Shown: piece by piece, positions 1 through 64,000 of the stretch
Numbering within the stretch: position 1 is the stretch's first letter
How the letters are laid out: every line of letters starts with the position of its first letter
NCBI GenBank assembly: GCA_016185245.1
Contig: JACPNZ010000018.1
Location: forward strand, 124,001 to 188,000
DNA from: Hyphomicrobiales bacterium
GTDB lineage: Bacteria; Pseudomonadota; Alphaproteobacteria; Rhizobiales; Aestuariivirgaceae
DNA length: 64,000 bases
Reading direction: 5' to 3'
Notes under the pieces: generated by a model
The model's input: only the letters and a program-made list of their open reading frames with translations
Databases searched by the model: none
What the model was told of the DNA's origin: nothing
Translations under genes and position numbers: made by a program

Positions 1-1
1 C

Positions 2-421
2 CTAACGACAGCGCCGGGCTGGTCGGATGCCTATGCCCTGTTTACCAAGGGCGAGGCCCCGATGGTCCTTTCCTACACCACCTCGCCTGCATACCATATG
101 ATCGCCGAGAAAACCGACCGCTACAAGGCGGCCAGCTTTTCCGAAGGCCATTACCTGCAAATCGAAGTGGCGGGCCTCATCGACGCCTCGCCGAACCGCG
201 CCCTTGCCCAAAAGTTCCTGCAATTCATGATGGGTCCCGGCTTTCAGGACCAGATCCCCACCAACAACTGGATGCTTCCGGCCGGAGCGACTTCGGCACC
301 CCTACCCCCGGCCTTCGATACCCTCGTGAAGCCGACAAAAACGCTTCTCTTCACACCAGAGGATGTGGCCCAGAATCGCCGTGCCTGGATTGACGAGTGG
401 CTGAATGCGATGGCGAACTGA
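2..421 (+). CDS. thiB: Thiamine ABC transporter, periplasmic substrate-binding protein (C-terminal part)
   Basis: This is the last 139 codons of a gene that begins before the window. ThiB binds thiamine, thiamine phosphate or thiamine diphosphate in the periplasm and passes it to the ThiPQ permease. The visible part has features of the C-terminal lobe of this solute-binding family: a tyrosine/serine-rich stretch (SYTTSPAYH), an [15 protein letters not shown] segment and the closing region before the stop TGA at 419-421. Identification rests mainly on the genes behind it: a ThiP-like duplicated permease begins inside its end and a ThiQ-like ATPase follows. If a TPP riboswitch controls the operon it lies upstream of the window and cannot be seen here. 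Confidence 0.85.
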
Positions 422-1959
422 ACTTGAGCCCTTTCGCAATAAGCCGGGCATCGGCACTGCTGGCACTCGGCGTGGTGTTGGCCGCGGTTACGGCCGGTTT
501 CGGACCGGTCCTTGCAATGGCTCTTTACCAGTCACCGGCTAGGGCCGATCCCTATCTCTTCCAGGTCGTCAGGTTCACTCTCCTGCAGGCGTCCCTGTCC
601 GCGGCCCTGTCCGTGGCTTTCGCCATTCCTTTCGCGCGCGGCCTCGCACGCCGGCGCTTTGCGGGGAAGGACGTCCTCGTGAACCTGCTCGGCCTACCCC
701 TATCGCTTCCGGCCATTGTCGTGGTACTGGGTATCGTCCAGATCTATGGCCGGCAGGGTTGGTTTGGTGGAGTAATCGAGGTCTATGGACTCACTGGTAT
801 TTTGTTGGCCCATGTGTTCTTTAACCTTCCACTGGCGGCACGCATACTGCTTGGACAACTTGCGGCCATCCCTTCGGAGAGCTTCCGGCTTGGCGCGCAG
901 CTCGGCTTCCGTGATCGCGACGTGTGGACACGAATAGAATGGCCGCAACTGGCGCGCGCCCTTCCGGGAGTCGCCATACTGATCTTCCTGCTATGCACAG
1001 CGAGCTTCACAGTGGTGCTGACCCTTGGTGGCGGACCACGCGCCACGACCCTGGAAGTTGCCATCTACCAGGCCCTGCGATTTGATTTCGATCCGCCGCG
1101 GGCAGCATCGCTTGCCCTGATCCAGCTGGCCATCTGCGGGAGCCTAGTTCTCTTATCTTATGGCTTTTCGCCTGGCGCTGTGGGCATGCCGTCGTTGGGC
1201 CGCTTCGCCAGCCGCTATGACGGCACGTCCATAGCAGCTCGCATGGCGGATGGTTTCGCAATCGCTATGGCATTGTTGCTTCTGCTTCCGCCCTTGCTAG
1301 GCATAACTTTGCCCGGCCTCGCCAATTTAAGCATCGGCAGCGACTTGCTTCCCGCCGCCGGAACGAGTCTGGCAATCGGGCTGGCATCAGCCTTGCTTGC
1401 CGTATTGATCGTCTGGCCGCTCGCCCAGCTGGCGGCCCGCTCACACTGGTGGCGCAGACTGACGCCGCTGGCAATGCTTCTAGGCCTTATGGTTCCACCC
1501 GCGGTACTGGCGACCGGCTGGTTCATCGTCCTCGCACGATTTTCAACCGTCAGTGTTCCGGCCGCAGTTCTCGTCGTCGGCATGAATGCCCTGATGGCCT
1601 TGCCCTTCAGCTACACCGCCCTGGCTCCGGCGGTCGCAGTAGCGGCACAGCGCTATGACCGACTGTGCAGCAGCCTGGGCCTTGCTGGCTATCGCCGAAT
1701 GATTGTCGTGGACCTTGCCGTGCTAAGGCAGCCGCTCGGTCTCGCCTTCCTGATGGCGGCCATCGTCTCGCTCGGAGACCTCACGGCCATCATGTTGTTC
1801 GGCTCGCAGGACTTCGCCACCCTGCCGTCACTGATTTACCGGCAGATGGGCACCTATCGCATGGCAAGCGCCTCTGGCACCGCCCTGATCCTCACTCTGT
1901 TCACCTTCGTGCTAATCAGCCTCGCAAATCGCTGGAGCGTCGCCGATGATAAGGCTTGA
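397..1959 (+). CDS. thiP: Thiamine ABC transporter permease ThiP
   Basis: A 520-residue inner-membrane protein with about twelve hydrophobic segments, built as two tandem binding-protein-dependent permease halves (roughly residues 15-270 and 290-515), as is usual for ThiP-type fused permeases. It forms the channel for thiamine and its phosphates together with ThiQ. Each half has the loop that docks on the ATPase (around [19 protein letters not shown] in the first half and [19 protein letters not shown] in the second). The GTG start used here overlaps the end of thiB by 25 bases. A TTG at 424 is an alternative that would remove nine residues and the overlap. Its end overlaps thiQ by 14 bases, so the three genes are almost certainly one transcript. 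Confidence 0.9.
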
Positions 1960-2653
1960 AGGCGTTCGCTTCCGCTTCGAAGACCTGGAAATGCGGTTCG
2001 ATATCGATGTTCCGGCGGGTTCGTTCACCGCCATAATCGGTCCAAGCGGTGGTGGCAAATCGACCCTCCTGTCACTTATTGCCGGTTTCGAGATACCCCT
2101 GTCCGGCCACGTCACGATCGCAGATCGGGACATGGCTGGCCTCTCGCCAGACCAACGACCGGTGAGCATGATCTTCCAGGATAACAATGTCTTTGCCCAT
2201 CTCGATCTTTGGCAAAATGTGGCGATCGGCATATCTCCAGGCTTGCGTCTTTCGTCCGGGCAGCAGGCAATGGCCGACGAGGCGCTGCGCCAGGTGGGCC
2301 TTATGGCGCTGCGCCATCGCAAGCCCGGGGAGGTTTCCGGCGGCGAAAGACAACGCGTAGCGATTGCGCGCGCGTTGGTACGTGAGAAGCCGATCTTGCT
2401 ACTTGACGAACCTTTCGCGGCATTGGGCCCGGCGCTGCGGCGCGAAATGCTTGACCTGGTCGGTAACTTTCGCCGCGAGAAGCAACTGACTGTCCTCATG
2501 GTCACGCACCAGCCTGAAGACGCTCGCTATGCGGCGGACTATACGGCCTTCCTGGAGGGTGGCCGGATTGTCGCCCTGCGCCCGACGCCGGAACTATTTG
2601 GCGCGCGGGATCTGCCGGCCCTCGCCGCCTATCTGGGGGACTGGAGAAACTGA
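1946..2653 (+). CDS. thiQ: Thiamine ABC transporter ATP-binding protein ThiQ
   Basis: A 235-residue ABC ATPase that powers thiamine uptake through ThiP. The Walker A motif is at residues 32-40 (GPSGGGKST), followed by the Q-loop (MIFQDNNVF), the signature SGGERQR, the Walker B segment LLLDEP and the switch histidine in VTHQPEDA. The length is normal for ThiQ (about 230 residues). The N-terminal segment EMRFDIDVPAGSFTAIIG and the phrase SPDQRPVSMIFQDNN are typical of the thiamine subgroup. The ATG start lies inside the end of thiP, which points to translational coupling. Confidence 0.92.
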   Translation: MIRLEGVRFRFEDLEMRFDIDVPAGSFTAIIGPSGGGKSTLLSLIAGFEIPLSGHVTIADRDMAGLSPDQRPVSMIFQDNNVFAHLDLWQNVAIGISPGLRLSSGQQAMADEALRQVGLMALRHRKPGEVSGGERQRVAIARALVREKPILLLDEPFAALGPALRREMLDLVGNFRREKQLTVLMVTHQPEDARYAADYTAFLEGGRIVALRPTPELFGARDLPALAAYLGDWRN

Positions 2654-2680
2654 TAGCGTTCGGCTAACCCATTGCCCAGA

Positions 2681-4489
2681 ATGGCCAGACTCCTGCTAAA
2701 CCTTCGCGGCATCCATGTGACATTCGGGGGCAAGCCCTGTCTGGAGGGCGCCGACCTCCCCCTTGCCGAGGGCGAGCGCATCGCTCTCGTCGGACGCAAT
2801 GGATCGGGCAAGTCGACACTCCTCAAGATCGCCGCGGACCTCATCGAGGCCGACAGCGGCGACCGGTGGGTTCAACCGGGAACCACGATCCGCTATCTGC
2901 CACAGGAGCCCGATCTCTCAGGATTTTGTACGACCTCCGACTATGTGGCGGCAGGACTTGGTCCTGGCGACGACACCCGTCGGGTTGCTTCTCTACTTCG
3001 GCAACTGAATCTCACGGGGGCGGAGCATCCGTCCCATCTGTCGGGCGGCGAACTCCGCCGGGCCGCCATAGCTCGAGCCCTTGCGCCCGATCCCGACATT
3101 CTTCTTCTCGACGAACCGACCAACCATCTCGACCTTCCGGCCATTGAGTGGCTGGAACAGGAACTGGCCGCTTGCCGCTCGACAATCGTCCTCATCAGCC
3201 ATGATCGGCGATTCCTGGAGAATCTCTCCAACCGCACAGTCTGGCTTGATCGCGGGGCGGCCAGACGGCTTGAGCGCGGATTCGCCGAGTTCGAAACCTG
3301 GCGCGATCGAGTCCTCGCCGAAGAGGAACTGGCACAGGCCCGCCTTGCCCAACGCATTGCCACCGAAGAGCACTGGATGCGGCATGGCGTTACGGCGCGG
3401 CGCAAGCGCAACATGCGGCGCGTTGACCTGCTAGGTCGCCTTCGCACGGAACGGCGGGACGATGTCGGACCTGTCGCTATGGCCAAACTCCATGCCTCGG
3501 GCGGCGATCTGTCCGGGAGGCTTGTTGCGGATGCTCGTAACGTGTCAAAGGCTTTTGGCCAGCGGTGTATCGCAAAGGGACTCAACCTGCTGCTGATGCG
3601 CGGCGACCGGCTGGCCCTGGTGGGCGCCAACGGATCGGGCAAGACGACACTCATCCGTCTTCTCACCGGGGCCCTGACACCGGACGGGGGAACCATCCGG
3701 CTGGGAACCAACGTCGAAACCATCATCCTAGAACAGGGCCGCGACAGCCTCGCTCCCGACGATAGCCTAGCCCATGTGATCACCTCTGGTCATGGCGAGC
3801 GGGTGATGATCGACGGCGTGGCCCGTCATGTGGTGAGTTACATGAAGGACTTCTTGTTCCGGCCTGATCAGGCGCGAACGCCAGTCTCGGTTCTGTCCGG
3901 CGGTGAGCGCGCGCGACTCATCCTCGCGCGTGAATTCGCCAGGCCCTCGAACTTGCTCGTTCTCGACGAGCCCACCAACGACCTCGACCTCGAAACGCTT
4001 GATCTTCTGCAGGAACTGCTCGCCGACTATCGTGGTACAATTCTTCTGGTTAGCCACGACCGCGACTTCATCGACCGCGTTGCGACCTCCGTGCTGATGG
4101 CCGAGGATGGTGGGCGGTGGACGGAATATGCCGGCGGCTATTCGGATATGCTGGCGCAGCGCGGTTTTGGGGTAGAGGCCCGCAAATCGACACCAGCGGA
4201 GCCACTTGTGGCATCCCGCAAACGACTGGCCGCCGATGAACACGCCCGGCGCAAACTCAGTTTCAAGGACAAGCATGCGCTCGAAACGCTGCCCGGCGAA
4301 ATTGACAGGTTGCAGCTCGAGATCAAGATACTGGAAGAGCGCCTTGCACTTCCTGACTACTTCGCCCAGGGTCCAAGGTCGTTCGAATCTTCAGCTCGAA
4401 GACTTTTGTCGGTGCGAGAGCAACTGAGTAAGGCGGAAGACCGCTGGCTCGAACTCGAACTGCTGCATGAAGCCCTCGACGGCTCTTGA
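2681..4489 (+). CDS. uup: ABC-F family ATPase Uup
   Basis: A soluble protein of 602 residues with two ABC ATPase domains and no membrane segments. Walker A motifs are GRNGSGKST (N-terminal domain) and GANGSGKTT (second domain). Signatures are LSGGELRR and LSGGERAR, with LLDEPTNHLDLP and VLDEPTNDLDLE as the Walker B regions. The last 70 or so residues are charged and helical (KLSFKDKHALETLPGEIDRL onward), matching the Uup C-terminal coiled-coil domain. ABC-F proteins act on ribosomes; Uup has also been linked to precise excision of transposons and DNA branch binding. I start it at the ATG at 2681; an in-frame TTG at 2672 would add three residues. It follows thiQ by 27 bases and may be read with it. 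Confidence 0.9.
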   Translation: MARLLLNLRGIHVTFGGKPCLEGADLPLAEGERIALVGRNGSGKSTLLKIAADLIEADSGDRWVQPGTTIRYLPQEPDLSGFCTTSDYVAAGLGPGDDTRRVASLLRQLNLTGAEHPSHLSGGELRRAAIARALAPDPDILLLDEPTNHLDLPAIEWLEQELAACRSTIVLISHDRRFLENLSNRTVWLDRGAARRLERGFAEFETWRDRVLAEEELAQARLAQRIATEEHWMRHGVTARRKRNMRRVDLLGRLRTERRDDVGPVAMAKLHASGGDLSGRLVADARNVSKAFGQRCIAKGLNLLLMRGDRLALVGANGSGKTTLIRLLTGALTPDGGTIRLGTNVETIILEQGRDSLAPDDSLAHVITSGHGERVMIDGVARHVVSYMKDFLFRPDQARTPVSVLSGGERARLILAREFARPSNLLVLDEPTNDLDLETLDLLQELLADYRGTILLVSHDRDFIDRVATSVLMAEDGGRWTEYAGGYSDMLAQRGFGVEARKSTPAEPLVASRKRLAADEHARRKLSFKDKHALETLPGEIDRLQLEIKILEERLALPDYFAQGPRSFESSARRLLSVREQLSKAEDRWLELELLHEALDGS

Positions 4490-4491
4490 GT

Positions 4492-5197
4492 CTACCAGCC
4501 GCCAGCGCCGGAAGACCCCCTCCACCGGAACTGTTCCCGGCGCTGTCGAAGCCAAAGAAATGCTGGACGACAGCCCGGACCCCAGGCTGTCGGTGAAGCT
4601 ACCGGTACAACCGGCATCCAAATTCGATCCTGAATACCAGACCGGTGCCGTAGCACCGGCAGCAACAGCGGCGGCCGGTACGGCAGCAAATTTGCTGCTC
4701 CATTCGTTCTCGCAATAGTGGGCCAGGGCATAGGGCAGGTAGCGCTCGAACAGATCCGATGTCTTTTCAGGTGGGTTGAGGACCTTGAGTCGCTTCGCCT
4801 CGGCCATCGTCATGTACATTCGGAAGCCTTCCAGCTGATCGAACGGCTTGCGGCCAGGAATCGTGGGGTGCGCAACGGATGGTAGAAGACCAGATTCATG
4901 ATTCCGATTGCGACCGCCGTGCCCAACAGCAGATAGAGATTGGCCGTTTCTGCCGAAAACATGAGCGCCAAAGGCGCGGCTATGCCGCCGGTCATGAACG
5001 GAATCATGAAGAGTATCGTCATGACCGAACCGAGCTTACCGAGCATCCCACGGCCCGAAATCACATTCTTGATCGCTCCGCCAGCGACCGCCAGGATCAC
5101 GCTCCACCACACTGCCGTCAAGCCGGCCGCGAATAGCCGGTCAGCCCATGCTCGGTCGGCAGCAGCAGGAGAGCAGCCCCAGGATCAGGCGCCGCAT
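4492..5197 (-). pseudogene. Decayed DUF2207 membrane protein gene behind lemA
   Basis: The remains of a gene for a DUF2207 (YciQ-type) membrane protein, normally about 600 residues. A signal-like start survives (ATG at 5197, MRRLILGLLS) but runs into a stop at 5141-5143. The large N-terminal DUF2207 domain is missing. A C-terminal piece then follows in pieces of different frames: two membrane segments (GLTAVWWSVILAVAGGAIKN and the stretch to LVFYHPLRTP), a frameshift near 4875, then MYMTMAEAKRLKVLNPPEKT and YLPYALAHYCENEW, then another frameshift into the frame that closes with the family's SSGAGGW tail at 4492. LemA and DUF2207 genes are commonly adjacent, so this is a once-normal partner gene. 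The loss of about 350 codons plus at least two or three frameshifts means no function. Confidence 0.85.
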
Positions 5198-5203
5198 GAC
5201 GGT

Positions 5204-5764
5204 TTATTTCTTAAAGTCGACTTTGGGAGCTTCACGAGCCGCGGCATCGCCAATCTCGTAAAATTCTGCCTTCGAGAAATGGAAGAAATTGACAATGATG
5301 TTGGTCGGGAAAGATTCGATTTTGGTGTTGAGATTGCGCACCGTTCCGTTGTAGTGGCGGCGAGCCTTCTGAATCTGGTCCTCGATGCCGGCGAGCTTGT
5401 CCTGGAGATCGCGGAAATTGTTGTCAGCCTTCAGTTCGGGATAGGCTTCGGCGATGGCGAAAAGTCGCCCGAGCGCAGTGCCCATTGCTTGTCCAACGGC
5501 AGATTGTTCGGCGACGCTGCCGCCACTGACGCTCTTGATTCGCAGTTCCGCTATTTCGCGGAAGAGTTTGTCTTCGTGGGAGGCATAACTCTTGACCGTT
5601 TCTACCAAGTTGGGAATGAGGTCGGCTCGCTGGCGCAATTGAACATCGATTCCACTCCACCCCTCAGCCGCGAGGTTCTTGTTACTGACCAAGGCATTGT
5701 AGGCAAACACCAGATATGCTGCGGCGATGACGGTCAGCCCAAGCAGACTATAGCCGAAAGTCAT
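5204..5764 (-). CDS. lemA: LemA family protein
   Basis: A 186-residue protein with one N-terminal membrane helix (GYSLLGLTVIAAAYLVFAYN) and a long helical cytoplasmic or periplasmic domain. The conserved LemA core is plain: YNALVSNKNLAAEGWSGIDV, QLRQRADLIPNLVETVKSYA, and near the end AEFYEIGD. The biochemical role of LemA proteins is not established; they usually sit beside DUF2207 or TPM-domain membrane proteins. Here that partner, directly downstream, has decayed, so LemA may be an orphan on its way to loss, although its own frame is intact. The start is an ATG at 5764 with a hydrophobic N-terminus. Confidence 0.92.
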   Translation of the reverse strand: MTFGYSLLGLTVIAAAYLVFAYNALVSNKNLAAEGWSGIDVQLRQRADLIPNLVETVKSYASHEDKLFREIAELRIKSVSGGSVAEQSAVGQAMGTALGRLFAIAEAYPELKADNNFRDLQDKLAGIEDQIQKARRHYNGTVRNLNTKIESFPTNIIVNFFHFSKAEFYEIGDAAAREAPKVDFKK

Positions 5765-5871
5765 GGCGTTTCTCCCGCGCGACGTTGTGCTAGGATTATC
5801 GGTGCTTCTGTCTCGGCAATCAAGTCAATGTCTTCCTTAAGCCAGATTCGCCATACACGCACAAACCTCGA

Positions 5872-6336
5872 ATGAATCAAACACTGGACGCGATCGAACA
5901 CGCCCTGGCGGAGAGACTTGAGAACCGCCGCATTCCCCGCGCGGCTGAGATCGCTTGGGCCTGCGCCTGGCTCGAGGGTTGCGGCTATCCGGGCCTTAGC
6001 ATGTTGGCGGAAGCTCTTGACGACGAGAGACGGGAGATTGAACTCGCGCGTGATGCTATCGGGCTCGATCTCGCCAATGTGTCCTGTGCATTCCTGGCAC
6101 CGCAAATCATGGCCGATGTCGAAGCCCACGGCAGGGCATTTCTCCGCAATGTGCGGCACGGGCTCTTTCTTCTTCCCTTCACGGTGCTAACCAATGTCGG
6201 TATCGGCTGCCCGGTCGATCGCGCCTTTGCCGTGGGCGGAGTACGAACCAAGAATCCCTACGAGGAGAAGTTGGCCATAGTCCGCGACAACGGCGTCGAG
6301 ATCGACGATGCACTCTGGCGGCGCCTCTGCACTTAG
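5872..6336 (+). CDS. Small protein of unknown function, possibly DUF3726-like
   Basis: A 154-residue, mostly helical protein with no signal peptide or membrane segment. I do not recognise it with certainty. The N-terminal part (RRIPRAAEIAWACAWLEGCG) resembles DUF3726 proteins, which carry an amphipathic helix near the start with a tryptophan in a similar context, and the ending GVEIDDALWRRL also recalls that family. It has three cysteines (one in WACAW) but no metal-binding pattern. Its stop codon overlaps the end of a decayed methyltransferase on the other strand. Codon use resembles neighbouring intact genes, so I regard it as real, but the family call is tentative. Confidence 0.55.
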   Translation: MNQTLDAIEHALAERLENRRIPRAAEIAWACAWLEGCGYPGLSMLAEALDDERREIELARDAIGLDLANVSCAFLAPQIMADVEAHGRAFLRNVRHGLFLLPFTVLTNVGIGCPVDRAFAVGGVRTKNPYEEKLAIVRDNGVEIDDALWRRLCT

Positions 6337-7443
6337 ACTTTGGGCTTCACCTTGCCGATGACAGGATGGATATGTACGTCATGCCCTTTCCTTGCGGTCC
6401 GTTGGCCGCCTTCTGGACATAGCACTGGTACAATTCGTCGACGATCCCCGCATGCTGTTCCAAAGGTCTGGCGGGTTCGAGGCCGATAGCGAACACCGTT
6501 TCGGATTGGGAACGGAAGGTCGGCAGATATTCGTGCGCGAAACGGCTAGCGTTACCGTGAGATAGGAAATCGCTCGCGTGGGGGCATGCCACTACTCGCG
6601 TGTCTGTTTGTTCAAGCCGCAAACCCGCCGCAAAGAGGGAACCGGCCACATCAGTCAGTGGAGCCGTAAATTCCTCGACCGTCCAGTAGTGCTGGGGGAA
6701 ATTCGTCCGCTCGAATTCCGCTCGTGAAATCTTGCCCTTTGCGGCCAGTTCGCACCAAATTTCCGCGAAGGTGTCGAACACGATTGCGCCGCCAGTGTTT
6801 TCCAGGTAGCGCGCCTTGCGCGTCGGTGCCGAAATTGAGCAGGCAGAGCCTGCCGCCGGCTTTAAGCTTACGAGCCCGATTGAGCAGGAAGGACTGCCAG
6901 TCGGCCGCAGCCTGGTGGACATGGGCCTCCCGTACTGCACCCCGCGCGCGCCACGTGGAGATGATCGGGAATGTTGCAGGGAACCCGCTACAGGTAATCC
7001 GAGGCAGTAGCCGAAAAGCCGGGGTCGACGGACTCCGGTGGTACGCTGGATTGATGAAACGACGTGCCCGAAGCCAGAAGATAAACATCGGCGATCTCGC
7101 CATCGTAGCTGGCCTGGTCGGTCTGGTTGTGAATGGTCCGAAACAATTGTGAAAAATCGTTACGTGGCAGGTCGGTATAAATAATCTCGATGGGTCTTTC
7201 CGGTGCCGATGACCGGATATGGGCAAATACCCGCCACCACATCTCGAGCGATGTGCCACCGTTGGTGCATCCACATATACATCACCCGCACGGTCCCCTG
7301 CTAGCAGCAAAAGCGAGGGCATCTACGACGTTAAGGACGAGCGGCGTTGCCTGGTCTGTGACATCGTGTGCTCCGGTTGTAGCTTTCGAATAGTAGCCCG
7401 CCTCCTTCATCGCCATGAAACTGGCCGTCGTCTCACTGGACAT
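6333..7443 (-). pseudogene. Frameshifted SABATH-type (Methyltransf_7) SAM-dependent methyltransferase
   Basis: The remains of a gene for a SAM-dependent carboxyl methyltransferase of the plant-like SABATH family (normal length about 350 residues). The start is intact at 7443 (MSSETTASFMAMKEAGYYSK) and breaks after about 54 codons. The next pieces are in other frames: RPIEIIYTDLPRNDFSQLFR with ASGTSFHQSSVPPESVD and GFSATASDYL (7242-6988), then SFLLNRARKLKAGGRLCLLN, then AGGAI-like text with ISRAEFERTNFPQHYWTVEE. The end falls in yet another frame (VHIHPVIGKVKPKV, stop at 6333-6335). At least three frameshifts separate easily aligned blocks, so the product cannot be made as one chain. Little sequence is missing, so the decay looks fairly recent. 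Confidence 0.85.
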
Positions 7444-7533
7444 TTCGCGTCTCCAGAGCCAAGGATATCGGTATTCCAAGCATTTGCAGCCGCCTCGGGC
7501 AAGCGCTAGAAAGTCCTTTTTACGGAGAAGCCG

Positions 7534-8757
7534 ATGGCCGGACCGCTTGCCAATATCCGCGTGCTCGATCTGACCCGAGTGCTGGCGGGGCCTTGGGCAA
7601 CTCAATTGCTGGCGGACTTGGGCGCCGAAGTCATCAAGATCGAGAAACCCGGCGAAGGCGATGACACGAGAGGCTGGGGACCGCCATTTCTCAAAAATGC
7701 CGACGGCACACGGGGGGATGCCGCATATTTTCTTTCTGCCAATCGCGGCAAGTCTTCAGCCTGCATCGATATTGCGAGTTCTGATGGGCAGCGACTCATC
7801 CGTGATCTTGCCGCAAAATCCGATGTTGTCATCGAGAACTTCAAGGTCGGGGGCCTGCGGAAGTATAGCCTCGACTACGATAGCCTGCGCGCCGCCAATC
7901 TGTCGCTGGTCTATTGTTCCCTGACTGGTTTTGGCCAGGATGGCCCCTACGCCCAGCGCGCCGGGTACGATTTCATGATCCAGGGCATGGCTGGAATCAT
8001 GTCGGTGACGGGCCAGCCTGACGGCTCACCCGGCGCCGAGCCGATGAAGGTCGGCGTCGCCTTTGCCGATATCTTCACTGGGCTCTACGCCACGATTGCC
8101 ATTCTGGCGGCTCTCTATCACAGGCAGGCGACCGGCGAGGGTCAGCATGTCGACATGGCCTTGCTCGACTCTCAAGTTGCCGTCATGGCCAACCAGGCGC
8201 TCAACTTCCTCGTCGGTGGGAAGGCCCCGACCCGGCTCGGCAACGCGCATCCGAACATCGTACCTTATCAGACCTTTCAAACTCGAGATGGGCATATTAT
8301 CATGGCGGTGGGTACCGACCGGCAGTTCAGAGAGTATTGCGCAATTGTTGGCATCCCGGAGATCGCCGACGATCCGCGCTTTTCAACCAATCGCGGCCGG
8401 GTCGAAAATCGTCAGGAGTTGATCCCGGTGCTGCTCGGGCCGATGAAGGCCCGGACTACCGCCGAATGGGTGGCGGCATTCGAGGCTGCCGCCGTGCCCT
8501 GCGGGCCGATCAATACGCTCGACCAGGTTTTCGCTGACCCCCAGGTGCAGGCGAGAGATTTGCGGATCGAACTCAGGCGGGAAGACGGAACCACTACGCC
8601 CGGCGTTGCCAATCCAATCCGCTTCTCGGCCACGCCGGTTGAGTATATCAGGGCACCCCCGCGGCTGGGCGAAGGCACAGACCGGGTCTTGTCGTCGGTT
8701 CTGGGGCTCACCGCGGCCGAAATTTCGAACCTGCGGGGCAAAGAAGTCATCAGCTAG
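7534..8757 (+). CDS. Family III CoA-transferase (CaiB/BaiF)
   Basis: A 407-residue cytoplasmic enzyme that moves CoA between carboxylic acids. The family features are clear: the N-terminal PLANIRVLDLTRVLAGPWAT, LLADLGAEVIKIEKPGEGD, the NRGK segment, IENFKVGGLRKYSLDY and the probable catalytic aspartate D179 in VAFADIFTGLYA. The sequence is closest in style to the succinyl-CoA:dicarboxylate branch rather than formyl-CoA:oxalate transferase, but the acid used cannot be told from sequence. It is preceded by a 90-base gap after the methyltransferase pseudogene and followed 95 bases later by the corrinoid methyl-transfer genes; whether it belongs to their pathway is unproven. Confidence 0.88.
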   Translation: MAGPLANIRVLDLTRVLAGPWATQLLADLGAEVIKIEKPGEGDDTRGWGPPFLKNADGTRGDAAYFLSANRGKSSACIDIASSDGQRLIRDLAAKSDVVIENFKVGGLRKYSLDYDSLRAANLSLVYCSLTGFGQDGPYAQRAGYDFMIQGMAGIMSVTGQPDGSPGAEPMKVGVAFADIFTGLYATIAILAALYHRQATGEGQHVDMALLDSQVAVMANQALNFLVGGKAPTRLGNAHPNIVPYQTFQTRDGHIIMAVGTDRQFREYCAIVGIPEIADDPRFSTNRGRVENRQELIPVLLGPMKARTTAEWVAAFEAAAVPCGPINTLDQVFADPQVQARDLRIELRREDGTTTPGVANPIRFSATPVEYIRAPPRLGEGTDRVLSSVLGLTAAEISNLRGKEVIS

Positions 8758-8852
8758 GTGGCCAATCCATGGGCGCAACTTCGGCAGCCGTTGGCCGGGC
8801 GTCGTTTTCAGGCTATCTGCCGCTTTCGGAAAGAGGCATAGAGGCTCCAATC

Positions 8853-9155
8853 ATGGCTAACCTTGTCGTCACCTACTGGCGCGACATCCCTTCCGCCATA
8901 TCCGTCAAAGAGGGGCGGAAGGAGGAAAAACGTATGCTCGCCGACCGGTTCCAGGAAGCCATCGACATGGCCGCCATGCGGGGTGGTGCCGCTGACACGG
9001 ACTCATATCTAGCTGACTGGCACCGGGCCGCTCCCGTAGTTGTCGGCGGCGACCTCGCGGCTGAGGCCGACCGGGCCAAGGCATCACTGGAATCTGAATT
9101 CACCCAGGACCTACTTAGGGCCCTCATCGCAAACGGCGGGAAAGCCAACCCATGA
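8853..9155 (+). CDS. PF13769-like small protein ('virulence factor' family) in a corrinoid methyltransferase operon
   Basis: A 100-residue soluble protein beginning MANLVVTYWRDIPSAISVKE. This opening is typical of the Pfam family labelled 'Virulence factor' (PF13769), a label not based on a known mechanism. The C-terminal part is a charged helix (AAEADRAKASLESEF). I chose the ATG at 8853 because the conserved part begins there; a longer reading from 8769 adds unrelated residues. Its stop overlaps the start of the methyltransferase gene (ATGA at 9152-9155). In alphaproteobacteria such proteins are regularly found beside methyltetrahydrofolate-type methyltransferases and ASKHA reactivases, which suggests an accessory role in corrinoid methyl transfer rather than virulence. 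Confidence 0.72.
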   Translation: MANLVVTYWRDIPSAISVKEGRKEEKRMLADRFQEAIDMAAMRGGAADTDSYLADWHRAAPVVVGGDLAAEADRAKASLESEFTQDLLRALIANGGKANP

Positions 9156-10111
9156 CCCACACCCTCGTTGCTTCGGCAACCAAAGAGCACATCATCGGAT
9201 TCGACTGCCCCTTCACCGTCATCGGCGAACGCATCAACCCCACAGGCCGCAAGAAGCTGGCGGCCGAAATGCAGGCCGGCAATTTCGAGACCGTGATCCG
9301 TGATGCTCTCGCACAGGTTGCGGCTGGCGCGCATGTGCTGGACGTCAACGCCGGAGTGACCGCTGTCAATCCTAACGAGTCCGAGCCGCCTCTGCTCCGC
9401 CAGACCATCGAGATCGTGCAGTCGCTGACCGATACGCCACTTTGCATCGACTCCTCCGTTTCCTCGGCCCTCAAGGCCGGGCTCGAAACCGCCAGAGGTC
9501 GCCCCCTGGTCAACTCAGTCACAGGCGAAGAAGAGAAGCTAGAGGCCATCCTTCCCCTGGTTGCCAAGTACAACGTTGCGGTGGTCGCCATTTCAAACGA
9601 TGAAACCGGGATCTCCGAGGATCCCGATGTGCGCTTTGCGGTCGCCAAGAAGATTGTCGAACGCGCCGCCGACTACGGCATCAAGCCCCATGATATAGTT
9701 GTCGATCCCCTGGTCATGCCAATCGGCGCCATGGGTACGGCGGGGCAGCAGGTGTTCCGTCTGGTCCGTCGGCTGCGCGAGGAGCTCAAGGTCAATACGA
9801 CCTGTGGTGCCTCTAACGTCTCGTTTGGCATGCCCAACCGGCGGGCGCTGACGGGTTACTTCCTAGCGATGGCGGCAAGCCATGGCATGACATCGGCCAT
9901 CATGAATCCGATGCATGACGAGGACATGCATGCAATCTACGGTGCGAACGTACTGAACGGCACCGACCGCAATTGCAAGTTCTGGACCAACAGGTTCCGC
10001 GAAATGGCGCCCGCGCCGTCGGCAGCCGCCCAGGCCGCCGGTGAAATCTCTTCTACCGAAGACATCGAAGCCAGACGCAAAGCCCGCGAAGAACGCCGCC
10101 GCAGGAGATGA
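9152..10111 (+). CDS. Methyltetrahydrofolate:corrinoid methyltransferase (pterin-binding domain)
   Basis: A 319-residue TIM-barrel protein of the pterin-binding family, related to the methyltetrahydrofolate half of MetH and to AcsE. Typical motifs are FTVIGERINPTGRKKLA, GAHVLDVNAG, PLCIDSSVSSALKAGLE, PLVNSVTGEEEKL, DIVVDPLVMPIG, CGASNVSFGMPNR and AIMNPMHDEDMH. It would move a methyl group between a corrinoid protein and tetrahydrofolate. The last 25 residues are basic and disordered (ARRKAREERRRRR) and may be a species-specific tail. The start overlaps the preceding gene by four bases and the ferredoxin-ASKHA gene follows at once, so the three form an operon. No corrinoid-binding protein or substrate methyltransferase (MttB/MtbB type) is present in the window. 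Confidence 0.88.
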   Translation: MTHTLVASATKEHIIGFDCPFTVIGERINPTGRKKLAAEMQAGNFETVIRDALAQVAAGAHVLDVNAGVTAVNPNESEPPLLRQTIEIVQSLTDTPLCIDSSVSSALKAGLETARGRPLVNSVTGEEEKLEAILPLVAKYNVAVVAISNDETGISEDPDVRFAVAKKIVERAADYGIKPHDIVVDPLVMPIGAMGTAGQQVFRLVRRLREELKVNTTCGASNVSFGMPNRRALTGYFLAMAASHGMTSAIMNPMHDEDMHAIYGANVLNGTDRNCKFWTNRFREMAPAPSAAAQAAGEISSTEDIEARRKAREERRRRR

Positions 10112-10112
10112 G

Positions 10113-12137
10113 ATGAGCGATGACGCGCTGATTGTCTTCACTCCGTCGGGCAAGCGCGGACGTTTTCTGCTGGGAACGCCAGTCCTGCAGGCAGCCCGGA
10201 CTCTTGGCGTAGATATCGACTCGGTTTGCGGTGGCCGTGCCATTTGCGGCCGCTGCCAAGTCAATGTTGGTGTGGGCGAATTCGCCAAACACGGAATAAC
10301 CTCTTCGGCCGACCACCTATCGCCGATTTCAAAGGTCGAGGAGCGTTACGACCGCCTTCGTGGGCTTTCTGTTGGGCGCCGCCTGTCCTGCCAGACGAAA
10401 ATACTCGGTGACATCGTCATCGACGTCCCGCCTGAAAGCCAGGTTCACAAGCAGATCATCCGCAAGGAGGCTGATACCCGGGTTATTGAACTCGACCCGT
10501 GTACGAGGCTTTGCTTCCTCGAGGTCGAGGAGCCGGACATGCACAAACCGTCTTCCGATCTCGAACGCGTCTACCGGGCTCTCAAGGAGCAATGGCAGAT
10601 CGAGGATCTGTCTTGCGATCTCGCTATCTTGGCGCAGCTGCAGAAGGTGCTGCGTCAGGGCGATTGGAAAATAACCGCAGCCATCTATAGCCGGGCGCCG
10701 GGGGGCGGAAATCGCCTGGTCGCCATCTGGCCCGGCTTCCATGACACGGTCTACGGGCTGGCCATCGATGTCGGCTCCACCACCATCGCTGCCCACCTCA
10801 CCAACCTCGCAACCGGTGAAATTGCGGCGTCCGCCGGCCTGATGAATCCGCAGATCCGTTTCGGCGAAGATCTGATGAGTCGTGTCTCCTATGTGATGAT
10901 GAATCCCGGTGGCGAAAAGGAAATGACAGCCGCCGTGAGGGAGGCGCTTAACACGCTTGCGGGCCAAGTGGCCCTACAAGTGGGCGTCTCGACGAACGAC
11001 ATCCTTGAAGTTGCCTTGGTCGGCAATCCCGTTATGCACCACCTGGTTCTCGGCATAGACCCGGTTGAACTGGGGGGGGCTCCATTCGCGCTGGCGACGG
11101 GCTTACCAATCACCTGCCCGGCGCGTGATCTGGACTTCAAGATCAACCCCGGGGCCTGGGCCTATGTCCTCCCTTGCATCGCCGGCCATGTGGGGGCAGA
11201 CACGGCGGGTGTGGTTCTTTCGGAAGCACCCCACGAGTCCGACGAGATCATGCTGGCGGTAGATGTCGGAACCAATGCCGAGATCGTTCTCGGGTCGAAA
11301 CGACGGCTGCTTGCCTGCTCGTCACCGACCGGTCCGGCCTTCGAAGGCGCCCAGATATCATCCGGTCAACGCGCTGCACCGGGAGCCATCGAGCGCATTC
11401 GAATTGACCCCGTAACACTGGAGCCTCGGTATCGCGTTATTGGCTGTGAAAAGTGGTCCGACCAGCCCGGCTTTGAAGAGGCAATCGCCGCTATCGGCGT
11501 TACCGGTATCTGCGGATCGGGAATTATCGAGGCTGTCGCCGAAATGTATCTTGCCGGCATCATCAATCAGGATGGTCTCGTTGACGGTTCCTTGGCTGCC
11601 CGTTCCCCGCGCATCGAACCGTATAAACGGACGTTCAACTATGTGATACGCGAGGGTGAACCACGTATCGCCGTCACCCAGAACGATGTGCGCGCCATCC
11701 AGCTTGCCAAGGCAGCCCTTTACGCCGGCGTACGCCTGCTCATGGACAAGCTTGGTATCGATGAAGTTGGCAAGATCAGGCTGGCCGGCGCCTTCGGCAG
11801 CCACATCGACGTTAAATATGCGATGATCCTAGGCCTCATCCCGGACTGCCCGCTCGATCGGGTTCAGTCGGCTGGCAATGCGGCCGGCACCGGCGCTCGA
11901 ATCGCACTTCTCAATTCCCAATCACGCGACGAGATTGAGGCCGTGGTGCGCCGCATTGAAAAGATCGAAACTGCGGTTGAACCGATGTTTCAGCAGCATT
12001 TCGTCGAAGCAATGGCCATCCCACACAAGACGGCGCCTTTCCCCAACCTGTCCAAGAAGATCACTCTGCCGGTACCAAAGTTTGTTGCCCCGGCGGAGGA
12101 TGGTGGAGGCGATCGACGCCGACGGCGCCGCAGCTAG
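10113..12137 (+). CDS. 2Fe-2S ferredoxin / ASKHA corrinoid-protein reductive activator (RACo/RamA-like)
   Basis: A 674-residue protein. It has an N-terminal plant-type [2Fe-2S] domain (C39-x5-C45-x2-C48 and C93), a linker and a large DUF4445/ASKHA ATPase domain from about residue 215 (GLAIDVGSTTIAAHLTNLAT, ALVGNPVMHHLVLGIDP, AVDVGTNAEIVLGSK, TGICGSGIIEAVAEM, RLAGAFGSHID). Proteins of this design reactivate corrinoid proteins by ATP-driven reduction of inactive Co(II) cobalamin. I chose the ATG at 10113, which has GGAG five bases upstream and starts MSDDALIVFTPSGKRG; a longer in-frame reading overlaps the preceding gene needlessly. Its TAG overlaps the end of dnaQ on the other strand by four bases. 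Confidence 0.9.
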   Translation: MSDDALIVFTPSGKRGRFLLGTPVLQAARTLGVDIDSVCGGRAICGRCQVNVGVGEFAKHGITSSADHLSPISKVEERYDRLRGLSVGRRLSCQTKILGDIVIDVPPESQVHKQIIRKEADTRVIELDPCTRLCFLEVEEPDMHKPSSDLERVYRALKEQWQIEDLSCDLAILAQLQKVLRQGDWKITAAIYSRAPGGGNRLVAIWPGFHDTVYGLAIDVGSTTIAAHLTNLATGEIAASAGLMNPQIRFGEDLMSRVSYVMMNPGGEKEMTAAVREALNTLAGQVALQVGVSTNDILEVALVGNPVMHHLVLGIDPVELGGAPFALATGLPITCPARDLDFKINPGAWAYVLPCIAGHVGADTAGVVLSEAPHESDEIMLAVDVGTNAEIVLGSKRRLLACSSPTGPAFEGAQISSGQRAAPGAIERIRIDPVTLEPRYRVIGCEKWSDQPGFEEAIAAIGVTGICGSGIIEAVAEMYLAGIINQDGLVDGSLAARSPRIEPYKRTFNYVIREGEPRIAVTQNDVRAIQLAKAALYAGVRLLMDKLGIDEVGKIRLAGAFGSHIDVKYAMILGLIPDCPLDRVQSAGNAAGTGARIALLNSQSRDEIEAVVRRIEKIETAVEPMFQQHFVEAMAIPHKTAPFPNLSKKITLPVPKFVAPAEDGGGDRRRRRRS

Positions 12138-12820
12138 GAATTCCACAACGGCTTGCCGCTAAGCTCGGCAATGAGGCCGGCGTGGGCACGTTTTTCTTCC
12201 TCGCTCAATCGGCTGGCAAGCGGTCGCAGCCGGACCCCAACGACTACCGTGCTCTGGACAGCCTTGGGTAGTGTTTTCGCAGCGGAAGCCAATGACAATG
12301 CGGTTTGCCGGCCACCGATCAGCTCCAGATAGACATCGGCCAGCAACTCGGAATCGAGCAGCGCTCCGTGCTTTGACCGGAGGGAACTATCTATGCCGTA
12401 GCGTTTGCATAGGGCGTCAAGACTATTGGGGCCCGCCGGGTGCTTTTGCCGCGCCAGATGCAAGGTATCGATGATTCGCTCTGGTGCTAGTGAGACACGC
12501 CCCAAGGCAGTCAATTCGGCATTCAGGAACCCAACATCAAATGAGGCGTTGTGAATGATTATCGGCGAGTCAGCCACAAAATCTAGAAGGCCATCGACGA
12601 TGCTTGCGAATACCGGCTTGTCTTTCAGGAATGTCGTGCCAAGGCCATGAATAGCCTCGGCCTCCGGCGGCATCTCACGCTCCGGGTTAATGTATGTGTG
12701 AAAAGTTCTCCCTGTGGGAATGTGGTTCAAGAGCTCGAGCGCTCCGATTTCGACAACCCGATGGCCGAGCCGGTGTTCGAGCCCAGTTGTTTCGGTGTCT
12801 AGAACCACTTCGCGAATCAT
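12134..12820 (-). CDS. dnaQ: DNA polymerase III epsilon subunit (3'-5' proofreading exonuclease)
   Basis: A 228-residue DnaQ exonuclease, the editing subunit of the replicative polymerase core. Exo motifs are clear: Exo I VVLDTETTGLE (DTE), IHGLGTTFLKDKPVF, Exo II HNASFDVGFLNAEL and Exo III with KHGALLDSELLADVYLEL (H and D). The C-terminal tail that binds the polymerase alpha subunit is short. It is the last gene of the chain ppsR-maf-aroE-coaE-dnaQ, and its ATG overlaps the coaE stop by four bases. Its end meets the ASKHA gene tail to tail. Confidence 0.95.
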   Translation of the reverse strand: MIREVVLDTETTGLEHRLGHRVVEIGALELLNHIPTGRTFHTYINPEREMPPEAEAIHGLGTTFLKDKPVFASIVDGLLDFVADSPIIIHNASFDVGFLNAELTALGRVSLAPERIIDTLHLARQKHPAGPNSLDALCKRYGIDSSLRSKHGALLDSELLADVYLELIGGRQTALSLASAAKTLPKAVQSTVVVGVRLRPLASRLSEEEKRAHAGLIAELSGKPLWNS

Positions 12821-13422
12821 TTCTGGCTCTCCGTGATCTTTTTCAGGCTCGCGACAATCTTTGCCACCTGGGCGCGAGTGTGGATGAGATCCCCCGAGGT
12901 ATCGACGATGAAGTCGGCGCGTCGTCTCTTTTCACTATCGGGAAACTGCCGACTCAAAATCTGTTCATATTTTTTCTCAGTCATGCCCGGTCGCGCAAGA
13001 GCCCGGGTTCTTTGAATTGCCGGTGGCGCCGAGACAACAACGATCTTATCGACATCCGCGTCCTTGCCGGTTTCAAAAAGAAGAGGCACGTCGAGGATCG
13101 CTATGGCGTCTCCTCGCCTGCTACATTTGGCGAGAAACGCTGTCTGGGCGCAGTTGATCAGCGGGTGGACGATGGCCTCTAGTCGCCCCAGCGACACGGG
13201 ATCGTCCAACACGATTTTTGACAACCGCGACCGGTCGACGGCATTGTCCACAATTGCTTCCGGATATAGTTTTTGAATGGCCGTTACCGCATCACCATCT
13301 TTTCCATACATTCGATGCACTTCGGCGTCACTGTCGAAAACCGGAACGCCTTCCGCCGCAAACATCTTTGCGGCTTCCGACTTTCCCATGGCGATCGATC
13401 CGGTCAGTCCTACCACAATCAT
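12817..13422 (-). CDS. coaE: Dephospho-CoA kinase
   Basis: A 201-residue P-loop kinase that phosphorylates dephospho-CoA in the last step of coenzyme A synthesis. The P-loop is near the start (GLTGSIAMGKSEAAKMF), followed by DSDAEVHRMYGKDGDAV, the LEAIVHPLI segment, AILDVPLLFETGKDADVDK and VVVSAPPAIQRTRALARPG. The usual glycine in GSIGMGKS is alanine here, a mild change. The length is normal. Its start overlaps aroE by four bases and its stop overlaps dnaQ by four bases. Confidence 0.95.
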   Translation of the reverse strand: MIVVGLTGSIAMGKSEAAKMFAAEGVPVFDSDAEVHRMYGKDGDAVTAIQKLYPEAIVDNAVDRSRLSKIVLDDPVSLGRLEAIVHPLINCAQTAFLAKCSRRGDAIAILDVPLLFETGKDADVDKIVVVSAPPAIQRTRALARPGMTEKKYEQILSRQFPDSEKRRRADFIVDTSGDLIHTRAQVAKIVASLKKITESQK

Positions 13423-14261
13423 CGCCAGTATTCCGGATCGATTGACCTGGCTACGAGGTTGTAGAGCTCGTCATTCACTTGGGGCCGCACGCCAAACCAC
13501 AACTCAAATCCTCGGACGGCTTGATACAGTAACATTCCGAGTCCGTCGACCGTGGGGTTCCCCCGATCTCCTGCCGCAATCAAAAGTGGAGTTGCAAGCG
13601 GTACGTATACAGTGTCCATCACCACCGCTTTGGATGGAAGGCGGGTTAAATCCAGTTCGAGGGGCGGTTGGCCTTTCATCCCCAGGGCCGTAGCATTGAC
13701 TAGAAGATCGCTATCAATGATCCCATCCGAGCGCTGCTCCCAGGCGCAGATGGACAGCCTGTTGCCGAACTTCTGACGGAGTTTCTCGCTCCGTTCGGGC
13801 GTTCGGTTACAAACGATGATTTCCGCCGCATCCGATTCCAGCAGGGCGTTGACAATCGCCATGGCGGCACCCCCTGCGCCCAGCACGAATACCTTACTCC
13901 CATCGATGCGGCACGATGGAGATTTGGTGGAAAGATTTGCAAGAAATCCTTCGCCGTCAGTGTTTGAGCCGAGGGTCGCGCCATCACGGACATAGACAGT
14001 GTTGACGGCACCGAGCAGGCGCGTGCTGTCGTCTGCCGGTGCCACCAGATCAAAGACGGCCTCCTTGTGGGGTATAGTCACGTTGCAACCACGATAACCG
14101 TTGAGGTGAAGATTCCTGATAAATTTCGGAAGGTTTCCTGGCTCCACGGGCACACGCTCGTAGATCCCATCTATCCCATATTTGTTGATCCAGTAATTGT
14201 GGACGATGGGTGAGCGTGAGTGGCTAATGGGCCAGCCTATGACACAAGCCTTTAGTGTCAT
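13419..14261 (-). CDS. aroE: Shikimate dehydrogenase
   Basis: A 280-residue NADP-dependent enzyme that reduces 3-dehydroshikimate in aromatic amino-acid synthesis. The N-terminal substrate site is ACVIGWPISHSRSPIVHNYW; NVTIPHKEAVFDLV has the catalytic lysine; LGAVNTVYV follows. The Rossmann motif is VLGAGGAAMAIVNALL with the NRTPERS cofactor loop, and the C-terminus has LGMLLYQAVRGFELWFG. I chose the ATG at 14261 because it gives the standard length and makes an ATGA overlap with maf; a longer reading from 14372 adds 37 residues inside maf. Confidence 0.95.
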   Translation of the reverse strand: MTLKACVIGWPISHSRSPIVHNYWINKYGIDGIYERVPVEPGNLPKFIRNLHLNGYRGCNVTIPHKEAVFDLVAPADDSTRLLGAVNTVYVRDGATLGSNTDGEGFLANLSTKSPSCRIDGSKVFVLGAGGAAMAIVNALLESDAAEIIVCNRTPERSEKLRQKFGNRLSICAWEQRSDGIIDSDLLVNATALGMKGQPPLELDLTRLPSKAVVMDTVYVPLATPLLIAAGDRGNPTVDGLGMLLYQAVRGFELWFGVRPQVNDELYNLVARSIDPEYWR

Positions 14262-14845
14262 GTCGCCAGCGTTCCATCTTTCCGAAGAAAATTCAGCAGT
14301 GGCAAAAGCGGCAGACCCAGAATTGTGAAAAAGTCTCCGTCTATGGATTCGAAGAGTTGCACTCCACGGCATTCCAGCTGGTATGCCCCTACCGAATTCG
14401 ACACAGTCGGGCCTGACGCGGCCAGGTATTCGTCCATGAAGGGTTCACTGAAATTCCTCATTGTTAGCGAGGCAGAGTCGATGGACTCCCAAACCGGTTC
14501 GCCATTGCGTGCGCAACATAATGCCGAGATGAGTTTGTGGGTTCGCCCTCGAAGCATTCTGAGTAGTTGCCTGGCGGCCTCTTCACTTGTCGGCTTATCC
14601 CAGTTCTTGCCTTCAAACTCGAGCACCTGGTCCGCTCCAATCACCAGCGCCTCCGAATTTCTTGCCGACACGCTCGTGGCTTTGGCGCGAGCAAGTTCAC
14701 TGGCGAGTATTGCAGGTGCGGCGCCCGCAAGTTCAGTTTTTAAGCGCTTTTCATCCACCTCAGGCGATTGCACACGGAATGCGACGCCAGCGTCGATCAT
14801 GATCTTTCTGCGGATCTGGCTGGATGAGGCAAGGATAATGGTCAC
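14258..14845 (-). CDS. maf: Maf family nucleotide pyrophosphatase
   Basis: A 195-residue Maf/YhdE-type enzyme that hydrolyses nucleoside triphosphates, probably dTTP/UTP or modified nucleotides. The start IILASSSQIRRKIMIDAGV has the substrate loop, although the usual SPRR motif reads SQIRR. VIGADQVLEFEGKNWDKPTS has the catalytic aspartate-containing GADQ, and SVGAYQLECRGVQLFESIDG the C-terminal signature, followed by FFTILGLPLLPLLNFLRK. It overlaps ppsR upstream and aroE downstream by four bases each. The linked Maf-AroE-CoaE-DnaQ order next to the origin is common in Hyphomicrobiales. Confidence 0.93.
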   Translation of the reverse strand: MTIILASSSQIRRKIMIDAGVAFRVQSPEVDEKRLKTELAGAAPAILASELARAKATSVSARNSEALVIGADQVLEFEGKNWDKPTSEEAARQLLRMLRGRTHKLISALCCARNGEPVWESIDSASLTMRNFSEPFMDEYLAASGPTVSNSVGAYQLECRGVQLFESIDGDFFTILGLPLLPLLNFLRKDGTLAT

Positions 14846-15687
14846 GGGGCGGAGTCGCGTTGAGGTTTTCTTTCAGCCAAGAGATTGAGAATCGACGCAG
14901 CCGTCTCTTCGACCGACCTGCGGCTGACATCGATGATGGGCCAGTCATTCTTGGAGCATAGCGTCTTCATCTTGACGATCTCGGTTGTGATGTGCCTTGG
15001 ATCGATGTAACTGTTTTCGCGAGTTTCATGAAGTGCCAGGAGCCGGTGCCGGCGAATTTGCGCCACACGCTCGGCGCTGGCAATCAAGCCGACGATCAAG
15101 GGATTCTTGAGGGTTTCAAGTACTGCCGGCGGTGCCACAGATAACACTATTGGGATGTTGGCAGTCCTGATGCCGCGTTGGGCGAGGTAGATGCTGGTGG
15201 GGGTCTTGGAAGTCCGGCTGATTCCAATCAGGACGACATCGGCGCGTTCGAGATCGTCGATGGCCTGGCCGTCGTCATGAGTCATGGTGAAGTTCAACGC
15301 GTCAATGCGACGGAAATATTCGGCGTTGAGGACATGCTGTCCGCCAATCTGAGGTCGCGATTCAGCGTTGAGGTAGTGAGCGAGGCTTTCGATTACCGGA
15401 TCTAGGATGGAGATGCAGGGTACTCCCAAGCGGCTGCAGTAAGATTCCAGCTGATCACGGAGGTCTCTGTTGACGAGTGTAAAGAGGACAATTCCTGGTT
15501 GACGTTCGATTTCAAGCAGTACACGCTGCAGTTGTTTTGGAGTGCGGACCAGAGGATAAATGTGGTCAATTGGCCGATAGTCTGCGTATTGGGCAGTTGC
15601 GGCACGGGCGACTGTATTGAGAGTTTCTCCCGTTGCGTCAGAAATAAGATGCATATGGAAGTAGCGGGCTTCGCTGCGATTGGTCAT
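14842..15687 (-). CDS. ppsR: Pyruvate,phosphate dikinase / PEP synthase regulatory protein (DUF299)
   Basis: A 281-residue bifunctional kinase/phosphorylase of the DUF299 family, which switches PEP synthase or pyruvate,phosphate dikinase on and off by phosphorylating a threonine near its catalytic histidine. Key parts are FHMHLISDATGETLNTVARA at the start, a P-loop in VVLIGISRTSKTPTSIYLA, NIPIVLSVAPPAVLETLKNP and the closing IIDVSRRSVEETAASIL. Its place directly left of the probable origin and divergent from hemE matches the arrangement around the Caulobacter origin. It heads the five-gene chain reading leftward; its promoter must lie in the origin region. Confidence 0.93.
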   Translation of the reverse strand: MTNRSEARYFHMHLISDATGETLNTVARAATAQYADYRPIDHIYPLVRTPKQLQRVLLEIERQPGIVLFTLVNRDLRDQLESYCSRLGVPCISILDPVIESLAHYLNAESRPQIGGQHVLNAEYFRRIDALNFTMTHDDGQAIDDLERADVVLIGISRTSKTPTSIYLAQRGIRTANIPIVLSVAPPAVLETLKNPLIVGLIASAERVAQIRRHRLLALHETRENSYIDPRHITTEIVKMKTLCSKNDWPIIDVSRRSVEETAASILNLLAERKPQRDSAP

Positions 15688-15699
15688 TTCTGGATGGGC

Positions 15700-15708
15700 T
15701 GTGGATAG
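15700..15708 (-). promoter_or_regulatory. DnaA-box-like site
   Basis: TGTGGATAG on the given strand, one base from the reverse complement of the consensus TTATCCACA. It is 13 bases upstream of the ppsR start. Weaker seven-of-nine matches occur at 15804-15812 and 15926-15934 in the same gap. In Caulobacter and related species origins use few strong boxes and several weak ones, so this pattern is acceptable, but single matches are weak evidence alone. Confidence 0.5.
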
Positions 15709-15855
15709 AATGTTTGCAAAGTGGGTCGCCTAAGTTGCCCATAGCATGACCAATGGTTGTTTTCCCAAAGTTTTGAGGCATGGAGATCAAGCAGTTGTGT
15801 CTTTGTGGATTGCGGAAGTTTCTCTCGAGATGCGTAATCATTTATTTGCACACCA

Positions 15856-15870
15856 TTAACACTTTGTTAA
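15856..15870. promoter_or_regulatory. CtrA box 1 in the origin region (TTAA-N7-TTAA)
   Basis: TTAACACTTTGTTAA, an exact match to the full CtrA consensus. In Caulobacter, phosphorylated CtrA binds such sites in the origin and blocks replication in non-replicating cells. It lies 140 bases upstream of hemE, in the AT-rich part of the gap. Confidence 0.7.
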
Positions 15871-15876
15871 TACATA

Positions 15877-15891
15877 TTAATATCCGGTTAA
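15877..15891. promoter_or_regulatory. CtrA box 2 in the origin region (TTAA-N7-TTAA)
   Basis: TTAATATCCGGTTAA, a second exact CtrA consensus whose centre is 21 bases (two helical turns) from that of box 1, which would put two CtrA dimers on the same face. A third pairing, 15867-15880, has a six-base spacer and is probably incidental. Confidence 0.7.
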
Positions 15892-16009
15892 TAGAAATGT
15901 AGAAATTTTCACGAAACGCAACAGGTGTGGACGAAATTTGGAATAGTCTGTATCCCGACCTCCGTCGCCCCAACAAAGAATCCAAAACAAACAAGAGATA
16001 TAGTTCTGG

Positions 16010-17068
16010 ATGGCAATGAGTTCTACGGGAAAGCCGCTCTTGGACGTTCTTCGATGTAGTCCTGTTACACGTCGGCCTATCTGGTTCATGAGACAGGCGG
16101 GTCGTTATCTGCCGGAATATAGGAAGGTACGAGAACAGGCAGGGTCATTTCTGGAGCTTTGTTATAACCCGGCAGCAGCAGCAGAAGTTACAGTCCAGCC
16201 CCTTCGACGATTTGATATAGATGCAGCCATTCTCTTCGCTGACATACTAGTAGTACCCCATGCCATGGGACTTGATTTGCGTTTTGAGGATGGTGAAGGT
16301 CCCCTTCTCGGTACGGTCCGGGATGTTCAGGAAGTCAACGCCCTGAAACAATTGGAAAATAGCTGGCAATTGAAGTCGATTTGCGAGACCGTAGCTTTAG
16401 CAAGCGAAGGTATTGCTAAGCATGTAGCAATGATCGGTTTCTGTGGGGGGCCGTGGACGGTTGCTTGCTATATGATTGAGGGCAAGAGTTCCGACTGGCA
16501 ATTTGCAAAGCTGGTTGCTTACAGACGAGAATCTTGGTTCATTCGATTGATCGAGCGGTTGGTAGAGGAATCGGTGGAGTATCTTTCGGCGCAGATCGAT
16601 GCGGGAGTTGAGGTAGTCCAGGTGTTTGACTCGTGGGCGGGCGAATTGACCGGCCGCTTACGGCGGGAGTTTGTCATTGCGCCCCTTTCTGAAATGACTC
16701 GACGCTTGCATGAACGCCATCCAAATGTGCCCATTATCTTGTTTGCGAAAGGTCTTGGCACTGACCATGGCACCTTGGCCGAGGCAAGCAAGTGCGCCGC
16801 GTTGGGGATTGAGGCCGAACTTTCGATGTCCTGGGCTGCTGGAAACATAGGGCACGAAATGGTGTTGCAGGGCAATCTGGATCCGATCTCGCTGCTAGGG
16901 GGCGAGCAAATTGCCGCTAGCGAAGCTGTGGAGCTAGCAAAGGCTATTCCGAGTTATCGGCATATTTTCAATCTTGGGCACGGGATCAAGGTGGGTACCG
17001 CCCCGGAGACGATTGGGGCGGTGGTTGAGGCGGTTCGGAATTGGGATCGCGCACACGCGAGTCCATAA
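16010..17068 (+). CDS. hemE: Uroporphyrinogen decarboxylase
   Basis: A 352-residue enzyme that removes four carboxyl groups from uroporphyrinogen III to make coproporphyrinogen III in heme synthesis. Motifs are plain: RRPIWFMRQAGRYLPEYRKV at the start (active-site arginines), AAILFADILVVPHAMGLDL (catalytic aspartate region), GFCGGPWTVACYMIEG, VVQVFDSWAGEL and FNLGHGIKVGTAPE. The ATG at 16010 is followed by another at 16016; either could be used. It is the first gene right of the probable origin and abuts hemJ. Base composition of this gene is more AT-rich than most of the window. Confidence 0.95.
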   Translation: MAMSSTGKPLLDVLRCSPVTRRPIWFMRQAGRYLPEYRKVREQAGSFLELCYNPAAAAEVTVQPLRRFDIDAAILFADILVVPHAMGLDLRFEDGEGPLLGTVRDVQEVNALKQLENSWQLKSICETVALASEGIAKHVAMIGFCGGPWTVACYMIEGKSSDWQFAKLVAYRRESWFIRLIERLVEESVEYLSAQIDAGVEVVQVFDSWAGELTGRLRREFVIAPLSEMTRRLHERHPNVPIILFAKGLGTDHGTLAEASKCAALGIEAELSMSWAAGNIGHEMVLQGNLDPISLLGGEQIAASEAVELAKAIPSYRHIFNLGHGIKVGTAPETIGAVVEAVRNWDRAHASP

Positions 17069-17497
17069 ATGTTTTTGTGGCTCAAGGCGGGGCACGTTAT
17101 TGCGGTAATCGCCTGGATGGCCGGTCTGTTCTATCTACCTCGGTTCTTTGTCTATCACGCACTGGCGGAGGCAGGGGGGGAGGTATCGGAGCAATTCAAG
17201 GTAATGGAACGGCGCCTGCTGCGCATTATCATGACACCGGCGGGAGTCGCTGCGTGGTTGTTTGGAGGCCTGACGATGTGGTTGGGCGGATACTTTTCGG
17301 AGATTCCATCATGGCTTGTCGCAAAGCTCTGGTTGGTTGTGGTCCTGACACTTCTGCATATCAGGTTGGCCCTTCATTGCCGCGACTTTACCGCCGATAG
17401 GCGACCCTATTCGGTTCGGTATTTTCGGGTTCTAAACGAAATCCCCACCGCGATTGTGTTCGCGGTTGTTGTCTTGGCTGTGGTGAAGCCATTCTGA
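17069..17497 (+). CDS. hemJ: Protoporphyrinogen oxidase HemJ
   Basis: A 142-residue inner-membrane protein with four hydrophobic helices that oxidises protoporphyrinogen IX to protoporphyrin IX in many alphaproteobacteria. The N-terminal KAGHVIAVIAWMAGLFYLPR holds the conserved histidine and FYLPRFFVYH motif; VMERRLLRIIMTPAGVAAW and the conserved lysine in SWLVAKLWLVVVL follow. The ATG directly follows the hemE stop with no gap, so the two heme genes are co-transcribed. Confidence 0.92.
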   Translation: MFLWLKAGHVIAVIAWMAGLFYLPRFFVYHALAEAGGEVSEQFKVMERRLLRIIMTPAGVAAWLFGGLTMWLGGYFSEIPSWLVAKLWLVVVLTLLHIRLALHCRDFTADRRPYSVRYFRVLNEIPTAIVFAVVVLAVVKPF

Positions 17498-17646
17498 TGG
17501 GTTGGAATTAGGAGTTGGCCTTTGCCAAAAGAGTTGGTATAGGGAACCGATTGCCGCTTCGGCTTAAGTCGGTAGCGGCGATACACTTTCCCCTCCTCGT
17601 TGCCGCTGGCTGAATTGTTGCTGGCCGCACCAAAGCCCACAAAGTC

Positions 17647-18930
17647 ATGGCGAATATTTCCGAGCTTAAAGAAATCAAGCTTCAGGATTTGAAGCTTAAG
17701 ACGCCGGCCGAACTGGTTACGTTAGCCGAAGAACTGCAGGTGGAGAATGCCAGCGCACTCCGCAAGCAGGAGTTGATGTTCGCCATCTTGAAGAATCTCG
17801 CCGTACGCGAGGTTGAGATCATTGGTGAGGGGGTGGTCGAGGTCCTGCAGGATGGCTTCGGCTTCTTGCGCTCACCCGATGCGAACTACCTTGCCGGTCC
17901 GGATGACATCTACGTTAGCCCCAGCCAAATCAGAAAGTTTACGTTGCGGACCGGCGATACAGTTGAAGGGCAGATCAGGAGCCCTAAGGACGGAGAGCGT
18001 TATTTCGCGCTGGTGAAAGTGAACACCATCAACTTCGAGGATCCGGAGAATACGCGGCACAAGGTGCATTTTGACAACCTTACGCCGCTCTACCCGGACG
18101 AACGGTTGGAAATGGAGGTGGGCGATCCTACCAAGAAAGATTTTTCGGCTCGTGTAATCGACATTGTTGCACCCCTCGGCAAGGGCCAGCGCGGGCTTAT
18201 TGTTGCGCCACCGCGAACCGGCAAGACGGTTCTACTTCAGAATATTGCGCATTCGATCACCAGCAACCATCCCGAATGCTATCTCATCGTGTTGCTGATC
18301 GACGAGCGTCCGGAAGAAGTGACCGACATGCAGAGGTCGGTGCGAGGTGAAGTCATCAGTTCGACTTTTGACGAACCGGCGTCGCGGCATGTGCAAGTTG
18401 CGGAAATGGTCATCGAAAAGGCGAAGCGGCTCGTCGAACACGGTCGGGACGTGGTCATACTTCTGGATTCGATAACGCGATTGGGGCGCGCCTATAACAC
18501 GGTGGTGCCGTCATCCGGTAAGGTTCTGACTGGCGGCGTGGATGCGAATGCGCTGCAACGGCCGAAGCGGTTTTTCGGCGCCGCGCGCAACATCGAGGAG
18601 GGTGGCTCGCTGACGATTATCGCAACGGCGCTCATCGATACTGGCAGCCGCATGGATGAAGTGATCTTCGAGGAGTTCAAGGGCACCGGCAATTCCGAAA
18701 TCATTCTTGATCGGAAGGTTGCCGATAAGCGCGTGTTTCCATCCATTGATATCTTGCGTTCCGGTACGCGCAAGGAGGAGTTGCTGGTCAAGGGCGATAT
18801 TCTCAAGAAGATGTATGTATTGCGGCGCATTCTCAATCCGATGGGTACGGTCGATGCTATCGAGTTCCTTCTCGACAAGCTGCGTCAGACGAAGACCAAT
18901 GGTGATTTCTTCGAATCAATGAACGCCTGA
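17647..18930 (+). CDS. rho: Transcription termination factor Rho
   Basis: A 427-residue hexameric RNA helicase. It has an N-terminal Rho_N/SAP-like helix bundle ([20 protein letters not shown]), the cold-shock-like RNA-binding domain ([20 protein letters not shown]), and a RecA-type ATPase with Walker [12 protein letters not shown] and the Q/R-loop segments near [31 protein letters not shown] and [20 protein letters not shown]. Rho is usually autoregulated through its leader; the 149 bases after hemJ could be such a leader. It lacks the long acidic insertions seen in actinobacterial Rho. Its end overlaps the DUF255 gene on the other strand by 15 bases. Confidence 0.96.
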
Positions 18931-20961
18931 CCGGGTGTCGCGAATTCCAAGTAGCGCGGCCGCGGCGAATAGCTCTTCGATGTTCCGTGAGGGCGCAGCG
19001 CAGGTTTGACCTCGGCACAGATAGACGGCTCCCTTGTCTGAACTCGCGGCCTTGCCATATGCGGGATGGCTTTGCGGGATTTGGTCGACTGCCCGGTTAA
19101 AGATGGCATCAAGCCCGCATAGGCTAATAGTAGCCGTGAGAAGTTCGGCCGGAACGTTGCCGGCAATGACAACCTGCAATGGGTCGAAGAGCTCGGCGAC
19201 GGATGTAAAGTAGGTCGCTGCTCCGAATGGGTTCGCGATGGCCTGCTCGGCGAACGTTGCAGCGATGTTTTCGGCCAATTGGAGCCAGCGTCGCTCGCCG
19301 GTGATGTGATGGAGGGCGGTGAAGTTCCCGATCATGAGCGCATTGGCGTTGGGCGTGGCATCGTCGACGATGCTGATGATTTGTGCCGGAAGATCGCTGC
19401 TGGCGAGCGGTGCGAGGGTTAGCGAGCAAGTCGTGGAGTCCCAGTAGTTACAGACGAGTTGCTCGGCTAGTGTTGTGGCGTTGGAGATGTATGATTGCTC
19501 GCCAGTTAGGGTATGAAGAGCTCTGGCGGCGGAAATCAACTGAGCATAGTCATCTGCATTTGCGGTATGACCGAGGCGGGTGCCTCGTGAAGAATGCCTA
19601 AGGTGTCCGTCTTGGTGATGGATGGCGAGCAGGTTTTGGAATGACTGGATTGCTGCGTCAGACCAGGTGGGACTAGTTAAAGCAAGTGCAGCCTCCGCGA
19701 GGGCCCTGATGGTTAGGGCATTCCAGTCAGTTAGAACCTTGTCGTCGTAGCTGGGTCTTGATCTTGTTTTTTTGGCGTCGAGAAGCGTGGAACGGGCCCG
19801 CCCTAGTATTTGTTCGGTGCTAGGATCCGCTGGCGCGAGGTGATTTAGGCGGTTGAGGATGTTGTATCCATCCCAGTTGCCGGCTGGGCTTACATCATAA
19901 TACTCGCAGAAGAGTTCGGCAGTGGCGGGATCGAGATGCTCGTAGATTTCGTCTCGATGCCAGACGTAGTAGCGACCCTCCTCGCCATCCGAGTCGGCGT
20001 CGTAGCTTGAGCCGAAGAGTCCTTCGGGTGTGCGCATTTCAGTAAGGATGAAACTGAGCGTTGATTGGAGTCGATCGTGGAATGTGAGGTTTCCTGTTTG
20101 GAGCCAGGCGCGGGTGAGCAGGGAGCCGAATTGTGCGTTGTCAGGGAGCATCTTTTCGAAGTGCGGTACCAGCCAGCGCGAGTCGACAGAGTAGCGCGCA
20201 ATGCCGCCGGCTAGGTGATCGTATATTCCGCCTTGGCAGAGATGGAGCAGGGTTGTTTCGACGAGGCCAGCTCCATAAGGTACGCCGCGCCGCTGGGCGT
20301 CTGACCACAAGAAGTTGAGTAGCGGGAATTGTGGGAACTTTGGTGCGCCCTGAAGGCCGCCGAATATGGGGTCCATGGCGCGGGCGATTGTGTCTGCTGC
20401 GGTGTGGATGTTGGGTAGGCTGACTATGTGGGTTGATCGCGGTCGGGCCTGTTCTACGAGGAGTTGGGTCAGGGCTCCGGCGGTAGATGTGATTTTGTGT
20501 GGCTCGGTTTGCCAGATGCGGGAAATCTCTCGCAAGATATGGCGGAAGGAAGGTCTGCCATACCGGTAGTCCGGCGGGAAGTATGTCCCTCCCCAGAATG
20601 GGCGGGCTTCAGGATCGAGAAAGATTGACAGTGGCCAACCGCCCTGTTGGCCGAGGGCAAGGAGGGCCTGCATGTAAATCTTGTCGATGTCTGGTCTTTC
20701 CTCGCGGTCGACCTTGATGCTGATGAAGTTGGCGTTAAGAAAGAAAGCCGTCTCGGGGTCTTCGAAGCTCTCGTGGGCCATGACGTGACACCAATGGCAG
20801 GCGGCATAGCCGATGGAGAGAAATACCGGCTTGTTGCGGTCGCGGGCTGTTTCGAAGGCCTTGGGTGACCAGGGTTGCCAGTGGACGGGATTGTCCTTGT
20901 GCTGGAGCAGGTAGGGGCTAGATTCATGGGCTAGCTGGTTTCTGGTCACGGGTAGTCCCAT
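18916..20961 (-). CDS. Thioredoxin-domain protein of the DUF255 / YyaL family
   Basis: A 681-residue protein with an N-terminal thioredoxin-like domain (residues about 1-165) followed by an alpha/alpha-toroid domain like those of glycosidases and epimerases. The first domain opens [20 protein letters not shown] and has the redox motif CHWC in [20 protein letters not shown], then [12 protein letters not shown]-like text ([20 protein letters not shown]). The exact role of this widely conserved family (SPATA20 in animals) is not known. I start it at the ATG at 20961; the 43 residues read upstream are not conserved and would run into mnmE. It is divergent from mnmE with only 32 bases between the starts. 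Confidence 0.9.
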
Positions 20962-20993
20962 TGGTAGTGCAAGAGTATCGATTCGAATCCGTA

Positions 20994-22328
20994 ATGGCAG
21001 GTTCGCAGACAATCTATGCGCTTTCCAGTGGCCAGGGTAGAGCCGCGATCGCGATAGTGCGGGTAAGTGGGGCCGGCGCTGGAACGGCATTGGAAATGCT
21101 ATGTGGATCGAGGCCGACAGCGCGCCGGGCTACAACGAGAGTTCTGCGCGATCCGGGTGATGGTTCGGCTATCGATAAGGCGGTAGTTCTCTGGCTGCCT
21201 GGGCCTGCGAGCAGCAGCGGCGAGGACATGGTGGAGTTTCATGTTCACGGGAGCCGAGCGGTCTTGGCGGCGTTGCTGACGGCATTGGGAGGCATTCCGG
21301 GATTCAGACCGGCCGAGGCAGGGGAATTCAGCAGGCGCGCCTTTGCCAATGGCCGCATCGATCTGGTGGAAGCGGAAGGGTTGGCCGATCTCCTGAGGGC
21401 CGAGACGACGCGGCAGCGCCAACTGGCGTTGAGTCATCTGTTGGGGGAGGCGAGCTCGGCCTACGAGGCTTGGCGAAAGCGGTTGGTCGCGATCCTGGCG
21501 CATGTCGAGGCGGCGGTTGATTTTGTCGAGGAGGGCGAAGTCGCCACCACGGCACTACTGACCGTACGAGATGAGGCAATGGCATTGGCATCCGATATGT
21601 CCTGCGCCCTGCGGGGGGCCAGACTCGCGGAGGAAATACGGGCGGGCGTAAGAATTGTGCTGGCTGGTCCACCGAATACCGGAAAATCTAGCCTACTCAA
21701 TGCCCTGGCTAAGCGTCAGGCGGCCATAGTGTCAGCCAAGCCTGGAACGACACGCGATGTGATCGAGGTGCCAATGGATATTGACGGCATGCGGGTGACT
21801 GTTGCGGATACCGCTGGTCTGCGGACCGATGTCGTGGACGATATAGAGATCCTTGGCATCCAGAGTAGTCGTCGGGAAATAGCCCATGGGGATATCGTCA
21901 TTTGGGTTGCCTCACCTGACGTTGAGGGGAGCGAAGTCCCGGACGATGAGGTGAGGCCATACCTGAAGATAGTCAACAAATCCGATACACATGGCAGCCA
22001 ATCGAGACTCATACGAAATGAATCTGATCTCTGGTTGTCGGCCTTGACGGGCGATGGTATTCCCGACCTGCTTGCCACCCTTAGCACAATGATTTCCAAG
22101 CGATATGATCGCGCGGAGGAAACGGTTATCGTCAGGGCGCGGCAAAGACATGCTGTTGAGGAGTCGATTCGGCTGCTAAACGAATCCCTACAGCACGAAG
22201 CCGGGCAGATAGAGCTGGTCGCCGAGGATCTTCGCGGGGCTGCAACGGCATTGTCACGGGTAACCGGCAGGATCGAGGTGGAAGACTTGTTGTCTTCGAT
22301 ATTCAGCGAGTTCTGCATCGGAAAATAG
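20994..22328 (+). CDS. mnmE: tRNA modification GTPase MnmE
   Basis: A 444-residue GTPase that, with MnmG, places the carboxymethylaminomethyl group on wobble uridine 34 of certain tRNAs. It has the N-terminal folate-binding domain ([20 protein letters not shown]), a helical domain, the G domain (P-loop [12 protein letters not shown], switch PGTTRD, DTAGLR, and a NKSD nucleotide motif) and the invariant C-terminal CIGK. I start at the ATG at 20994, where the conserved part begins; an upstream in-frame start at 20961 adds eleven residues. The gene is followed by a parS-like site and then by its partner mnmG. Confidence 0.95.
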
Positions 22329-22343
22329 CTGCCGCCTGAAAGT

Positions 22344-22359
22344 TGTTTCACGTGAAACG
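22344..22359. promoter_or_regulatory. parS-like centromere site 1
   Basis: TGTTTCACGTGAAACG, 15 of 16 bases of the ParB-binding consensus TGTTTCACGTGAAACA and perfectly palindromic over its 14-base core. It lies between mnmE and mnmG, 6.5 kb from the probable origin and 3.4 kb from parB. Confidence 0.85.
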
Positions 22360-22404
22360 TCCAGCGGCTTCGACCGACAGGCGGACCTGAAATGGAAAAC
22401 ACCA

Positions 22405-24270
22405 ATGAATCGCACTTTTGATGTTATCGTAGTCGGTGGTGGTCACGCCGGGACAGAAGCAGCGGCTGCGTCGGCGCGACTGGGGGCGAGAACTGCCCTC
22501 GTCACCCATCAGTTCGCTACTGTTGGTGAAATGTCCTGCAATCCTGCGATTGGCGGGCTCGGCAAAGGTCATCTTGTCCGTGAGATCGACGCGCTAGATG
22601 GCCTGATGGGTCGGTGTGCGGATCGGGCCGGCATCCAATTCCGGCTTCTGAACCGCTCAAAGGGACCTGCAGTGCGGGGGCCGCGCGTCCAGGCAGATCG
22701 GGCGCTTTATCGGCGAGCCATGCAGGAGGCAATCAGATCACAGGAAAATCTCGATGTGGTTGAAGCTGCTGTTGGCGGCCTGATGGCGGTGAAGGGCCAG
22801 GTTGAGGGTGTCATCCTGCAAGACGGGAGCGCCCTGCGAGCCACTTCCGTTGTTCTGACGACCGGCACTTTTCTCAACGGACTCATTCACATCGGTGAGC
22901 GCAAGATACCCGCAGGCCGGATCGGCGAGGGCCCGGCAATTGGCCTGTCCGGGCAGCTGTGTGAGCTGGGTCTGACCCTAGGCCGTCTCAAGACCGGGAC
23001 TCCTGCCCGGCTGGATGGCCGGACCATTGACTGGAACCGGCTGGATGAACAGAAGGGCGACACAGAACCGGTACCATTTTCGTTGTTGACCAGGAAGATT
23101 GAAGCGCCACAGATTTCCTGTTTCATCACCAATACTACCCCGGCAACTCATAACATCATTGCCCAGAACACCCATAGGTCTCCCCTTTACTCGGGGCAGA
23201 TCGAAGGGCGGGGTCCGCGCTACTGCCCATCGGTCGAAGACAAGATCCACCGGTTTCGCGACAAGTCATCCCACCAGATATTTCTCGAACCAGAGGGTCT
23301 CGACGATCCTACGGTCTATCCGAATGGCATCTCGACCTCTCTTCCAGAGGATGTTCAAGACGCCTTCATTCGTACAATTCCGGGACTGGAAATGGTCGTC
23401 ATCCTTCGGCCTGGCTACGCCATTGAGTATGACTACGTGGACCCCCGAGAGCTTTCGTCGTCACTGGAGGTCAAACGCCTGACTGGACTTTTTCTTGCCG
23501 GTCAGATCAATGGCACTACCGGCTACGAGGAGGCTGCGGCACAGGGACTTGTCGCCGGGCTGAATGCTGCCCGACGGGCGGGGCAGCAACAACCGATTGT
23601 GTTTGATCGCGCCCAGGGCTATCTGGGGGTCATGGTGGACGACCTGGTAACCCGGGGAGTGACGGAACCTTATAGAATGTTCACATCGCGGGCGGAGTAT
23701 CGTCTTTCGCTCAGGGCCGACAACGCCGACGAGCGCCTTACACCGGTTGGGATTGGTCTCGGGCTGGTGGGCAGAGTCCGCCGTCAGGTTTTCAAGGGCC
23801 ACATGGATGCAATCGAGCATGCAAGAGCTCTCGCCCGCAAACTTTCGCTGACAAGCTCGGGAGCGGCGAAGCACGGCCTGCAGGTCAACCAGGATGGCCA
23901 GAGACGCACCGCGGCCGAACTCATCGCGATGCCCGGGGTGGGCTTTGAAAATGTCGTGCGCATCTGGCCCGAACTCGGTTCTCTTTCGCGCTTTGCTAGA
24001 GAGGCGCTTGAGGCCGATGCCTTGTACTCGGGGTATTTGCGGCGTCAGGAAACCGACATCGTTACGATGCGCAAGGAGGAAAGACTCGCGCTACCGCAAG
24101 ACATTGATTATCTTGCCATTTCCTGGCTTTCCAGCGAACTTCGAGAAAAGCTGACACAGATCAGGCCGGCGACGCTCAGCCAGGCGGCTCGAATTGAAGG
24201 AATGACTCCGGCGGCGCTTGCGGCCCTGATTGGCCATGTTAGGCAGCAAAAGTTGCGGAACTCGGCTTGA
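22405..24270 (+). CDS. mnmG: tRNA uridine-34 carboxymethylaminomethyl modification enzyme MnmG (GidA)
   Basis: A 621-residue FAD enzyme, partner of MnmE. The N-terminus has the dinucleotide-binding fold [20 protein letters not shown]; next come [20 protein letters not shown], the [13 protein letters not shown] segment, [14 protein letters not shown], and the conserved GLKTGTPAR-like [14 protein letters not shown]. The C-terminal half has [20 protein letters not shown] and YLRRQE. The length is normal. Its stop overlaps a possible TTG start of rsmG, so mnmE-mnmG-rsmG-parA-parB behave as the classic origin-proximal cluster. Confidence 0.96.
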
Positions 24271-24272
24271 CC

Positions 24273-24905
24273 ATGACTATGGAAGCCCGCGCCAATTTGG
24301 GGTTCGATGTTTCACGTGAATCATTGGACCGGCTCGATCGATACGTAAGTCTGCTTCAGATTTGGCAAGGAAGCTTCAATCTCATTGGCCGCTCGACTGA
24401 AGAGGAGATCTGGTCACGCCATGTTGCCGACGCGCTCCAGCTCCTTCACCTGATCAGCCCAGAAACACGCGATGTCGCCGATTTGGGCTCGGGAGGGGGC
24501 CTGCCTGGTCTGGTTCTGGCCATCGCCACCGACTGGCATGTCGACCTCTACGAGAGTAACGGGAAAAAATGCGCATTCCTTCGTGAGGTCATTCGACAAA
24601 TCGGCGCGAAGGCAACGGTTCATGCGACTCGCGTAGAAAGTTTGGGGAAAGGTGTTAGTATTCCTAGTGTGCAGGTGGTAACCGCCCGCGCCCTGGCACC
24701 TTTGCCTAAACTCCTCGACTACGCCGAGCCCTTCCTGAGTTCAGGTGCAGTTGGGTATTTCCACAAGGGACAAGATGTTGATGCTGAATTGACCGAAGCC
24801 ACCAAATATTGGAAACTGAGATTTGTGAAGCACCCAAGCCTAACCGATTCGAAGGGGGTCATACTTGAAGTGAGGGAGGCACGACGTGTCCCAGCCCGAG
24901 ATTAA
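24273..24905 (+). CDS. rsmG: 16S rRNA (guanine-527-N7)-methyltransferase
   Basis: A 210-residue SAM-dependent enzyme that methylates G527 of 16S rRNA. The SAM-binding motif is DVADLGSGGGLPGLVLAIAT; upstream are NLIGRSTEEEIWSRHVADAL and downstream ALAPLPKLLDYAEPFL. I use the ATG at 24273, two bases after the mnmG stop; a TTG at 24267 and an ATG at 24279 are alternatives. A parS-like site lies inside codons 12-17. The end overlaps parA by 20 bases. Confidence 0.93.
   Translation: MTMEARANLGFDVSRESLDRLDRYVSLLQIWQGSFNLIGRSTEEEIWSRHVADALQLLHLISPETRDVADLGSGGGLPGLVLAIATDWHVDLYESNGKKCAFLREVIRQIGAKATVHATRVESLGKGVSIPSVQVVTARALAPLPKLLDYAEPFLSSGAVGYFHKGQDVDAELTEATKYWKLRFVKHPSLTDSKGVILEVREARRVPARD
24308..24323. 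promoter_or_regulatory. parS-like centromere site 2, inside rsmG
   Basis: TGTTTCACGTGAATCA, 15 of 16 bases of the parS consensus, 1.96 kb from the first site. It sits in the coding frame of rsmG. Clusters of several parS sites next to parAB are usual. Confidence 0.8.
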
Positions 24906-25719
24906 GCTGACGCCCAGTTCTGAGCTGCGGATTCTGGCCGTCGCCAACCAGAAAGGCGGGGTTGGAAAGACAACTACCGCCATCAATCTCGGAACTGCCT
25001 TGGCGGCAATTGGCGAGAGGGTTCTGGTCATCGATCTCGACCCACAGGGTAATGCCAGCACTGGCCTTGGCATTACCCGCAAGCCACTGCAGAAATCGTC
25101 CTATCACGTCCTAATCGGTGAGGCCGAACTCAAGGATGTGATTGTCGATTCCGGAATACCCAGACTGGACTGCGCTCCCTCGACCATGGATCTCCTCGGC
25201 GCCGAACTCGAGCTGGCCGGTTTTGATCGCAAGACATTCAGGCTGGCGGATGCCATCCAACGGCTTCGAGACTCAAGCGAAACGAATCGATCATACTCCT
25301 ACATACTCGTAGACTGTCCGCCCTCCCTCAATCTATTGACTATCAATTCCCTTTCTGCGGCCGATGCCATACTGGTGCCCCTGCAATGCGAATTCTTTGC
25401 TCTAGAAGGGCTGAGCCAATTGCTGAAGACGGTTGAAAGGGTTAAGACCACCCTCAACCCAAGATTGTCGATCCAGGGAGTAGTGCTGACGATGTTCGAT
25501 CGGCGCAACAGCCTGTCGGAACAGGTCGCCGCAGATGTTCGCAGTGTTCTTGGAGAAAAAGTCTATCAGACAGTCATACCACGCAACGTGCGGGTATCCG
25601 AGGCGCCATCATACGGTAAACCGGTCCTTCTATACGACAATAACTGTACCGGATCGCAAGCGTACATCAGATTGGCCTCGGAGGTTATTCGGCGGGAACG
25701 TCAACTACGGGCCGCCTAG
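24886..25719 (+). CDS. parA: Chromosome partitioning ATPase ParA
   Basis: A 277-residue Walker-type ATPase that drives segregation of the origin. The deviant Walker A is at residues 23-30 (KGGVGKTT), followed by VLVIDLDPQGNASTGLGI, the Walker B region YILVDCPPSLNLLT, PLQCEFFALEGLSQLLKT and VPRNVR-like text (VIPRNVRVSEAPSYGKPV). It starts with a GTG inside the end of rsmG. It works with ParB bound to the parS sites found upstream. Confidence 0.96.
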   Translation: MSQPEIKLTPSSELRILAVANQKGGVGKTTTAINLGTALAAIGERVLVIDLDPQGNASTGLGITRKPLQKSSYHVLIGEAELKDVIVDSGIPRLDCAPSTMDLLGAELELAGFDRKTFRLADAIQRLRDSSETNRSYSYILVDCPPSLNLLTINSLSAADAILVPLQCEFFALEGLSQLLKTVERVKTTLNPRLSIQGVVLTMFDRRNSLSEQVAADVRSVLGEKVYQTVIPRNVRVSEAPSYGKPVLLYDNNCTGSQAYIRLASEVIRRERQLRAA

Positions 25720-25788
25720 TATCGATTCATCTCCGAAACGCTGAATTTTTGACCCAACGGCAGATATCTTGATTGTAGGTCCCGAGTG

Positions 25789-26670
25789 ATGATGACGCAG
25801 CCACCAAAAAAGCGACTTGGTCGCGGTCTCGCCGCGCTGATTGGCGATGATTCCCCGAATGAGGCGCCCTCAGTCGATGCGCGACAGCTCCGCCACATGC
25901 CGATTGAGCTGTTACGTACTAACCCGCACAATCCGAGAAAGCATTTTGGCAACGAAGAACTTGAGGAGCTTGCCAAATCAATAAAAGAGAAGGGCCTCCT
26001 GCAGCCTTTAGTTGTTCGACCGCTTCCAGATGGCGAACATGAAATAGTTGCCGGCGAGCGCCGTTGGAGGGCGGCACAGATAGCCGGGATGCATAACGTT
26101 CCCGTGCTAATTCGGGATCTCAATGATGGTGAGGCTCTGGAAATTGCTCTCATTGAAAATATTCAGCGCAGCGACCTCAATCCGCTCGAGGAAGCGCGCG
26201 CCTACAATCTCCTTCTCGATCAGTTCAGCTACACCCAACAGCAGCTCGCCGATTCTTTGGGAAAGAGCCGCAGCCATATCGCCAATTTGTTGCGCCTCCT
26301 CAATCTGCCGGAATCCGTGCGCAAGCTCATCGAGACCGGAAAGCTTTCCGCCGGACATGCCCGAACGCTGGTTGCGACGGAATCGCCCGCCGCCTTGGCG
26401 CAGCAAATCATCCAGCTTGGACTTTCGGTCCGGGACGCTGAGGAACTTGCCCGGACAGCCGCGCCTGCAACACGGAAACCCAGATCGGAGAAGAGCGCTG
26501 ACACACGGGCCCTGGAAAAATCCGTCGGCGACAGTCTTGGTCTCAAGGTCGAGATCGATGACCGCAGCGGCAAGGGCGGAACCGTGACCATCGGCTACCG
26601 AAGCCTGGATCAGCTCGAAACGATTTGCGAGCGCTTGCAAGGAATGAACAAGGGCGCATCGGCCGAGTAG
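25789..26670 (+). CDS. parB: Chromosome partitioning protein ParB
   Basis: A 293-residue CTP-dependent DNA clamp that loads at parS. It begins with the conserved KKRLGRGLAALIGDD, has the CTP/ParB-N motifs (LRTNPHNPRKHF, LLQPLVVRPL, EIVAGERRWRAAQ), the helix-turn-helix (YTQQQLADSLGKSRSHIANL) and a C-terminal dimer domain. I use the first ATG (25789); the GTG at 25786 and ATG at 25792 are equally possible. It lies 69 bases after parA. Downstream comes about 600 bases of insertion-sequence debris. Confidence 0.96.
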   Translation: MMTQPPKKRLGRGLAALIGDDSPNEAPSVDARQLRHMPIELLRTNPHNPRKHFGNEELEELAKSIKEKGLLQPLVVRPLPDGEHEIVAGERRWRAAQIAGMHNVPVLIRDLNDGEALEIALIENIQRSDLNPLEEARAYNLLLDQFSYTQQQLADSLGKSRSHIANLLRLLNLPESVRKLIETGKLSAGHARTLVATESPAALAQQIIQLGLSVRDAEELARTAAPATRKPRSEKSADTRALEKSVGDSLGLKVEIDDRSGKGGTVTIGYRSLDQLETICERLQGMNKGASAE

Positions 26671-26847
26671 TGTATCCACATCAGGGACCCGCCGGCCCTC
26701 AAAGCGTAGTTGCCCGTGAACAATCCGGTTTTCACGCAGGAAGCGGTCTGACGGCGCCGAAGAGCATCGCCAGCAGCAGCCGCAAATGAGTACGCATCCG
26801 GCGAGGGCCGCCTTGTGGATTTGCCTGGGGTGTAGCTGACTGTCTAT

Positions 26848-27066
26848 ATGGCTATCAATAAGGACAATCAGCGGATCAGCCGGCTTGAGATTGTGGACAC
26901 GGGCCGGCGGCGGCGCTGGTCTGACTGTAGCGCGACAATCTGGATGAGACGCTGGTGTCGCGGCGAAGGTGATGATCGCGGCATTGACTGTCGCGCGCAA
27001 GAGGTATTTTGGGTTGATTGTCGCGGCGCGTCAATCAGGAGCGATATTGGCGGCTGTGGCGTGTGA
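26848..27066 (+). mobile_element. Degraded transposase remnant, IS3/IS66 OrfA-like N-terminus
   Basis: Within the 605-base gap after parB an open frame reads ISRLEIVDTGRRRRWSD, like the start of the helix-turn-helix OrfA (TnpA) of IS66/IS3 elements, and then loses similarity as if frameshifted. It is too short to work and no inverted repeats are visible. The 26671-26847 part of the gap holds nothing I can name. Confidence 0.45.
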
Positions 27067-27072
27067 CGCGGG

Positions 27073-27219
27073 GCGTCCTGGCCCGCGCTTCTTCTCGACC
27101 GCCTCGTCCATCACGCCACCATTCTCGAGATGAATGTCGAGAGCTATTGGATCGTGACGCCCGAGGGTGCGTCGGGAACACGTTTTCGTGATGGAAGGGT
27201 GAACGGTCCTATCCCATAG
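27073..27219 (+). mobile_element. Remnant of an IS21-type IstB helper ATPase (C-terminal end)
   Basis: An open stretch reads ALLLDRLVHHATILEMNVES followed by YW and ends at a TAG at 27217-27219. This matches the C-terminal LLDRL-HHA-I-E-N-ES segment of IstB, the ATP-binding helper of IS21 transposition. Everything upstream of it (the ATPase domain and istA) is missing. It adjoins another transposase scrap, so this gap has taken at least two insertions. Confidence 0.6.
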
Positions 27220-27275
27220 AATATCGAGGGTGCGCCGTCCCTCGTCGCAAACACGATATCAGGAGGAGTCTATTC

Positions 27276-27737
27276 ATGTTGGCGCGAAGGGTTTTAGAGA
27301 TAGCTGCAGCTGGGGCCCTGACTCTCGCTCTTGGCACATCGCTGGCTATTGCCAGTGCCGACGACGCAATTAGGGGCCGCCAAGGCTGCATGAAGGCCCA
27401 TGGCAAGACCGTCGGAGAACTGTTCTCGATGTTCAAGGGTGAAAAGGCCTACGACAACGCAGCCGTGCAGGCGACGCTGACCGAAATGGACGCCGCCTGC
27501 GCCGACTGGGACAAATGGTGGGGCTCCGATGCTCAGAAGGGCGAGACTCTCAAAACCTGGGCGAAGCCCGAGGTCTGGTCCGATCCGGACGGGTTCGCGG
27601 CCGCCGGCAAGGCTTTCTATGACAAGTACCTCGCTATCAAGGCAACCACCGACGAGGCTGGCTTCAAGGCGACGCTGCCTGAGTTTGCCAACACCTGCAA
27701 GGGGTGCCATGAAAGGTACCGGCGGCCCAAGGAGTAG
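27276..27737 (+). CDS. Cytochrome c' family protein
   Basis: A 153-residue secreted c-type cytochrome. The N-terminus is a signal peptide (RRVLEIAAAGALTLALGTSL, cleavage probably near ASA-DD). The mature part is a four-helix protein with the family's RQGCMKAHGK segment near the start (the methionine region) and a single heme site near the C-terminus, CKGCHERYR. Cytochromes c' (PF01322) are periplasmic, often bind NO or CO, and are rarely in the main respiratory chain. A good ribosome site (AGGAGG, about 27260-27265) precedes the ATG. A second cytochrome gene follows 29 bases on, so the two are probably co-transcribed. Confidence 0.88.
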   Translation: MLARRVLEIAAAGALTLALGTSLAIASADDAIRGRQGCMKAHGKTVGELFSMFKGEKAYDNAAVQATLTEMDAACADWDKWWGSDAQKGETLKTWAKPEVWSDPDGFAAAGKAFYDKYLAIKATTDEAGFKATLPEFANTCKGCHERYRRPKE

Positions 27738-27766
27738 CTAGCCTGACGGCCCGATACTCGCGTCTG

Positions 27767-28654
27767 TTGAAGGTCCTGGCACCGCTCACGGTGCTGGGAC
27801 TTTTAGCATTCTGGGTGTTTAGCCAACCGCGGCCGCTCACGGCGGCTGACCTGCCGAAGCACAAGGGTGATGCCGGCAATGGTGAGCTCATGTTCAATGC
27901 CGGGGGCTGCCGGTCTTGCCACAAGCCAGGACCCGACTTGGCGGTTGCCTATGCATCGCTTCCAGCTGGTGGCGCCCCGCTCAAGACGCCAATCGGCATT
28001 CTCTATCCGCCTAACCTCACTCCCGACCCCGATACAGGTATTGGTAGATGGAGCGATCTTGACTTCGTCAATGCGTTGCAGCGGGGGCTTGCTCCCGATG
28101 GCACTCACCTCATTCCGGCATTCCCCTACACATCCTACGCGGCCATGCGTACCAAGGACATTCTTGACATCAAAGCCTACCTCGACACGCTCAAGCCCGT
28201 CTCCGCGCCTCCACGTGACCCAGGTCTGCCGCTCGCCCCACTTCTGCGCCGCGGTGTTGGTCTGTGGAAATGGCTGGGGCTCGATACGGCGCCGTGGCAG
28301 CCGGACCCATCGCGGTCGGGCCCATGGAATCGCGGATCATATCTGGTCAATGGGCCGGGTCATTGCGCCGAATGCCACACACCGCGCAACATCTTCATGG
28401 TTCGCGACGACGGCAAGGCCCTTGCCGGAGGCCTCCATCCGGGCGGCGAGGGCAAGGTTCCCTCCTTGCGCAATATGATCGGCCGTGGCCGCTACAAGGA
28501 TGCAGCCGACATCGCCTCGGCGCTGCGATACGGCGAGTTGGCGGGATATGACAAGATAACATCTGCCGGCATGGGTGAGGTACAGACCAATCTATCGAAA
28601 TTGCCGGCCTCAGACATCGCTGCAATCGCCGAGTATCTCGCCAGCCTCAAGTGA
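27767..28654 (+). CDS. Secreted or membrane-anchored diheme cytochrome c
   Basis: A 295-residue cytochrome with an N-terminal hydrophobic segment (VLAPLTVLGLLAFWVFSQ) that is a signal peptide or anchor. It has two class I heme domains, with CRSCH near residue 48 and CAECH near residue 204. The design resembles the cytochrome subunits of membrane alcohol, aldehyde and gluconate dehydrogenases, which normally have three hemes, so this is a two-heme relative; no dehydrogenase gene is nearby. The start is uncertain: TTG at 27767 is used, and a CTG at 27743 would add eight residues. Its end overlaps the hydrolase on the other strand by eight bases. Confidence 0.85.
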   Translation: MKVLAPLTVLGLLAFWVFSQPRPLTAADLPKHKGDAGNGELMFNAGGCRSCHKPGPDLAVAYASLPAGGAPLKTPIGILYPPNLTPDPDTGIGRWSDLDFVNALQRGLAPDGTHLIPAFPYTSYAAMRTKDILDIKAYLDTLKPVSAPPRDPGLPLAPLLRRGVGLWKWLGLDTAPWQPDPSRSGPWNRGSYLVNGPGHCAECHTPRNIFMVRDDGKALAGGLHPGGEGKVPSLRNMIGRGRYKDAADIASALRYGELAGYDKITSAGMGEVQTNLSKLPASDIAAIAEYLASLK

Positions 28655-29351
28655 GGTAATTGTCGGCAAGCCAGTGACGGAGCGCGTCGACCGTCTCCTC
28701 CGGTGTTTCCAGCGACGGGAAGTGACCACAGTCGGCAATTTCGACAAAACGGGCGCCGGATATGGCCGTAGCGAGCGTCAGCCCCTCCCGCGCCGGGACA
28801 AACCTGTCTCGCGAACCCCACAACATCAATGAAGGACAAGTAATCTCCGCTAGTCGTGGTGTTAGATCGCTTCGGTGAGCAAGCGCGTCGGACTGCCTAG
28901 CCATCCGGTCAGCCCCCATAGCGCGTCCCATCGCAATGAAGGCGTCGCGCGCAGCGGGACCATTGGGCCCCGGAAGGTGGGAGATCATGGCGCCCATATC
29001 CGATAAGACGCCTTCTATGTCGCCGCCGCGAAGGCGTGACGATCGCCGAAGCCCGGCGCCGACATCGGGTGGGGGGCCGGGGCTTGCTCCTATGACGACG
29101 AGCCCTTCCATCTGCTGTGGTGCAGCGAGGGCAACCTCGAGAGCGCAACGCCCGCCAAAGGAAGTGCCGAGAATGACCAGGCGCTTCGGAGCTTGCGCAA
29201 GGATCTGAGCAACACACTCTTCGAACCTGCTGCCGTCTGCGACGACCGTCCGCATGCCAATCAGGCCATCGAGCCCGGATATCAGTTGAGAGTAGAGCCC
29301 CTCGTCGCAACCGAACGCCGGGATCATGACGAGTTCGCGCAATACTGTCAT
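28647..29351 (-). CDS. Alpha/beta-fold hydrolase
   Basis: A 234-residue cytoplasmic alpha/beta hydrolase. The nucleophile elbow is GTSFGG in LVILGTSFGGRCALEVAL (serine), the acid lies in LMLWGSRDRFVP and the histidine in IADCGHFPSLETPE, so the triad looks complete. The substrate is unknown. I chose the ATG at 29351 (MTVLRELVMIPAFGCD), seven bases after the stop of the MBL-fold gene, which fits an operon with the two genes upstream; a longer reading from 29441 lies inside that gene. Confidence 0.85.
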   Translation of the reverse strand: MTVLRELVMIPAFGCDEGLYSQLISGLDGLIGMRTVVADGSRFEECVAQILAQAPKRLVILGTSFGGRCALEVALAAPQQMEGLVVIGASPGPPPDVGAGLRRSSRLRGGDIEGVLSDMGAMISHLPGPNGPAARDAFIAMGRAMGADRMARQSDALAHRSDLTPRLAEITCPSLMLWGSRDRFVPAREGLTLATAISGARFVEIADCGHFPSLETPEETVDALRHWLADNYLT

Positions 29352-29358
29352 TGCCCGC

Positions 29359-31023
29359 CTAATTCTCGTCGAGACCGCGATTGCGGCGCGACGGCCCCGA
29401 CACTGGCGATCGGCGGCGGCTGGGTTCACCGCCATGATCACCGGACAAAGCGCGTTTCAGGCGGCGGATGATGACGGCGCGGGATTTCTCGTCAGCCACC
29501 TTGCCGAGCTCGCTGTGAATATCGAGCAGCAGGCTCTGTAAGTCGTTATGAGTATCGCGTGTCGCCACGGCAGCAGGGTCGATACGAGGCCTGGTCTCCG
29601 CGGCGAGATAGGCACATGCCTCGCCCGAGAGATCGTAGACATCGTCGAGGCGTGGCCGGATGATGCAGCCGCTAGGAACGCCGACACCCTTCAGATCGTT
29701 CTCTAGGGCGATTTGGCCTTCCTCTTCGCCGTGGGTGAGGAAGATGGTACGCGACACCGGCAAGCGGTTCTTCACCCAGGCGACAAGCTCCGGCCCGTCG
29801 GCATGACCCGAGTAGTCTTCGATCCTTCGAATTGTCGCCTTCACATTGATCTGCTCGCCCATGATGGTGACCATTTTGGCACCGTTTTGTAGAATGCGCC
29901 CGAGCGATCCCTCGGCCTGAAATCCCGCGAGCAGAACCGTCGTACTCGCCTGCCAGAGGTGGTTCCTGAGGTGATAACGAATTCGGCCCGCATCGCACAT
30001 GCCGCTCGCCGCGACGATGATGTGAAAGCCGTTAAACCGCGCCAATGCCTTGCTATCCTCCACGCTCTCGGTTGCCTTCACCAGATCGGAACGGAAGGCG
30101 CGAACAAGGTCGTCGCCATGCTCCAGAAGTTTGGAGTGCCGCGCGAAGATATCGGTCGCCTTGCTGGCGAGGGGCGAATCGATGAATGTCTGAGTTTTCG
30201 GAACTTTGCCCTGTTCCATCAACAGCACAAGGTCGGTGATGATCTCCTGGGTGCGTTCGACGGCAAATGAGGGTATAAGAAGCGCGCCCTTGCGTTCTGC
30301 GGCGGCCTTGACTTCAGCGGCGAGAATATCCCGGCGCCCCTCCTCCGAGCGCTCGAACCGGTCACGGCCGCCATAAGTCGATTCGCACATGACAATGTCA
30401 AAGTTGCCTGGCGCCTCCGGGGCGGGCTCAAGCATCTTGTTGGCCGGACCAATATCGCCGGAAAACAGAATTCGCAGAGAGGAACCACCTCCCCGGTCTA
30501 TCTCTACCTCGATGGAGGCCGAGCCGAGCAGGTGGCCGGCATTCCACCAGCGCGCCCTGATGCCGTCGGCGGGCTCCACCCAGGCGTCGTAGGGCACGGC
30601 GGAAAAGTGCGAAAGGCAATCGGCCGCGTCCTGCGACGTATAGATCGGCTCGACTTCGGCCAGGCCGCGCCTGCGATTGCGCGCATTGAGAAATCTTACT
30701 TCCGACTCCTGGATGAAGCCGGAGTCGGGAAGCATAACGCTGCACAAGTCGATGGTTGGTGCCGTACAGTGGATTTTGCCCGCGAATCCACTTTTTACTA
30801 ATTTCGGGATCAGCCCGGTGTGGTCGATATGGGCATGGGTCAGAAGCATCGCAGTGAGACTGCGAGGGTTGAAGGGAAAGTCCCGGTAGTTTAGCTCCCG
30901 CTCGGTCTTGGAACCCTGAAACATGCCGCAGTCGACAAGCACCCGGGCCCGTTCTGTTTCGATCAAATAGCAGGAGCCGGTGACAGTGCAGGCGGCACCA
31001 TGGAACTTCAGATAGATGTTCAT
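29359..31023 (-). CDS. MBL-fold / beta-CASP RNA-processing exonuclease-like protein
   Basis: A 554-residue metallo-beta-lactamase of the CPSF-73-like (YSH1) group. It opens with MNIYLKFHGAACTVTGSCYL, has the zinc motif HAHIDHTG (two-metal site), a beta-CASP insertion with GDIGPANKMLEPAPE and the family motif CESTYGGRDRFERSE, the RMMBL segment (IRRIEDYSGHADGPELVAWV) and a histidine in LTHGEEEGQ. Such proteins cut or trim RNA. The last 70 residues are basic and low-complexity (SRRRSPVSGPSRRNRG), perhaps an RNA-contacting tail. It is the middle gene of a three-gene group with the LOG-family gene and the hydrolase (gaps of four and seven bases). Confidence 0.88.
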   Translation of the reverse strand: MNIYLKFHGAACTVTGSCYLIETERARVLVDCGMFQGSKTERELNYRDFPFNPRSLTAMLLTHAHIDHTGLIPKLVKSGFAGKIHCTAPTIDLCSVMLPDSGFIQESEVRFLNARNRRRGLAEVEPIYTSQDAADCLSHFSAVPYDAWVEPADGIRARWWNAGHLLGSASIEVEIDRGGGSSLRILFSGDIGPANKMLEPAPEAPGNFDIVMCESTYGGRDRFERSEEGRRDILAAEVKAAAERKGALLIPSFAVERTQEIITDLVLLMEQGKVPKTQTFIDSPLASKATDIFARHSKLLEHGDDLVRAFRSDLVKATESVEDSKALARFNGFHIIVAASGMCDAGRIRYHLRNHLWQASTTVLLAGFQAEGSLGRILQNGAKMVTIMGEQINVKATIRRIEDYSGHADGPELVAWVKNRLPVSRTIFLTHGEEEGQIALENDLKGVGVPSGCIIRPRLDDVYDLSGEACAYLAAETRPRIDPAAVATRDTHNDLQSLLLDIHSELGKVADEKSRAVIIRRLKRALSGDHGGEPSRRRSPVSGPSRRNRGLDEN

Positions 31024-31027
31024 GCCA

Positions 31028-31777
31028 TCACTCCGACGGAATTTTCAGGCCACGCATTAGCAGCTCGTTCCAGGCTCCGCGCGGAGTATCGGCAAAACCG
31101 AAGAGATTCAGATCGGCGGAGTTGATCATGCCCGTAGTGACAAGATGCTGGAAATTGACAGCGGACTTCCAAAACTTCGAATCATAAAGCACTACCGGCA
31201 ATTGGTCGTCCATCTTGCCGGTTTGGCGAAGTGTCAGAATCTCGAAGAGTTCGTCCATCGTGCCAAAGCCGCCTGGAAAAACAACCAAGGCCGAAGCGCG
31301 CATGGCAAAATGCATCTTCCGCATCGCAAAATAATGAAAGCGGAAGGTCAAGTCCGGGGTCGAAAAGCCGTTCGGCTCCTGCTCCATGGGAAGCGTGATG
31401 TTGAAGCCGATCGAGGGTGCTTCTGCATCGTGGGCTCCCCGGTTGGCAGCTTCCATCACGCCCGGGCCGCCACCGGTGGCAATGACATTGTGCCTGGGCA
31501 GCGCATGATCAAGTTTGGCGCCCCCCTCCTCCGAGCAGACACGGGCGAATTCGCGTGCCGCCTCATACCAGCCGAAAGGACTGCCCTCGCGTATCCGCGC
31601 CGAACCGAAGACAACGACGGTGGAAGCCACTCCCCAGGCTCTCAGATATTGCTCGGCCTTCTGATACTCAAGTTGAAATCGCAGCCCGCGGGTGGTGTCG
31701 CCAAGGAGGAAATCCTGATCGAGGGCCGGCAAGCGAAAGGCGGCAGAGGCCATCTGCGGCTTATTCGAGTTGATCAC
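31028..31777 (-). CDS. LOG family (TIGR00730) nucleotide 5'-monophosphate phosphoribohydrolase
   Basis: A 249-residue Rossmann-fold protein of the 'lysine decarboxylase-like' LOG family, whose members release bases from nucleoside monophosphates (the plant LOG enzymes activate cytokinins). The motifs are VVVFGSARIREGSPF, GGGPGVMEAANRGAHDAEAP and the catalytic PGGFGTMDELFEILT. The ATG at 31777 heads a leftward operon with the MBL-fold protein and a hydrolase. The family also includes enzymes of purine salvage, so no special cytokinin role need be assumed. Confidence 0.88.
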   Translation of the reverse strand: MINSNKPQMASAAFRLPALDQDFLLGDTTRGLRFQLEYQKAEQYLRAWGVASTVVVFGSARIREGSPFGWYEAAREFARVCSEEGGAKLDHALPRHNVIATGGGPGVMEAANRGAHDAEAPSIGFNITLPMEQEPNGFSTPDLTFRFHYFAMRKMHFAMRASALVVFPGGFGTMDELFEILTLRQTGKMDDQLPVVLYDSKFWKSAVNFQHLVTTGMINSADLNLFGFADTPRGAWNELLMRGLKIPSE

Positions 31778-31885
31778 GGTCGCGATTGTCCTTAAGAATC
31801 AGCACGGTTTTGGGGATAGGCCGTTGGTCACTTGCAATCAAGGGGGGCTTGAGCCACCCTTTAATCGAGGAATGGGAGTTGGTGC

Positions 31886-32425
31886 ATGGCAAGTGCGACT
31901 GCGTCGTTCGGCGCTCGGTTCATGGCCGAGCCCGGCAAAAAATTCACTCTGGAGAAACACGATCCGCGCGACGATTCGGCCTTTGAGAGCAAGGACAAGG
32001 CCATGGCTGGTACGGCGGATGCTGCCGCCGCCATTGATGCCTTGCAGGACCGGCTGTTTGCCGAGGGCAGTCGGTCGCTTCTTGTGGTGCTGCAGGGCAT
32101 CGACTGTGCCGGAAAGGACGGGACGATTCGCGCCGTGTTTAACAGCTGCGGACCGATCGGCGTTGCCGTGACCCCGTTCAAGGCGCCTAGTGTCGAGGAA
32201 CTCTCCCATGATTATCTCTGGCGGGTTCACAAGGCCTGCCCACCGCGCGGCATCATCGGCATCTTCAACCGCTCACATTATGAGGATGTGCTGATTGTGA
32301 AGGTCAGGAAGTATGCCAGCGCCGAGACTATCGAGCGCCGCTATGACGAGATAAACCGTTTCGAGAAGCATCTGGTCGACAGTGGTACGCGAATTCTCAA
32401 GTTGGTGCCGTCGCGAAGTTGGTAG
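31886..32425 (+). pseudogene. Truncated polyphosphate kinase 2 (ppk2)
   Basis: The first 173 or so codons of a PPK2-family kinase, which uses polyphosphate to phosphorylate nucleotides. It keeps the start (AEPGKKFTLEKHDP), the P-loop GIDCAGKDGTIRAVFN, FNRSHYEDVLIVKV and FEKHLVDSGTRILKL. At about 32404 the family sequence ends and unrelated bases close the frame at 32425 (VPSRSW). A full PPK2 is about 260-300 residues, so the C-terminal third, including the lid helices, is missing. The lost part does not reappear on the far side of the IS debris, so it was deleted and not merely split. The start has GGGAG eight bases upstream. Confidence 0.85.
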
Positions 32426-32502
32426 GAATTGAGGTTGGCGTAGTCTCCGAGTTGTCCAACTCGAATCATCTGGCGCTGAAAGGCCGGAAGGGAGACCACG
32501 CC

Positions 32503-33042
32503 ATGACGAATGTTACCATGAAGGCACAAGCTGTGCAGCATGACGGTGAAGCCGCCGTTGATCTTTTCGACGACTGGTTTGATCCGATCGAGGCTAGCCT
32601 GCGCGAACGGGTTCGCGGCTTTATCGAGCAAGTCATTGAAACAGAACTGGATGGCGCCCTTTGCCGCCCACGCTATGGCCGACCTGCAGGCGGCGAGCCT
32701 GGCAGCATCGGCCATCGCCACGGTCACCGCCGCCGCCAGCTGACCGGGACCTTTGGATCGACCGCAATCGCCGTGCCCCGGGCTCGCCTCAATGCCGGTG
32801 ACGGCCGGACCACCGAATGGGCGAGCCAGTCCTTGCGGGCCTATCAGCGCCGCGACCTTGGCTGCCGACGCCCTCATTGCCTCGACCTACCTGGCGGGAA
32901 CCAACACCCGCCGCGTCCGTCGTGCGCTTGCTGCTGTCTTTGGTGGCACGGTCGGCAAGGATACCGTCAGCCGGGTCTGGCGAAAGGTGAAGACCGATTG
33001 GGAAGCCTGGAACAAGCGGCCCCTGGGTAGCGAACCATACGA
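32503..33042 (+). pseudogene. IS256-family transposase, N-terminal half, frameshifted
   Basis: The ATG at 32503 opens an IS256-type transposase (DWFDPIEASLRERVRGFIEQ, then HRHGHRRRQLTGTFGS and VPRARLNAGDGRTTEWASQS). The frame breaks at about 32856; the next frame continues with TLAADALIASTYLAGTNTRR and VGKDTVSRVWRKVKTDWEAW. It stops at about residue 185 of the family, just before the catalytic DDE core, where the sequence changes to another element. The element's left end is probably within 32405-32460. No functional product can be made. Confidence 0.85.
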
Positions 33043-33520
33043 CAGCACCCTCGCTGGAGAGTGGACGCGGGACCTCCTGATCCGCCGCAACATTGCCGAT
33101 AGCGATCTCGCCTTCTTCGCCATCTGGTGCCCCAAGCGCACGCCAATTCAAAAGTTGGTGCTGGTCGAAGGCCATCGCTGGGCCATCGCGGACAGCTTCG
33201 AGGCCGCCAAGAACGAACTCGGCCTCGATCACAACGAAAGCCGGTCCTGGCATGGCTGGCACCGTCATGTCTCGCTGGTCATGCTGGCCTTCGCCATGAT
33301 GGTCGTCATCCGTCATCGGGCCAATGCCGCGCCGCCGCTCAAAAAAACAATGCGTCGTCTTCGGACAAAACGCCGTTCCTGATCCGCTGGTAGATTCAGG
33401 AAATCCGGCGCATCGCCATCAAGCTCGCACAACGACGCATCCAACCCGCCTACATCATCGCATGGTCAGTCTGGCGAAGAGCTCACCAAGCATCCGCGCG
33501 GCAGGCTCGTATACGGCGAA
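33043..33520 (+). pseudogene. IS701-family transposase, C-terminal part
   Basis: Joined in frame to the IS256 piece, the sequence turns into the C-terminal third of an IS701-type transposase: LAGEWTRDLLIRRNIADSDL, VEGHRWAIADSFEAAKNELG, DHNESRSWHGWHRHVSLVML. After a frameshift near 33350 it continues with the IS701 tail pattern (IQEIRRIAIKLAQRRIQPAY, SVWRRAHQ) to about 33500. The N-terminal domain is missing. The right end abuts the upp gene, so a second insertion or deletion fused two unrelated elements. Confidence 0.82.
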
Positions 33521-33562
33521 AAACGCAACGGTAATGCTAAGCACGAACTACCGATTTGCAGT

Positions 33563-34210
33563 TCACTTCGTGCCGAACATGCGGTCGCCGGCATCGCCAA
33601 GACCCGGCACTATATAGCCGTGATCGTTCAGATGGCTGTCGATGGCTGCCGTATAAATGGGAACATCCGGATGTTCTTCAGTCACATGGCGTATGCCCTC
33701 GGGAGCGGAAAGCAGGCACACCAGCCGCAAGTCCTTTGCCCCCTTTTCCTTGAGGCGGCGGATCGCAGCGCAAACCGAATTGCCAGTTGCCAGCATGGGA
33801 TCGACGACAATTACCCGGCGCTCGCCGATATCCTCGGGAACCTTCATGTAGTACTCGACCGGCTGTAAAGTCTTGGGATCGCGATAGAGCCCGATGTGGC
33901 CGACCCGGGCCGATGGCATCAGGTCGAGCATGCCCTCAAGCAGGCCGTTGCCGGCCCTGAGGATCGAAACGATTACCAGCTTCTTTCCCTTCAGGATCGG
34001 CGCCTCCATCTCGGCCAGCGGCGTCTCGATGGTCTGGGTCGTCATAGGCAGGTCGCGCGCTACCTCATAGGCGAGAAGCAGACTGATTTCGCGAAGCAGC
34101 TGCCGGAAAACCGCGGAAGGGGTTTTTTTGTCGCGCATCAATGACAGCTTATGCAGCACCAGCGGATGTGCGACGACGGTCACGGTCTTCGGCAGGTCGG
34201 TGGTCTTCAT
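33563..34210 (-). CDS. upp: Uracil phosphoribosyltransferase
   Basis: A 215-residue enzyme that makes UMP from uracil and PRPP in pyrimidine salvage. Family motifs are [20 protein letters not shown] at the start, [20 protein letters not shown], the PRPP loop [12 protein letters not shown] and the C-terminal [11 protein letters not shown]. It is intact despite lying between two decayed loci. IS701 debris ends about 45-60 bases from its stop, and a broken aminotransferase gene begins upstream. Confidence 0.95.
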
Positions 34211-34277
34211 GGCGCAGTCTCCTGGGGCGATTGCTCCAAGTTTTCCGCGATCCGGCCGGCAAACTCAAGGGCGGGCG

Positions 34278-34766
34278 TCATCCTTCCACTGCTTTGAGTA
34301 CCTGTGGTTCCCCGGCTAGCAAGGCCAGATCGACATTGGTCCCGGCGGTAATGCGAATAGCTCGATCGAGAGGAGCAACCCCGGGCATTCGCGCGAATAT
34401 CCCCCGGGAGAGCAGCCCGTCAAGGACGCGCCCCGCATGGGATCCGTCTCGTCCGCAATCGATCGACACGAAATTCGTGGCGGTGGGGATGGGTTGTAGC
34501 CCGTTTCTTCGGGCGATCTCGGAAATCGTCCGCCGGGCGGCACCAATCTGTGCAACAACTTGGTGGAGATGGTGCCGATCCGCCAATGCCGCGCGAACCC
34601 CCTGCTGTTTCATCCGCGTGACGCCAAGACGATTGTGAATCTTGTCGAAAGCTCGGATCAATTCGGCATGGCAATTGGCATAGGGTTGACGGCAGAAATA
34701 GCGCAAGGGGGAGTTAAGGAAAGCGATATGGAGCGTGGCTCCGGAAACATTGCCTTTCATTGCCAA
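34278..34766 (-). pseudogene. C-terminal fragment of a HisC-like PLP aminotransferase
   Basis: An open frame of 162 codons whose later part matches the C-terminal half of histidinol-phosphate-type aminotransferases: AELIRAFDKIHNRLGV, ISEIARRNGLQPIPTATNFV, DGLLSRGIFARMPGVAPLDR and IRITAGTNVDLALLAGEPQV. The whole N-terminal domain and the PLP lysine are missing, and the first 30 residues do not match. The 150 bases upstream (34767-34919) hold nothing I recognise. It cannot be active. Confidence 0.75.
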
Positions 34767-34919
34767 TGTTGTCTTGCCCTTGTAATCTGGATTGGCCCAC
34801 CCGATACAGTTTTCCGTTCACCGAGACTGCACCGCCATGAATTTCATCGGCCAGATGTTTTACGACGTAGCAGCCAGACGATACATTCCCGTAAGCCTGA
34901 CGTGTGAAGGTTGTAGCAC

Positions 34920-35927
34920 ATGATCCGGCGCGGCATCGTCCTTGCCGGCACGGCTATTCTTGATATCGTCAACATTGTCGACCATTGGCCGGCGGAAGAG
35001 ACGGTCTCGCTCATTCAACATACGGAACATGCCCCCGGGGGGCCGCCATACAATGCCGCGGCGGGGCTGATGAAGCTTGGGGCGACCTTCCCCGTCTCCC
35101 TGATTGGCGTAGTGGGAGACGATGCGCATGGCGTTATCTTTCTCGACAAAGCCAGTGCAACCGGTCTCGACGTCGCGGGCCTCAAGATGCTGCCAGGAGC
35201 CGTCACCAGTTACACCCACGTGATGACGACAGCAGCCAGCGGACGACGGACATTCTTTCACCAGGTGGGTGTGAGCGAGAGGCTGGAAGTCCAGGATCTT
35301 ATGCCCAACACCTCGAGCGCCCGCCTATTCTATGTTGGAAGCCCGGGCATCGCCAGGAAGCTAGACGAAGGAGACGGTTGGCGGCAACTACTGGCTAGCG
35401 CCCGCAAGCAGGGCATGAAGACATGCCTCGAACTTGTGCCCATTGGATCGGATGTCATCCACCGCTATGTGCCGTCCATCCTGGCGCTTTGCGACTATGT
35501 GGTGGTGAACGATTTTGAAGCTCGATCCATCACACAGTTACCCACGGTAAATGGCGAGCGCCTGGATTTCGCAGCAGCTAGGTCTGCCTGCCAAAGGATG
35601 CGGGCGATGGGAGTGGGAGAAGTTGCGGCCATTCATCATCCCGATGGCGCGGTTGCCGCAAGCAGAACAGGCGAGGTTGTCATGGCGGGTTCCGTGAAGG
35701 TTCCGGCGGGAGAGATTGCCGGGACGGTGGGAGCAGGGGACGCCTTCTATTCGGGGATGCTTTTCGGCTTTCACGAAGGGTGGTCATTGCGGGAATGCAT
35801 CAGACTCGGAAATGCGGCGGCGGCAACTTCGCTTCATGCACCCACTACCTGTGCGTCGATCCGGCCATGGCAGGACTGCTTGTCCTACGCGGAGGAAATG
35901 GGTGTCCGTGCCATAAATACCGGTTGA
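34920..35927 (+). CDS. PfkB-family carbohydrate or nucleoside kinase
   Basis: A 335-residue ribokinase-fold enzyme. The N-terminal motif is APGGPPYNAAAGLMKLGATF with the Gly-Gly pair, the ATP-site motif is VVNDFEARS, and the catalytic DTxGAGD region reads GTVGAGDAFYSGMLFGF (the aspartate of GAGD is the base; the usual DT is GT). The substrate is not clear; a sugar or nucleoside kinase is equally likely. It has no close relatives in the neighbourhood that would tell; the secreted propeller-like gene follows 58 bases on in the same direction and may share its transcript. Confidence 0.85.
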   Translation: MIRRGIVLAGTAILDIVNIVDHWPAEETVSLIQHTEHAPGGPPYNAAAGLMKLGATFPVSLIGVVGDDAHGVIFLDKASATGLDVAGLKMLPGAVTSYTHVMTTAASGRRTFFHQVGVSERLEVQDLMPNTSSARLFYVGSPGIARKLDEGDGWRQLLASARKQGMKTCLELVPIGSDVIHRYVPSILALCDYVVVNDFEARSITQLPTVNGERLDFAAARSACQRMRAMGVGEVAAIHHPDGAVAASRTGEVVMAGSVKVPAGEIAGTVGAGDAFYSGMLFGFHEGWSLRECIRLGNAAAATSLHAPTTCASIRPWQDCLSYAEEMGVRAINTG

Positions 35928-35985
35928 CTTGAATCCACGACAGTCTTCGCAAGTCGTTGTTGTTCGACAGATGGGAGTTCAATTG

Positions 35986-37227
35986 ATGCTTGGTGCCATC
36001 TTCCGGTTCGCGATAGCAGGATTTGTTTCCGCAGCGGGTCTGGCTCAGGCCGCAGAAACGTATCAAGAAGCATCGCCACAGATAGTCGTTCCGGTTACCG
36101 ATATCCCGGCTCCGGCGTTAGCAATCACCGGCAAGCCTGAAGTAGTCATGACGTTTTCGGCGTCCACGGGCTGTTCTGGCAAGGATGGCGCTGATACTCC
36201 CGACGCAAATCCGTTCGCTTTCCGCCGTGAAGACGGAAAGGTGGTGTTGTTTGCGTCAAATTCGCGAAACTTTGTGTCCGTGGGTGAGGGACTGGACAAT
36301 GTCAGCCGCATCCCGTGTACAAAGTCCTTCATAACACCTCAGACCAGTTCCGATCCATCCGACTACCGTGGCCGGATGTGGTTGATGGCGGTGATCCAGG
36401 CACCGGATGGCACGATGCTTGGTTTCATACACAATGAGTATCATGGCGAACTTTACTTCCCCAATGATTGCCATGGCCAGCGGCAGGGCGGACTCAATTG
36501 CTGGTATGGCTCCTCGCTGATCGCCACTTCTCGCGATGGCGGCAAAAGCTTCCAACTGCCAACCGATCGGTCTTACGTACTGGCCAGCCCGCCATTCAAG
36601 TTTTCCGTTGGGCAGGGCCGTGTCGGATATGTCTCGCCCATTCCGCTGTCGCAACGGCAAGGTGATGCCACTCCCAACATGTACGTCTTCATCGTCGCCA
36701 CGAAGGGAAAACCGGGTACGCCACGCACCACAACCACTGGCAAGACAGGCACCTGCATCATGCGCGGGCCAGACGCCGACCCCTCGCATTGGCGAATGTG
36801 GAGCGGAAGTGACTTCGATATCACGGTGGCCCGCCCCTACGCTGATCCGACAAATCGGCCCAGTGAGCATGTCTGTACACCGGTGTTGCCCTTCATTTTG
36901 GGCGCGGTAAAATATGTACCGATGCTCAAGCAGTATGTCGCAGTCGGTACCGATTCGACGTCGGTCCTCTATTCATATTCGCGCGACCTCGTACATTGGA
37001 CTCTGCCACAGGTGCTGGTGACATACTCAAACATCAACTCCAAGGGAGCTGGCGCGTCGGCGCGTACCGCCTATTATTCTCTGCTCGATCCTACCAGCAC
37101 AACGCGAAGTTTCGAGACACTTGAGCAAACGCCGTACCTATACTACGTCGAATTCATAAAGCCCGGCGACGTGCCCGGTCCCGAGAATGCTCGACGCCTG
37201 ATGCGCGTGCGAATCGGGTTTCGATAA
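35986..37227 (+). CDS. Secreted protein with propeller-like repeats, unknown function
   Basis: A 413-residue exported protein. The ATG at 35986 has GGGAG eight bases upstream and gives a signal peptide (LGAIFRFAIAGFVSAAGLAQ, cleavage near AQAAE). The body has an Asp-box-like motif (SRDGGKSF) and a blade-like end (YSYSRDLVHWTLPQVLVTYS), as in sialidase- or glycosidase-type beta-propellers; several cysteines may form disulphides. I could not match it to a specific enzyme family. An earlier in-frame ATG at 35971 lacks a ribosome site. A role in binding or cutting glycans is only an inference from fold signs. Confidence 0.7.
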   Translation: MLGAIFRFAIAGFVSAAGLAQAAETYQEASPQIVVPVTDIPAPALAITGKPEVVMTFSASTGCSGKDGADTPDANPFAFRREDGKVVLFASNSRNFVSVGEGLDNVSRIPCTKSFITPQTSSDPSDYRGRMWLMAVIQAPDGTMLGFIHNEYHGELYFPNDCHGQRQGGLNCWYGSSLIATSRDGGKSFQLPTDRSYVLASPPFKFSVGQGRVGYVSPIPLSQRQGDATPNMYVFIVATKGKPGTPRTTTTGKTGTCIMRGPDADPSHWRMWSGSDFDITVARPYADPTNRPSEHVCTPVLPFILGAVKYVPMLKQYVAVGTDSTSVLYSYSRDLVHWTLPQVLVTYSNINSKGAGASARTAYYSLLDPTSTTRSFETLEQTPYLYYVEFIKPGDVPGPENARRLMRVRIGFR

Positions 37228-37246
37228 TGCCCGTGCGATGATCCGG

Positions 37247-38281
37247 TCAGTTCCTCTGAGCCTTGCGAGCCGTCTGTGCGATACCTAGCAAAGTTCGATG
37301 AGCTAGACCCATTGCGAGACCAGGCTCTAAGCGGGCGCGCTCGATTGCCGTCGCCAGAGTCGATGCGGCCAAAAGTAGCCCATCGGTCCGCCACGCTCTG
37401 ATCTGGCTGAGTAGGGCCGGTTGCCGCTTGAAGAATATCGGTGGGCGAGCCGAACGGATGGCCTGCTCGACTTTCATTCCCCGCTCTGCGGTCAGCTGCA
37501 AGTCAATAAGTCGCTGAGCATGTGATTGAATTGCGGAGAGAATTCTCCCGGCATCTGTTCCCGCCGAGATTGCCTGGAAGAAACTTCGATCTGCCTCCTC
37601 CACTTGTCCGCCGAAAACGACATCGAGGAGTTCATCGAGCTCCGCTTCCATCGAATCCCCGCAAACAGCCTCTACGTCGGCGCGTTCGACCGTTGCCTGA
37701 GTATGGCAATAAGCGGCGAGCTTTTCGGCCTCGCGCCGCAATAGGGTCAGATTCTTGCCGACAAGCTCAACCAGGCGCATTGCGGCAGCATCGGCAATTT
37801 TGAGACCTAGCGAACGAAAGTTGTCTTGTAGCGCCTCCATCGCATCGCCTTCGCTGGCTTCATAAAGTGGAACGATCGCTGCGTAGCTACTGGCCTCGAA
37901 TCGGGTTCTGAGTGCCGAGGTTTTTGCCAGATTGCCCGCTTCGGCAACGATCAGATTGCCGACGGTGCTACCGTCGAGCACCGGCTCGACCGCGCGCAGG
38001 AAATTCTGTTCCGCACCCCGCACCCAGACGACGCGGTTCCCGCCAAGCAGCGACAGGGATTGAACTTCATCAATAAGGCGGCCGGGATCGCCGGCCAGCG
38101 ATTGCTCGTCGAGATAGGCGATCGCCAATGGATCGTTGTCGCCGTCAACAATCTTCGCCACCAACCGCCTTGCGAGATCGTGAATCGCAGAAGGATCGGA
38201 GCCATAGAGAAGAACTGCCCCGACCCCCGGATTGCGCCGGCCCACAAGAGCTTCGAGTCCATTGACCTTCATGATTGGCAT
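37247..38281 (-). CDS. holA: DNA polymerase III delta subunit
   Basis: A 344-residue clamp-loader subunit that opens the beta clamp. It starts MPIMKVNGLEALVGRRNP, has VLLYGSDPSAIHDLARRLV, LSLLGGNRVVWVRGAE and the AAA+-like body RLVELVGKNLTLLRREAEKLA, and ends with a helical collar. I chose the ATG at 38281, seven bases after the lptE stop; the ATG at 38272 is possible. It forms the operon leuS-lptE-holA, a common alphaproteobacterial arrangement. Confidence 0.93.
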   Translation of the reverse strand: MPIMKVNGLEALVGRRNPGVGAVLLYGSDPSAIHDLARRLVAKIVDGDNDPLAIAYLDEQSLAGDPGRLIDEVQSLSLLGGNRVVWVRGAEQNFLRAVEPVLDGSTVGNLIVAEAGNLAKTSALRTRFEASSYAAIVPLYEASEGDAMEALQDNFRSLGLKIADAAAMRLVELVGKNLTLLRREAEKLAAYCHTQATVERADVEAVCGDSMEAELDELLDVVFGGQVEEADRSFFQAISAGTDAGRILSAIQSHAQRLIDLQLTAERGMKVEQAIRSARPPIFFKRQPALLSQIRAWRTDGLLLAASTLATAIERARLEPGLAMGLAHRTLLGIAQTARKAQRN

Positions 38282-38288
38282 GGCGGCC

Positions 38289-38822
38289 TCAATGAGAGGC
38301 AAAATAGGCGGCAAGCCGTGTCCGGATGTCGACGCTCAGTTCGTGAGCAGCCCGTTCGGTGGCGCTCAGCTGCGCCTGATAATTCGCGAGCGGGCCACGC
38401 ACCATAAGATGGCCGGTGGTGTCGGCAGCCGACACCCGATCATAGGAAACCTGGGAAAAGCTCTTGCCGCTATAGATGACCTTGCCGTTTTCCTGCAGTT
38501 CGAAGGCCACGGTGATGTTCACCGACTCTCTGCTGGAGTTGGGCTGTTTGGTGTCGATAATGTCAGAGTTCTTGCTCTGCGGTGTTATCACTAGACGATA
38601 TTTGTCCTCGCCGGCGGTTCCGGCTGGCCGCATGCCCGACAGGAGATCGTTACGGATGATCTGCCCAAGGCGAGTATCTGCCTCCGCGATGGAAATGCTG
38701 GCCAGTGCCTGGACCACGCCGCTGCTCTCATTCGCCGTGCCATAGAGTGGACGATAACCGCAGCCTCCCAAATACAGAAGGCACAGCAGAACGAGTCCCA
38801 GGCGTGTGGCGCGCATCTTCAC
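38289..38822 (-). CDS. lptE: LPS-assembly lipoprotein LptE
   Basis: A 177-residue outer-membrane lipoprotein. The signal peptide ends in the lipobox LGGC ([19 protein letters not shown]). It plugs the LptD barrel that inserts lipopolysaccharide. The mature part is the small alpha/beta domain with [20 protein letters not shown] and YRLVITPQ. Its ATG overlaps the leuS stop by four bases. Confidence 0.93.
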
Positions 38823-41413
38823 CCGACTATATTGGCTATCCTGTCGGGCACCACAATCACTTTCTTGACGGGGCGCCCGTCTAGGGCCCGCCTCACCGTG
38901 TCAAGATTTACGACGATGGCCTCGAGTTCACTGCGATCAAGGCCCTTGGGCACTTTCACCTCGTCGCGGCGCTTGCCATTGACTTGGACGGCGACCGTGA
39001 CCTCGTCCTCGGCGATCAGTTCCGGGTCGGGCTTTGGCCAGGGCGTCTGCACCACGGCGTGGTCGTAACCAAGCACTTTCCAGCACTCTTCGGCCAGGTG
39101 GGGCATCATCGGGGCAAACATCAGCACCAGGGTCTCGGCTGCCTCGCGTATTGCTGCCTTGAGACTCGGAGAAGCATTCGTTTCCTGCAGGGCGCTGCCC
39201 AGGCTGTTGGCCACTTCGTAGATGCGGGCAATCGACCGATTGAAACGGAGGCTGGACAAGTCGCCGGTCACGGCCTGCAGAGCCCGGTGAACGACACGCC
39301 GCAGCTTGATGTTGTCGGCCGCCGTGGCTACCCGGTTTCCCGGCGATGCCATTTCTGCGGCGTCGGCCACCAGCCGCCACAGGCGTTGGGTGAAACGCCA
39401 CGCCCCTTCGACTCCCGCTTCGGTCCATTCGATGTCGCGCTCGGGCGGGGTGTCGGAAAGCATGAACCAGCGGGCGGTGTCGGCGCCATAGCGCTCGATA
39501 ATGGCTTCCGGATCGATGACGTTGCGCTTCGACTTCGACATCTTCTCGATGCCGCCGACTATCAGGGTTTCGCCGGTCTTGGCATGAACCCAATCGCCGT
39601 CCTTGGCCACGGCGTCGGCCGGGAAAACCCACTCTCCGGATGTCATCCGAAAAGTCTCGTGGACCACCATGCCCTGGGTGAACAGGCTGCCGAAGGGCTC
39701 TTCCATATCGAGGTAGCCGGTCTTCTTCATGGCCCGGGCAAAGAAGCGCGAATACAGCAGATGCAATATGGCGTGCTCGACCCCGCCAATGTACTGGTCG
39801 ACCGGCATCCAATAGCGCGCTGCCGCCGGGTCCACCGGTTCGGCTGCCTTCGGCGAGCAAAACCGGGCGTAGTACCAGGAAGAATCAATGAAGGTATCGA
39901 AGGTATCGGTCTCTCGCCGGGCAGGCTTGTTGCAATTGGGACAATTGACATGCTTCCAGCTCGGGTGGTGATCGAGCGGGTTGCCGGGCCTGTCGAAAGT
40001 TACGTCGTCCGGCAATACAACCGGAAGGTCTTCCTTAGGTACGGGCAGGATACCGCAGCTGGCGCAGTGAACAACGGGAATGGGACAGCCCCAGTAGCGC
40101 TGGCGGGAAACACCCCAGTCGCGCAGCCGGAAATTGACCTTGCGCTCGCCGATGCCCATTTTCTCCATGCGCCGAGCTATTTCGACCTTGGCTTCCGGTA
40201 CGCCAAAACCATTCAGAAAATCCGAATTTATGAGCACAGTTTGATCGTTTTCCTTCTCGAGAAAAGCTTCAGCGCTGATAGCGAATTTGGCCGCATCGGT
40301 TCCCTTGGGCGCCACTACCGGTATGACCGGCAGGCCATATTTTCGGGCGAATTCGAGATCGCGCTGGTCATGGGCCGGGCAGCCGAAGATAGCGCCTTCG
40401 CCATAGCCCATGAGCACGAAATTCGCCGCATAGACGGGGAGTTTCACACCCTCGCGGAAGGGATGGCGCGCATACAACCCCAGGAGATAGCCCTTCTTCT
40501 CGGCACGCTCGATCGACTCCTCGCTGGTGCCAAGGGCAGCAACCTCGCGGCGGAAGGCCGCGAGACCTGCATCGCCTTCTTCTAGCCGTCTTGCCAGATC
40601 GTGATCGGCCGAGATGGCGCAGAAGCTCGCCCCAAAGATGGTGTCGTGGCGTGTCGTGTAGACAGTCAGCCGCTCGTCGAGAAGATGGCCGGAAGGATCC
40701 TCGAGCGCAAAGGAGAAGCGCATTCCTTCAGAGCGCCCGATCCAGTTTCGTTGCATCAGCCGCACCTTTTCCGGCCAGCGTTCGAGGCGGTCGAGGGCTG
40801 TAAGAAGTTCCTCCGAATAGGCGGTGATCTTTAGGAACCATTGGGCGAGGTCACGCTTCTCGACCGGCGCGCCCGAGCGCCAGCCACGGCCATCGATCAC
40901 CTGCTCATTGGCCAGCACCGTCTGATCGACGGGATCCCAGTTGACCGTTGAGACCTTCCTCTCGACCAGTCCTGCCGCCATGAAGTCCAAGAACATTTGC
41001 TGCTCATGGCGATAGTAGGAAGGATCGCAGGTGGCGATCTCGCGGCTCCAGTCGAGAGCCAGGCCCATGGATTGCAGCTGGCCGCGCATGGTCGCGATGT
41101 TGTCATAGGTCCAGCCCTTTGGATGGACGCCCCGCTCGATAGCGGCATTCTCCGCCGGCATGCCGAAGGCATCCCAGCCCATGGGGTGCAGCACGTTGTA
41201 ACCGCAGGCCCGCCGGAATCTGGCGATTACGTCTCCCATTGTGTAGTTGCGCACGTGTCCCATGTGTATGCGCCCGGAAGGGTACGGGAACATTTCCAGA
41301 ACATAGTACTTGGGCCGCGATTCATCCTCGCGGGACTCGAAGCAGCGGTTTTCGCTCCAGAAGCGCTGCCAGCGCGGCTCGACGTCTCGGTGATTGTAGC
41401 GTTCGGTCGGCAA
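38819..41413 (-). CDS. leuS: Leucyl-tRNA synthetase
   Basis: An 864-residue class I synthetase that charges tRNA-Leu. The HIGH motif is HMGH in [20 protein letters not shown] and the KMSKS loop is [10 protein letters not shown]. An editing domain is inserted ([20 protein letters not shown]). The zinc-ribbon CASCG-like region is intact ([15 protein letters not shown] with [10 protein letters not shown]). The length is normal. It is divergent from the YggS-family gene with 94 bases between starts. It heads the leuS-lptE-holA operon. Confidence 0.97.
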
Positions 41414-41507
41414 GCAAGAGCCTCACTGAATGGCAGGAAACAGGTCAACGAGCCACTACCAGTCCTTGAAAAGCCCCGCAAGCACAGCCATAAGCGCAAG
41501 GACTCAA

Positions 41508-42191
41508 ATGGTACACGAAGGCCTCGATAGCGCCCGGCAAGGCATCCGTTTGGCAGCACTTGCCGCCGGCCGCGACCCAGGGTCGGTCACCCTTATCGCG
41601 GTTAGCAAGACTTTCGGCCCCGCCGAAATCAGACCGGTGATTGCCGGTGGACAACGAATCTTCGGCGAAAACCGGGTGCAGGAGGCGAAAGCCAAGTGGC
41701 CCGAACTAAGGCTTGCCACGCCTGACCTTGAGCTCCACCTGATCGGGCCCCTGCAAAGCAACAAGGTGGCGGAGGCGGTGTCTCTCTTCGATGTCATTCA
41801 TACCGTCGATCGCCCGAAGATTGCGGGAGCCATTGCCACGGAAATGCGCCGACAAGACCGCCGTATCGACGTGTTCGTGCAGGTCAACACCGGCGGGGAG
41901 CCGCAAAAAGCAGGGGTCGATCCGGCTGGAGCAGATTTCTTCCTGCGGCAGTGCCGCGAGGAGTTCGGTCTCCCCATTGTCGGACTGATGTGCATTCCGC
42001 CGTTCGACCAGGATCCGCTTCCCCATTTCGGCCAGTTGCGGGAGATAGCGCAACGTAATGGGCTAACCAAGCTCAGCATGGGTATGAGCGGCGACTACGC
42101 CACGGCGATCAGCTGCGGCGCTACCCATGTTCGTATCGGCTCAGCCATTTTCGGCCACCGCCCGGTGGGGGGCCGGCCGGGGCCCAGATGA
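41508..42191 (+). CDS. YggS-family pyridoxal phosphate homeostasis protein
   Basis: A 227-residue PLP-binding protein (PLPBP) that buffers vitamin B6 and affects amino-acid balance. The PLP lysine is in VTLIAVSKTFGPAEIRPVI; IFGENRVQEAKAKWPELR, LHLIGPLQSNKVAEAVSLFD, NTGGEPQKAGVDP and KLSMGMSGDYATAISCGATH complete the family. I chose the ATG at 41508 with AAGGA five bases upstream; a reading from 41430 adds 26 residues. Its last 71 bases overlap the end of the L,D-transpeptidase gene on the other strand. Confidence 0.92.
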   Translation: MVHEGLDSARQGIRLAALAAGRDPGSVTLIAVSKTFGPAEIRPVIAGGQRIFGENRVQEAKAKWPELRLATPDLELHLIGPLQSNKVAEAVSLFDVIHTVDRPKIAGAIATEMRRQDRRIDVFVQVNTGGEPQKAGVDPAGADFFLRQCREEFGLPIVGLMCIPPFDQDPLPHFGQLREIAQRNGLTKLSMGMSGDYATAISCGATHVRIGSAIFGHRPVGGRPGPR

Positions 42192-42738
42192 CCAACCGCG
42201 TATGTGGCCCACAGAGGGCCAGAAGCCTCGGCAGGTATCTCCGCGGGATTGCCACGCATCCGGCAGTGGGTTCCAGATTGTCTCGCGCCAAGTGTAGAAA
42301 CACAGCGCTTCCGCGGCCCTGAATTCGCCGTCTGTGGTTGTAGTCGATCACCAGCACCATGTCGTAGAGATCGTCACCCCGGTCCATTGCCTCATGGCTG
42401 GCGGGGTAGGGCCGCTGCACCAGCCGGTTGTAATTGCGGTCCCCGGGCCGGTCACACCATCCGCTCCCCACCTTGATTGGATGGGCCGGCAGGCCAGAAC
42501 GGGGCCGCAATGCTCGGTCAGGCCGATAAAGCAAAGACTCGACGGTAAAATGCCCGACAGGCGTGGTGCCGTCACCCTCAGTCTTGCGATGGCTGAGGCC
42601 CGATCGGCCCAGTGCACAGGGTACCCTGATCCAGCCCGCGATCAACGTTCCGACCGTCGCTCTCGCGCTGATCGCATGAACGTGAAGGCACTTGATGTTT
42701 TTTCTCACGGCGAGTTGTGTTGCGCTTCCGCTTTGCAA
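42121..42738 (-). CDS. L,D-transpeptidase (YkuD-domain) family protein
   Basis: A 205-residue protein with the YkuD catalytic pattern: the histidine in FLHLARD and TAGCVAIPR with the catalytic cysteine. The core covers residues about 45-180 and includes CALGRSGLSHRKTEGDGTTPV. These enzymes cross-link peptidoglycan or attach proteins to it. The start is not certain: residues 1-24 have no clear signal peptide, so export is not shown. The C-terminal tail (PPPGGGRKWLSRYEHG) extends into the end of the YggS gene on the other strand. Confidence 0.85.
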   Translation of the reverse strand: MQSGSATQLAVRKNIKCLHVHAISARATVGTLIAGWIRVPCALGRSGLSHRKTEGDGTTPVGHFTVESLLYRPDRALRPRSGLPAHPIKVGSGWCDRPGDRNYNRLVQRPYPASHEAMDRGDDLYDMVLVIDYNHRRRIQGRGSAVFLHLARDNLEPTAGCVAIPRRYLPRLLALCGPHTRLVIWAPAGPPPGGGRKWLSRYEHG

Positions 42739-42801
42739 GCGACAAAGGTCGCATTAACATAGGCAAAAACTGGCAATTGTCATTATTCGCGAGCCTCGGC
42801 C

Positions 42802-43488
42802 ATGAGCACGACAAAGAAAATTCTTATCGTAGACGATGACGATGCACTGCGAGACACCCTACGGGAGCAGTTTTCCCTCCATGACGAGTTCTCCGTCGCA
42901 GATGTTGCAAACGCTACGGCCGGCGTGAAAGCGGTCAAAGCGGACCATGCCGATCTCGTTTTGCTCGACGTCAATCTGCCGGACATGGACGGTCGCGAAG
43001 CCTGCAAGATCATGCGGCGAAACGGTTACAAAGGTCCTATCTTGATGCTCACTGCGCAGGGTTCGGATTCGGATACCATCCTTGGCCTCGACTCAGGTGC
43101 CAACGACTATGTCACCAAGCCATTCCGCTTTGGCGTACTCCTTGCTCGCGTCCGAGCCCATTTGCGCCAGCACGAGCAGAGCGAGGATGCCATCTTCAGG
43201 GTCGGGCCCTACACTTTCAAGCCCGGTGCCAAATTACTGATTCGCGACGATAATAAGAAGATACGGCTCACCGAAAAGGAAACCGCCATCATAAAATTCC
43301 TATTCCGGGCGGGCGAACAAGTGGTGGGCCGCGATGTCCTACTGCACGATGTGTGGGGCTACAATGCAGGTGTTACCACCCACACGCTCGAGACACATAT
43401 CTATCGACTGCGCCAGAAAATTGAGCGCGATCCCTCGCACGCGGAAATTCTGGTGACCGAAGGTGGTGGCTACAAGCTCGTCCCTTGA
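42802..43488 (+). CDS. cenR: CenR-like OmpR-family response regulator
   Basis: A 228-residue regulator: receiver domain (acidic pocket D11-D14, phosphoacceptor D56 in LVLLDVNLPDMDG, KPF lysine near residue 107) and a winged-helix DNA-binding domain that ends VTEGGGYKLVP. The text matches the alphaproteobacterial CenR group (SGANDYVTKPFRFGVLLARV, VWGYNAGVTTHTLETHIYRL). In Caulobacter CenR is essential and, with CenK, keeps the cell envelope. No sensor kinase is adjacent. It diverges from the L,D-transpeptidase gene, so a shared control region of 63 bases may link them. Confidence 0.75.
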   Translation: MSTTKKILIVDDDDALRDTLREQFSLHDEFSVADVANATAGVKAVKADHADLVLLDVNLPDMDGREACKIMRRNGYKGPILMLTAQGSDSDTILGLDSGANDYVTKPFRFGVLLARVRAHLRQHEQSEDAIFRVGPYTFKPGAKLLIRDDNKKIRLTEKETAIIKFLFRAGEQVVGRDVLLHDVWGYNAGVTTHTLETHIYRLRQKIERDPSHAEILVTEGGGYKLVP

Positions 43489-43597
43489 TCTTCGCAGGCA
43501 ATCGGACTCTTATGCGATCCGGGACGGCTTGGGTGGAATCAGGCCGGGACAAGGGGCCAGATTTGCTGTTGCCAGGCAGTACGACGGGCACGCCGGC

Positions 43598-44068
43598 ATG
43601 AGCGCGCGGGCAGATGCCGAAACGCTCGGGAAGATACCGATCTTCGCGCAATGCGATCCCGTGCATCTGCAGCTTCTTGCATTCTCCTCGGAGAGGCGGC
43701 AATTCGAAGCCGGTGCCCATCTCATGGTCGAGGGCCAGGTCGGGGCGGCTGCATATCTGATACTGAGGGGCGAAGCGGACGTGCTTGGTGGAGCAGGATC
43801 GACCCCATCCGGCAAGGCAGGCCCCGGGGTGTTTCTGGGCGAAGTCGCGATGATCGCAGATCTGCCCTATTCACTTACCGTCATCGCCCGGGGGCCGCTG
43901 ACGGCGGCCAGGATCGGTCGTGACCTATTCATGCGCGTCGCAACGGAGTATCCCGAATTCGGTGCCGCAGTCTTCCGCAGCCTTTCCCAGAAACTCGACG
44001 GGACTGTTGCCGATCTATCGGGTGTGCAGGAAGCCTTCAATCGGGCGCGATCGTTCTCAGGCCAGTAG
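43598..44068 (+). CDS. Cyclic-nucleotide-binding-domain protein
   Basis: A 156-residue protein made of one cNMP-binding domain (Crp-like jelly roll): IPIFAQCDPVHLQLLAFSSE, FEAGAHLMVEGQVGAAAYLI, then FLGEVAMIADLPYSLTVIAR with the phosphate-binding-cassette pattern (GE). There is no DNA-binding domain. I chose the ATG at 43598 because the upstream 45 residues overlap cenR's end and are not conserved. It may act in signalling with cenR, from which it is separated by 109 bases. Its end overlaps xthA (other strand) by 12 bases. Confidence 0.8.
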   Translation: MSARADAETLGKIPIFAQCDPVHLQLLAFSSERRQFEAGAHLMVEGQVGAAAYLILRGEADVLGGAGSTPSGKAGPGVFLGEVAMIADLPYSLTVIARGPLTAARIGRDLFMRVATEYPEFGAAVFRSLSQKLDGTVADLSGVQEAFNRARSFSGQ

Positions 44069-44869
44069 ATCGAAGCGGGCGATCACCGGCACGTGGTCGG
44101 AAGGCCGGTCCCAGCCTCTTGCTTCACGCAGGACCTCGATATGGCTGCAGATCGGGGCGATTCGGGCCGTCGACCAGATGTGATCGAGACGGCGGCCGCG
44201 ATTGCTTTCGTTCCAGCCCTTCGCCCGGTAGCTCCACCAGGTGTAGAGTTTCTGATCCAAAGGAACGTGCCGGCGCATCAGGTCGACCCATTTCCCGGCG
44301 CGCTGGACGCGCAGAAGCCCCTCCGTCTCGATGGGCGTGTGGCTCACCACATTCAGAAGATCGCGATGAGACCAAACATCGTGTTCGTAAGGTGCGATGT
44401 TGAGATCGCCGACCACTAAGCCATCGTGACCCCTTGTCACCGCACCCCTGGTGAACCAGGCCTCAAGCTCGTCGAGGAACTGCAGCTTGTGGGCAAACTT
44501 GTCGTTGATCTTGGGATCAGGCTCATCGCCGCCAGCAGGGACATAGAGATTGTGGATGGTGAGCGGCCGGTCGGCGTTCACGGTCGCCGAAATGTGGCGG
44601 CAATCGTCCCTGCCGCAAAATAATCTGATGTCGGTCCGTACGAATGGCAACCGGGAAACGATGGCGACTCCATGATAGCTCTTCTGACCGGACTCGGCGA
44701 TATGCATGTAGCCAATGTCGTTGAGGGCTGCCGAGGGAAACTGGCCCTGCGGGCATTTGGTCTCCTGCAGACACAGGATGTCGGGCTGCCACTGCCTGAG
44801 AAACCGGGTGACGAGATCGATGCGCAGGCGCACCGAATTGATGTTCCAGGTAGCGAGTGTCAGGGTCAT
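44057..44869 (-). CDS. xthA: Exodeoxyribonuclease III
   Basis: A 270-residue AP endonuclease / 3' exonuclease of base-excision repair. The start is TLATWNINSVRLRIDLVTRF, the metal and active-site motifs are LCLQETKCPQGQFP, LYVPAGGDEPDPKINDKFAH, VVGDLNIAPYEHDVWSH and the C-terminal SDHVPVIARFDL. The length is normal. No close neighbour shares its direction; lolA follows downstream by 73 bases upstream on the same strand. Confidence 0.95.
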   Translation of the reverse strand: MTLTLATWNINSVRLRIDLVTRFLRQWQPDILCLQETKCPQGQFPSAALNDIGYMHIAESGQKSYHGVAIVSRLPFVRTDIRLFCGRDDCRHISATVNADRPLTIHNLYVPAGGDEPDPKINDKFAHKLQFLDELEAWFTRGAVTRGHDGLVVGDLNIAPYEHDVWSHRDLLNVVSHTPIETEGLLRVQRAGKWVDLMRRHVPLDQKLYTWWSYRAKGWNESNRGRRLDHIWSTARIAPICSHIEVLREARGWDRPSDHVPVIARFDLLA

Positions 44870-44942
44870 GAACGCAGCAGTCGCACGGGCTGGCCGCGCC
44901 TGGCAAGGCCCAACCGGCCGTCACCCGAAGCGAAGGCGCAGG

Positions 44943-45593
44943 CTACTTCGTCCTTTCCTTTTCCTGCCGGACGATTTTCACCACGAAGAGCTTCGGGTCA
45001 GGAGGAATTCCGGTGACGATGTTTTCAAGTGAAACCGTAGTCCGGCGGCCCTTGCCGTCAATCACCACCCACTGCTGCAATTCCTTGCGCTTTTGGTCGA
45101 ATACCAGGATCAGCTGTCCGCCCACGGAACTGCCCTTGTCCTCCAGGGTCACGGAGGTTAGTCCGTCGGTGTCGTCGAAGCCGAGAATGCGCGTGTCGTT
45201 AAGTAGATCGACCTTGTCGGCAAGAACCAGCCGCAGGGGAGTTTCCGAGAGGGGAAACTGGTCACCCTTCTCCTTGTCGCGGTTCTTGATGGTAAGCCAC
45301 GTGCCGTCGGCTACGATCAAAAAAGGATTGGGCGGGGCATATTCGAATCGCATCTTGCCGGGCTTGCTGATGAAGAAAACCCCGCGGCTCATGTTCCCCT
45401 TGGGACTGATTTGTGTGAATTCGCCCTGCAATTCTTTGAAACTGTTTATATAATCTGTTATACTTTGAATTGCGCTCGCCTGTTCTGGGGTGATTTGCAC
45501 GGCGGTCGAGGACACCGCCCCGGATGCCGCAACGAAACTCAACCCAGCAGCAAAAAGGAACGGCCTTAGATGCTTGACGATCATTTGGAGCAT
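44943..45593 (-). CDS. lolA: Outer-membrane lipoprotein carrier protein LolA
   Basis: A 216-residue periplasmic chaperone that carries lipoproteins to the outer membrane. A signal peptide is present (LRPFLFAAGLSFVAASGAVS). The core has YINSFKELQGEFTQISPKGN, GVFFISKPGKMRFEYAPPNP and FLIVADGTWLTIKNRDKEKG, all typical. I chose the ATG at 45593, which has AGGA five bases upstream; a longer reading is possible. ftsK lies upstream on the same strand with an 89-base gap. Confidence 0.92.
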   Translation of the reverse strand: MLQMIVKHLRPFLFAAGLSFVAASGAVSSTAVQITPEQASAIQSITDYINSFKELQGEFTQISPKGNMSRGVFFISKPGKMRFEYAPPNPFLIVADGTWLTIKNRDKEKGDQFPLSETPLRLVLADKVDLLNDTRILGFDDTDGLTSVTLEDKGSSVGGQLILVFDQKRKELQQWVVIDGKGRRTTVSLENIVTGIPPDPKLFVVKIVRQEKERTK

Positions 45594-45682
45594 AGTGGTC
45601 CTTCGAGTTGCGGCTTGCGGTCCCAACGACCTGCACAAGCGTGGCCTTCTCTAATCCCGAAATACAGCCAATTTTGGGGCGC

Positions 45683-48214
45683 CTAGGCGCGGGCGCTGTC
45701 ACCAGGAACCAGAATTTCGCGTTTGCCCGTCGCGTTGGCGGCCGAGATCAGGCCTTCCTTCTCCATGCGCTCGATTAGACTGGCAGCCTTGTTATAGCCC
45801 ACCTGAAGTCGGCGCTGCACATAACTGGTCGACACTTTCTTGTCGCGGAGCACCACGGCGACCGCCTGGTCGTAGAGTTCATCACCCGAGCCACCCTCGC
45901 CCTCCATTCCCATGCCAGGCTCGCCGTAGCTTCCGTCCTCGGGCTCCTCGGTGACGGCCTCGACATAATCAGGCGTCGCCTGGCTCTTGAGGTGGCTCAC
46001 GATCCTTTCCACCTCGTCGTCGGAAACGAAAGGCCCATGCAGACGGATGATACGGCCGCCTCCCGCCATGTAGAGCATATCGCCCTGGCCCAGTAGCTGT
46101 TCGGCACCTTGCTCGCCCAATATGGTGCGGCTGTCGATCTTCGAGGTCACCTGGAAGGAGACGCGGGTGGGGAAATTTGCCTTAATGGTGCCGGTGATGA
46201 CGTCGACCGAAGGGCGCTGCGTCGCCATGATCACGTGAATGCCGGCGGCGCGGGCCATTTGCGCCAGGCGCTGGACCGCACCTTCGATGTCTTTCCCGGC
46301 GACCATCATCAGATCGGCCATCTCGTCGATGATGACGACAATATAGGGAATCGGCGCCAGCTCCATCTTCTCCTGTTCAAAGATGGGCTCGCCAGACTCC
46401 GGATTGAAACCGGTTTGCACGGTGCGCGACAAAGCTTCTCCCTTGGCGATCGCCTGCTTCATGCGGGCATTGTAACCGTCGATGTTGCGCACACCGACCT
46501 TGGACATCTTGCGATAGCGCTCCTCCATTTCGCGCACCGCCCACTTGAGTGCAACGACGGCCTTTCGCGGATCGGTCACCACGGGGGCAAGCAAGTGCGG
46601 GATGCCTTCGTAGACCGAAAGTTCAAGCATCTTCGGATCGATCATGATCAGCTTGCAGCGTTCCGGCGGCAACCGGTAGAGGCGCGACAGGATCATGGTG
46701 TTGATGCCCACCGACTTTCCGGAACCCGTGGTGCCGGCGATCAACAGATGCGGCATGCGGGCGAGATCGGCGAAGATCGGTTCGCCGCCGATGTTCTTGC
46801 CCAGCGCCAGCGCCAAGTTCTGTCCGGTCTTCTCGAAGGCTTCGGACGCGAGCAGTTCGCGGAGATAAACCGTCTCGCGCTTGCTGTTCGGCAGCTCGAT
46901 GCCGATGGCATTGCGACCCGATACTACGGCAACGCGGGCTGACACGGCACTCATCGACCGGGCGATATCGTCGGCGAGGCTGATGACGCGGGATGACTTG
47001 ATACCGGGCGCGGGTTCCAACTCGTAAAGCGTCACGACAGGCCCCGGCCGGACCTTGACAATCTGTCCCTTGACGCCGAAGTCCTCGAGCACGCCCTCAA
47101 GCATGCGGGCGTTCTGCTCAAGCGCTTCGTCCGAAAGGTCGACGGACTTGTTGATGCGCTTGGGCTCGGTCAGCAGTGTAAGGGCCGGCAACTCGAATTC
47201 GGCGGGCTTGCCAAACTTGAAGCCTGGCTGGCTGTCCGTCCGCAGTTTCCTGCCGGGTTTTATCGGTTTGTCCTGACGGCTGACCCGCACAGGGGGTGAG
47301 GGAAATTCTTTGTCTTCGTTATCGTCTTCGGCTGTCTCGATCTCGTCGCCGGAGGAGACTTCGTCATAGTCTTCATCGGGTTTGGTCATCACCGGTCGGC
47401 GCGGCGAGAGGACGGGCTCGATTCGCGCGCCGTTACGCATTGGCTTTGCCCCACGCGCCGGAGCCAGCCTGGAAAGAATGTCCGTCTTCGGTTCCGACTC
47501 GCTGCCGGCGCCACTTCGCCGAAACAGTCGGATCACGCTGCTTGAGGTGCGGCGTAGGCCGCCGCCCAGGCTTGAGACAAGGCTGCCGAACCACGACAAT
47601 CTGCCCGCCCACGGATGTTTCTGGGCAGTGACTTGAATTTGTCGGCCGATATCCGCCGCCATACCGCCAAGCCACAGCATGAACAGGAAACTGGCGGCAG
47701 CCGAAATGAGGGATGCAAGCATGCCCCTCACGCCGATCGACACAATAACCGTCAGGAAGCCGTGTAGCACGTCGCCGGCGTTGCCACCGAGGCCTGCGGC
47801 CAGTGCCCAATTGCTTGGCACCGGCAGTGCTGCCAGGGTTGCCGAAGCAGCAAGTGCTGCTCCGATCCAGGACGGAATGGCGCGGAGCGGCCGTTTGACG
47901 CCACGATGGCCAATGAGTGATACGGCCCAACGCATCGGGATAGCAATCAGGAGCAGTACGGCGAGACCGAAGAACTGCATGAGCTCATCGGCGATGATCG
48001 CCCCCGGATAGCCCATCCAGTTGCGCGCCGTACGGGCAAGCGAGTGATTGAACGAGGGATCCTCGACCGACCAGGTAGCCAGGGAAATGCCGACGACGAT
48101 CAGGCCGGCGAAGACGGCGACGCCACAGACTTCGAAAAAGCGGTTCCGGAGGAATCGCCGCACCGAACGGGGAATGGCGCTGTCGTCGGTGTCGACGGAT
48201 GGATCGTATGCCAT
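45683..48214 (-). CDS. ftsK: DNA translocase FtsK
   Basis: An 843-residue protein that anchors at the septum by four N-terminal membrane helices (GVAVFAGLIVVGISLATWSV and following), has a proline/charged linker of about 150 residues, and a RecA-like motor with Walker A GTTGSGKSVGINTMI and Walker B IVVIIDEMADLM. The C-terminal gamma domain (VSTSYVQRRLQVGYNKAASL) reads KOPS-type sequences. FtsK pumps DNA at the septum and helps resolve chromosome dimers. I chose the ATG at 48214, which has GGAGG six bases upstream; a longer reading is not conserved. A perfect CtrA box lies 78 bases upstream. Confidence 0.95.
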   Translation of the reverse strand: MAYDPSVDTDDSAIPRSVRRFLRNRFFEVCGVAVFAGLIVVGISLATWSVEDPSFNHSLARTARNWMGYPGAIIADELMQFFGLAVLLLIAIPMRWAVSLIGHRGVKRPLRAIPSWIGAALAASATLAALPVPSNWALAAGLGGNAGDVLHGFLTVIVSIGVRGMLASLISAAASFLFMLWLGGMAADIGRQIQVTAQKHPWAGRLSWFGSLVSSLGGGLRRTSSSVIRLFRRSGAGSESEPKTDILSRLAPARGAKPMRNGARIEPVLSPRRPVMTKPDEDYDEVSSGDEIETAEDDNEDKEFPSPPVRVSRQDKPIKPGRKLRTDSQPGFKFGKPAEFELPALTLLTEPKRINKSVDLSDEALEQNARMLEGVLEDFGVKGQIVKVRPGPVVTLYELEPAPGIKSSRVISLADDIARSMSAVSARVAVVSGRNAIGIELPNSKRETVYLRELLASEAFEKTGQNLALALGKNIGGEPIFADLARMPHLLIAGTTGSGKSVGINTMILSRLYRLPPERCKLIMIDPKMLELSVYEGIPHLLAPVVTDPRKAVVALKWAVREMEERYRKMSKVGVRNIDGYNARMKQAIAKGEALSRTVQTGFNPESGEPIFEQEKMELAPIPYIVVIIDEMADLMMVAGKDIEGAVQRLAQMARAAGIHVIMATQRPSVDVITGTIKANFPTRVSFQVTSKIDSRTILGEQGAEQLLGQGDMLYMAGGGRIIRLHGPFVSDDEVERIVSHLKSQATPDYVEAVTEEPEDGSYGEPGMGMEGEGGSGDELYDQAVAVVLRDKKVSTSYVQRRLQVGYNKAASLIERMEKEGLISAANATGKREILVPGDSARA

Positions 48215-48291
48215 GGATGCCTCCGGCTCCGGCTCCGCGGTTGCGGCCGGCGGCCATAACAAATGGTTAACATCACTCTGACGGCACATGG

Positions 48292-48306
48292 TTAAAGTGC
48301 CGTTAA
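48292..48306. promoter_or_regulatory. CtrA box upstream of ftsK (TTAA-N7-TTAA)
   Basis: TTAAAGTGCCGTTAA, an exact match to the full CtrA consensus, 78-92 bases upstream of the ftsK start in a 157-base gap. The gap is not specially AT-rich, so a chance match is unlikely but possible. It suggests cell-cycle control of ftsK. Confidence 0.6.
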
Positions 48307-48310
48307 ACCG

Positions 48311-48353
48311 GCACAAAAAGTGGAAACGGCGGGACCATGTCCCGCCGTTTCCA
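48311..48353 (-). terminator. Intrinsic terminator of the glnK-amtB operon
   Basis: A perfect 15-base inverted repeat (48321-48335 and 48339-48353, stem TGGAAACGGCGGGAC) with a three-base loop, 18 bases beyond the amtB stop. In the direction of amtB transcription it is followed by a CTTTTTG run, the classic terminator shape. It protects ftsK from read-through. Confidence 0.9.
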
Positions 48354-48371
48354 GATGTCCAGATGGTTGGT

Positions 48372-49898
48372 CTAGTTATAGGCGCGCTCGCCGTGGTCGA
48401 TGATGTCGAGACCCTCGCGCTCCTCCTGCTCGGTGACGCGCAGGCCAACCGTCACCTTGCAGATCATCAAGGCGATATAGCTGACGACGGCGGAGAGGAC
48501 GATCACCGTCAGGATATCGACGATCTGCGCGGTCATCTGGGCCGAGAAGACGTAATCGGCGACCTTCGAAGAGGTGTCGGTGGCAAGATAGTCGGTGACG
48601 CCGACGCCTCCCAATGCGGGGTTCACGAACACACCGGTCAGCAGGGCGCCGAGCATGCCGCCGATGCCGTGGACGCCGAAGACGTCGAGAGCATCGTCAT
48701 AGCCGAGCTTAGCCTTGAGCCACACCACCGACCACAGACAGATAAAGCCCGCGGCGACTCCGATAATGAGGGCGCCGGTTGGACCAACCCAGCCGCAGGC
48801 CGGGGTGATGGCCACGAGGCCTGCAATGGCACCGGAGACACCACCCAGCATGCTTGGGTGACCACGGAACATCCATTCGCCGGCGGTCCAGGCAAGAGCT
48901 GCGGCTGCGGTTGCGAGGAGAGTATTGAGGAAGGCAAGTGCCGTGAGACCGTTGGCCTCAAGGTTCGAGCCCGCGTTGAAGCCGAACCAGCCGACCCACA
49001 GCAGGGCTGCGCCGATCACCGTCAAGGAGAGGTTGTGCGGCGCCATGGGCTCCTTGCCGAGGCCGACACGTTTGCCTAGAACTAGGGCGCAGACGAGACC
49101 CGCAATGCCGGCATTGATATGTACGACCGAACCGCCGGCGAAGTCGATGGCGCCCCAGTTGAATAGCCAGCCATTCGATGCATCCACGGCGACTTTGTAA
49201 GCAGACAGCACCGCGGTCTTGGCGGTGTCGTCGGTCGCGGCCGCGAGCTTCGCCAGGAAGTCGGCTGCTGCCTGTTCTCCTACTGCAGCCTTCACCGCAT
49301 CGATGTTGGCGGCGCTTAGAGTGTAGGCATCGGGACCCGCCCACCACCAGACCATATGGGCCACCGGCAGATAGGAGAAGGTGAACCAGATGAACAGGAA
49401 CAGCAGGACCGCCGAAAATTTCATGCGCTCGGCGAAGGCGCCTACGATCAGCGCCGGGGTAATCGCCGCAAAGGTTAGCTGGAAGATGATGTAGACGAAT
49501 TCCGGCAGATAGGTTTCCTTCGAGAAGGTCGCCGCCATTGTGTTTATGTTGACGCCAGTCAAGAAGGCCTTGCTGAGACCGCCGAAAAACGGTGTGCCAT
49601 TGGTGAAGGCGACCGAATAGCCATAGGCGAACCACAGCACGGCGATCATGCAGAAACAGATGAACACCTGCATGAGGACGGAGAGGACGTTCTTGCTCCG
49701 CACCAGGCCACCGTAGAAGATTGCCAGGCTTGGAATGGTCATGAGAATCACAAGTACGGTTGCCACCAGCATCCAGGCGGTGTCGCCTTTGTTCACCGTT
49801 GCCGCAGCTTCCGCTATGGACGCCGGCATTACCGCTGCCAGTGCAATGCCGGCGGGCAGCACGTGGCCCAACCGGCGCAGGATTCCGAAACTATTCAT
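48372..49898 (-). CDS. amtB: Ammonium transporter
   Basis: A 508-residue Amt protein with a cleavable N-terminal leader (VLPAGIALAAVMPASIAEAA) and about eleven membrane helices. The twin histidine pore is seen in YLPVAHMVWWWAG and DVFGVHGIGGMLGALLTGVF, and the ammonium entry region in FYGGLVRSKNVLSVLMQVF. Unusually, an additional alanine-rich segment of about 55 residues (about 189-243, AVKAAVGEQAAADFLAKL) extends an outside loop. The gene follows glnK by 25 bases; the PII protein plugs the pore when nitrogen is ample. Confidence 0.95.
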   Translation of the reverse strand: MNSFGILRRLGHVLPAGIALAAVMPASIAEAAATVNKGDTAWMLVATVLVILMTIPSLAIFYGGLVRSKNVLSVLMQVFICFCMIAVLWFAYGYSVAFTNGTPFFGGLSKAFLTGVNINTMAATFSKETYLPEFVYIIFQLTFAAITPALIVGAFAERMKFSAVLLFLFIWFTFSYLPVAHMVWWWAGPDAYTLSAANIDAVKAAVGEQAAADFLAKLAAATDDTAKTAVLSAYKVAVDASNGWLFNWGAIDFAGGSVVHINAGIAGLVCALVLGKRVGLGKEPMAPHNLSLTVIGAALLWVGWFGFNAGSNLEANGLTALAFLNTLLATAAAALAWTAGEWMFRGHPSMLGGVSGAIAGLVAITPACGWVGPTGALIIGVAAGFICLWSVVWLKAKLGYDDALDVFGVHGIGGMLGALLTGVFVNPALGGVGVTDYLATDTSSKVADYVFSAQMTAQIVDILTVIVLSAVVSYIALMICKVTVGLRVTEQEEREGLDIIDHGERAYN

Positions 49899-49923
49899 CT
49901 ATCTTGCTCCTTCATTCCGGTGT

Positions 49924-50262
49924 TCAGAGGGCCGCTAAGCCGGTTTCGCCGGTGCGGATGCGAACGGCCTGTTCGAGCGGCAGTACGAATATCTTGCCGT
50001 CGCCGATTTGGCCGGTCTGGCCCGATGTCTGGATCGCTTCGATCACTCGGTCGGCAATCGACTCGTCCACCGCGAGCTCGATTTTGACCTTGGGAACGAA
50101 ACTCACCGTGTACTCGGCGCCACGATAGAATTCGGTATGGCCGCGCTGGCGGCCATGACCTTTGACTTCGGTTACGGTGATGCCTTGGACGCCTATTCCG
50201 CCCAGGGCCTCACGGACCTCCTCAAGCTTGAACGGCTTGATGACTGCGATCACATACTTCAT
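49924..50262 (-). CDS. glnK: Nitrogen regulatory PII protein GlnK
   Basis: A 112-residue PII signal protein. The T-loop has the uridylylation tyrosine Y51 in FYRGAEYTVSFVPK, the B-loop is TGQIGDGKIFV and the C-loop RIRTGETG. It binds ATP and 2-oxoglutarate and blocks AmtB when nitrogen is plentiful. The neighbouring amtB directly downstream marks it as GlnK rather than GlnB. A sigma-54-like promoter is seen upstream. Confidence 0.95.
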   Translation of the reverse strand: MKYVIAVIKPFKLEEVREALGGIGVQGITVTEVKGHGRQRGHTEFYRGAEYTVSFVPKVKIELAVDESIADRVIEAIQTSGQTGQIGDGKIFVLPLEQAVRIRTGETGLAAL

Positions 50263-50299
50263 GCATCACCCCTTGTTGTTGATGATGCTGCAATGCAAA

Positions 50300-50314
50300 A
50301 CAAAAACCGTGCCA
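50300..50314 (-). promoter_or_regulatory. Putative sigma-54 promoter of glnK-amtB
   Basis: Reading leftward, TGGCACGGTTTTTGT has the -24 element TGGCACG and a -12 element TTGT (consensus TTGC) at the right spacing. It lies 38-52 bases upstream of the glnK start. A TGCACC half-site about 56 bases further upstream could be part of an NtrC site. The mismatch of C to T at -12 lowers confidence. Confidence 0.55.
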
Positions 50315-50477
50315 ACTTTGTGAGACTTGATAAGTTATTGAAATATCTATATGTTGCTATATCGAATGGTGCAGATAGCAAGCTCTCATGCCTAGAAATA
50401 TGTCAGTATTATAATGTTGCATAATTTTTCATCATATCCTCCGCGATGGCGGGGCACTTGCGCCCTCACTCAACTGG

Positions 50478-51731
50478 GTGACAAGTCAAGCCGTGGTTAA
50501 CCGCTTCGATGTCATCGTGATCGGCGCAGCCCTCAACGGGCTGGCGGTGGCCGTGGCGCTGGCCGGCCCTTCGGCGCGGCGTCCGCTGGGCGTGCTGGTG
50601 GTCGATGCAAAGGATCCCGAGACATTTGCATCCTCGCAGTTTGATGGCCGAGCTTCGGCAATCTCGGCCAGTGCCCGCCGGATGTTCGAGGCTCTGGGTA
50701 TCTGGCAGGAACTGGGGGCCCTGGCGCAGCCGATGAACGAGATCATCGTCACCGATGCCCGCCCGGGTGGCGAAAGCCGGCCCGTGCTGCTGAACTTCGG
50801 CGAGACGGACATGGGCGGCAGGCCTACCGCCCACATGATCGAGAACCGGCACCTCTACGCGGCCCTCTATCGGGCGGCCCGGCAGTCGAGCTACATCTCC
50901 TTCGTCACCGGTTCAGCCGTAGCCTCCTATGGCTTTGGACCTGGGCTAGCGGAAATCCGCCTTGTGTCCGATATGGCCTATCGCACCAGCCTCATCGTTG
51001 CTGCCGATGGCCGCAATTCTCCGGCGCGAGAGGCAGCTGGCATCGCCATGGTCGGCTGGGCCTATGACCAGGCCGGCATCGTGGTTACCGTCGAGCACGA
51101 ACTCCCCCACCACGGCCGGGCGGAAGAGCATTTCACCCCCTCCGGTCCCTTCGCCATCCTGCCGTTGCCCGGCAACCGCTCGTCGCTGGTTTGGACCGAG
51201 AAGAGGGCCGATGCCGAGCGCATCGTCGCATTGCCTGACAATGAGTTTCTCGTGGAACTGCAAGAACGTTTCGGCTCACATCTCGGCGCCATCGCCGTCG
51301 TGTCCAGCCGACACAGCTATCCCTTGGCGCTTTTCGTGGCGCGGGAATTCGTGGCGCCAAGACTGGCGCTCGTGGGCGATGCCGCCCATGTCCTCCACCC
51401 GCTTGCCGGGCTTGGCTTCAACCTCGGTCTACGCGATGCCGCGGCCCTTGCCGAATGCATCGCCGACGCGGCGGCTCTTGGCCTCGATCCGGGAGGTACG
51501 GCGGTATTGCAGCGCTACACCGCCTGGCGGCGTTTCGACACGGTCGCCACTGCCGCAGCGATGGACGGGCTCAACCGCCTCTTTGGCAACGACAACCCGA
51601 TCCTGAGGTTGTTCCGCGACGCCGGTCTCATGGCGGTCAACAGGTTGCCGAAACTCAAGTCATACTTTGCCATCGAGGCAGCCGGGCAGTCCGGCGACTT
51701 GCCAAAACTCCTGCGTGGCGAGCTGCTCTAA
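50478..51731 (+). CDS. ubiH: UbiH-type FAD-dependent ubiquinone biosynthesis hydroxylase
   Basis: A 417-residue flavin monooxygenase of the UbiH/UbiF/Coq6 group that hydroxylates the quinone ring. FAD motifs: FDVIVIGAALNGLAVAVALA (GxGxxG-like, changed to GAALNG), the DG motif in LIVAADGRNSPAREAAGI, and the GD motif in LALVGDAAHVLHPLAGLGFN. I use the GTG start at 50478. Which ring position it hydroxylates (UbiH, UbiF, UbiI or the alphaproteobacterial UbiL) cannot be settled from sequence. Genes on both sides run convergently or away. Confidence 0.85.
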   Translation: MTSQAVVNRFDVIVIGAALNGLAVAVALAGPSARRPLGVLVVDAKDPETFASSQFDGRASAISASARRMFEALGIWQELGALAQPMNEIIVTDARPGGESRPVLLNFGETDMGGRPTAHMIENRHLYAALYRAARQSSYISFVTGSAVASYGFGPGLAEIRLVSDMAYRTSLIVAADGRNSPAREAAGIAMVGWAYDQAGIVVTVEHELPHHGRAEEHFTPSGPFAILPLPGNRSSLVWTEKRADAERIVALPDNEFLVELQERFGSHLGAIAVVSSRHSYPLALFVAREFVAPRLALVGDAAHVLHPLAGLGFNLGLRDAAALAECIADAAALGLDPGGTAVLQRYTAWRRFDTVATAAAMDGLNRLFGNDNPILRLFRDAGLMAVNRLPKLKSYFAIEAAGQSGDLPKLLRGELL

Positions 51732-52084
51732 GCCCGCGACAGGCCCGCGGCTTCGAGTTTCGACAAATAGTTGGTCCAGATGCGCTCGCGTTCGCTACCG
51801 AGTTTCCAAAGGTATGACCAAGTGTAGAGCCCGGTCGAATGTCCGTCGCTGAAGATCAGTCGGGCGGCATAGGTGCCGACGGGCTCGATGCGCTGGATGG
51901 TTACACCCCGCTTGCCGGCAACGAGCTGTTCCTGACCTGGCCCGTGGCCTTTCACTTCGGCACTTGGACTCTCGACGCGGAGAAATTCGGCCGAAAATGT
52001 TAAATGCTTGCCATCGTCGAAGGAGACCTCGAGGTTTCTGCCGTCCTCGGCCAATCGCAGTTCCGTTGGCCACGGCTCAGCCAT
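51728..52084 (-). CDS. DUF971 (gamma-butyrobetaine hydroxylase-like N-terminal) protein
   Basis: A 118-residue soluble protein of the DUF971 family, with [40 protein letters not shown] and the family's [11 protein letters not shown] ending. Members are small relatives of the BBOX N-terminal domain and can bind iron-sulphur or other metal centres, but the function is not settled. I start at the ATG at 52084; it overlaps the Trm112 gene by eight bases. It is the last gene of a group with Trm112, the Lon-N protein and CnoX. Confidence 0.88.
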
Positions 52085-52265
52085 GGTCAAGCTCGCGGGC
52101 CTCGTCGGGAAGCATGATCGGGATGCCGTCACGTATCGGATAGGCGAGCCGCGCCGCCCGCGAGACCAGTTCCTGCTTCTCGCGGTCATACTGCAATGGC
52201 ATCTTGGTGAGCGGGCATACCAGCATCTCGAGAAGGGCGGGGTCGGCTTCGCGGGATGTCGTCAC
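52077..52265 (-). CDS. Trm112 / UPF0434 family protein
   Basis: A 62-residue protein with the family pattern [20 protein letters not shown] and [20 protein letters not shown]. In eukaryotes and archaea Trm112 activates methyltransferases; the bacterial protein's partner is not known. The usual zinc cysteines are reduced to one (CPLT), as in many proteobacterial members. It is eleven bases after the Lon-N gene. Confidence 0.9.
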
Positions 52266-52276
52266 GTGGCAGACTC

Positions 52277-52939
52277 CTATTGCAGCGGCCGATCACGCCG
52301 GCCGCGCGCCAGGGCCATCTCGGTAAGCGCAATGAGCACATCGGCCCTGGTCTTCAGATCCGGGGCCTCCAGTAGTGCCTGCTTCTCGCGCGCGGCGTAG
52401 GGCGACAGCAATGAGAGCGTGTTGACCAATACTTCGGTCGAGGCTGCATTCACCTGATTCCAGTCGGCGCTCATGTCGTTGGCGGTCAGATAGTCCTTGA
52501 GCGCCTGGAGCAGTGCCGGCCGGTTCACCTCATTGGCTCCGAGGTCCGATACCAGATCGACGGCAAAGGGGTGAAAGTCGGCGACCACCATGCGATAGGG
52601 AATCTCGGCAGTGAGTTCCTCCCGAACCGCGAAGCGGCTTACCCCCGTCAGGGTAATCAGTATCCGGTTGTCGGGAGTCTCGGCATAGGCGGTGATGCGG
52701 CCGGCGCAGCCTACGCCCATGAGCACCGGGCGGTCCTCCTGCTCGGCGCCGGCCACCGGCTGAATCATGCCGATCAGGCGGTCGCCGGAAAGCGCGTCGT
52801 TCACCATGTCGAGATAGCGCGGCTCGAAAATGTTGAGCGGCAGCTCGGCGCGCGGCAACAGCAGCGCTCCCGGCAGCGGAAAGACCGGAAGCTTCCGCGG
52901 CAAGTCCCCTGGCTTTCGGTAGCGATCAAGGAATCCCAT
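52277..52939 (-). CDS. Lon protease N-terminal substrate-binding domain protein
   Basis: A 220-residue stand-alone LON-N (PUA-like) domain. It opens with [26 protein letters not shown]-type text and has [29 protein letters not shown] and VSRFAVREE. No protease or ATPase domain follows. Its role is unclear; these proteins often sit beside thioredoxin-like chaperone genes as here, with the cnoX stop six bases upstream. Confidence 0.88.
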
Positions 52940-52945
52940 GAAACC

Positions 52946-53860
52946 TCACGAAAAAAGTACGGACGACAACCTGCGCCGTCCTTGCAGGGTGAGTTCGTCC
53001 TTGGGGCCCCAGGCCTCGAAGAACTTGACCATCTGCTTGCGTGCCGCTTCCTCGTTCCAGTCGCGTTTCTTGCGCACAATGTAGAGGAGATTGTCGAGGG
53101 CCTCGGACTTTTGGCCCGCTCCGTTGAGCACCACCGCGAGATCAAGGCGCGCCTGAAAATCATCGGGATCGCGAGTGACCGCGGCCTGCAGTCTTGCAGC
53201 CTCCGACAGGTCGACGGGGTTCAGGGCCAGTTCGAGTGCTGCCTTGGCGCCGAGCACCTCGGGGTCGTTGGTCTTGCCGGGCGGCACCAGGGCAAGGGTT
53301 GCCTTGGCATTGTCGAGATCGCCGGTCTCGATCTGGCAGCGGGCCAGCCCGGCCAGGGCGCCGGCATGTTCGCGGTCGGCCTGAATGATCTGAACGAAGA
53401 TCTGGGCGGCGGTCGGATAGTCCTTTTCGGCGAGCGCCTGGCGCGCGGCGTCCAGGGCGGCGCCGATTTCCTCGGCCATACTGCCCTGGCCGCCGAGACG
53501 GTCGACAAACTGCTTGATCTGGCTTTCCGGTATGGCCCCCATGAAGCCGTCGACCGGCTGGCCGTTGACGAAAGCGAATACCGCCGGGATCGACTGCACT
53601 CGCATCTGGGCGGCAAGCTGCTGGTTCTCGTCGACGTTGACCTTGACGAGCTTCACCTTGCCGTTGGCCTGGCGCACGACTTTCTCGATGGCGGGCCCCA
53701 GTTGCTTGCAGGGGCCACACCAGGGAGCCCAGAAATCGACGATGACCGGGACTTTCCGCGATGCCTCGATGACATCCTGCATGAAGCGTTTGGTGTCGGA
53801 GTCCTTGACCAGATCCGCAGCCGCCGGGGTGGCCGTACCGCTGCCAAATGTGAGATTCAT
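52946..53860 (-). CDS. cnoX: Thioredoxin-like co-chaperone CnoX
   Basis: A 304-residue protein with an N-terminal thioredoxin domain (DFWAPWCGPCKQLGPAIEKV, keeping both active cysteines) and a C-terminal TPR domain of about 180 residues (ALAEKDYPTAAQIFVQIIQA, LARCQIETGDLDNAKATLAL). CnoX (YbbN) protects proteins during oxidative stress and hands them to chaperones. E. coli CnoX has SxxC in place of CGPC; here the full CGPC suggests reductase activity as in Caulobacter-type CnoX. It heads the four-gene group ending in DUF971. Confidence 0.88.
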   Translation of the reverse strand: MNLTFGSGTATPAAADLVKDSDTKRFMQDVIEASRKVPVIVDFWAPWCGPCKQLGPAIEKVVRQANGKVKLVKVNVDENQQLAAQMRVQSIPAVFAFVNGQPVDGFMGAIPESQIKQFVDRLGGQGSMAEEIGAALDAARQALAEKDYPTAAQIFVQIIQADREHAGALAGLARCQIETGDLDNAKATLALVPPGKTNDPEVLGAKAALELALNPVDLSEAARLQAAVTRDPDDFQARLDLAVVLNGAGQKSEALDNLLYIVRKKRDWNEEAARKQMVKFFEAWGPKDELTLQGRRRLSSVLFS

Positions 53861-53910
53861 TGCAATATCCTCAGCGTGAAGCTCCTAGATGGTCCGGATT
53901 CGGTTGGAAT

Positions 53911-54450
53911 TCAATCGCCACGCTGGCTTACTTCACTGACCGCCACGACCCTTGGCTCATGGCCGCAGGAGCGGATGAGGACTAGGAGGTCGGCGCTGCG
54001 GATTGTCGTCGTGGCATCGTTGCGGAGCGGGTGGAAGTTCAGGAATTCTTCACGCATCATCGGTTCGTCGAGGATGACGTTGGCTCTGGCCATCCGGTCG
54101 TTGATCAGGCCGAAGGGCGTAACCGAGCCCGGTTCGACGCCGAGGATATCCAACAGCAGGTCAGGCTTGCCAAAGGTCAGCCGCCTGGACCCTATCCGGG
54201 CAGGTGCCAATTTGAGATCGATGCGGGCATCCTCGAGACAGACGATGAGCCAGATTGCCCCCTTGTCGTCCTTCAGGAAGAGGTTCTTGCAGTGGCCGCC
54301 GGGTATGGCACCGCGCAGCGCCCGGGCCTCCTCCACGGTATGAACCGGAGGATGATCGCGCGTGGTGGTGTCGATGCCAAGGCTGGCTAGGCGGGCGAAC
54401 AAATCGGCGCGGCTGGCGGGCCCTGATGGTCTCAGGCTTTCGTCATTCAT
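53911..54450 (-). CDS. YbaK/ProX-type aminoacyl-tRNA deacylase
   Basis: A 179-residue trans-editing domain of the INS/ProX-YbaK superfamily, which removes wrongly attached amino acids (alanine or cysteine) from tRNA-Pro. It has DHPPVHTVEEARALRGAIPG, the catalytic lysine in GGHCKNLFLKDDKGA and the GVEPGSVTPFGLINDRMARA segment. I chose the ATG at 54450; the longer reading from 54525 adds 25 residues with no support. The tRNA-Gly gene begins 76 bases upstream. Confidence 0.9.
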   Translation of the reverse strand: MNDESLRPSGPASRADLFARLASLGIDTTTRDHPPVHTVEEARALRGAIPGGHCKNLFLKDDKGAIWLIVCLEDARIDLKLAPARIGSRRLTFGKPDLLLDILGVEPGSVTPFGLINDRMARANVILDEPMMREEFLNFHPLRNDATTTIRSADLLVLIRSCGHEPRVVAVSEVSQRGD

Positions 54451-54525
54451 TTCAGGTTCTTCTTGCATTTGTTGTGTGGCTGCGCAATAAGACCCGCCAC
54501 CTCGCCGGCCCTGCCGGCATGCCAA

Positions 54526-54600
54526 GCGGGCGTAGCTCAGGGGTAGAGCACAACCTTGCCAAGGTTGGGGTCGAGGGTTCGAATCCCTTCGCCCGCTCCA
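54526..54600 (+). tRNA. tRNA-Gly (anticodon GCC)
   Basis: A 75-base tRNA with encoded CCA. Acceptor GCGGGCG pairs with CGCCCGC, D arm GCTC...GAGC, anticodon stem CAACC/GGTTG around the loop TTGCCAA with anticodon GCC at 54558-54560, and T arm GAGGG-TTCGAAT-CCCTT. All stems close, so it looks functional. It reads glycine codons GGC and GGU. It stands alone, not in a tRNA cluster. Confidence 0.97.
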
Positions 54601-54639
54601 ATTTCAGGTTTGTACAGCCTCCTTACCGGTCTTCGGCGG

Positions 54640-56634
54640 TCAATTTGCATCCAGCATGGACTGCAGAACAGGCCTGACGCTGAGTAGCATACCGTCTGCC
54701 ATGGCAGCATGGCCCTCGGCAGTCGGATGGAGGGCGCCAGTGGTTTCGGAAAACACCCCGGCCGAGGTCTTCTCGTCGATCTTGCCGAATCGGTCGGCGA
54801 CTTTCTGGTTCACCACCATGTAGGCATCATTGAAGGTTCGGACCCAGCGCTGACGCAGCGCATAGGGGTAGTTCTGGGTCGCCGGATTGTAGAGCCGCCA
54901 GTCACGCACCTTGCCCGACCAGCTCTGCTCGCAGGTCGCCGTATCGCGCTCGGCCTTGCCCCAGCAGGGGATCATGAGAATTTCGGCGGGATCGATGGCT
55001 GCCTTCGGGTTGCGGGCACAGAAGCCATGACCCTCGAACATCTTGTCGGCATAGATATGGCCGGCGAAGGTCCAGCCGTGATCGCCGGCAAGATCCCGCA
55101 TCTCCTTGTACAGTAGCCCGAACTGGGCGCGGACGGCGGCCAACCTATTGGCCCGGGCCGCCAGCCAACCGTTGAACATGTCGAGCGACTGGTTGGCGGG
55201 GTAAGTATCCTCCGGCGCCTGCCCGTCGGCCGCCTGGCAGATGGCGCCATTTTCGTCGGTCACCAGGTCCGGGTAGGCGGTCAGGATGACGCGCGACGGG
55301 TCGAACACGCGGTCGGCGGCGGAATAGACGGGAAGAGCGACCTCGAGCGCCTTGGCGAGCCGCGCATAGGCCCCGGGCAGGACGTCGCGCATGCGCCTGG
55401 CGAATTCATCGGCCGAGACGGTGGCGCCGAAGAACGAGGCGATACTGGCCGAAACACCGTCGCGCAGCGTGGCCCAGGCGACGACATTGGAAAATCCGAT
55501 ATCGTTGCCGCCGACCGACAGAAAGACGAAGTCGATGGTGCGCCGGAAATTATTGCGCGGGCATAGCCACTGGTCGCCCGACTGCTCCGGCTTGTCGGCA
55601 CAGAGCTCCTTCAGCACACGGAATATCTGCGAATCGCGGTTGCCACCGGATAGTGGATGGGCCATGGGCCGCGACGACACATCGGCCTCCGAAACGCGTT
55701 CGACATAGGTCTGCGGCCCGAGGAGCCCGGCATCGACCCCGGCGCCGGAACAGGCATAGTCGAGGAAAGTGATGGCAATGCGCGGATTTTCGATGGCTAG
55801 CTGTAGGGCGGCCCGGAGTTGCTGGCCATAGAGCGAGCGATGGCAAAGCCGGTCGGTCCATTGGGCCGAACCGGTAATGTCGTTGGGCTGGCGCAACGGA
55901 TAGAGATTGCGGTAGCGCCGCACATCGCCGAAGGCCACCGGCCGGTCGGGATTGCCTTCGCCCGAAGCAAAACTGTCGCCGAGGCCAACGATAAGAATGT
56001 CGCGCGCCGCGGCCTCGACCATGACGGGTGGCTCGCCGACCACGTTGACGGCGACTTCGGCGCCGCCCGGATAAGGGAGCGCAATGCCTTCGCCGTTCAC
56101 CCGATCGGCGCAATTGGCCCTCGCAACCAGTTTTCCGCCGATCCGCCATTCGCATGTCTTGTCGGCAGGAAGCGGCCGATTGCCGGTTGCCGCGAGCCAC
56201 AGCTCGATGTTGTGGCTCTGTGGATTGACATAGGAGCCGATGTCGCCGCAGGCCGTGTGCTGGCGTTTGTCGCTGTCGTAACAGGTGGCTCCCTCGGCCC
56301 GTGCCGCCCAGCCGCGCCAGTCGAAATTGTTGCGGAGGATGTTGCTGAAGGCGATGCGGCGATCGTTCAGCACGTGCTCGGAGCCCAGAACCGAGGTCTT
56401 TCGGACCAAACTGTCGCGCTCGTCCGGGGGCAGGTTGAGGCCATCGACGTACAGAAGATACTGGCGCCAGGCGTTCTCGTGCAGTTTGAAAAAGGCGGCG
56501 TCGCGGAACAGGCGGAAGCGGTTGACGATCTTCCACTCGATGCGAAAATCGAAGCTGTCGAGGCTTTGGGCGTCGGCCATGCTGCCCCAGAGCAATGTCG
56601 AAATGCAGATTAGGATTGCGGCAAGATTCTTCAT
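54640..56634 (-). CDS. Secreted SGNH/GDSL-like hydrolase
   Basis: A 664-residue exported protein. A signal peptide (NLAAILICISTLLWGSMADA) precedes an N-terminal domain of about 190 residues and a C-terminal SGNH hydrolase domain. Block I is GLGDSFASGEGNPDRP with the catalytic serine near residue 221, block III has GGNDIGF near residues 375-378, and the closing block is LHPTAEGHAAMADG with the catalytic histidine. The big insert between the blocks, with many cysteines, differs from small GDSL esterases. The substrate is unknown; an acyl ester on a polymer is possible. I start at the ATG at 56634 because the signal peptide begins there. Confidence 0.85.
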   Translation of the reverse strand: MKNLAAILICISTLLWGSMADAQSLDSFDFRIEWKIVNRFRLFRDAAFFKLHENAWRQYLLYVDGLNLPPDERDSLVRKTSVLGSEHVLNDRRIAFSNILRNNFDWRGWAARAEGATCYDSDKRQHTACGDIGSYVNPQSHNIELWLAATGNRPLPADKTCEWRIGGKLVARANCADRVNGEGIALPYPGGAEVAVNVVGEPPVMVEAAARDILIVGLGDSFASGEGNPDRPVAFGDVRRYRNLYPLRQPNDITGSAQWTDRLCHRSLYGQQLRAALQLAIENPRIAITFLDYACSGAGVDAGLLGPQTYVERVSEADVSSRPMAHPLSGGNRDSQIFRVLKELCADKPEQSGDQWLCPRNNFRRTIDFVFLSVGGNDIGFSNVVAWATLRDGVSASIASFFGATVSADEFARRMRDVLPGAYARLAKALEVALPVYSAADRVFDPSRVILTAYPDLVTDENGAICQAADGQAPEDTYPANQSLDMFNGWLAARANRLAAVRAQFGLLYKEMRDLAGDHGWTFAGHIYADKMFEGHGFCARNPKAAIDPAEILMIPCWGKAERDTATCEQSWSGKVRDWRLYNPATQNYPYALRQRWVRTFNDAYMVVNQKVADRFGKIDEKTSAGVFSETTGALHPTAEGHAAMADGMLLSVRPVLQSMLDAN

Positions 56635-56691
56635 GGGCGGCTTGTTGCCGCAAATCGGGGCCAAGTTTGGGCGAGTGGGCCCGCGTGGCGA

Positions 56692-57120
56692 TCAGACCGT
56701 CAGCCGGTCAAGTGCCGAGGCCGTCTGTTCGATCTGGATTTCGATTTCCTCGCGCCGCGACTTGAGCACCTGCAGATGTGCCTTCAGGGGTTCTGCGGCC
56801 TTGGCACAGCCGAGTATGTTTGCATCGGCTCCGGCCAGTTCGAGCAGATGGCGAATCTGGGCGATCGGCACACCCATTTTCCGCAACATGAGAACGTTGC
56901 GCAGCCGCTTCACGTCGGAGGCAAGATAGGTGCGGAATCGGCCGTGCCGAGGAGGCGAGAGCAGCTCGGCACGCTCGTAGAAGCGGATGGTCTTCGGATC
57001 GGTGCCGGTTTCCTTGGCAAGTTCGCCGATGAACAAAAAACCATCGATTCCACTTCGCTCGATGGAGCCGCCAGGTAACACTCCCCCAGTTTCCTGTCCG
57101 GCCCGGCCATCCATGGTCAT
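56692..57120 (-). CDS. MerR-family transcriptional regulator
   Basis: A 142-residue regulator. The winged helix starts FLFIGELAKETGTDPKTIRF-YE and continues LLSPPRHGRFRTYLASDVKR; the rest is a dimer helix (LKAHLQVLKSRREEIEIQIE). An extra 27 residues precede the helix-turn-helix. A lone CAKAAEPL cysteine is not enough for a clear metal site, but the position (C-terminal part) is as in heavy-metal sensors of the CadR/ZntR type. The next gene (SGNH hydrolase) does not look like its target. Starts at 57120 or 57114. Confidence 0.85.
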   Translation of the reverse strand: MTMDGRAGQETGGVLPGGSIERSGIDGFLFIGELAKETGTDPKTIRFYERAELLSPPRHGRFRTYLASDVKRLRNVLMLRKMGVPIAQIRHLLELAGADANILGCAKAAEPLKAHLQVLKSRREEIEIQIEQTASALDRLTV

Positions 57121-57502
57121 ACTCCTCGTGTGCGGGCTGACGGCACAGCGCCAGCGTGATTCGGCTGTTGTAAACGTACGGAACTCCCTCTAAAGATGCA
57201 ATATTTGCATATGCACTCTTTGCGTGTAGTCGGCTGAACGAACCTCCTTGTAGTTATATGAACTCAACCAAGTATACATCTATAAAGCCCGCGAATATTT
57301 ATGAATGTAATTCATGTTTATCCAAATATAATATATCACATCATATATATGATCCGATATATAGTGTAATATCATAAGTTTAAGTTCATAAATTAACTGT
57401 ATATTAACTATATTTATATCATCAATACTCATGACGAAACAAATTCGTCACCTCGACAACTGTCGAGGTCCCTTCAATACAAGACGGGCGTGGGAATTCA
57501 GA
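57121..57502. promoter_or_regulatory. AT-rich control region upstream of ftcR
   Basis: A 382-base gap between the MerR gene and ftcR. From about 57180 to 57430 it is strikingly AT-rich against a GC-rich background, with TATATA runs. It contains palindromes (ATGAATGTAATTCAT at 57301-57315 and TCATATATATGA at 57341-57352) and a perfect CtrA box (57393-57407). In related rhizobia and Brucella the master flagellar regulator rem/ftcR is controlled by MucR, a protein that prefers AT-rich DNA, so a similar role is likely here. I see no convincing -10/-35 pair. Confidence 0.6.
57393..57407. promoter_or_regulatory. CtrA box upstream of ftcR (TTAA-N7-TTAA)
   Basis: TTAACTGTATATTAA, an exact CtrA consensus match, 96-110 bases upstream of the ftcR start. 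The surrounding DNA is very AT-rich, which raises the odds of a chance match, so this box is weaker evidence than those at the origin and ftsK. Confidence 0.5.
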
Positions 57503-58189
57503 ATGATCATCATCGTGGACGACCGAACCGACGTGACGGATGCCTATCGCTCGAGCCTCGGGCGCGAAGGGGTCTCGACCGCGAGTTTCACGCCTCATGA
57601 TTTCGAGGGCTGGTTCCATTCGACCAGCGGCCCCAATCTCTCCGCCGTGGAGGCCTTCGTGTTGGGCGATTTCGAGACCCGTGAGATGATCACCCGCAAC
57701 ATCAAGGCGCGCTCGGAAATTCCGGCCATCGCCCTCAATGACGCCCCAAGATTGGAGAACATCCTGAAATTGTTCGCCGCAGGTGCCGACGATGTGGTGC
57801 GGAAGCCCGTCCATGCCCGCGAGATCATCGCTCGCATCGCCGCCATCCGTCGGCGCCATACGCCGCCGGCGCGCCTGATCGATACCGGCGGGCTGCGCAT
57901 TCACAGCGATGGCCGCGATCCCGAAATCAATGGCGAGACGATCATTCTGCCGCGCCGCGAACGCCGCATTCTGGAATTTCTGGCGGCCAATCGTGGCCGG
58001 CGGGTCAGCCGCACCCAGATCTTCAACGCCGTCTATGGTCTCTTCGACGAGGAGGTCGAAGAGAGTGTCGTCGAAAGTCATATCAGCAAGCTGCGTAAGA
58101 AACTTCGTTCCATGCTCGGCTACGATCCCATCGATACCAAGCGTTATCTCGGCTACCAGCTGGTGCTGCGCAGCGCCCAGGCCGCCTGA
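57503..58189 (+). CDS. ftcR: Flagellar master regulator FtcR (Rem-like response regulator)
   Basis: A 228-residue OmpR-family regulator: a receiver domain that is degenerate in places and a winged-helix domain. It matches the FtcR/Rem group (VDDRTDVTDAYRSSLGREGV at the start, LPRRERRILEFLAANRGRRV, VVESHISKLRKKLRSMLGYD, DPIDTKRYLGYQLV). FtcR and Rem are master switches of flagellar genes in Brucella and Sinorhizobium. The phosphoacceptor would be D56 in AFVLGDF and the lysine is in VVRKPVHAR, but the threonine/serine position is Asn (AIALND), so phosphorylation may not matter. I chose the ATG at 57503; an upstream frame adds unconserved residues. It meets fliI tail to tail with a three-base gap. 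Confidence 0.9.
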   Translation: MIIIVDDRTDVTDAYRSSLGREGVSTASFTPHDFEGWFHSTSGPNLSAVEAFVLGDFETREMITRNIKARSEIPAIALNDAPRLENILKLFAAGADDVVRKPVHAREIIARIAAIRRRHTPPARLIDTGGLRIHSDGRDPEINGETIILPRRERRILEFLAANRGRRVSRTQIFNAVYGLFDEEVEESVVESHISKLRKKLRSMLGYDPIDTKRYLGYQLVLRSAQAA

Positions 58190-58192
58190 TCA

Positions 58193-59527
58193 TCAGGCCA
58201 GTCCCTCGGTTATGGCGCGAAAGCCATCCTGGCAGGGTGGCTCGTAGAAACTCTGGCTCAGAACCCGATACAATTTCGGAATGAGCATCACGGCGCGGTC
58301 GAGTTCTTCGTCGGCCCCCGTCTGATAGCCCCCCATGGCCCGTAGATCGCGCGATTCCTCGTAGCGCGCCACGAGCCTCCGCAGTTCGGCGGCGACCTTG
58401 CTCTGGTCGGCGGTCCACACCCGTCGCGACAGGCGCGACAGCGAGGCAAGAATGTCGACCGCCGGATAGCGTCCGGCCTCGGCGATCCGGCGGTCGAGCA
58501 CGATGTGGCCGTCGAGGGTGCTGCGAATCGCATCGGCCACCGGATCGTTGTGATCGTCGCCGTCGATCAGCACTGAAAACACGCCGGTAATCGAGCCGCA
58601 TTCGCCGCGGCCGGGACCGGCTCTTTCGAGAAGATGCGGCAAGTCGCCGAACACGCTGGGCGGAAAGCCACGCGCCACCGGGGCCTCGCCCGCCGAAAGC
58701 GCCACATCGCGGCAGGCGTGGGCATAGCGCGTCACCGAATCCATGACCAGAAGCACCTCTTCACCGCGGTCGCGAAAGAACTCGGCGATGGCCATGGCAG
58801 CCAGTGGCGCGAACCGTCGCATCAGAGCGCTCTCGTCGCCGGTGGCCGCAACCACCACTGCCTTGCCGAGGGCGGTGCCAAGGACATCTTCGACAAACTC
58901 CCGCACTTCCCGGCTGCGCTCGCCCACCAAAGCCACGACCACGGTTTGGAAGCGGTCGGCGCGAGCCATCATCGACAGGAGGCTCGACTTGCCGACGCCC
59001 GAGCCGGCGAAGATGCCGACGCGCTGGCCCAGACAGATCGGCGTGAAGACGTCGATCACCCGAACGCCGGTGATCACTCCGCTCCCCACCGGCCGCCGCG
59101 ACATGGCCTGTGGGGCGGGCTCGGTGATCCGCACGGCCGCGGGCCCTGGCGATAGCGCCGGGCCGCCGTCGATGGCTCGCCCCAGCCCGTCGATCAGACG
59201 TCCCTTCCAGCTCTCGTCCGGTCTCAGACGCAGCGTGCCCTTGGGCCAGACGGCGGCGCCGATTTTCACCCGCACACCGCTCCCGAGAGGACGGACGACA
59301 ACCGCGTCGCGCTCGATCTTGATCACTTCGGCCAGTGCTTCGCCGCCCTCGGCCGCCAGCGCCACCAGGGTGCCGATCTGCAGGAAACGCGACAGCCCCT
59401 CGACCTGCACGGCATGGTGGCTCGCCGCCGAAACCCGTCCCACTACCCGAACCAGCGGCTCGTTTGCCGAAAGGTCGGCGAGGCCTGCGGCGAGGCCGTG
59501 CAGGCGTTGCAGGCCGGTCGCCGCCAC
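58193..59527 (-). CDS. fliI: Flagellar export ATPase FliI
   Basis: A 444-residue ATPase that powers flagellar type III export, related to the F1 beta subunit. It has the Walker A GIFAGSGVGKSSLLS, Walker B VLLVMDSVTRYAHACRD, and the FliI signature GFPPSVFGDLPHLLERAG and SITGVFSVLIDGDDHNDP. The N-terminal domain is LVRVVGRVSAASHHAVQVEG. It follows flgF with a two-base gap and shares that operon. Confidence 0.95.
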   Translation of the reverse strand: MAATGLQRLHGLAAGLADLSANEPLVRVVGRVSAASHHAVQVEGLSRFLQIGTLVALAAEGGEALAEVIKIERDAVVVRPLGSGVRVKIGAAVWPKGTLRLRPDESWKGRLIDGLGRAIDGGPALSPGPAAVRITEPAPQAMSRRPVGSGVITGVRVIDVFTPICLGQRVGIFAGSGVGKSSLLSMMARADRFQTVVVALVGERSREVREFVEDVLGTALGKAVVVAATGDESALMRRFAPLAAMAIAEFFRDRGEEVLLVMDSVTRYAHACRDVALSAGEAPVARGFPPSVFGDLPHLLERAGPGRGECGSITGVFSVLIDGDDHNDPVADAIRSTLDGHIVLDRRIAEAGRYPAVDILASLSRLSRRVWTADQSKVAAELRRLVARYEESRDLRAMGGYQTGADEELDRAVMLIPKLYRVLSQSFYEPPCQDGFRAITEGLA

Positions 59528-59529
59528 AG

Positions 59530-60255
59530 CTACACTCTCGCCGCCAGCGTCTGAATCGCCGACTTGTAGGAATTGCTGCTGTCGTCGATGGCCGCCGCCA
59601 GGCTTTCGAACGCCTTGGTGACGCGAATGAGGTTGGTCATCTCGCGAATCGGATTGACGTTCGACTCTTCGACAAATCCTTGCACTATGCCGTCCGCCGT
59701 AAACGACAATATCGGTGACCCGGGCTGCGCCGGAACGAGGCCCGAGTTCTCGTAGCGCCGGTAGGGCTGACTGAGGTCGATGGCGAAGAGGCCGATGGCG
59801 GCCGATTGCTTGCCGTTCTGGCTAATCATGCCGTCACGGCCGATCGCCACGGGCCCCGCCGCCGGATCCAGCACGATCGGAGCGTTTCCGGCATCGAGCA
59901 CCGGATGGCCGTTCAGCGTGACCAGTTCGCCGCTCTCCAGAACCTGCATGCGGCCGTCCCGAGTGTAAGCGACACCGGCCAGGGTCTGGATGGCGAAGTA
60001 GCCGCCGCCCTGTATGGCGACATCAAGGGGATTGCCGCTCCTGGTCAAAGCACCCGCCGTTTCCACCGCATGGGACTGGCCGTGGGAGGGAAACTCGGTG
60101 GGAACGGGCGATGCCGAAGACAGAACCGAGTCGAAATGCACGCCCTCAGCGCGAAACCCCACGGTGCCGGCGTTGGCCACGTTGTTGGCTATGGTCGCCA
60201 GCCGCTGTTCCAGCGACAGTTGCCCCGACAGGGAGACATAGAGACTGGTTTCCAT
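59530..60255 (-). CDS. flgF: Flagellar basal-body rod protein FlgF
   Basis: A 241-residue proximal rod protein with the N-terminal rod motif (SLYVSLSGQLSLEQRLATIA and NNVANAGTVGFRAEGV), the middle FlgE/F/G domain (YFAIQTLAGVAYTRDGRMQV) and the C-terminal helix (EESNVNPIREMTNLIRVTKA). I chose the ATG at 60255 at the rod motif. A four-base gap separates it from the DUF1217 gene, and fliI follows, so the three form an operon. Confidence 0.93.
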   Translation of the reverse strand: METSLYVSLSGQLSLEQRLATIANNVANAGTVGFRAEGVHFDSVLSSASPVPTEFPSHGQSHAVETAGALTRSGNPLDVAIQGGGYFAIQTLAGVAYTRDGRMQVLESGELVTLNGHPVLDAGNAPIVLDPAAGPVAIGRDGMISQNGKQSAAIGLFAIDLSQPYRRYENSGLVPAQPGSPILSFTADGIVQGFVEESNVNPIREMTNLIRVTKAFESLAAAIDDSSNSYKSAIQTLAARV

Positions 60256-60259
60256 ACGT

Positions 60260-61036
60260 TCACCGGCCCGTCTTGAGGCCCTGCAGCTTGAGCAGGGCGT
60301 CGTTTGAAAATACCGCGAGCGTCGACTGGCCGAGGCCGATTTGTGGAACATTGAGCTGGTCCACCGCCTTGGCTGCCTGCCAGTGCGCGGCAAACTTCGA
60401 GAGAAACTTGTCGAGTCCCTCCGGTGTCTTCAGGGCAACGAGATCGATCTTCGCCTTGATCGCCGCCGCCTGTTTGTCGACGTCGACATTGGAATAGGCA
60501 GCCGGCAGTCCGAGGGCCGTCTGCACCACCTTGTAGAGGGCCGCGTCCCCCATCAGGCCATAGACGCTGGCAACATCACCGGCCTTACGGGCAAAATACA
60601 GCGCCAGCCGCACGCCTTCGTCGGTGCTGCCGGCGTTGGCCTCGAGCTCGACCCGCAGGTAACGATCCACGGTGCCTTGCTGGGCGCGGGTGAAAGTCGT
60701 CGCGGTACCGCCATAGCGGGCGAAGTTGAAGGCCGCGGCGAATTCGCGAAAACGCGGGTCCGCCAGCTGCAGGGCAAAGCTCTTCTGCCCGTCGACGCCC
60801 TCCTTCAACACCTTGCGCATGAAGGCCTTGCCATAGGCCATGTCCTTGAGGCCGAAGGCTGCCATGGCGTAATTGAACAGGCGGTCATCCTTAAGGAAGT
60901 CGTCGATCGACTTCACCGACCCGATGCGGGCGAGATAGTAGTCGCCGTCGCGCTTCACGTCGGGCCGTGCCGCAATGACGGCAAGCGAGCGGGTCAGGTT
61001 GGCGCTGATCTGGCGATAGCTGGTGACGGTGTTCAC
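60260..61036 (-). CDS. DUF1217 flagellar-associated protein
   Basis: A 258-residue protein of the DUF1217 family, found in flagellar loci of Hyphomicrobiales. It has YYLARIGSVKSIDDFLKDDR, LFNYAMAAFGLKDMAYGKAF, FRKV-like LMRKVLKEGVDGQKSFA and FNFARYGGTATTFTRAQQGT. Its exact role is not known. I chose the GTG at 61036, where the conserved VNTVTSYRQISANLTR starts; a reading from 61147 adds unconserved residues. The divergent motA starts 131 bases away, and the promoters of both lie between them. Confidence 0.88.
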   Translation of the reverse strand: MNTVTSYRQISANLTRSLAVIAARPDVKRDGDYYLARIGSVKSIDDFLKDDRLFNYAMAAFGLKDMAYGKAFMRKVLKEGVDGQKSFALQLADPRFREFAAAFNFARYGGTATTFTRAQQGTVDRYLRVELEANAGSTDEGVRLALYFARKAGDVASVYGLMGDAALYKVVQTALGLPAAYSNVDVDKQAAAIKAKIDLVALKTPEGLDKFLSKFAAHWQAAKAVDQLNVPQIGLGQSTLAVFSNDALLKLQGLKTGR

Positions 61037-61167
61037 GCGGTGACCGATCCGGTTTGCCCGCGCTACTCTTTCATCCGCGGCTTGCCCCAGTCTGTCGGCA
61101 CCGGCGCAAGTTCCGCGCAAGGGCTGCGGCCTAGCCGTATCTTGCATAGCCAGATGGAAAACGGCGC

Positions 61168-62049
61168 GTGACTTTCGTCATCGGCATGGTCATCGTCTTC
61201 GGTTGCCTGCTCGGCGGCTTCGCCGCCATGGGCGGCAACATCGCGGTGCTGTGGCAGCCCTTCGAGTACATCATCATTCTCGGCTCTTCGATCGGCACAT
61301 TCTTCGTCGCCAATCCGATGAAGGTGGTGAAAGACACCTTCAAGGCGATCATGGAGGCGATCAAGGAAGCAACCCCCAAGGCCCGCGACTATCTCGACAC
61401 GCTGTCGATCCTCTACGCGCTGATGCGCGAGCTGCGCGCCAAGACGCGCTCCGAGATGGGAACCCACGTCGACAATCCCGGCGAGTCGGAAATCTTCAAG
61501 GCCTTCCCGAAGGTCCTCGCCAATCACGACCTCACGCATTTCATCTGCGACTATTGCCGGCTGATCATCATCGGCAATGCCCGCACCCACGAGATCGAGG
61601 CGCTGATGGACGAGGAAATCCAGACCATCACCCGCGACAAGCTCAAAGTCTATCTGGCGTTGACGGCGGTCGCCGAGGCCCTTCCGGCGTTGGGCATCGT
61701 TGCCGCCGTGCTGGGCGTCATTAAGGCTATGGGCGCCCTCGACCAACCGCCCCAGGTTCTCGGCCACCTGATCGGCGCGGCCCTGGTTGGCACCTTCGCC
61801 GGCATCCTGTTTTCCTACGGCCTGTTCGGTCCGCTCGCCTCGAAGATCAAGTCGGTGCGCGAGAAGAAGATCAGACTCTACGTCATCGTCAAGCAAACTT
61901 TGCTCGCCTTCATGAACGGGGCCATGCCGCAGGTCGCCGTGGAGCACGGACGTAAGACCATTTCGGCCTACGAGCGGCCGAGTATCACCGAGGTCGAGCA
62001 GGAGACCATGAATCCCGGCGGTGGCGGCGACCTCAAGAAGGCAGCCTGA
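61168..62049 (+). CDS. motA: Flagellar motor stator protein MotA
   Basis: A 293-residue stator with four membrane helices. It begins [20 protein letters not shown], has [20 protein letters not shown], the charged loop [20 protein letters not shown] (rotor-facing residues), and helices 3 and 4 ([40 protein letters not shown]). With MotB (not in this window) it conducts protons. I use the GTG at 61168. It is six bases from fliM, so motA-fliM-fliN-fliG form an operon. Confidence 0.94.
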
Positions 62050-62055
62050 TAGGCG

Positions 62056-62922
62056 ATGAGTATTCCGAAGTCACCCGGCCGCCGACCGGTCACCGCCGCG
62101 CTCTTCCGGTCGCTGACCGAAGTTCCGGTGTCGGGCCGGCCGGAGGTGGTCAAGCTCTTCGACGGCCTTTCGGCATTGATTTTCGAGGAGCTTGCCAGCT
62201 TCGCCACGATCACCCCACGCATCGACCTCGACGAAATTGCCGAAAATCTGACGCCGGCCACCGATGCCCTGGCTCTTATGCTGGTCTCGCAACGCGGGCG
62301 CTTCGGGGTCTGGGTCGACTGCGATCGCCGCTTCGTGCTGGCCCTTGCCGAAATGTCCTTCGGCGGCAGCGGCAACGAGCCCGCCTTCGAGCTGGAGGAC
62401 CGGCCGCCGTCGAAAATCGAAGCAAGGCTGCGCGAACATTTTCTTGCCGGCCTCGCGGCCAAGCTGCCAGAGGTCCTTGCCGAGGCCCTTGGCCAAACCT
62501 TTCGGCCACCCGCCGATGATACGAAGGAGGACGCCACGACAGCGCCACCGGTTTGCGTCGGCGGCAGCTTTCTGGTCAATATCTTCGGTTACAGTAGCGA
62601 GATTCGTGTCCTGCTCAATCGGCGCGATCTCGCCGCGATCCTTCCACGCCGAAGCACTGGTTACAAAGCCGCGGAACCGGTATTCGCGTCGAACGTGCGA
62701 TTGGACGAGCCGGCGCGGCAAGCCCTGGTCGAAGTCAAGGTGCTGCTGTCGCCGGAGACGCTGTCGGTCGGCGAAATTGGCGCCCTCCGACCGGGCCAGC
62801 TTATCAGGCTTGCCTGCACCGCCCATACGCCCGTGCGTATCGTCAGCGAGAACGTTGCGGTCTGTTCCGGCTCGCTGACGGCCGCCGACGGCTTCATCGC
62901 CGTGCGCATCGAAAACCCATAG
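62056..62922 (+). CDS. fliM: Flagellar motor switch protein FliM (divergent)
   Basis: A 288-residue switch protein of the C-ring. The middle CheC-like domain and the C-terminal SpoA domain (VEVKVLLSPETLSVGEIGAL, LRPGQLIRLACTAHTPVRIV) are recognisable. The usual N-terminal CheY-binding peptide (LSQxEIDALL) is absent: the protein opens SIPKSPGRRPVTAALFRSLT. The middle domain is poorly conserved, as in other Hyphomicrobiales. The gene order motA-fliM-fliN-fliG supports the call. Confidence 0.85.
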   Translation: MSIPKSPGRRPVTAALFRSLTEVPVSGRPEVVKLFDGLSALIFEELASFATITPRIDLDEIAENLTPATDALALMLVSQRGRFGVWVDCDRRFVLALAEMSFGGSGNEPAFELEDRPPSKIEARLREHFLAGLAAKLPEVLAEALGQTFRPPADDTKEDATTAPPVCVGGSFLVNIFGYSSEIRVLLNRRDLAAILPRRSTGYKAAEPVFASNVRLDEPARQALVEVKVLLSPETLSVGEIGALRPGQLIRLACTAHTPVRIVSENVAVCSGSLTAADGFIAVRIENP

Positions 62923-63002
62923 TCGTTTCACGCAATCTTCCCGCAAGTTGAAGAGGATTAGACTGGGCGGGCATCGTGAAGGATTGGCAGGCCGGTGAGT
63001 AT

Positions 63003-63362
63003 ATGAATGATCCTCTTGGCAGGACTCTCGAGGAAGAGTCGCCTATCGACGTCGGAGCAGGATCGGCCCCACTCGATGCCCTGGCACCCGTCATGCCTGC
63101 CGTCGCCGAGTCCATACTGCAGATTCCGCTGACCCTGCAGGTGGTCATCGGAACGACGCGGCTGCCGTTGTCGCGGCTCGCCGAACTTCGCCCGGGCTCG
63201 ATGGTGGAACTCGATCAGCGCCTCGGCACCGCCGCCGCCATCCTGGTAAACGGCAGGGAGGTCGCCCGAGGCGAACTCTTTGTTCTCGAGGGCGAGGATT
63301 CACGGCTCGGCCTGTCAATCACCGAGGTCTTTTCCGGCGAGCGATCCGCCGGGGGTCCATGA
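63003..63362 (+). CDS. fliN: Flagellar motor switch protein FliN
   Basis: A 119-residue switch protein with the SpoA domain ILQIPLTLQVVIGTTRLPLS, LRPGSMVELDQRLGTAAAIL, VNGREVARGELFVLEGEDSR and LGLSITEVF. I chose the ATG at 63003; a GTG at 62976 would add nine residues. The last bases overlap the fliG start (ATGA at 63359-63362). Confidence 0.9.
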   Translation: MNDPLGRTLEEESPIDVGAGSAPLDALAPVMPAVAESILQIPLTLQVVIGTTRLPLSRLAELRPGSMVELDQRLGTAAAILVNGREVARGELFVLEGEDSRLGLSITEVFSGERSAGGP

Positions 63363-64000
63363 ACGCCGCACCGGAAGGCCAGTTCGACACGGTGCTGGAA
63401 GGCCTCGCCCGGCCGCCGTTGCGAAGCGTCGAAGAGAAGGTTGCCATTCTTCTCCTGGCGCTTGGCAACCCGCTCGGCACCAAGCTGCTGCAGAGCTTCG
63501 ATCCCCGGGACCTCAGGGCGATCATGAACTCGGCTTCAACCATAGGTCCGGTCGAGCGCGACGATCTCGAACTGCTGGTCGACGATTTTGCTGCCCAGTT
63601 TGCTAAGACCCTCGGCATCAACACCAGTTCCGACCACATTCGCAGTTTTGTCGAACAGGCCTTTCCGCCCGACCAGCTCAACTCGTTACTGGGACATGGC
63701 AACCGCGCCGCTGCCGAACCGGTCTGGCGGAAATTCTCCGAGGGGAGCGAGAACGCCCTGGTGCCCTATCTCCTCGACCAGCACCCGCAGACTACCGCTT
63801 TCGTCCTGTCGAACCTTGAGTCGGATCTGGCCGCCCGCTGCCTGTCCATGCTGCCGCGCGAGCTTCGCGATGCTGCGGCGCGGCGACTCCTCAAGCTTCA
63901 GCCGGTCAAGGACGTGCCGGCACAGCACCTGCGACAATGCCTGGAAGAAGACTTGCTGGCCAAAGCGGACCTCAACCTTGAGAATGAAGGCCGCAGCCGG
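63359..64000 (+). CDS. fliG: Flagellar motor switch protein FliG (N-terminal part, runs off the window)
   Basis: An open frame of 214 codons to the window edge, with no stop, beginning MNAAPEGQFDTVLEGLARPP. It matches FliG: EKVAILLLALGNPLGTKLLQ in the N-terminal domain, FDPRDLRAIMNSASTIGPVE, then the middle domain with VWRKFSEGSENALVPYLLDQ and LSNLESDLAARCLSMLPREL. FliG joins the C-ring to the MS-ring and transmits torque. The C-terminal torque domain lies beyond the edge. The ATG overlaps the fliN stop by four bases. Confidence 0.92.
   Translation, partial: MNAAPEGQFDTVLEGLARPPLRSVEEKVAILLLALGNPLGTKLLQSFDPRDLRAIMNSASTIGPVERDDLELLVDDFAAQFAKTLGINTSSDHIRSFVEQAFPPDQLNSLLGHGNRAAAEPVWRKFSEGSENALVPYLLDQHPQTTAFVLSNLESDLAARCLSMLPRELRDAAARRLLKLQPVKDVPAQHLRQCLEEDLLAKADLNLENEGRSR

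Follow-up and report, generated by a model that had tools for sequence, protein, structure and literature searches.

The intergenic gap between the divergent genes ppsR and hemE in this member of the Hyphomicrobiales is predicted with high confidence, from its sequence and that of its homologs, to be the chromosomal replication origin (oriC). Its AT-rich core carries two neighbouring perfect boxes for the master regulator CtrA, to which CtrA very likely binds, and such boxes recur in the homologous gaps of relatives.

The window, that is, the whole 64-kb stretch of DNA analysed (contig C35:124001-188000), belongs to a 3.5-Mb genome that is 97.2% complete and distributed over 58 contigs. The sequence-only reading had proposed an origin under CtrA control in the gap, beside hemE as in Caulobacter and with parS and parAB 6-11 kb away. 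The gap coordinates and the divergent orientation of ppsR and hemE proved exact by gene ends, the gene order is the same as at Cori, the origin of Caulobacter crescentus, and the partitioning elements are present at the distances given:

14258-14845, minus strand: maf, the next gene left of ppsR, which adjoins the gap directly where ppsR has been lost
14842-15687, minus strand: ppsR (Kinase-PPPase, DUF299/COG1806, PF03618), left flank, by profile match
15688-16009, no strand: ppsR-hemE intergenic gap, predicted oriC, on the basis of gene ends, synteny in 52 loci and motif enrichment in homologous gaps
16010-17068, plus strand: hemE (PF01208/TIGR01464), right flank, by profile match
22344-22359, no strand: parS-like site, 1 mismatch
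24308-24323, no strand: parS-like site, 1 mismatch
24886-25719, plus strand: parA (ParA/AAA_31 domains)
25786-26670, plus strand: parB

Leftward from the gap, ppsR is followed by maf, aroE, coaE and dnaQ, and rightward hemE is followed by hemJ, rho, mnmE, mnmG, rsmG, parA and parB (aroE, coaE, mnmG and rsmG were named by reading translations and dnaQ by its exonuclease domain). The two parS-like sites, 6.3 and 8.3 kb from the gap and both within 8.6 kb of it, are the only ones in the whole genome (97.2% complete) at up to two mismatches. Between rho and mnmE a DUF255/thioredoxin-like gene (18916-21090) runs in the opposite direction; mnmE is shifted by a similar distance in several relatives and unshifted in others.

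Conservation of the locus was examined in 61 genomes, 37 of them from the same genus. A hemE gene was found in 59 genomes, ppsR in 36 (15 of the 37 in the genus, several genomes being incomplete drafts) and CtrA, at E <=1e-60, in 55, including 34 of the 37 same-genus genomes, where the protein is 94-98% identical to the copy of the window genome. The 59 genomes with a hemE match provided 51 fetched loci in addition to the window, 52 in all; G005, G043, G044, G045, G047, G050 and G054 were left out because a contig edge truncated hemE, because hemE and ppsR were on separate contigs or because ppsR gave no match, apart from G050, which was simply unused. Within the reach of each stretch, the order dnaQ-coaE-aroE-maf-(ppsR)-gap-hemE-hemJ-rho-mnmE-mnmG-parA-parB is kept in the 52 loci, with small holes (e.g., aroE, not found in G039).

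Independent evidence on the position of the origin was sought in strand composition. GC skew is described as insufficient for this purpose in several Alphaproteobacteria (PMC1914354). The cumulative GC-skew minimum, proposed earlier as the check on the origin, falls near the gap within the window (13,904, 1.8 kb away) and far from it over the whole of contig C35 (about 15 kb, 125 kb away), and neither the sampled 1-Mb contig of the same-genus genome G027 nor the sampled single-contig genome G055 displays a clean switch. Since the genome is in 58 contigs and its skew is weak, the measure is indecisive here; showing no clean sign change at the gap in C35, G027 or G055, it was dropped as evidence either way. 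The polarity of GGGNAGGG, the E. coli KOPS motif, is more informative in the complete relative G055. For 222 motifs in 818,600 sampled bases (sampling being denser near the gap by choice), the best two-breakpoint fit sets the origin at 3.813 Mb (score 88), the homologous gap lies at 3.772 Mb with flanking positions scoring 80-82, and the strand split about the gap and its antipode is 76/38 vs 33/75 (Fisher p 7e-8). By this polarity the origin of G055 is no more than about 50 kb away from the homologous gap. As the G055 gap contains no CtrA or DnaA box, the result supports the location and not the motifs. On the contig of the window itself GGGNAGGG polarity is not significant (36 motifs; left +7/-9, right +11/-9; p 0.37), and in G027 the bias to the left of the gap is of the expected sign (7/19), the right side being uninformative (2/3).

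The following elements were identified within the gap:

15700-15708, minus strand: DnaA-like box TGTGGATAG (CTATCCACA on the minus strand), 1 mismatch, not above chance alone
15804-15812, minus strand: weak DnaA-like box TGTGGATTG, 2 mismatches, not above chance alone
15830-15909, no strand: AT-rich core (75% AT), candidate unwinding element, with both CtrA boxes inside
15856-15870, no strand: CtrA box 1, TTAACACTTTGTTAA, perfect TTAA-N7-TTAA, predicted site
15877-15891, no strand: CtrA box 2, TTAATATCCGGTTAA, perfect TTAA-N7-TTAA, predicted site
15926-15934, minus strand: weak DnaA-like box TGTGGACGA, 2 mismatches, within the conserved block 15924-15953
15978-15982, no strand: single GANTC (CcrM-type) site, GAATC

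The AT-rich core noted earlier is borne out: the gap is 59% AT vs 43% in its surroundings, 15830-15909 ranks second in AT content among the 80-bp stretches of the 64-kb window, and 15835-15914 is the second least stable. The CcrM-type GAATC is likewise there, as a single site. The near-consensus DnaA box and the two weaker ones exist as described but do not exceed chance in this gap alone, because at least one box at <=1 mismatch occurs in 129/1000 shuffles of the gap and three boxes at <=2 mismatches in 156/1000; DnaA boxes attain significance only across the homologous gaps of relatives. Exact TTATNCACA occurs nine times in the genome, neighbouring copies being separated by over 90 kb or lying on different contigs. 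The excess of GANTC in homologous gaps is modest, about 1.7-2 times the mean of 30 shuffles (118 vs 69.7; 283 vs 142.5). The one match to the IHF site (WATCAN5WTR) in the gap, at 15836, is at chance level (179/1000 shuffles) and was set aside; the gaps of the other 11 pair-bearing genomes hold no IHF match. A block TGTGGAC...TTGG...TGTAT at 15924-15953, between the CtrA pair and hemE, is strongly kept in most same-genus gaps that retain ppsR and could be a DnaA site, a hemE promoter, or both.

The CtrA boxes were not among the reasons first given for CtrA control, and this tandem pair now supports that claim. They are spaced 21 bp, with four TTAA half-sites starting at 0/11/21/32 bp; the steps of 11/10/11 bp approximate the 10.5-bp helical repeat, which would allow two adjoining CtrA dimers on one face of the DNA. 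Among 5000 dinucleotide shuffles of the gap, 71 contained at least one CtrA box and none contained two. Genome-wide, TTAA-N7-TTAA occurs 21 times vs 20 for the reversed control pattern and is therefore not enriched, yet of these 21 boxes the two in the gap are the only pair closer than 3 kb. The genome encodes CtrA (NF045991, 422.6 bits, cut-off 350) and a CcrM-like methyltransferase (best model NF050803, 625.5 bits, below the cut-off of 830); dnaA is located on a different contig from the gap. The anatomy and conservation of the gap and the presence of ctrA, ccrM-like, dnaA and parAB genes are direct observations.

Both types of box are concentrated in homologous gaps. The 51 gaps other than that of the window total 18,130 bases and contain 37 perfect CtrA boxes, vs 11 in 880,950 flanking bases; DnaA boxes at <=1 mismatch number 93 inside vs 171 in the flanks, and perfect ones 23 vs 7. 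A CtrA box is present in 27 of the 51 gaps and a DnaA box in 47. AT richness fails to explain this enrichment, because 30 rounds of dinucleotide shuffling gave a mean of only 0.70 CtrA boxes (largest 3) and 4.47 DnaA boxes (largest 8). A Cori-like trade-off, in which origins with CtrA boxes would have fewer perfect DnaA boxes, was considered and is unsupported: in 121 gaps, counted after removal of five named loci duplicating genomes of the comparison, perfect DnaA boxes occur in 12/55 gaps with CtrA boxes vs 20/66 without (p 0.31).

Within the genus, the array varies together with the neighbouring gene. A search of the 61 whole genomes for two CtrA boxes at 21-bp spacing with <=1 mismatch returned 24 sites in 22 genomes (reversed control, 8 sites in 6 genomes). 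Half of them (12/24) occupy the ppsR-hemE gap, with a single site in each of 12 genus members that possess ppsR (12/15), and the remainder lie elsewhere, three in the same genus (G012, G024, G027) and nine in seven genomes of other families. No such pair occurs in the ppsR-bearing same-genus genomes G008, G013 and G014 or in the 20 gaps without ppsR examined in the genus; in the gaps of the genus it was found only where ppsR is kept. One carrier, G031 (a 93% complete draft), has the pair in its gap and no CtrA match at E 1e-60. Where a same-genus gap next to ppsR has two perfect boxes, the spacing is 21 bp in 8/8 cases, and half-site columns are 98% conserved vs 77% for the spacer, a comparison that is partly circular in that the rows were picked by pattern. 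Of the 20 ppsR-less gaps, three have CtrA boxes separated by 197-199 bp, six have one box and 11 have none; together they contain 15 perfect DnaA boxes vs 3 in the 14 gaps with ppsR. In a FastTree phylogeny of nine concatenated neighbours the ppsR-less genomes form two clades split by G013 and G014, which retain the gene, a pattern that implies two or more losses of ppsR, or a regain; the clade with the window has low support (0.28). The ppsR gene, neighbour of the predicted origin, was not found in 22 of the 37 same-genus genomes, some of them incomplete.

The survey was extended to named relatives, taking the best 80 of at least 524, a set that is not a census. In these best 80, hemE faces ppsR in 74 loci, the other six having no hemE match in the fetched flank; a perfect CtrA box is found in 32 of the 74 gaps, with 36 boxes inside the gaps vs 1 in 683,601 bases outside. 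Still among the best 80, all 14 Bosea-named loci have a CtrA box, centred 160-175 bp upstream of hemE, and so do the single loci of Methylocystis, Bauldia, Lutibaculum and Tepidamorphus, while the loci checked under the names Parvibaculum (six), Ancylobacter (two), Mesorhizobium (one) and Filomicrobium (one) show no perfect box. Across 100 distinct ppsR-flanked gaps, 44 of 54 box centres fall 125-225 bp upstream of hemE, where uniform placement would put 24%, the interval having been chosen post hoc and the genomes being related. The six loci without a hemE match include three of Bradyrhizobium (L221, L227, L233), in which none was found in the 5-kb flank beside ppsR; the cluster flanking the origin may have broken up in them.

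Sinorhizobium meliloti and Brucella abortus are also members of the Hyphomicrobiales. Chances appear evenly balanced for the proposal that CtrA boxes at oriC are widespread and possibly ancestral in this order, usually 125-225 bp upstream of hemE, and were lost in Sinorhizobium and Brucella. This proposal draws on the Aestuariivirga loci, the 14 Bosea-named loci and those of Methylocystis, Tepidamorphus, Lutibaculum and Bauldia. It further holds, as an equally even matter, that the array has switched within one genus, alternating between the 21-bp pair, distant pairs or single boxes, and none.

For the window, the reading that the gap is the chromosomal origin and that phosphorylated CtrA blocks opening of its core as in Cori is, taken as a whole, likely. 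DnaA would load on the few weak boxes of the gap (15700, 15804, 15926) and then melt the AT-rich core at 15830-15909. Phosphorylated CtrA would occupy the two neighbouring boxes (15856-15891), the four half-sites at steps of 11/10/11 bp placing it on about one helix face as a cooperative double dimer, which would span the core and prevent DnaA from melting it; an array in the AT core may block core opening as well as DnaA loading. With the core covered, replication would start only after CtrA had been dephosphorylated or degraded, and ParB at the two nearby parS sites would then separate the new origins. Binding, repression and timing are modelled here on Caulobacter, and repression of initiation by CtrA bound at the pair is favoured less firmly than the binding, the balance being somewhat on its side.

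Other explanations of the gap may be weighed against this reading. The pair could serve as a promoter element for hemE, ppsR or a small RNA of the CcnA type, whether or not the gap is an origin. At the Caulobacter origin, CtrA is said to control transcription of hemE as well as the CcnA RNA, which is transcribed from Cori and presumably CtrA-activated (PMC8959179), and in the window the conserved block 15924-15953 comes after the CtrA boxes. A sigma-70-like match at 15856-15883 overlaps CtrA box 1, although such matches are no more frequent than chance would give (shuffle mean 0.8). Against a promoter role, the CtrA boxes lie inside the AT-rich core, with DnaA-like boxes on either side. A small RNA in the gap was discarded as a candidate, there being no Rfam match in the gap and only weak consensus folds in its right half (RNAalifold, 12 rows, -5 to -7 kcal/mol). 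We regard a promoter element as an unlikely account of the pair; promoter and origin roles are nevertheless compatible, and both can hold, as in Cori.

It is far less probable still that the gap is inactive, the origin having moved elsewhere (e.g., near dnaA) and the gene order being a relic. The weakness of the DnaA boxes in this gap and the GC skew of contig C35, which does not mark it, would fit such a move, and the flank cluster can break up, since no hemE was found beside ppsR in the three Bradyrhizobium loci (of the best 80 of at least 524 named relatives). Nonetheless, a search for perfect TTATNCACA boxes revealed no rival cluster, all nine being far apart, the only parS-like sites of the genome adjoin this gap, its box-rich sequence persists in relatives through the loss of ppsR, and the polarity of G055 marks the homologous region. 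Gene order, AT core, parS proximity, conservation of a gap rich in DnaA boxes and G055 polarity all agree with the origin lying where the sequence-only reading had put it. Chance, finally, would make of the gap an AT-rich stretch with incidental TTAA repeats, which its composition (59% vs 43% AT) does favour. Two boxes never arose in the 5000 dinucleotide-preserving shuffles, CtrA boxes exceed shuffled expectation both in the 51 relatives and in the 74 named ones (from the best 80 of at least 524), and the 21-bp spacing and, with the circularity mentioned, the half-site conservation point the same way; the comparative counts already refute this explanation, which can be given practically no weight.

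The known system closest to this gap is Cori, described as containing five CtrA sites, five DnaA sites and one IHF site in the interval from hemE to COG1806/DUF299 (PMC1914354). As at Cori, the gap is situated between hemE and a DUF299/COG1806 gene (ppsR), has an AT-rich core and TTAA-N7-TTAA boxes beside weak DnaA-like boxes, and has parS within about 8 kb (PMC1914354, PMC4468827). Unlike Cori, with its five spread-out CtrA sites, it contains two, fused in one 36-bp array, and no conserved IHF site was found in it. The origins of Rickettsia and Wolbachia, predicted in silico, share the hemE flank, the AT-rich gap and the DnaA and CtrA sites, and differ in the left neighbour (in Wolbachia), in a variable number of CtrA sites and in a reported IHF site (PMC1914354). 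Cori is described as high in CtrA affinity and low in DnaA affinity. Weakening of all five of its CtrA sites is reported to perturb the cycle only mildly in laboratory culture (PMC4468827). In Hyphomonas neptunium, ChIP-seq is reported to place CtrA at a site next to the origin (PMC7200025). The chromosomal origins of two members of the same order as the window genome contrast with the present gap: that of S. meliloti is reported to have no CtrA motif and not to be bound (PMC4433202), and CtrA of B. abortus is reported as not binding the origin (PMC2877005).

Origins of this type are known, while no description was found of the fused array of four half-sites or of CtrA boxes recurring at origins across the Hyphomicrobiales. 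A search of titles and the opening parts of abstracts, with most subscription papers outside its scope, gave none of CtrA at origins of Hyphomicrobiales/Rhizobiales, Aestuariivirga, Bosea or Methylobacterium. A 2007 paper mentions wider conservation as unpublished, in a passage that names neither species nor CtrA in particular (PMC1914354), a remark that bears against full novelty. The distribution of boxes suggests that CtrA control of origins is common among the relatives of this bacterium, in contrast to a review that reports CtrA sites as unseen in origins beyond Caulobacter and perhaps Rickettsia. Direct control of initiation by CtrA is the textbook Caulobacter circuit, which rhizobial models reportedly do not have. 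If origins in much of the Hyphomicrobiales do have CtrA boxes at a consistent position, direct coupling of this master regulator to initiation would be commoner than described, and the gain, loss and rearrangement of origin CtrA boxes could be traced within a single genus. Why CtrA acts at some origins only would then be testable by comparison, with cultured Aestuariivirga litoralis and Bosea strains as subjects.

Some further features of this genome were noted. In L154 (G000:C13), some 1.7 kb short of the contig end, the frame 8633-9811 begins roughly 0.7 kb downstream of dnaA, and its end closely resembles a portion of the C-terminal domain of DnaA (a second PF08299 match); either dnaA is partly duplicated there or the proximity of the contig end has affected the assembly. 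At 9152-12137 of the window a pterin-binding methyltransferase-like gene is followed by a ferredoxin/ASKHA-type activator-like gene (both named by reading the translation), a pair that hints at corrinoid C1 metabolism. With 82.5% AT, 57340-57419 is the most AT-rich 80-bp stretch of the window; it contains a perfect CtrA box at 57393-57407, some 0.5 kb ahead of the effector domain encoded by a response-regulator-like gene, which is a candidate CtrA target.
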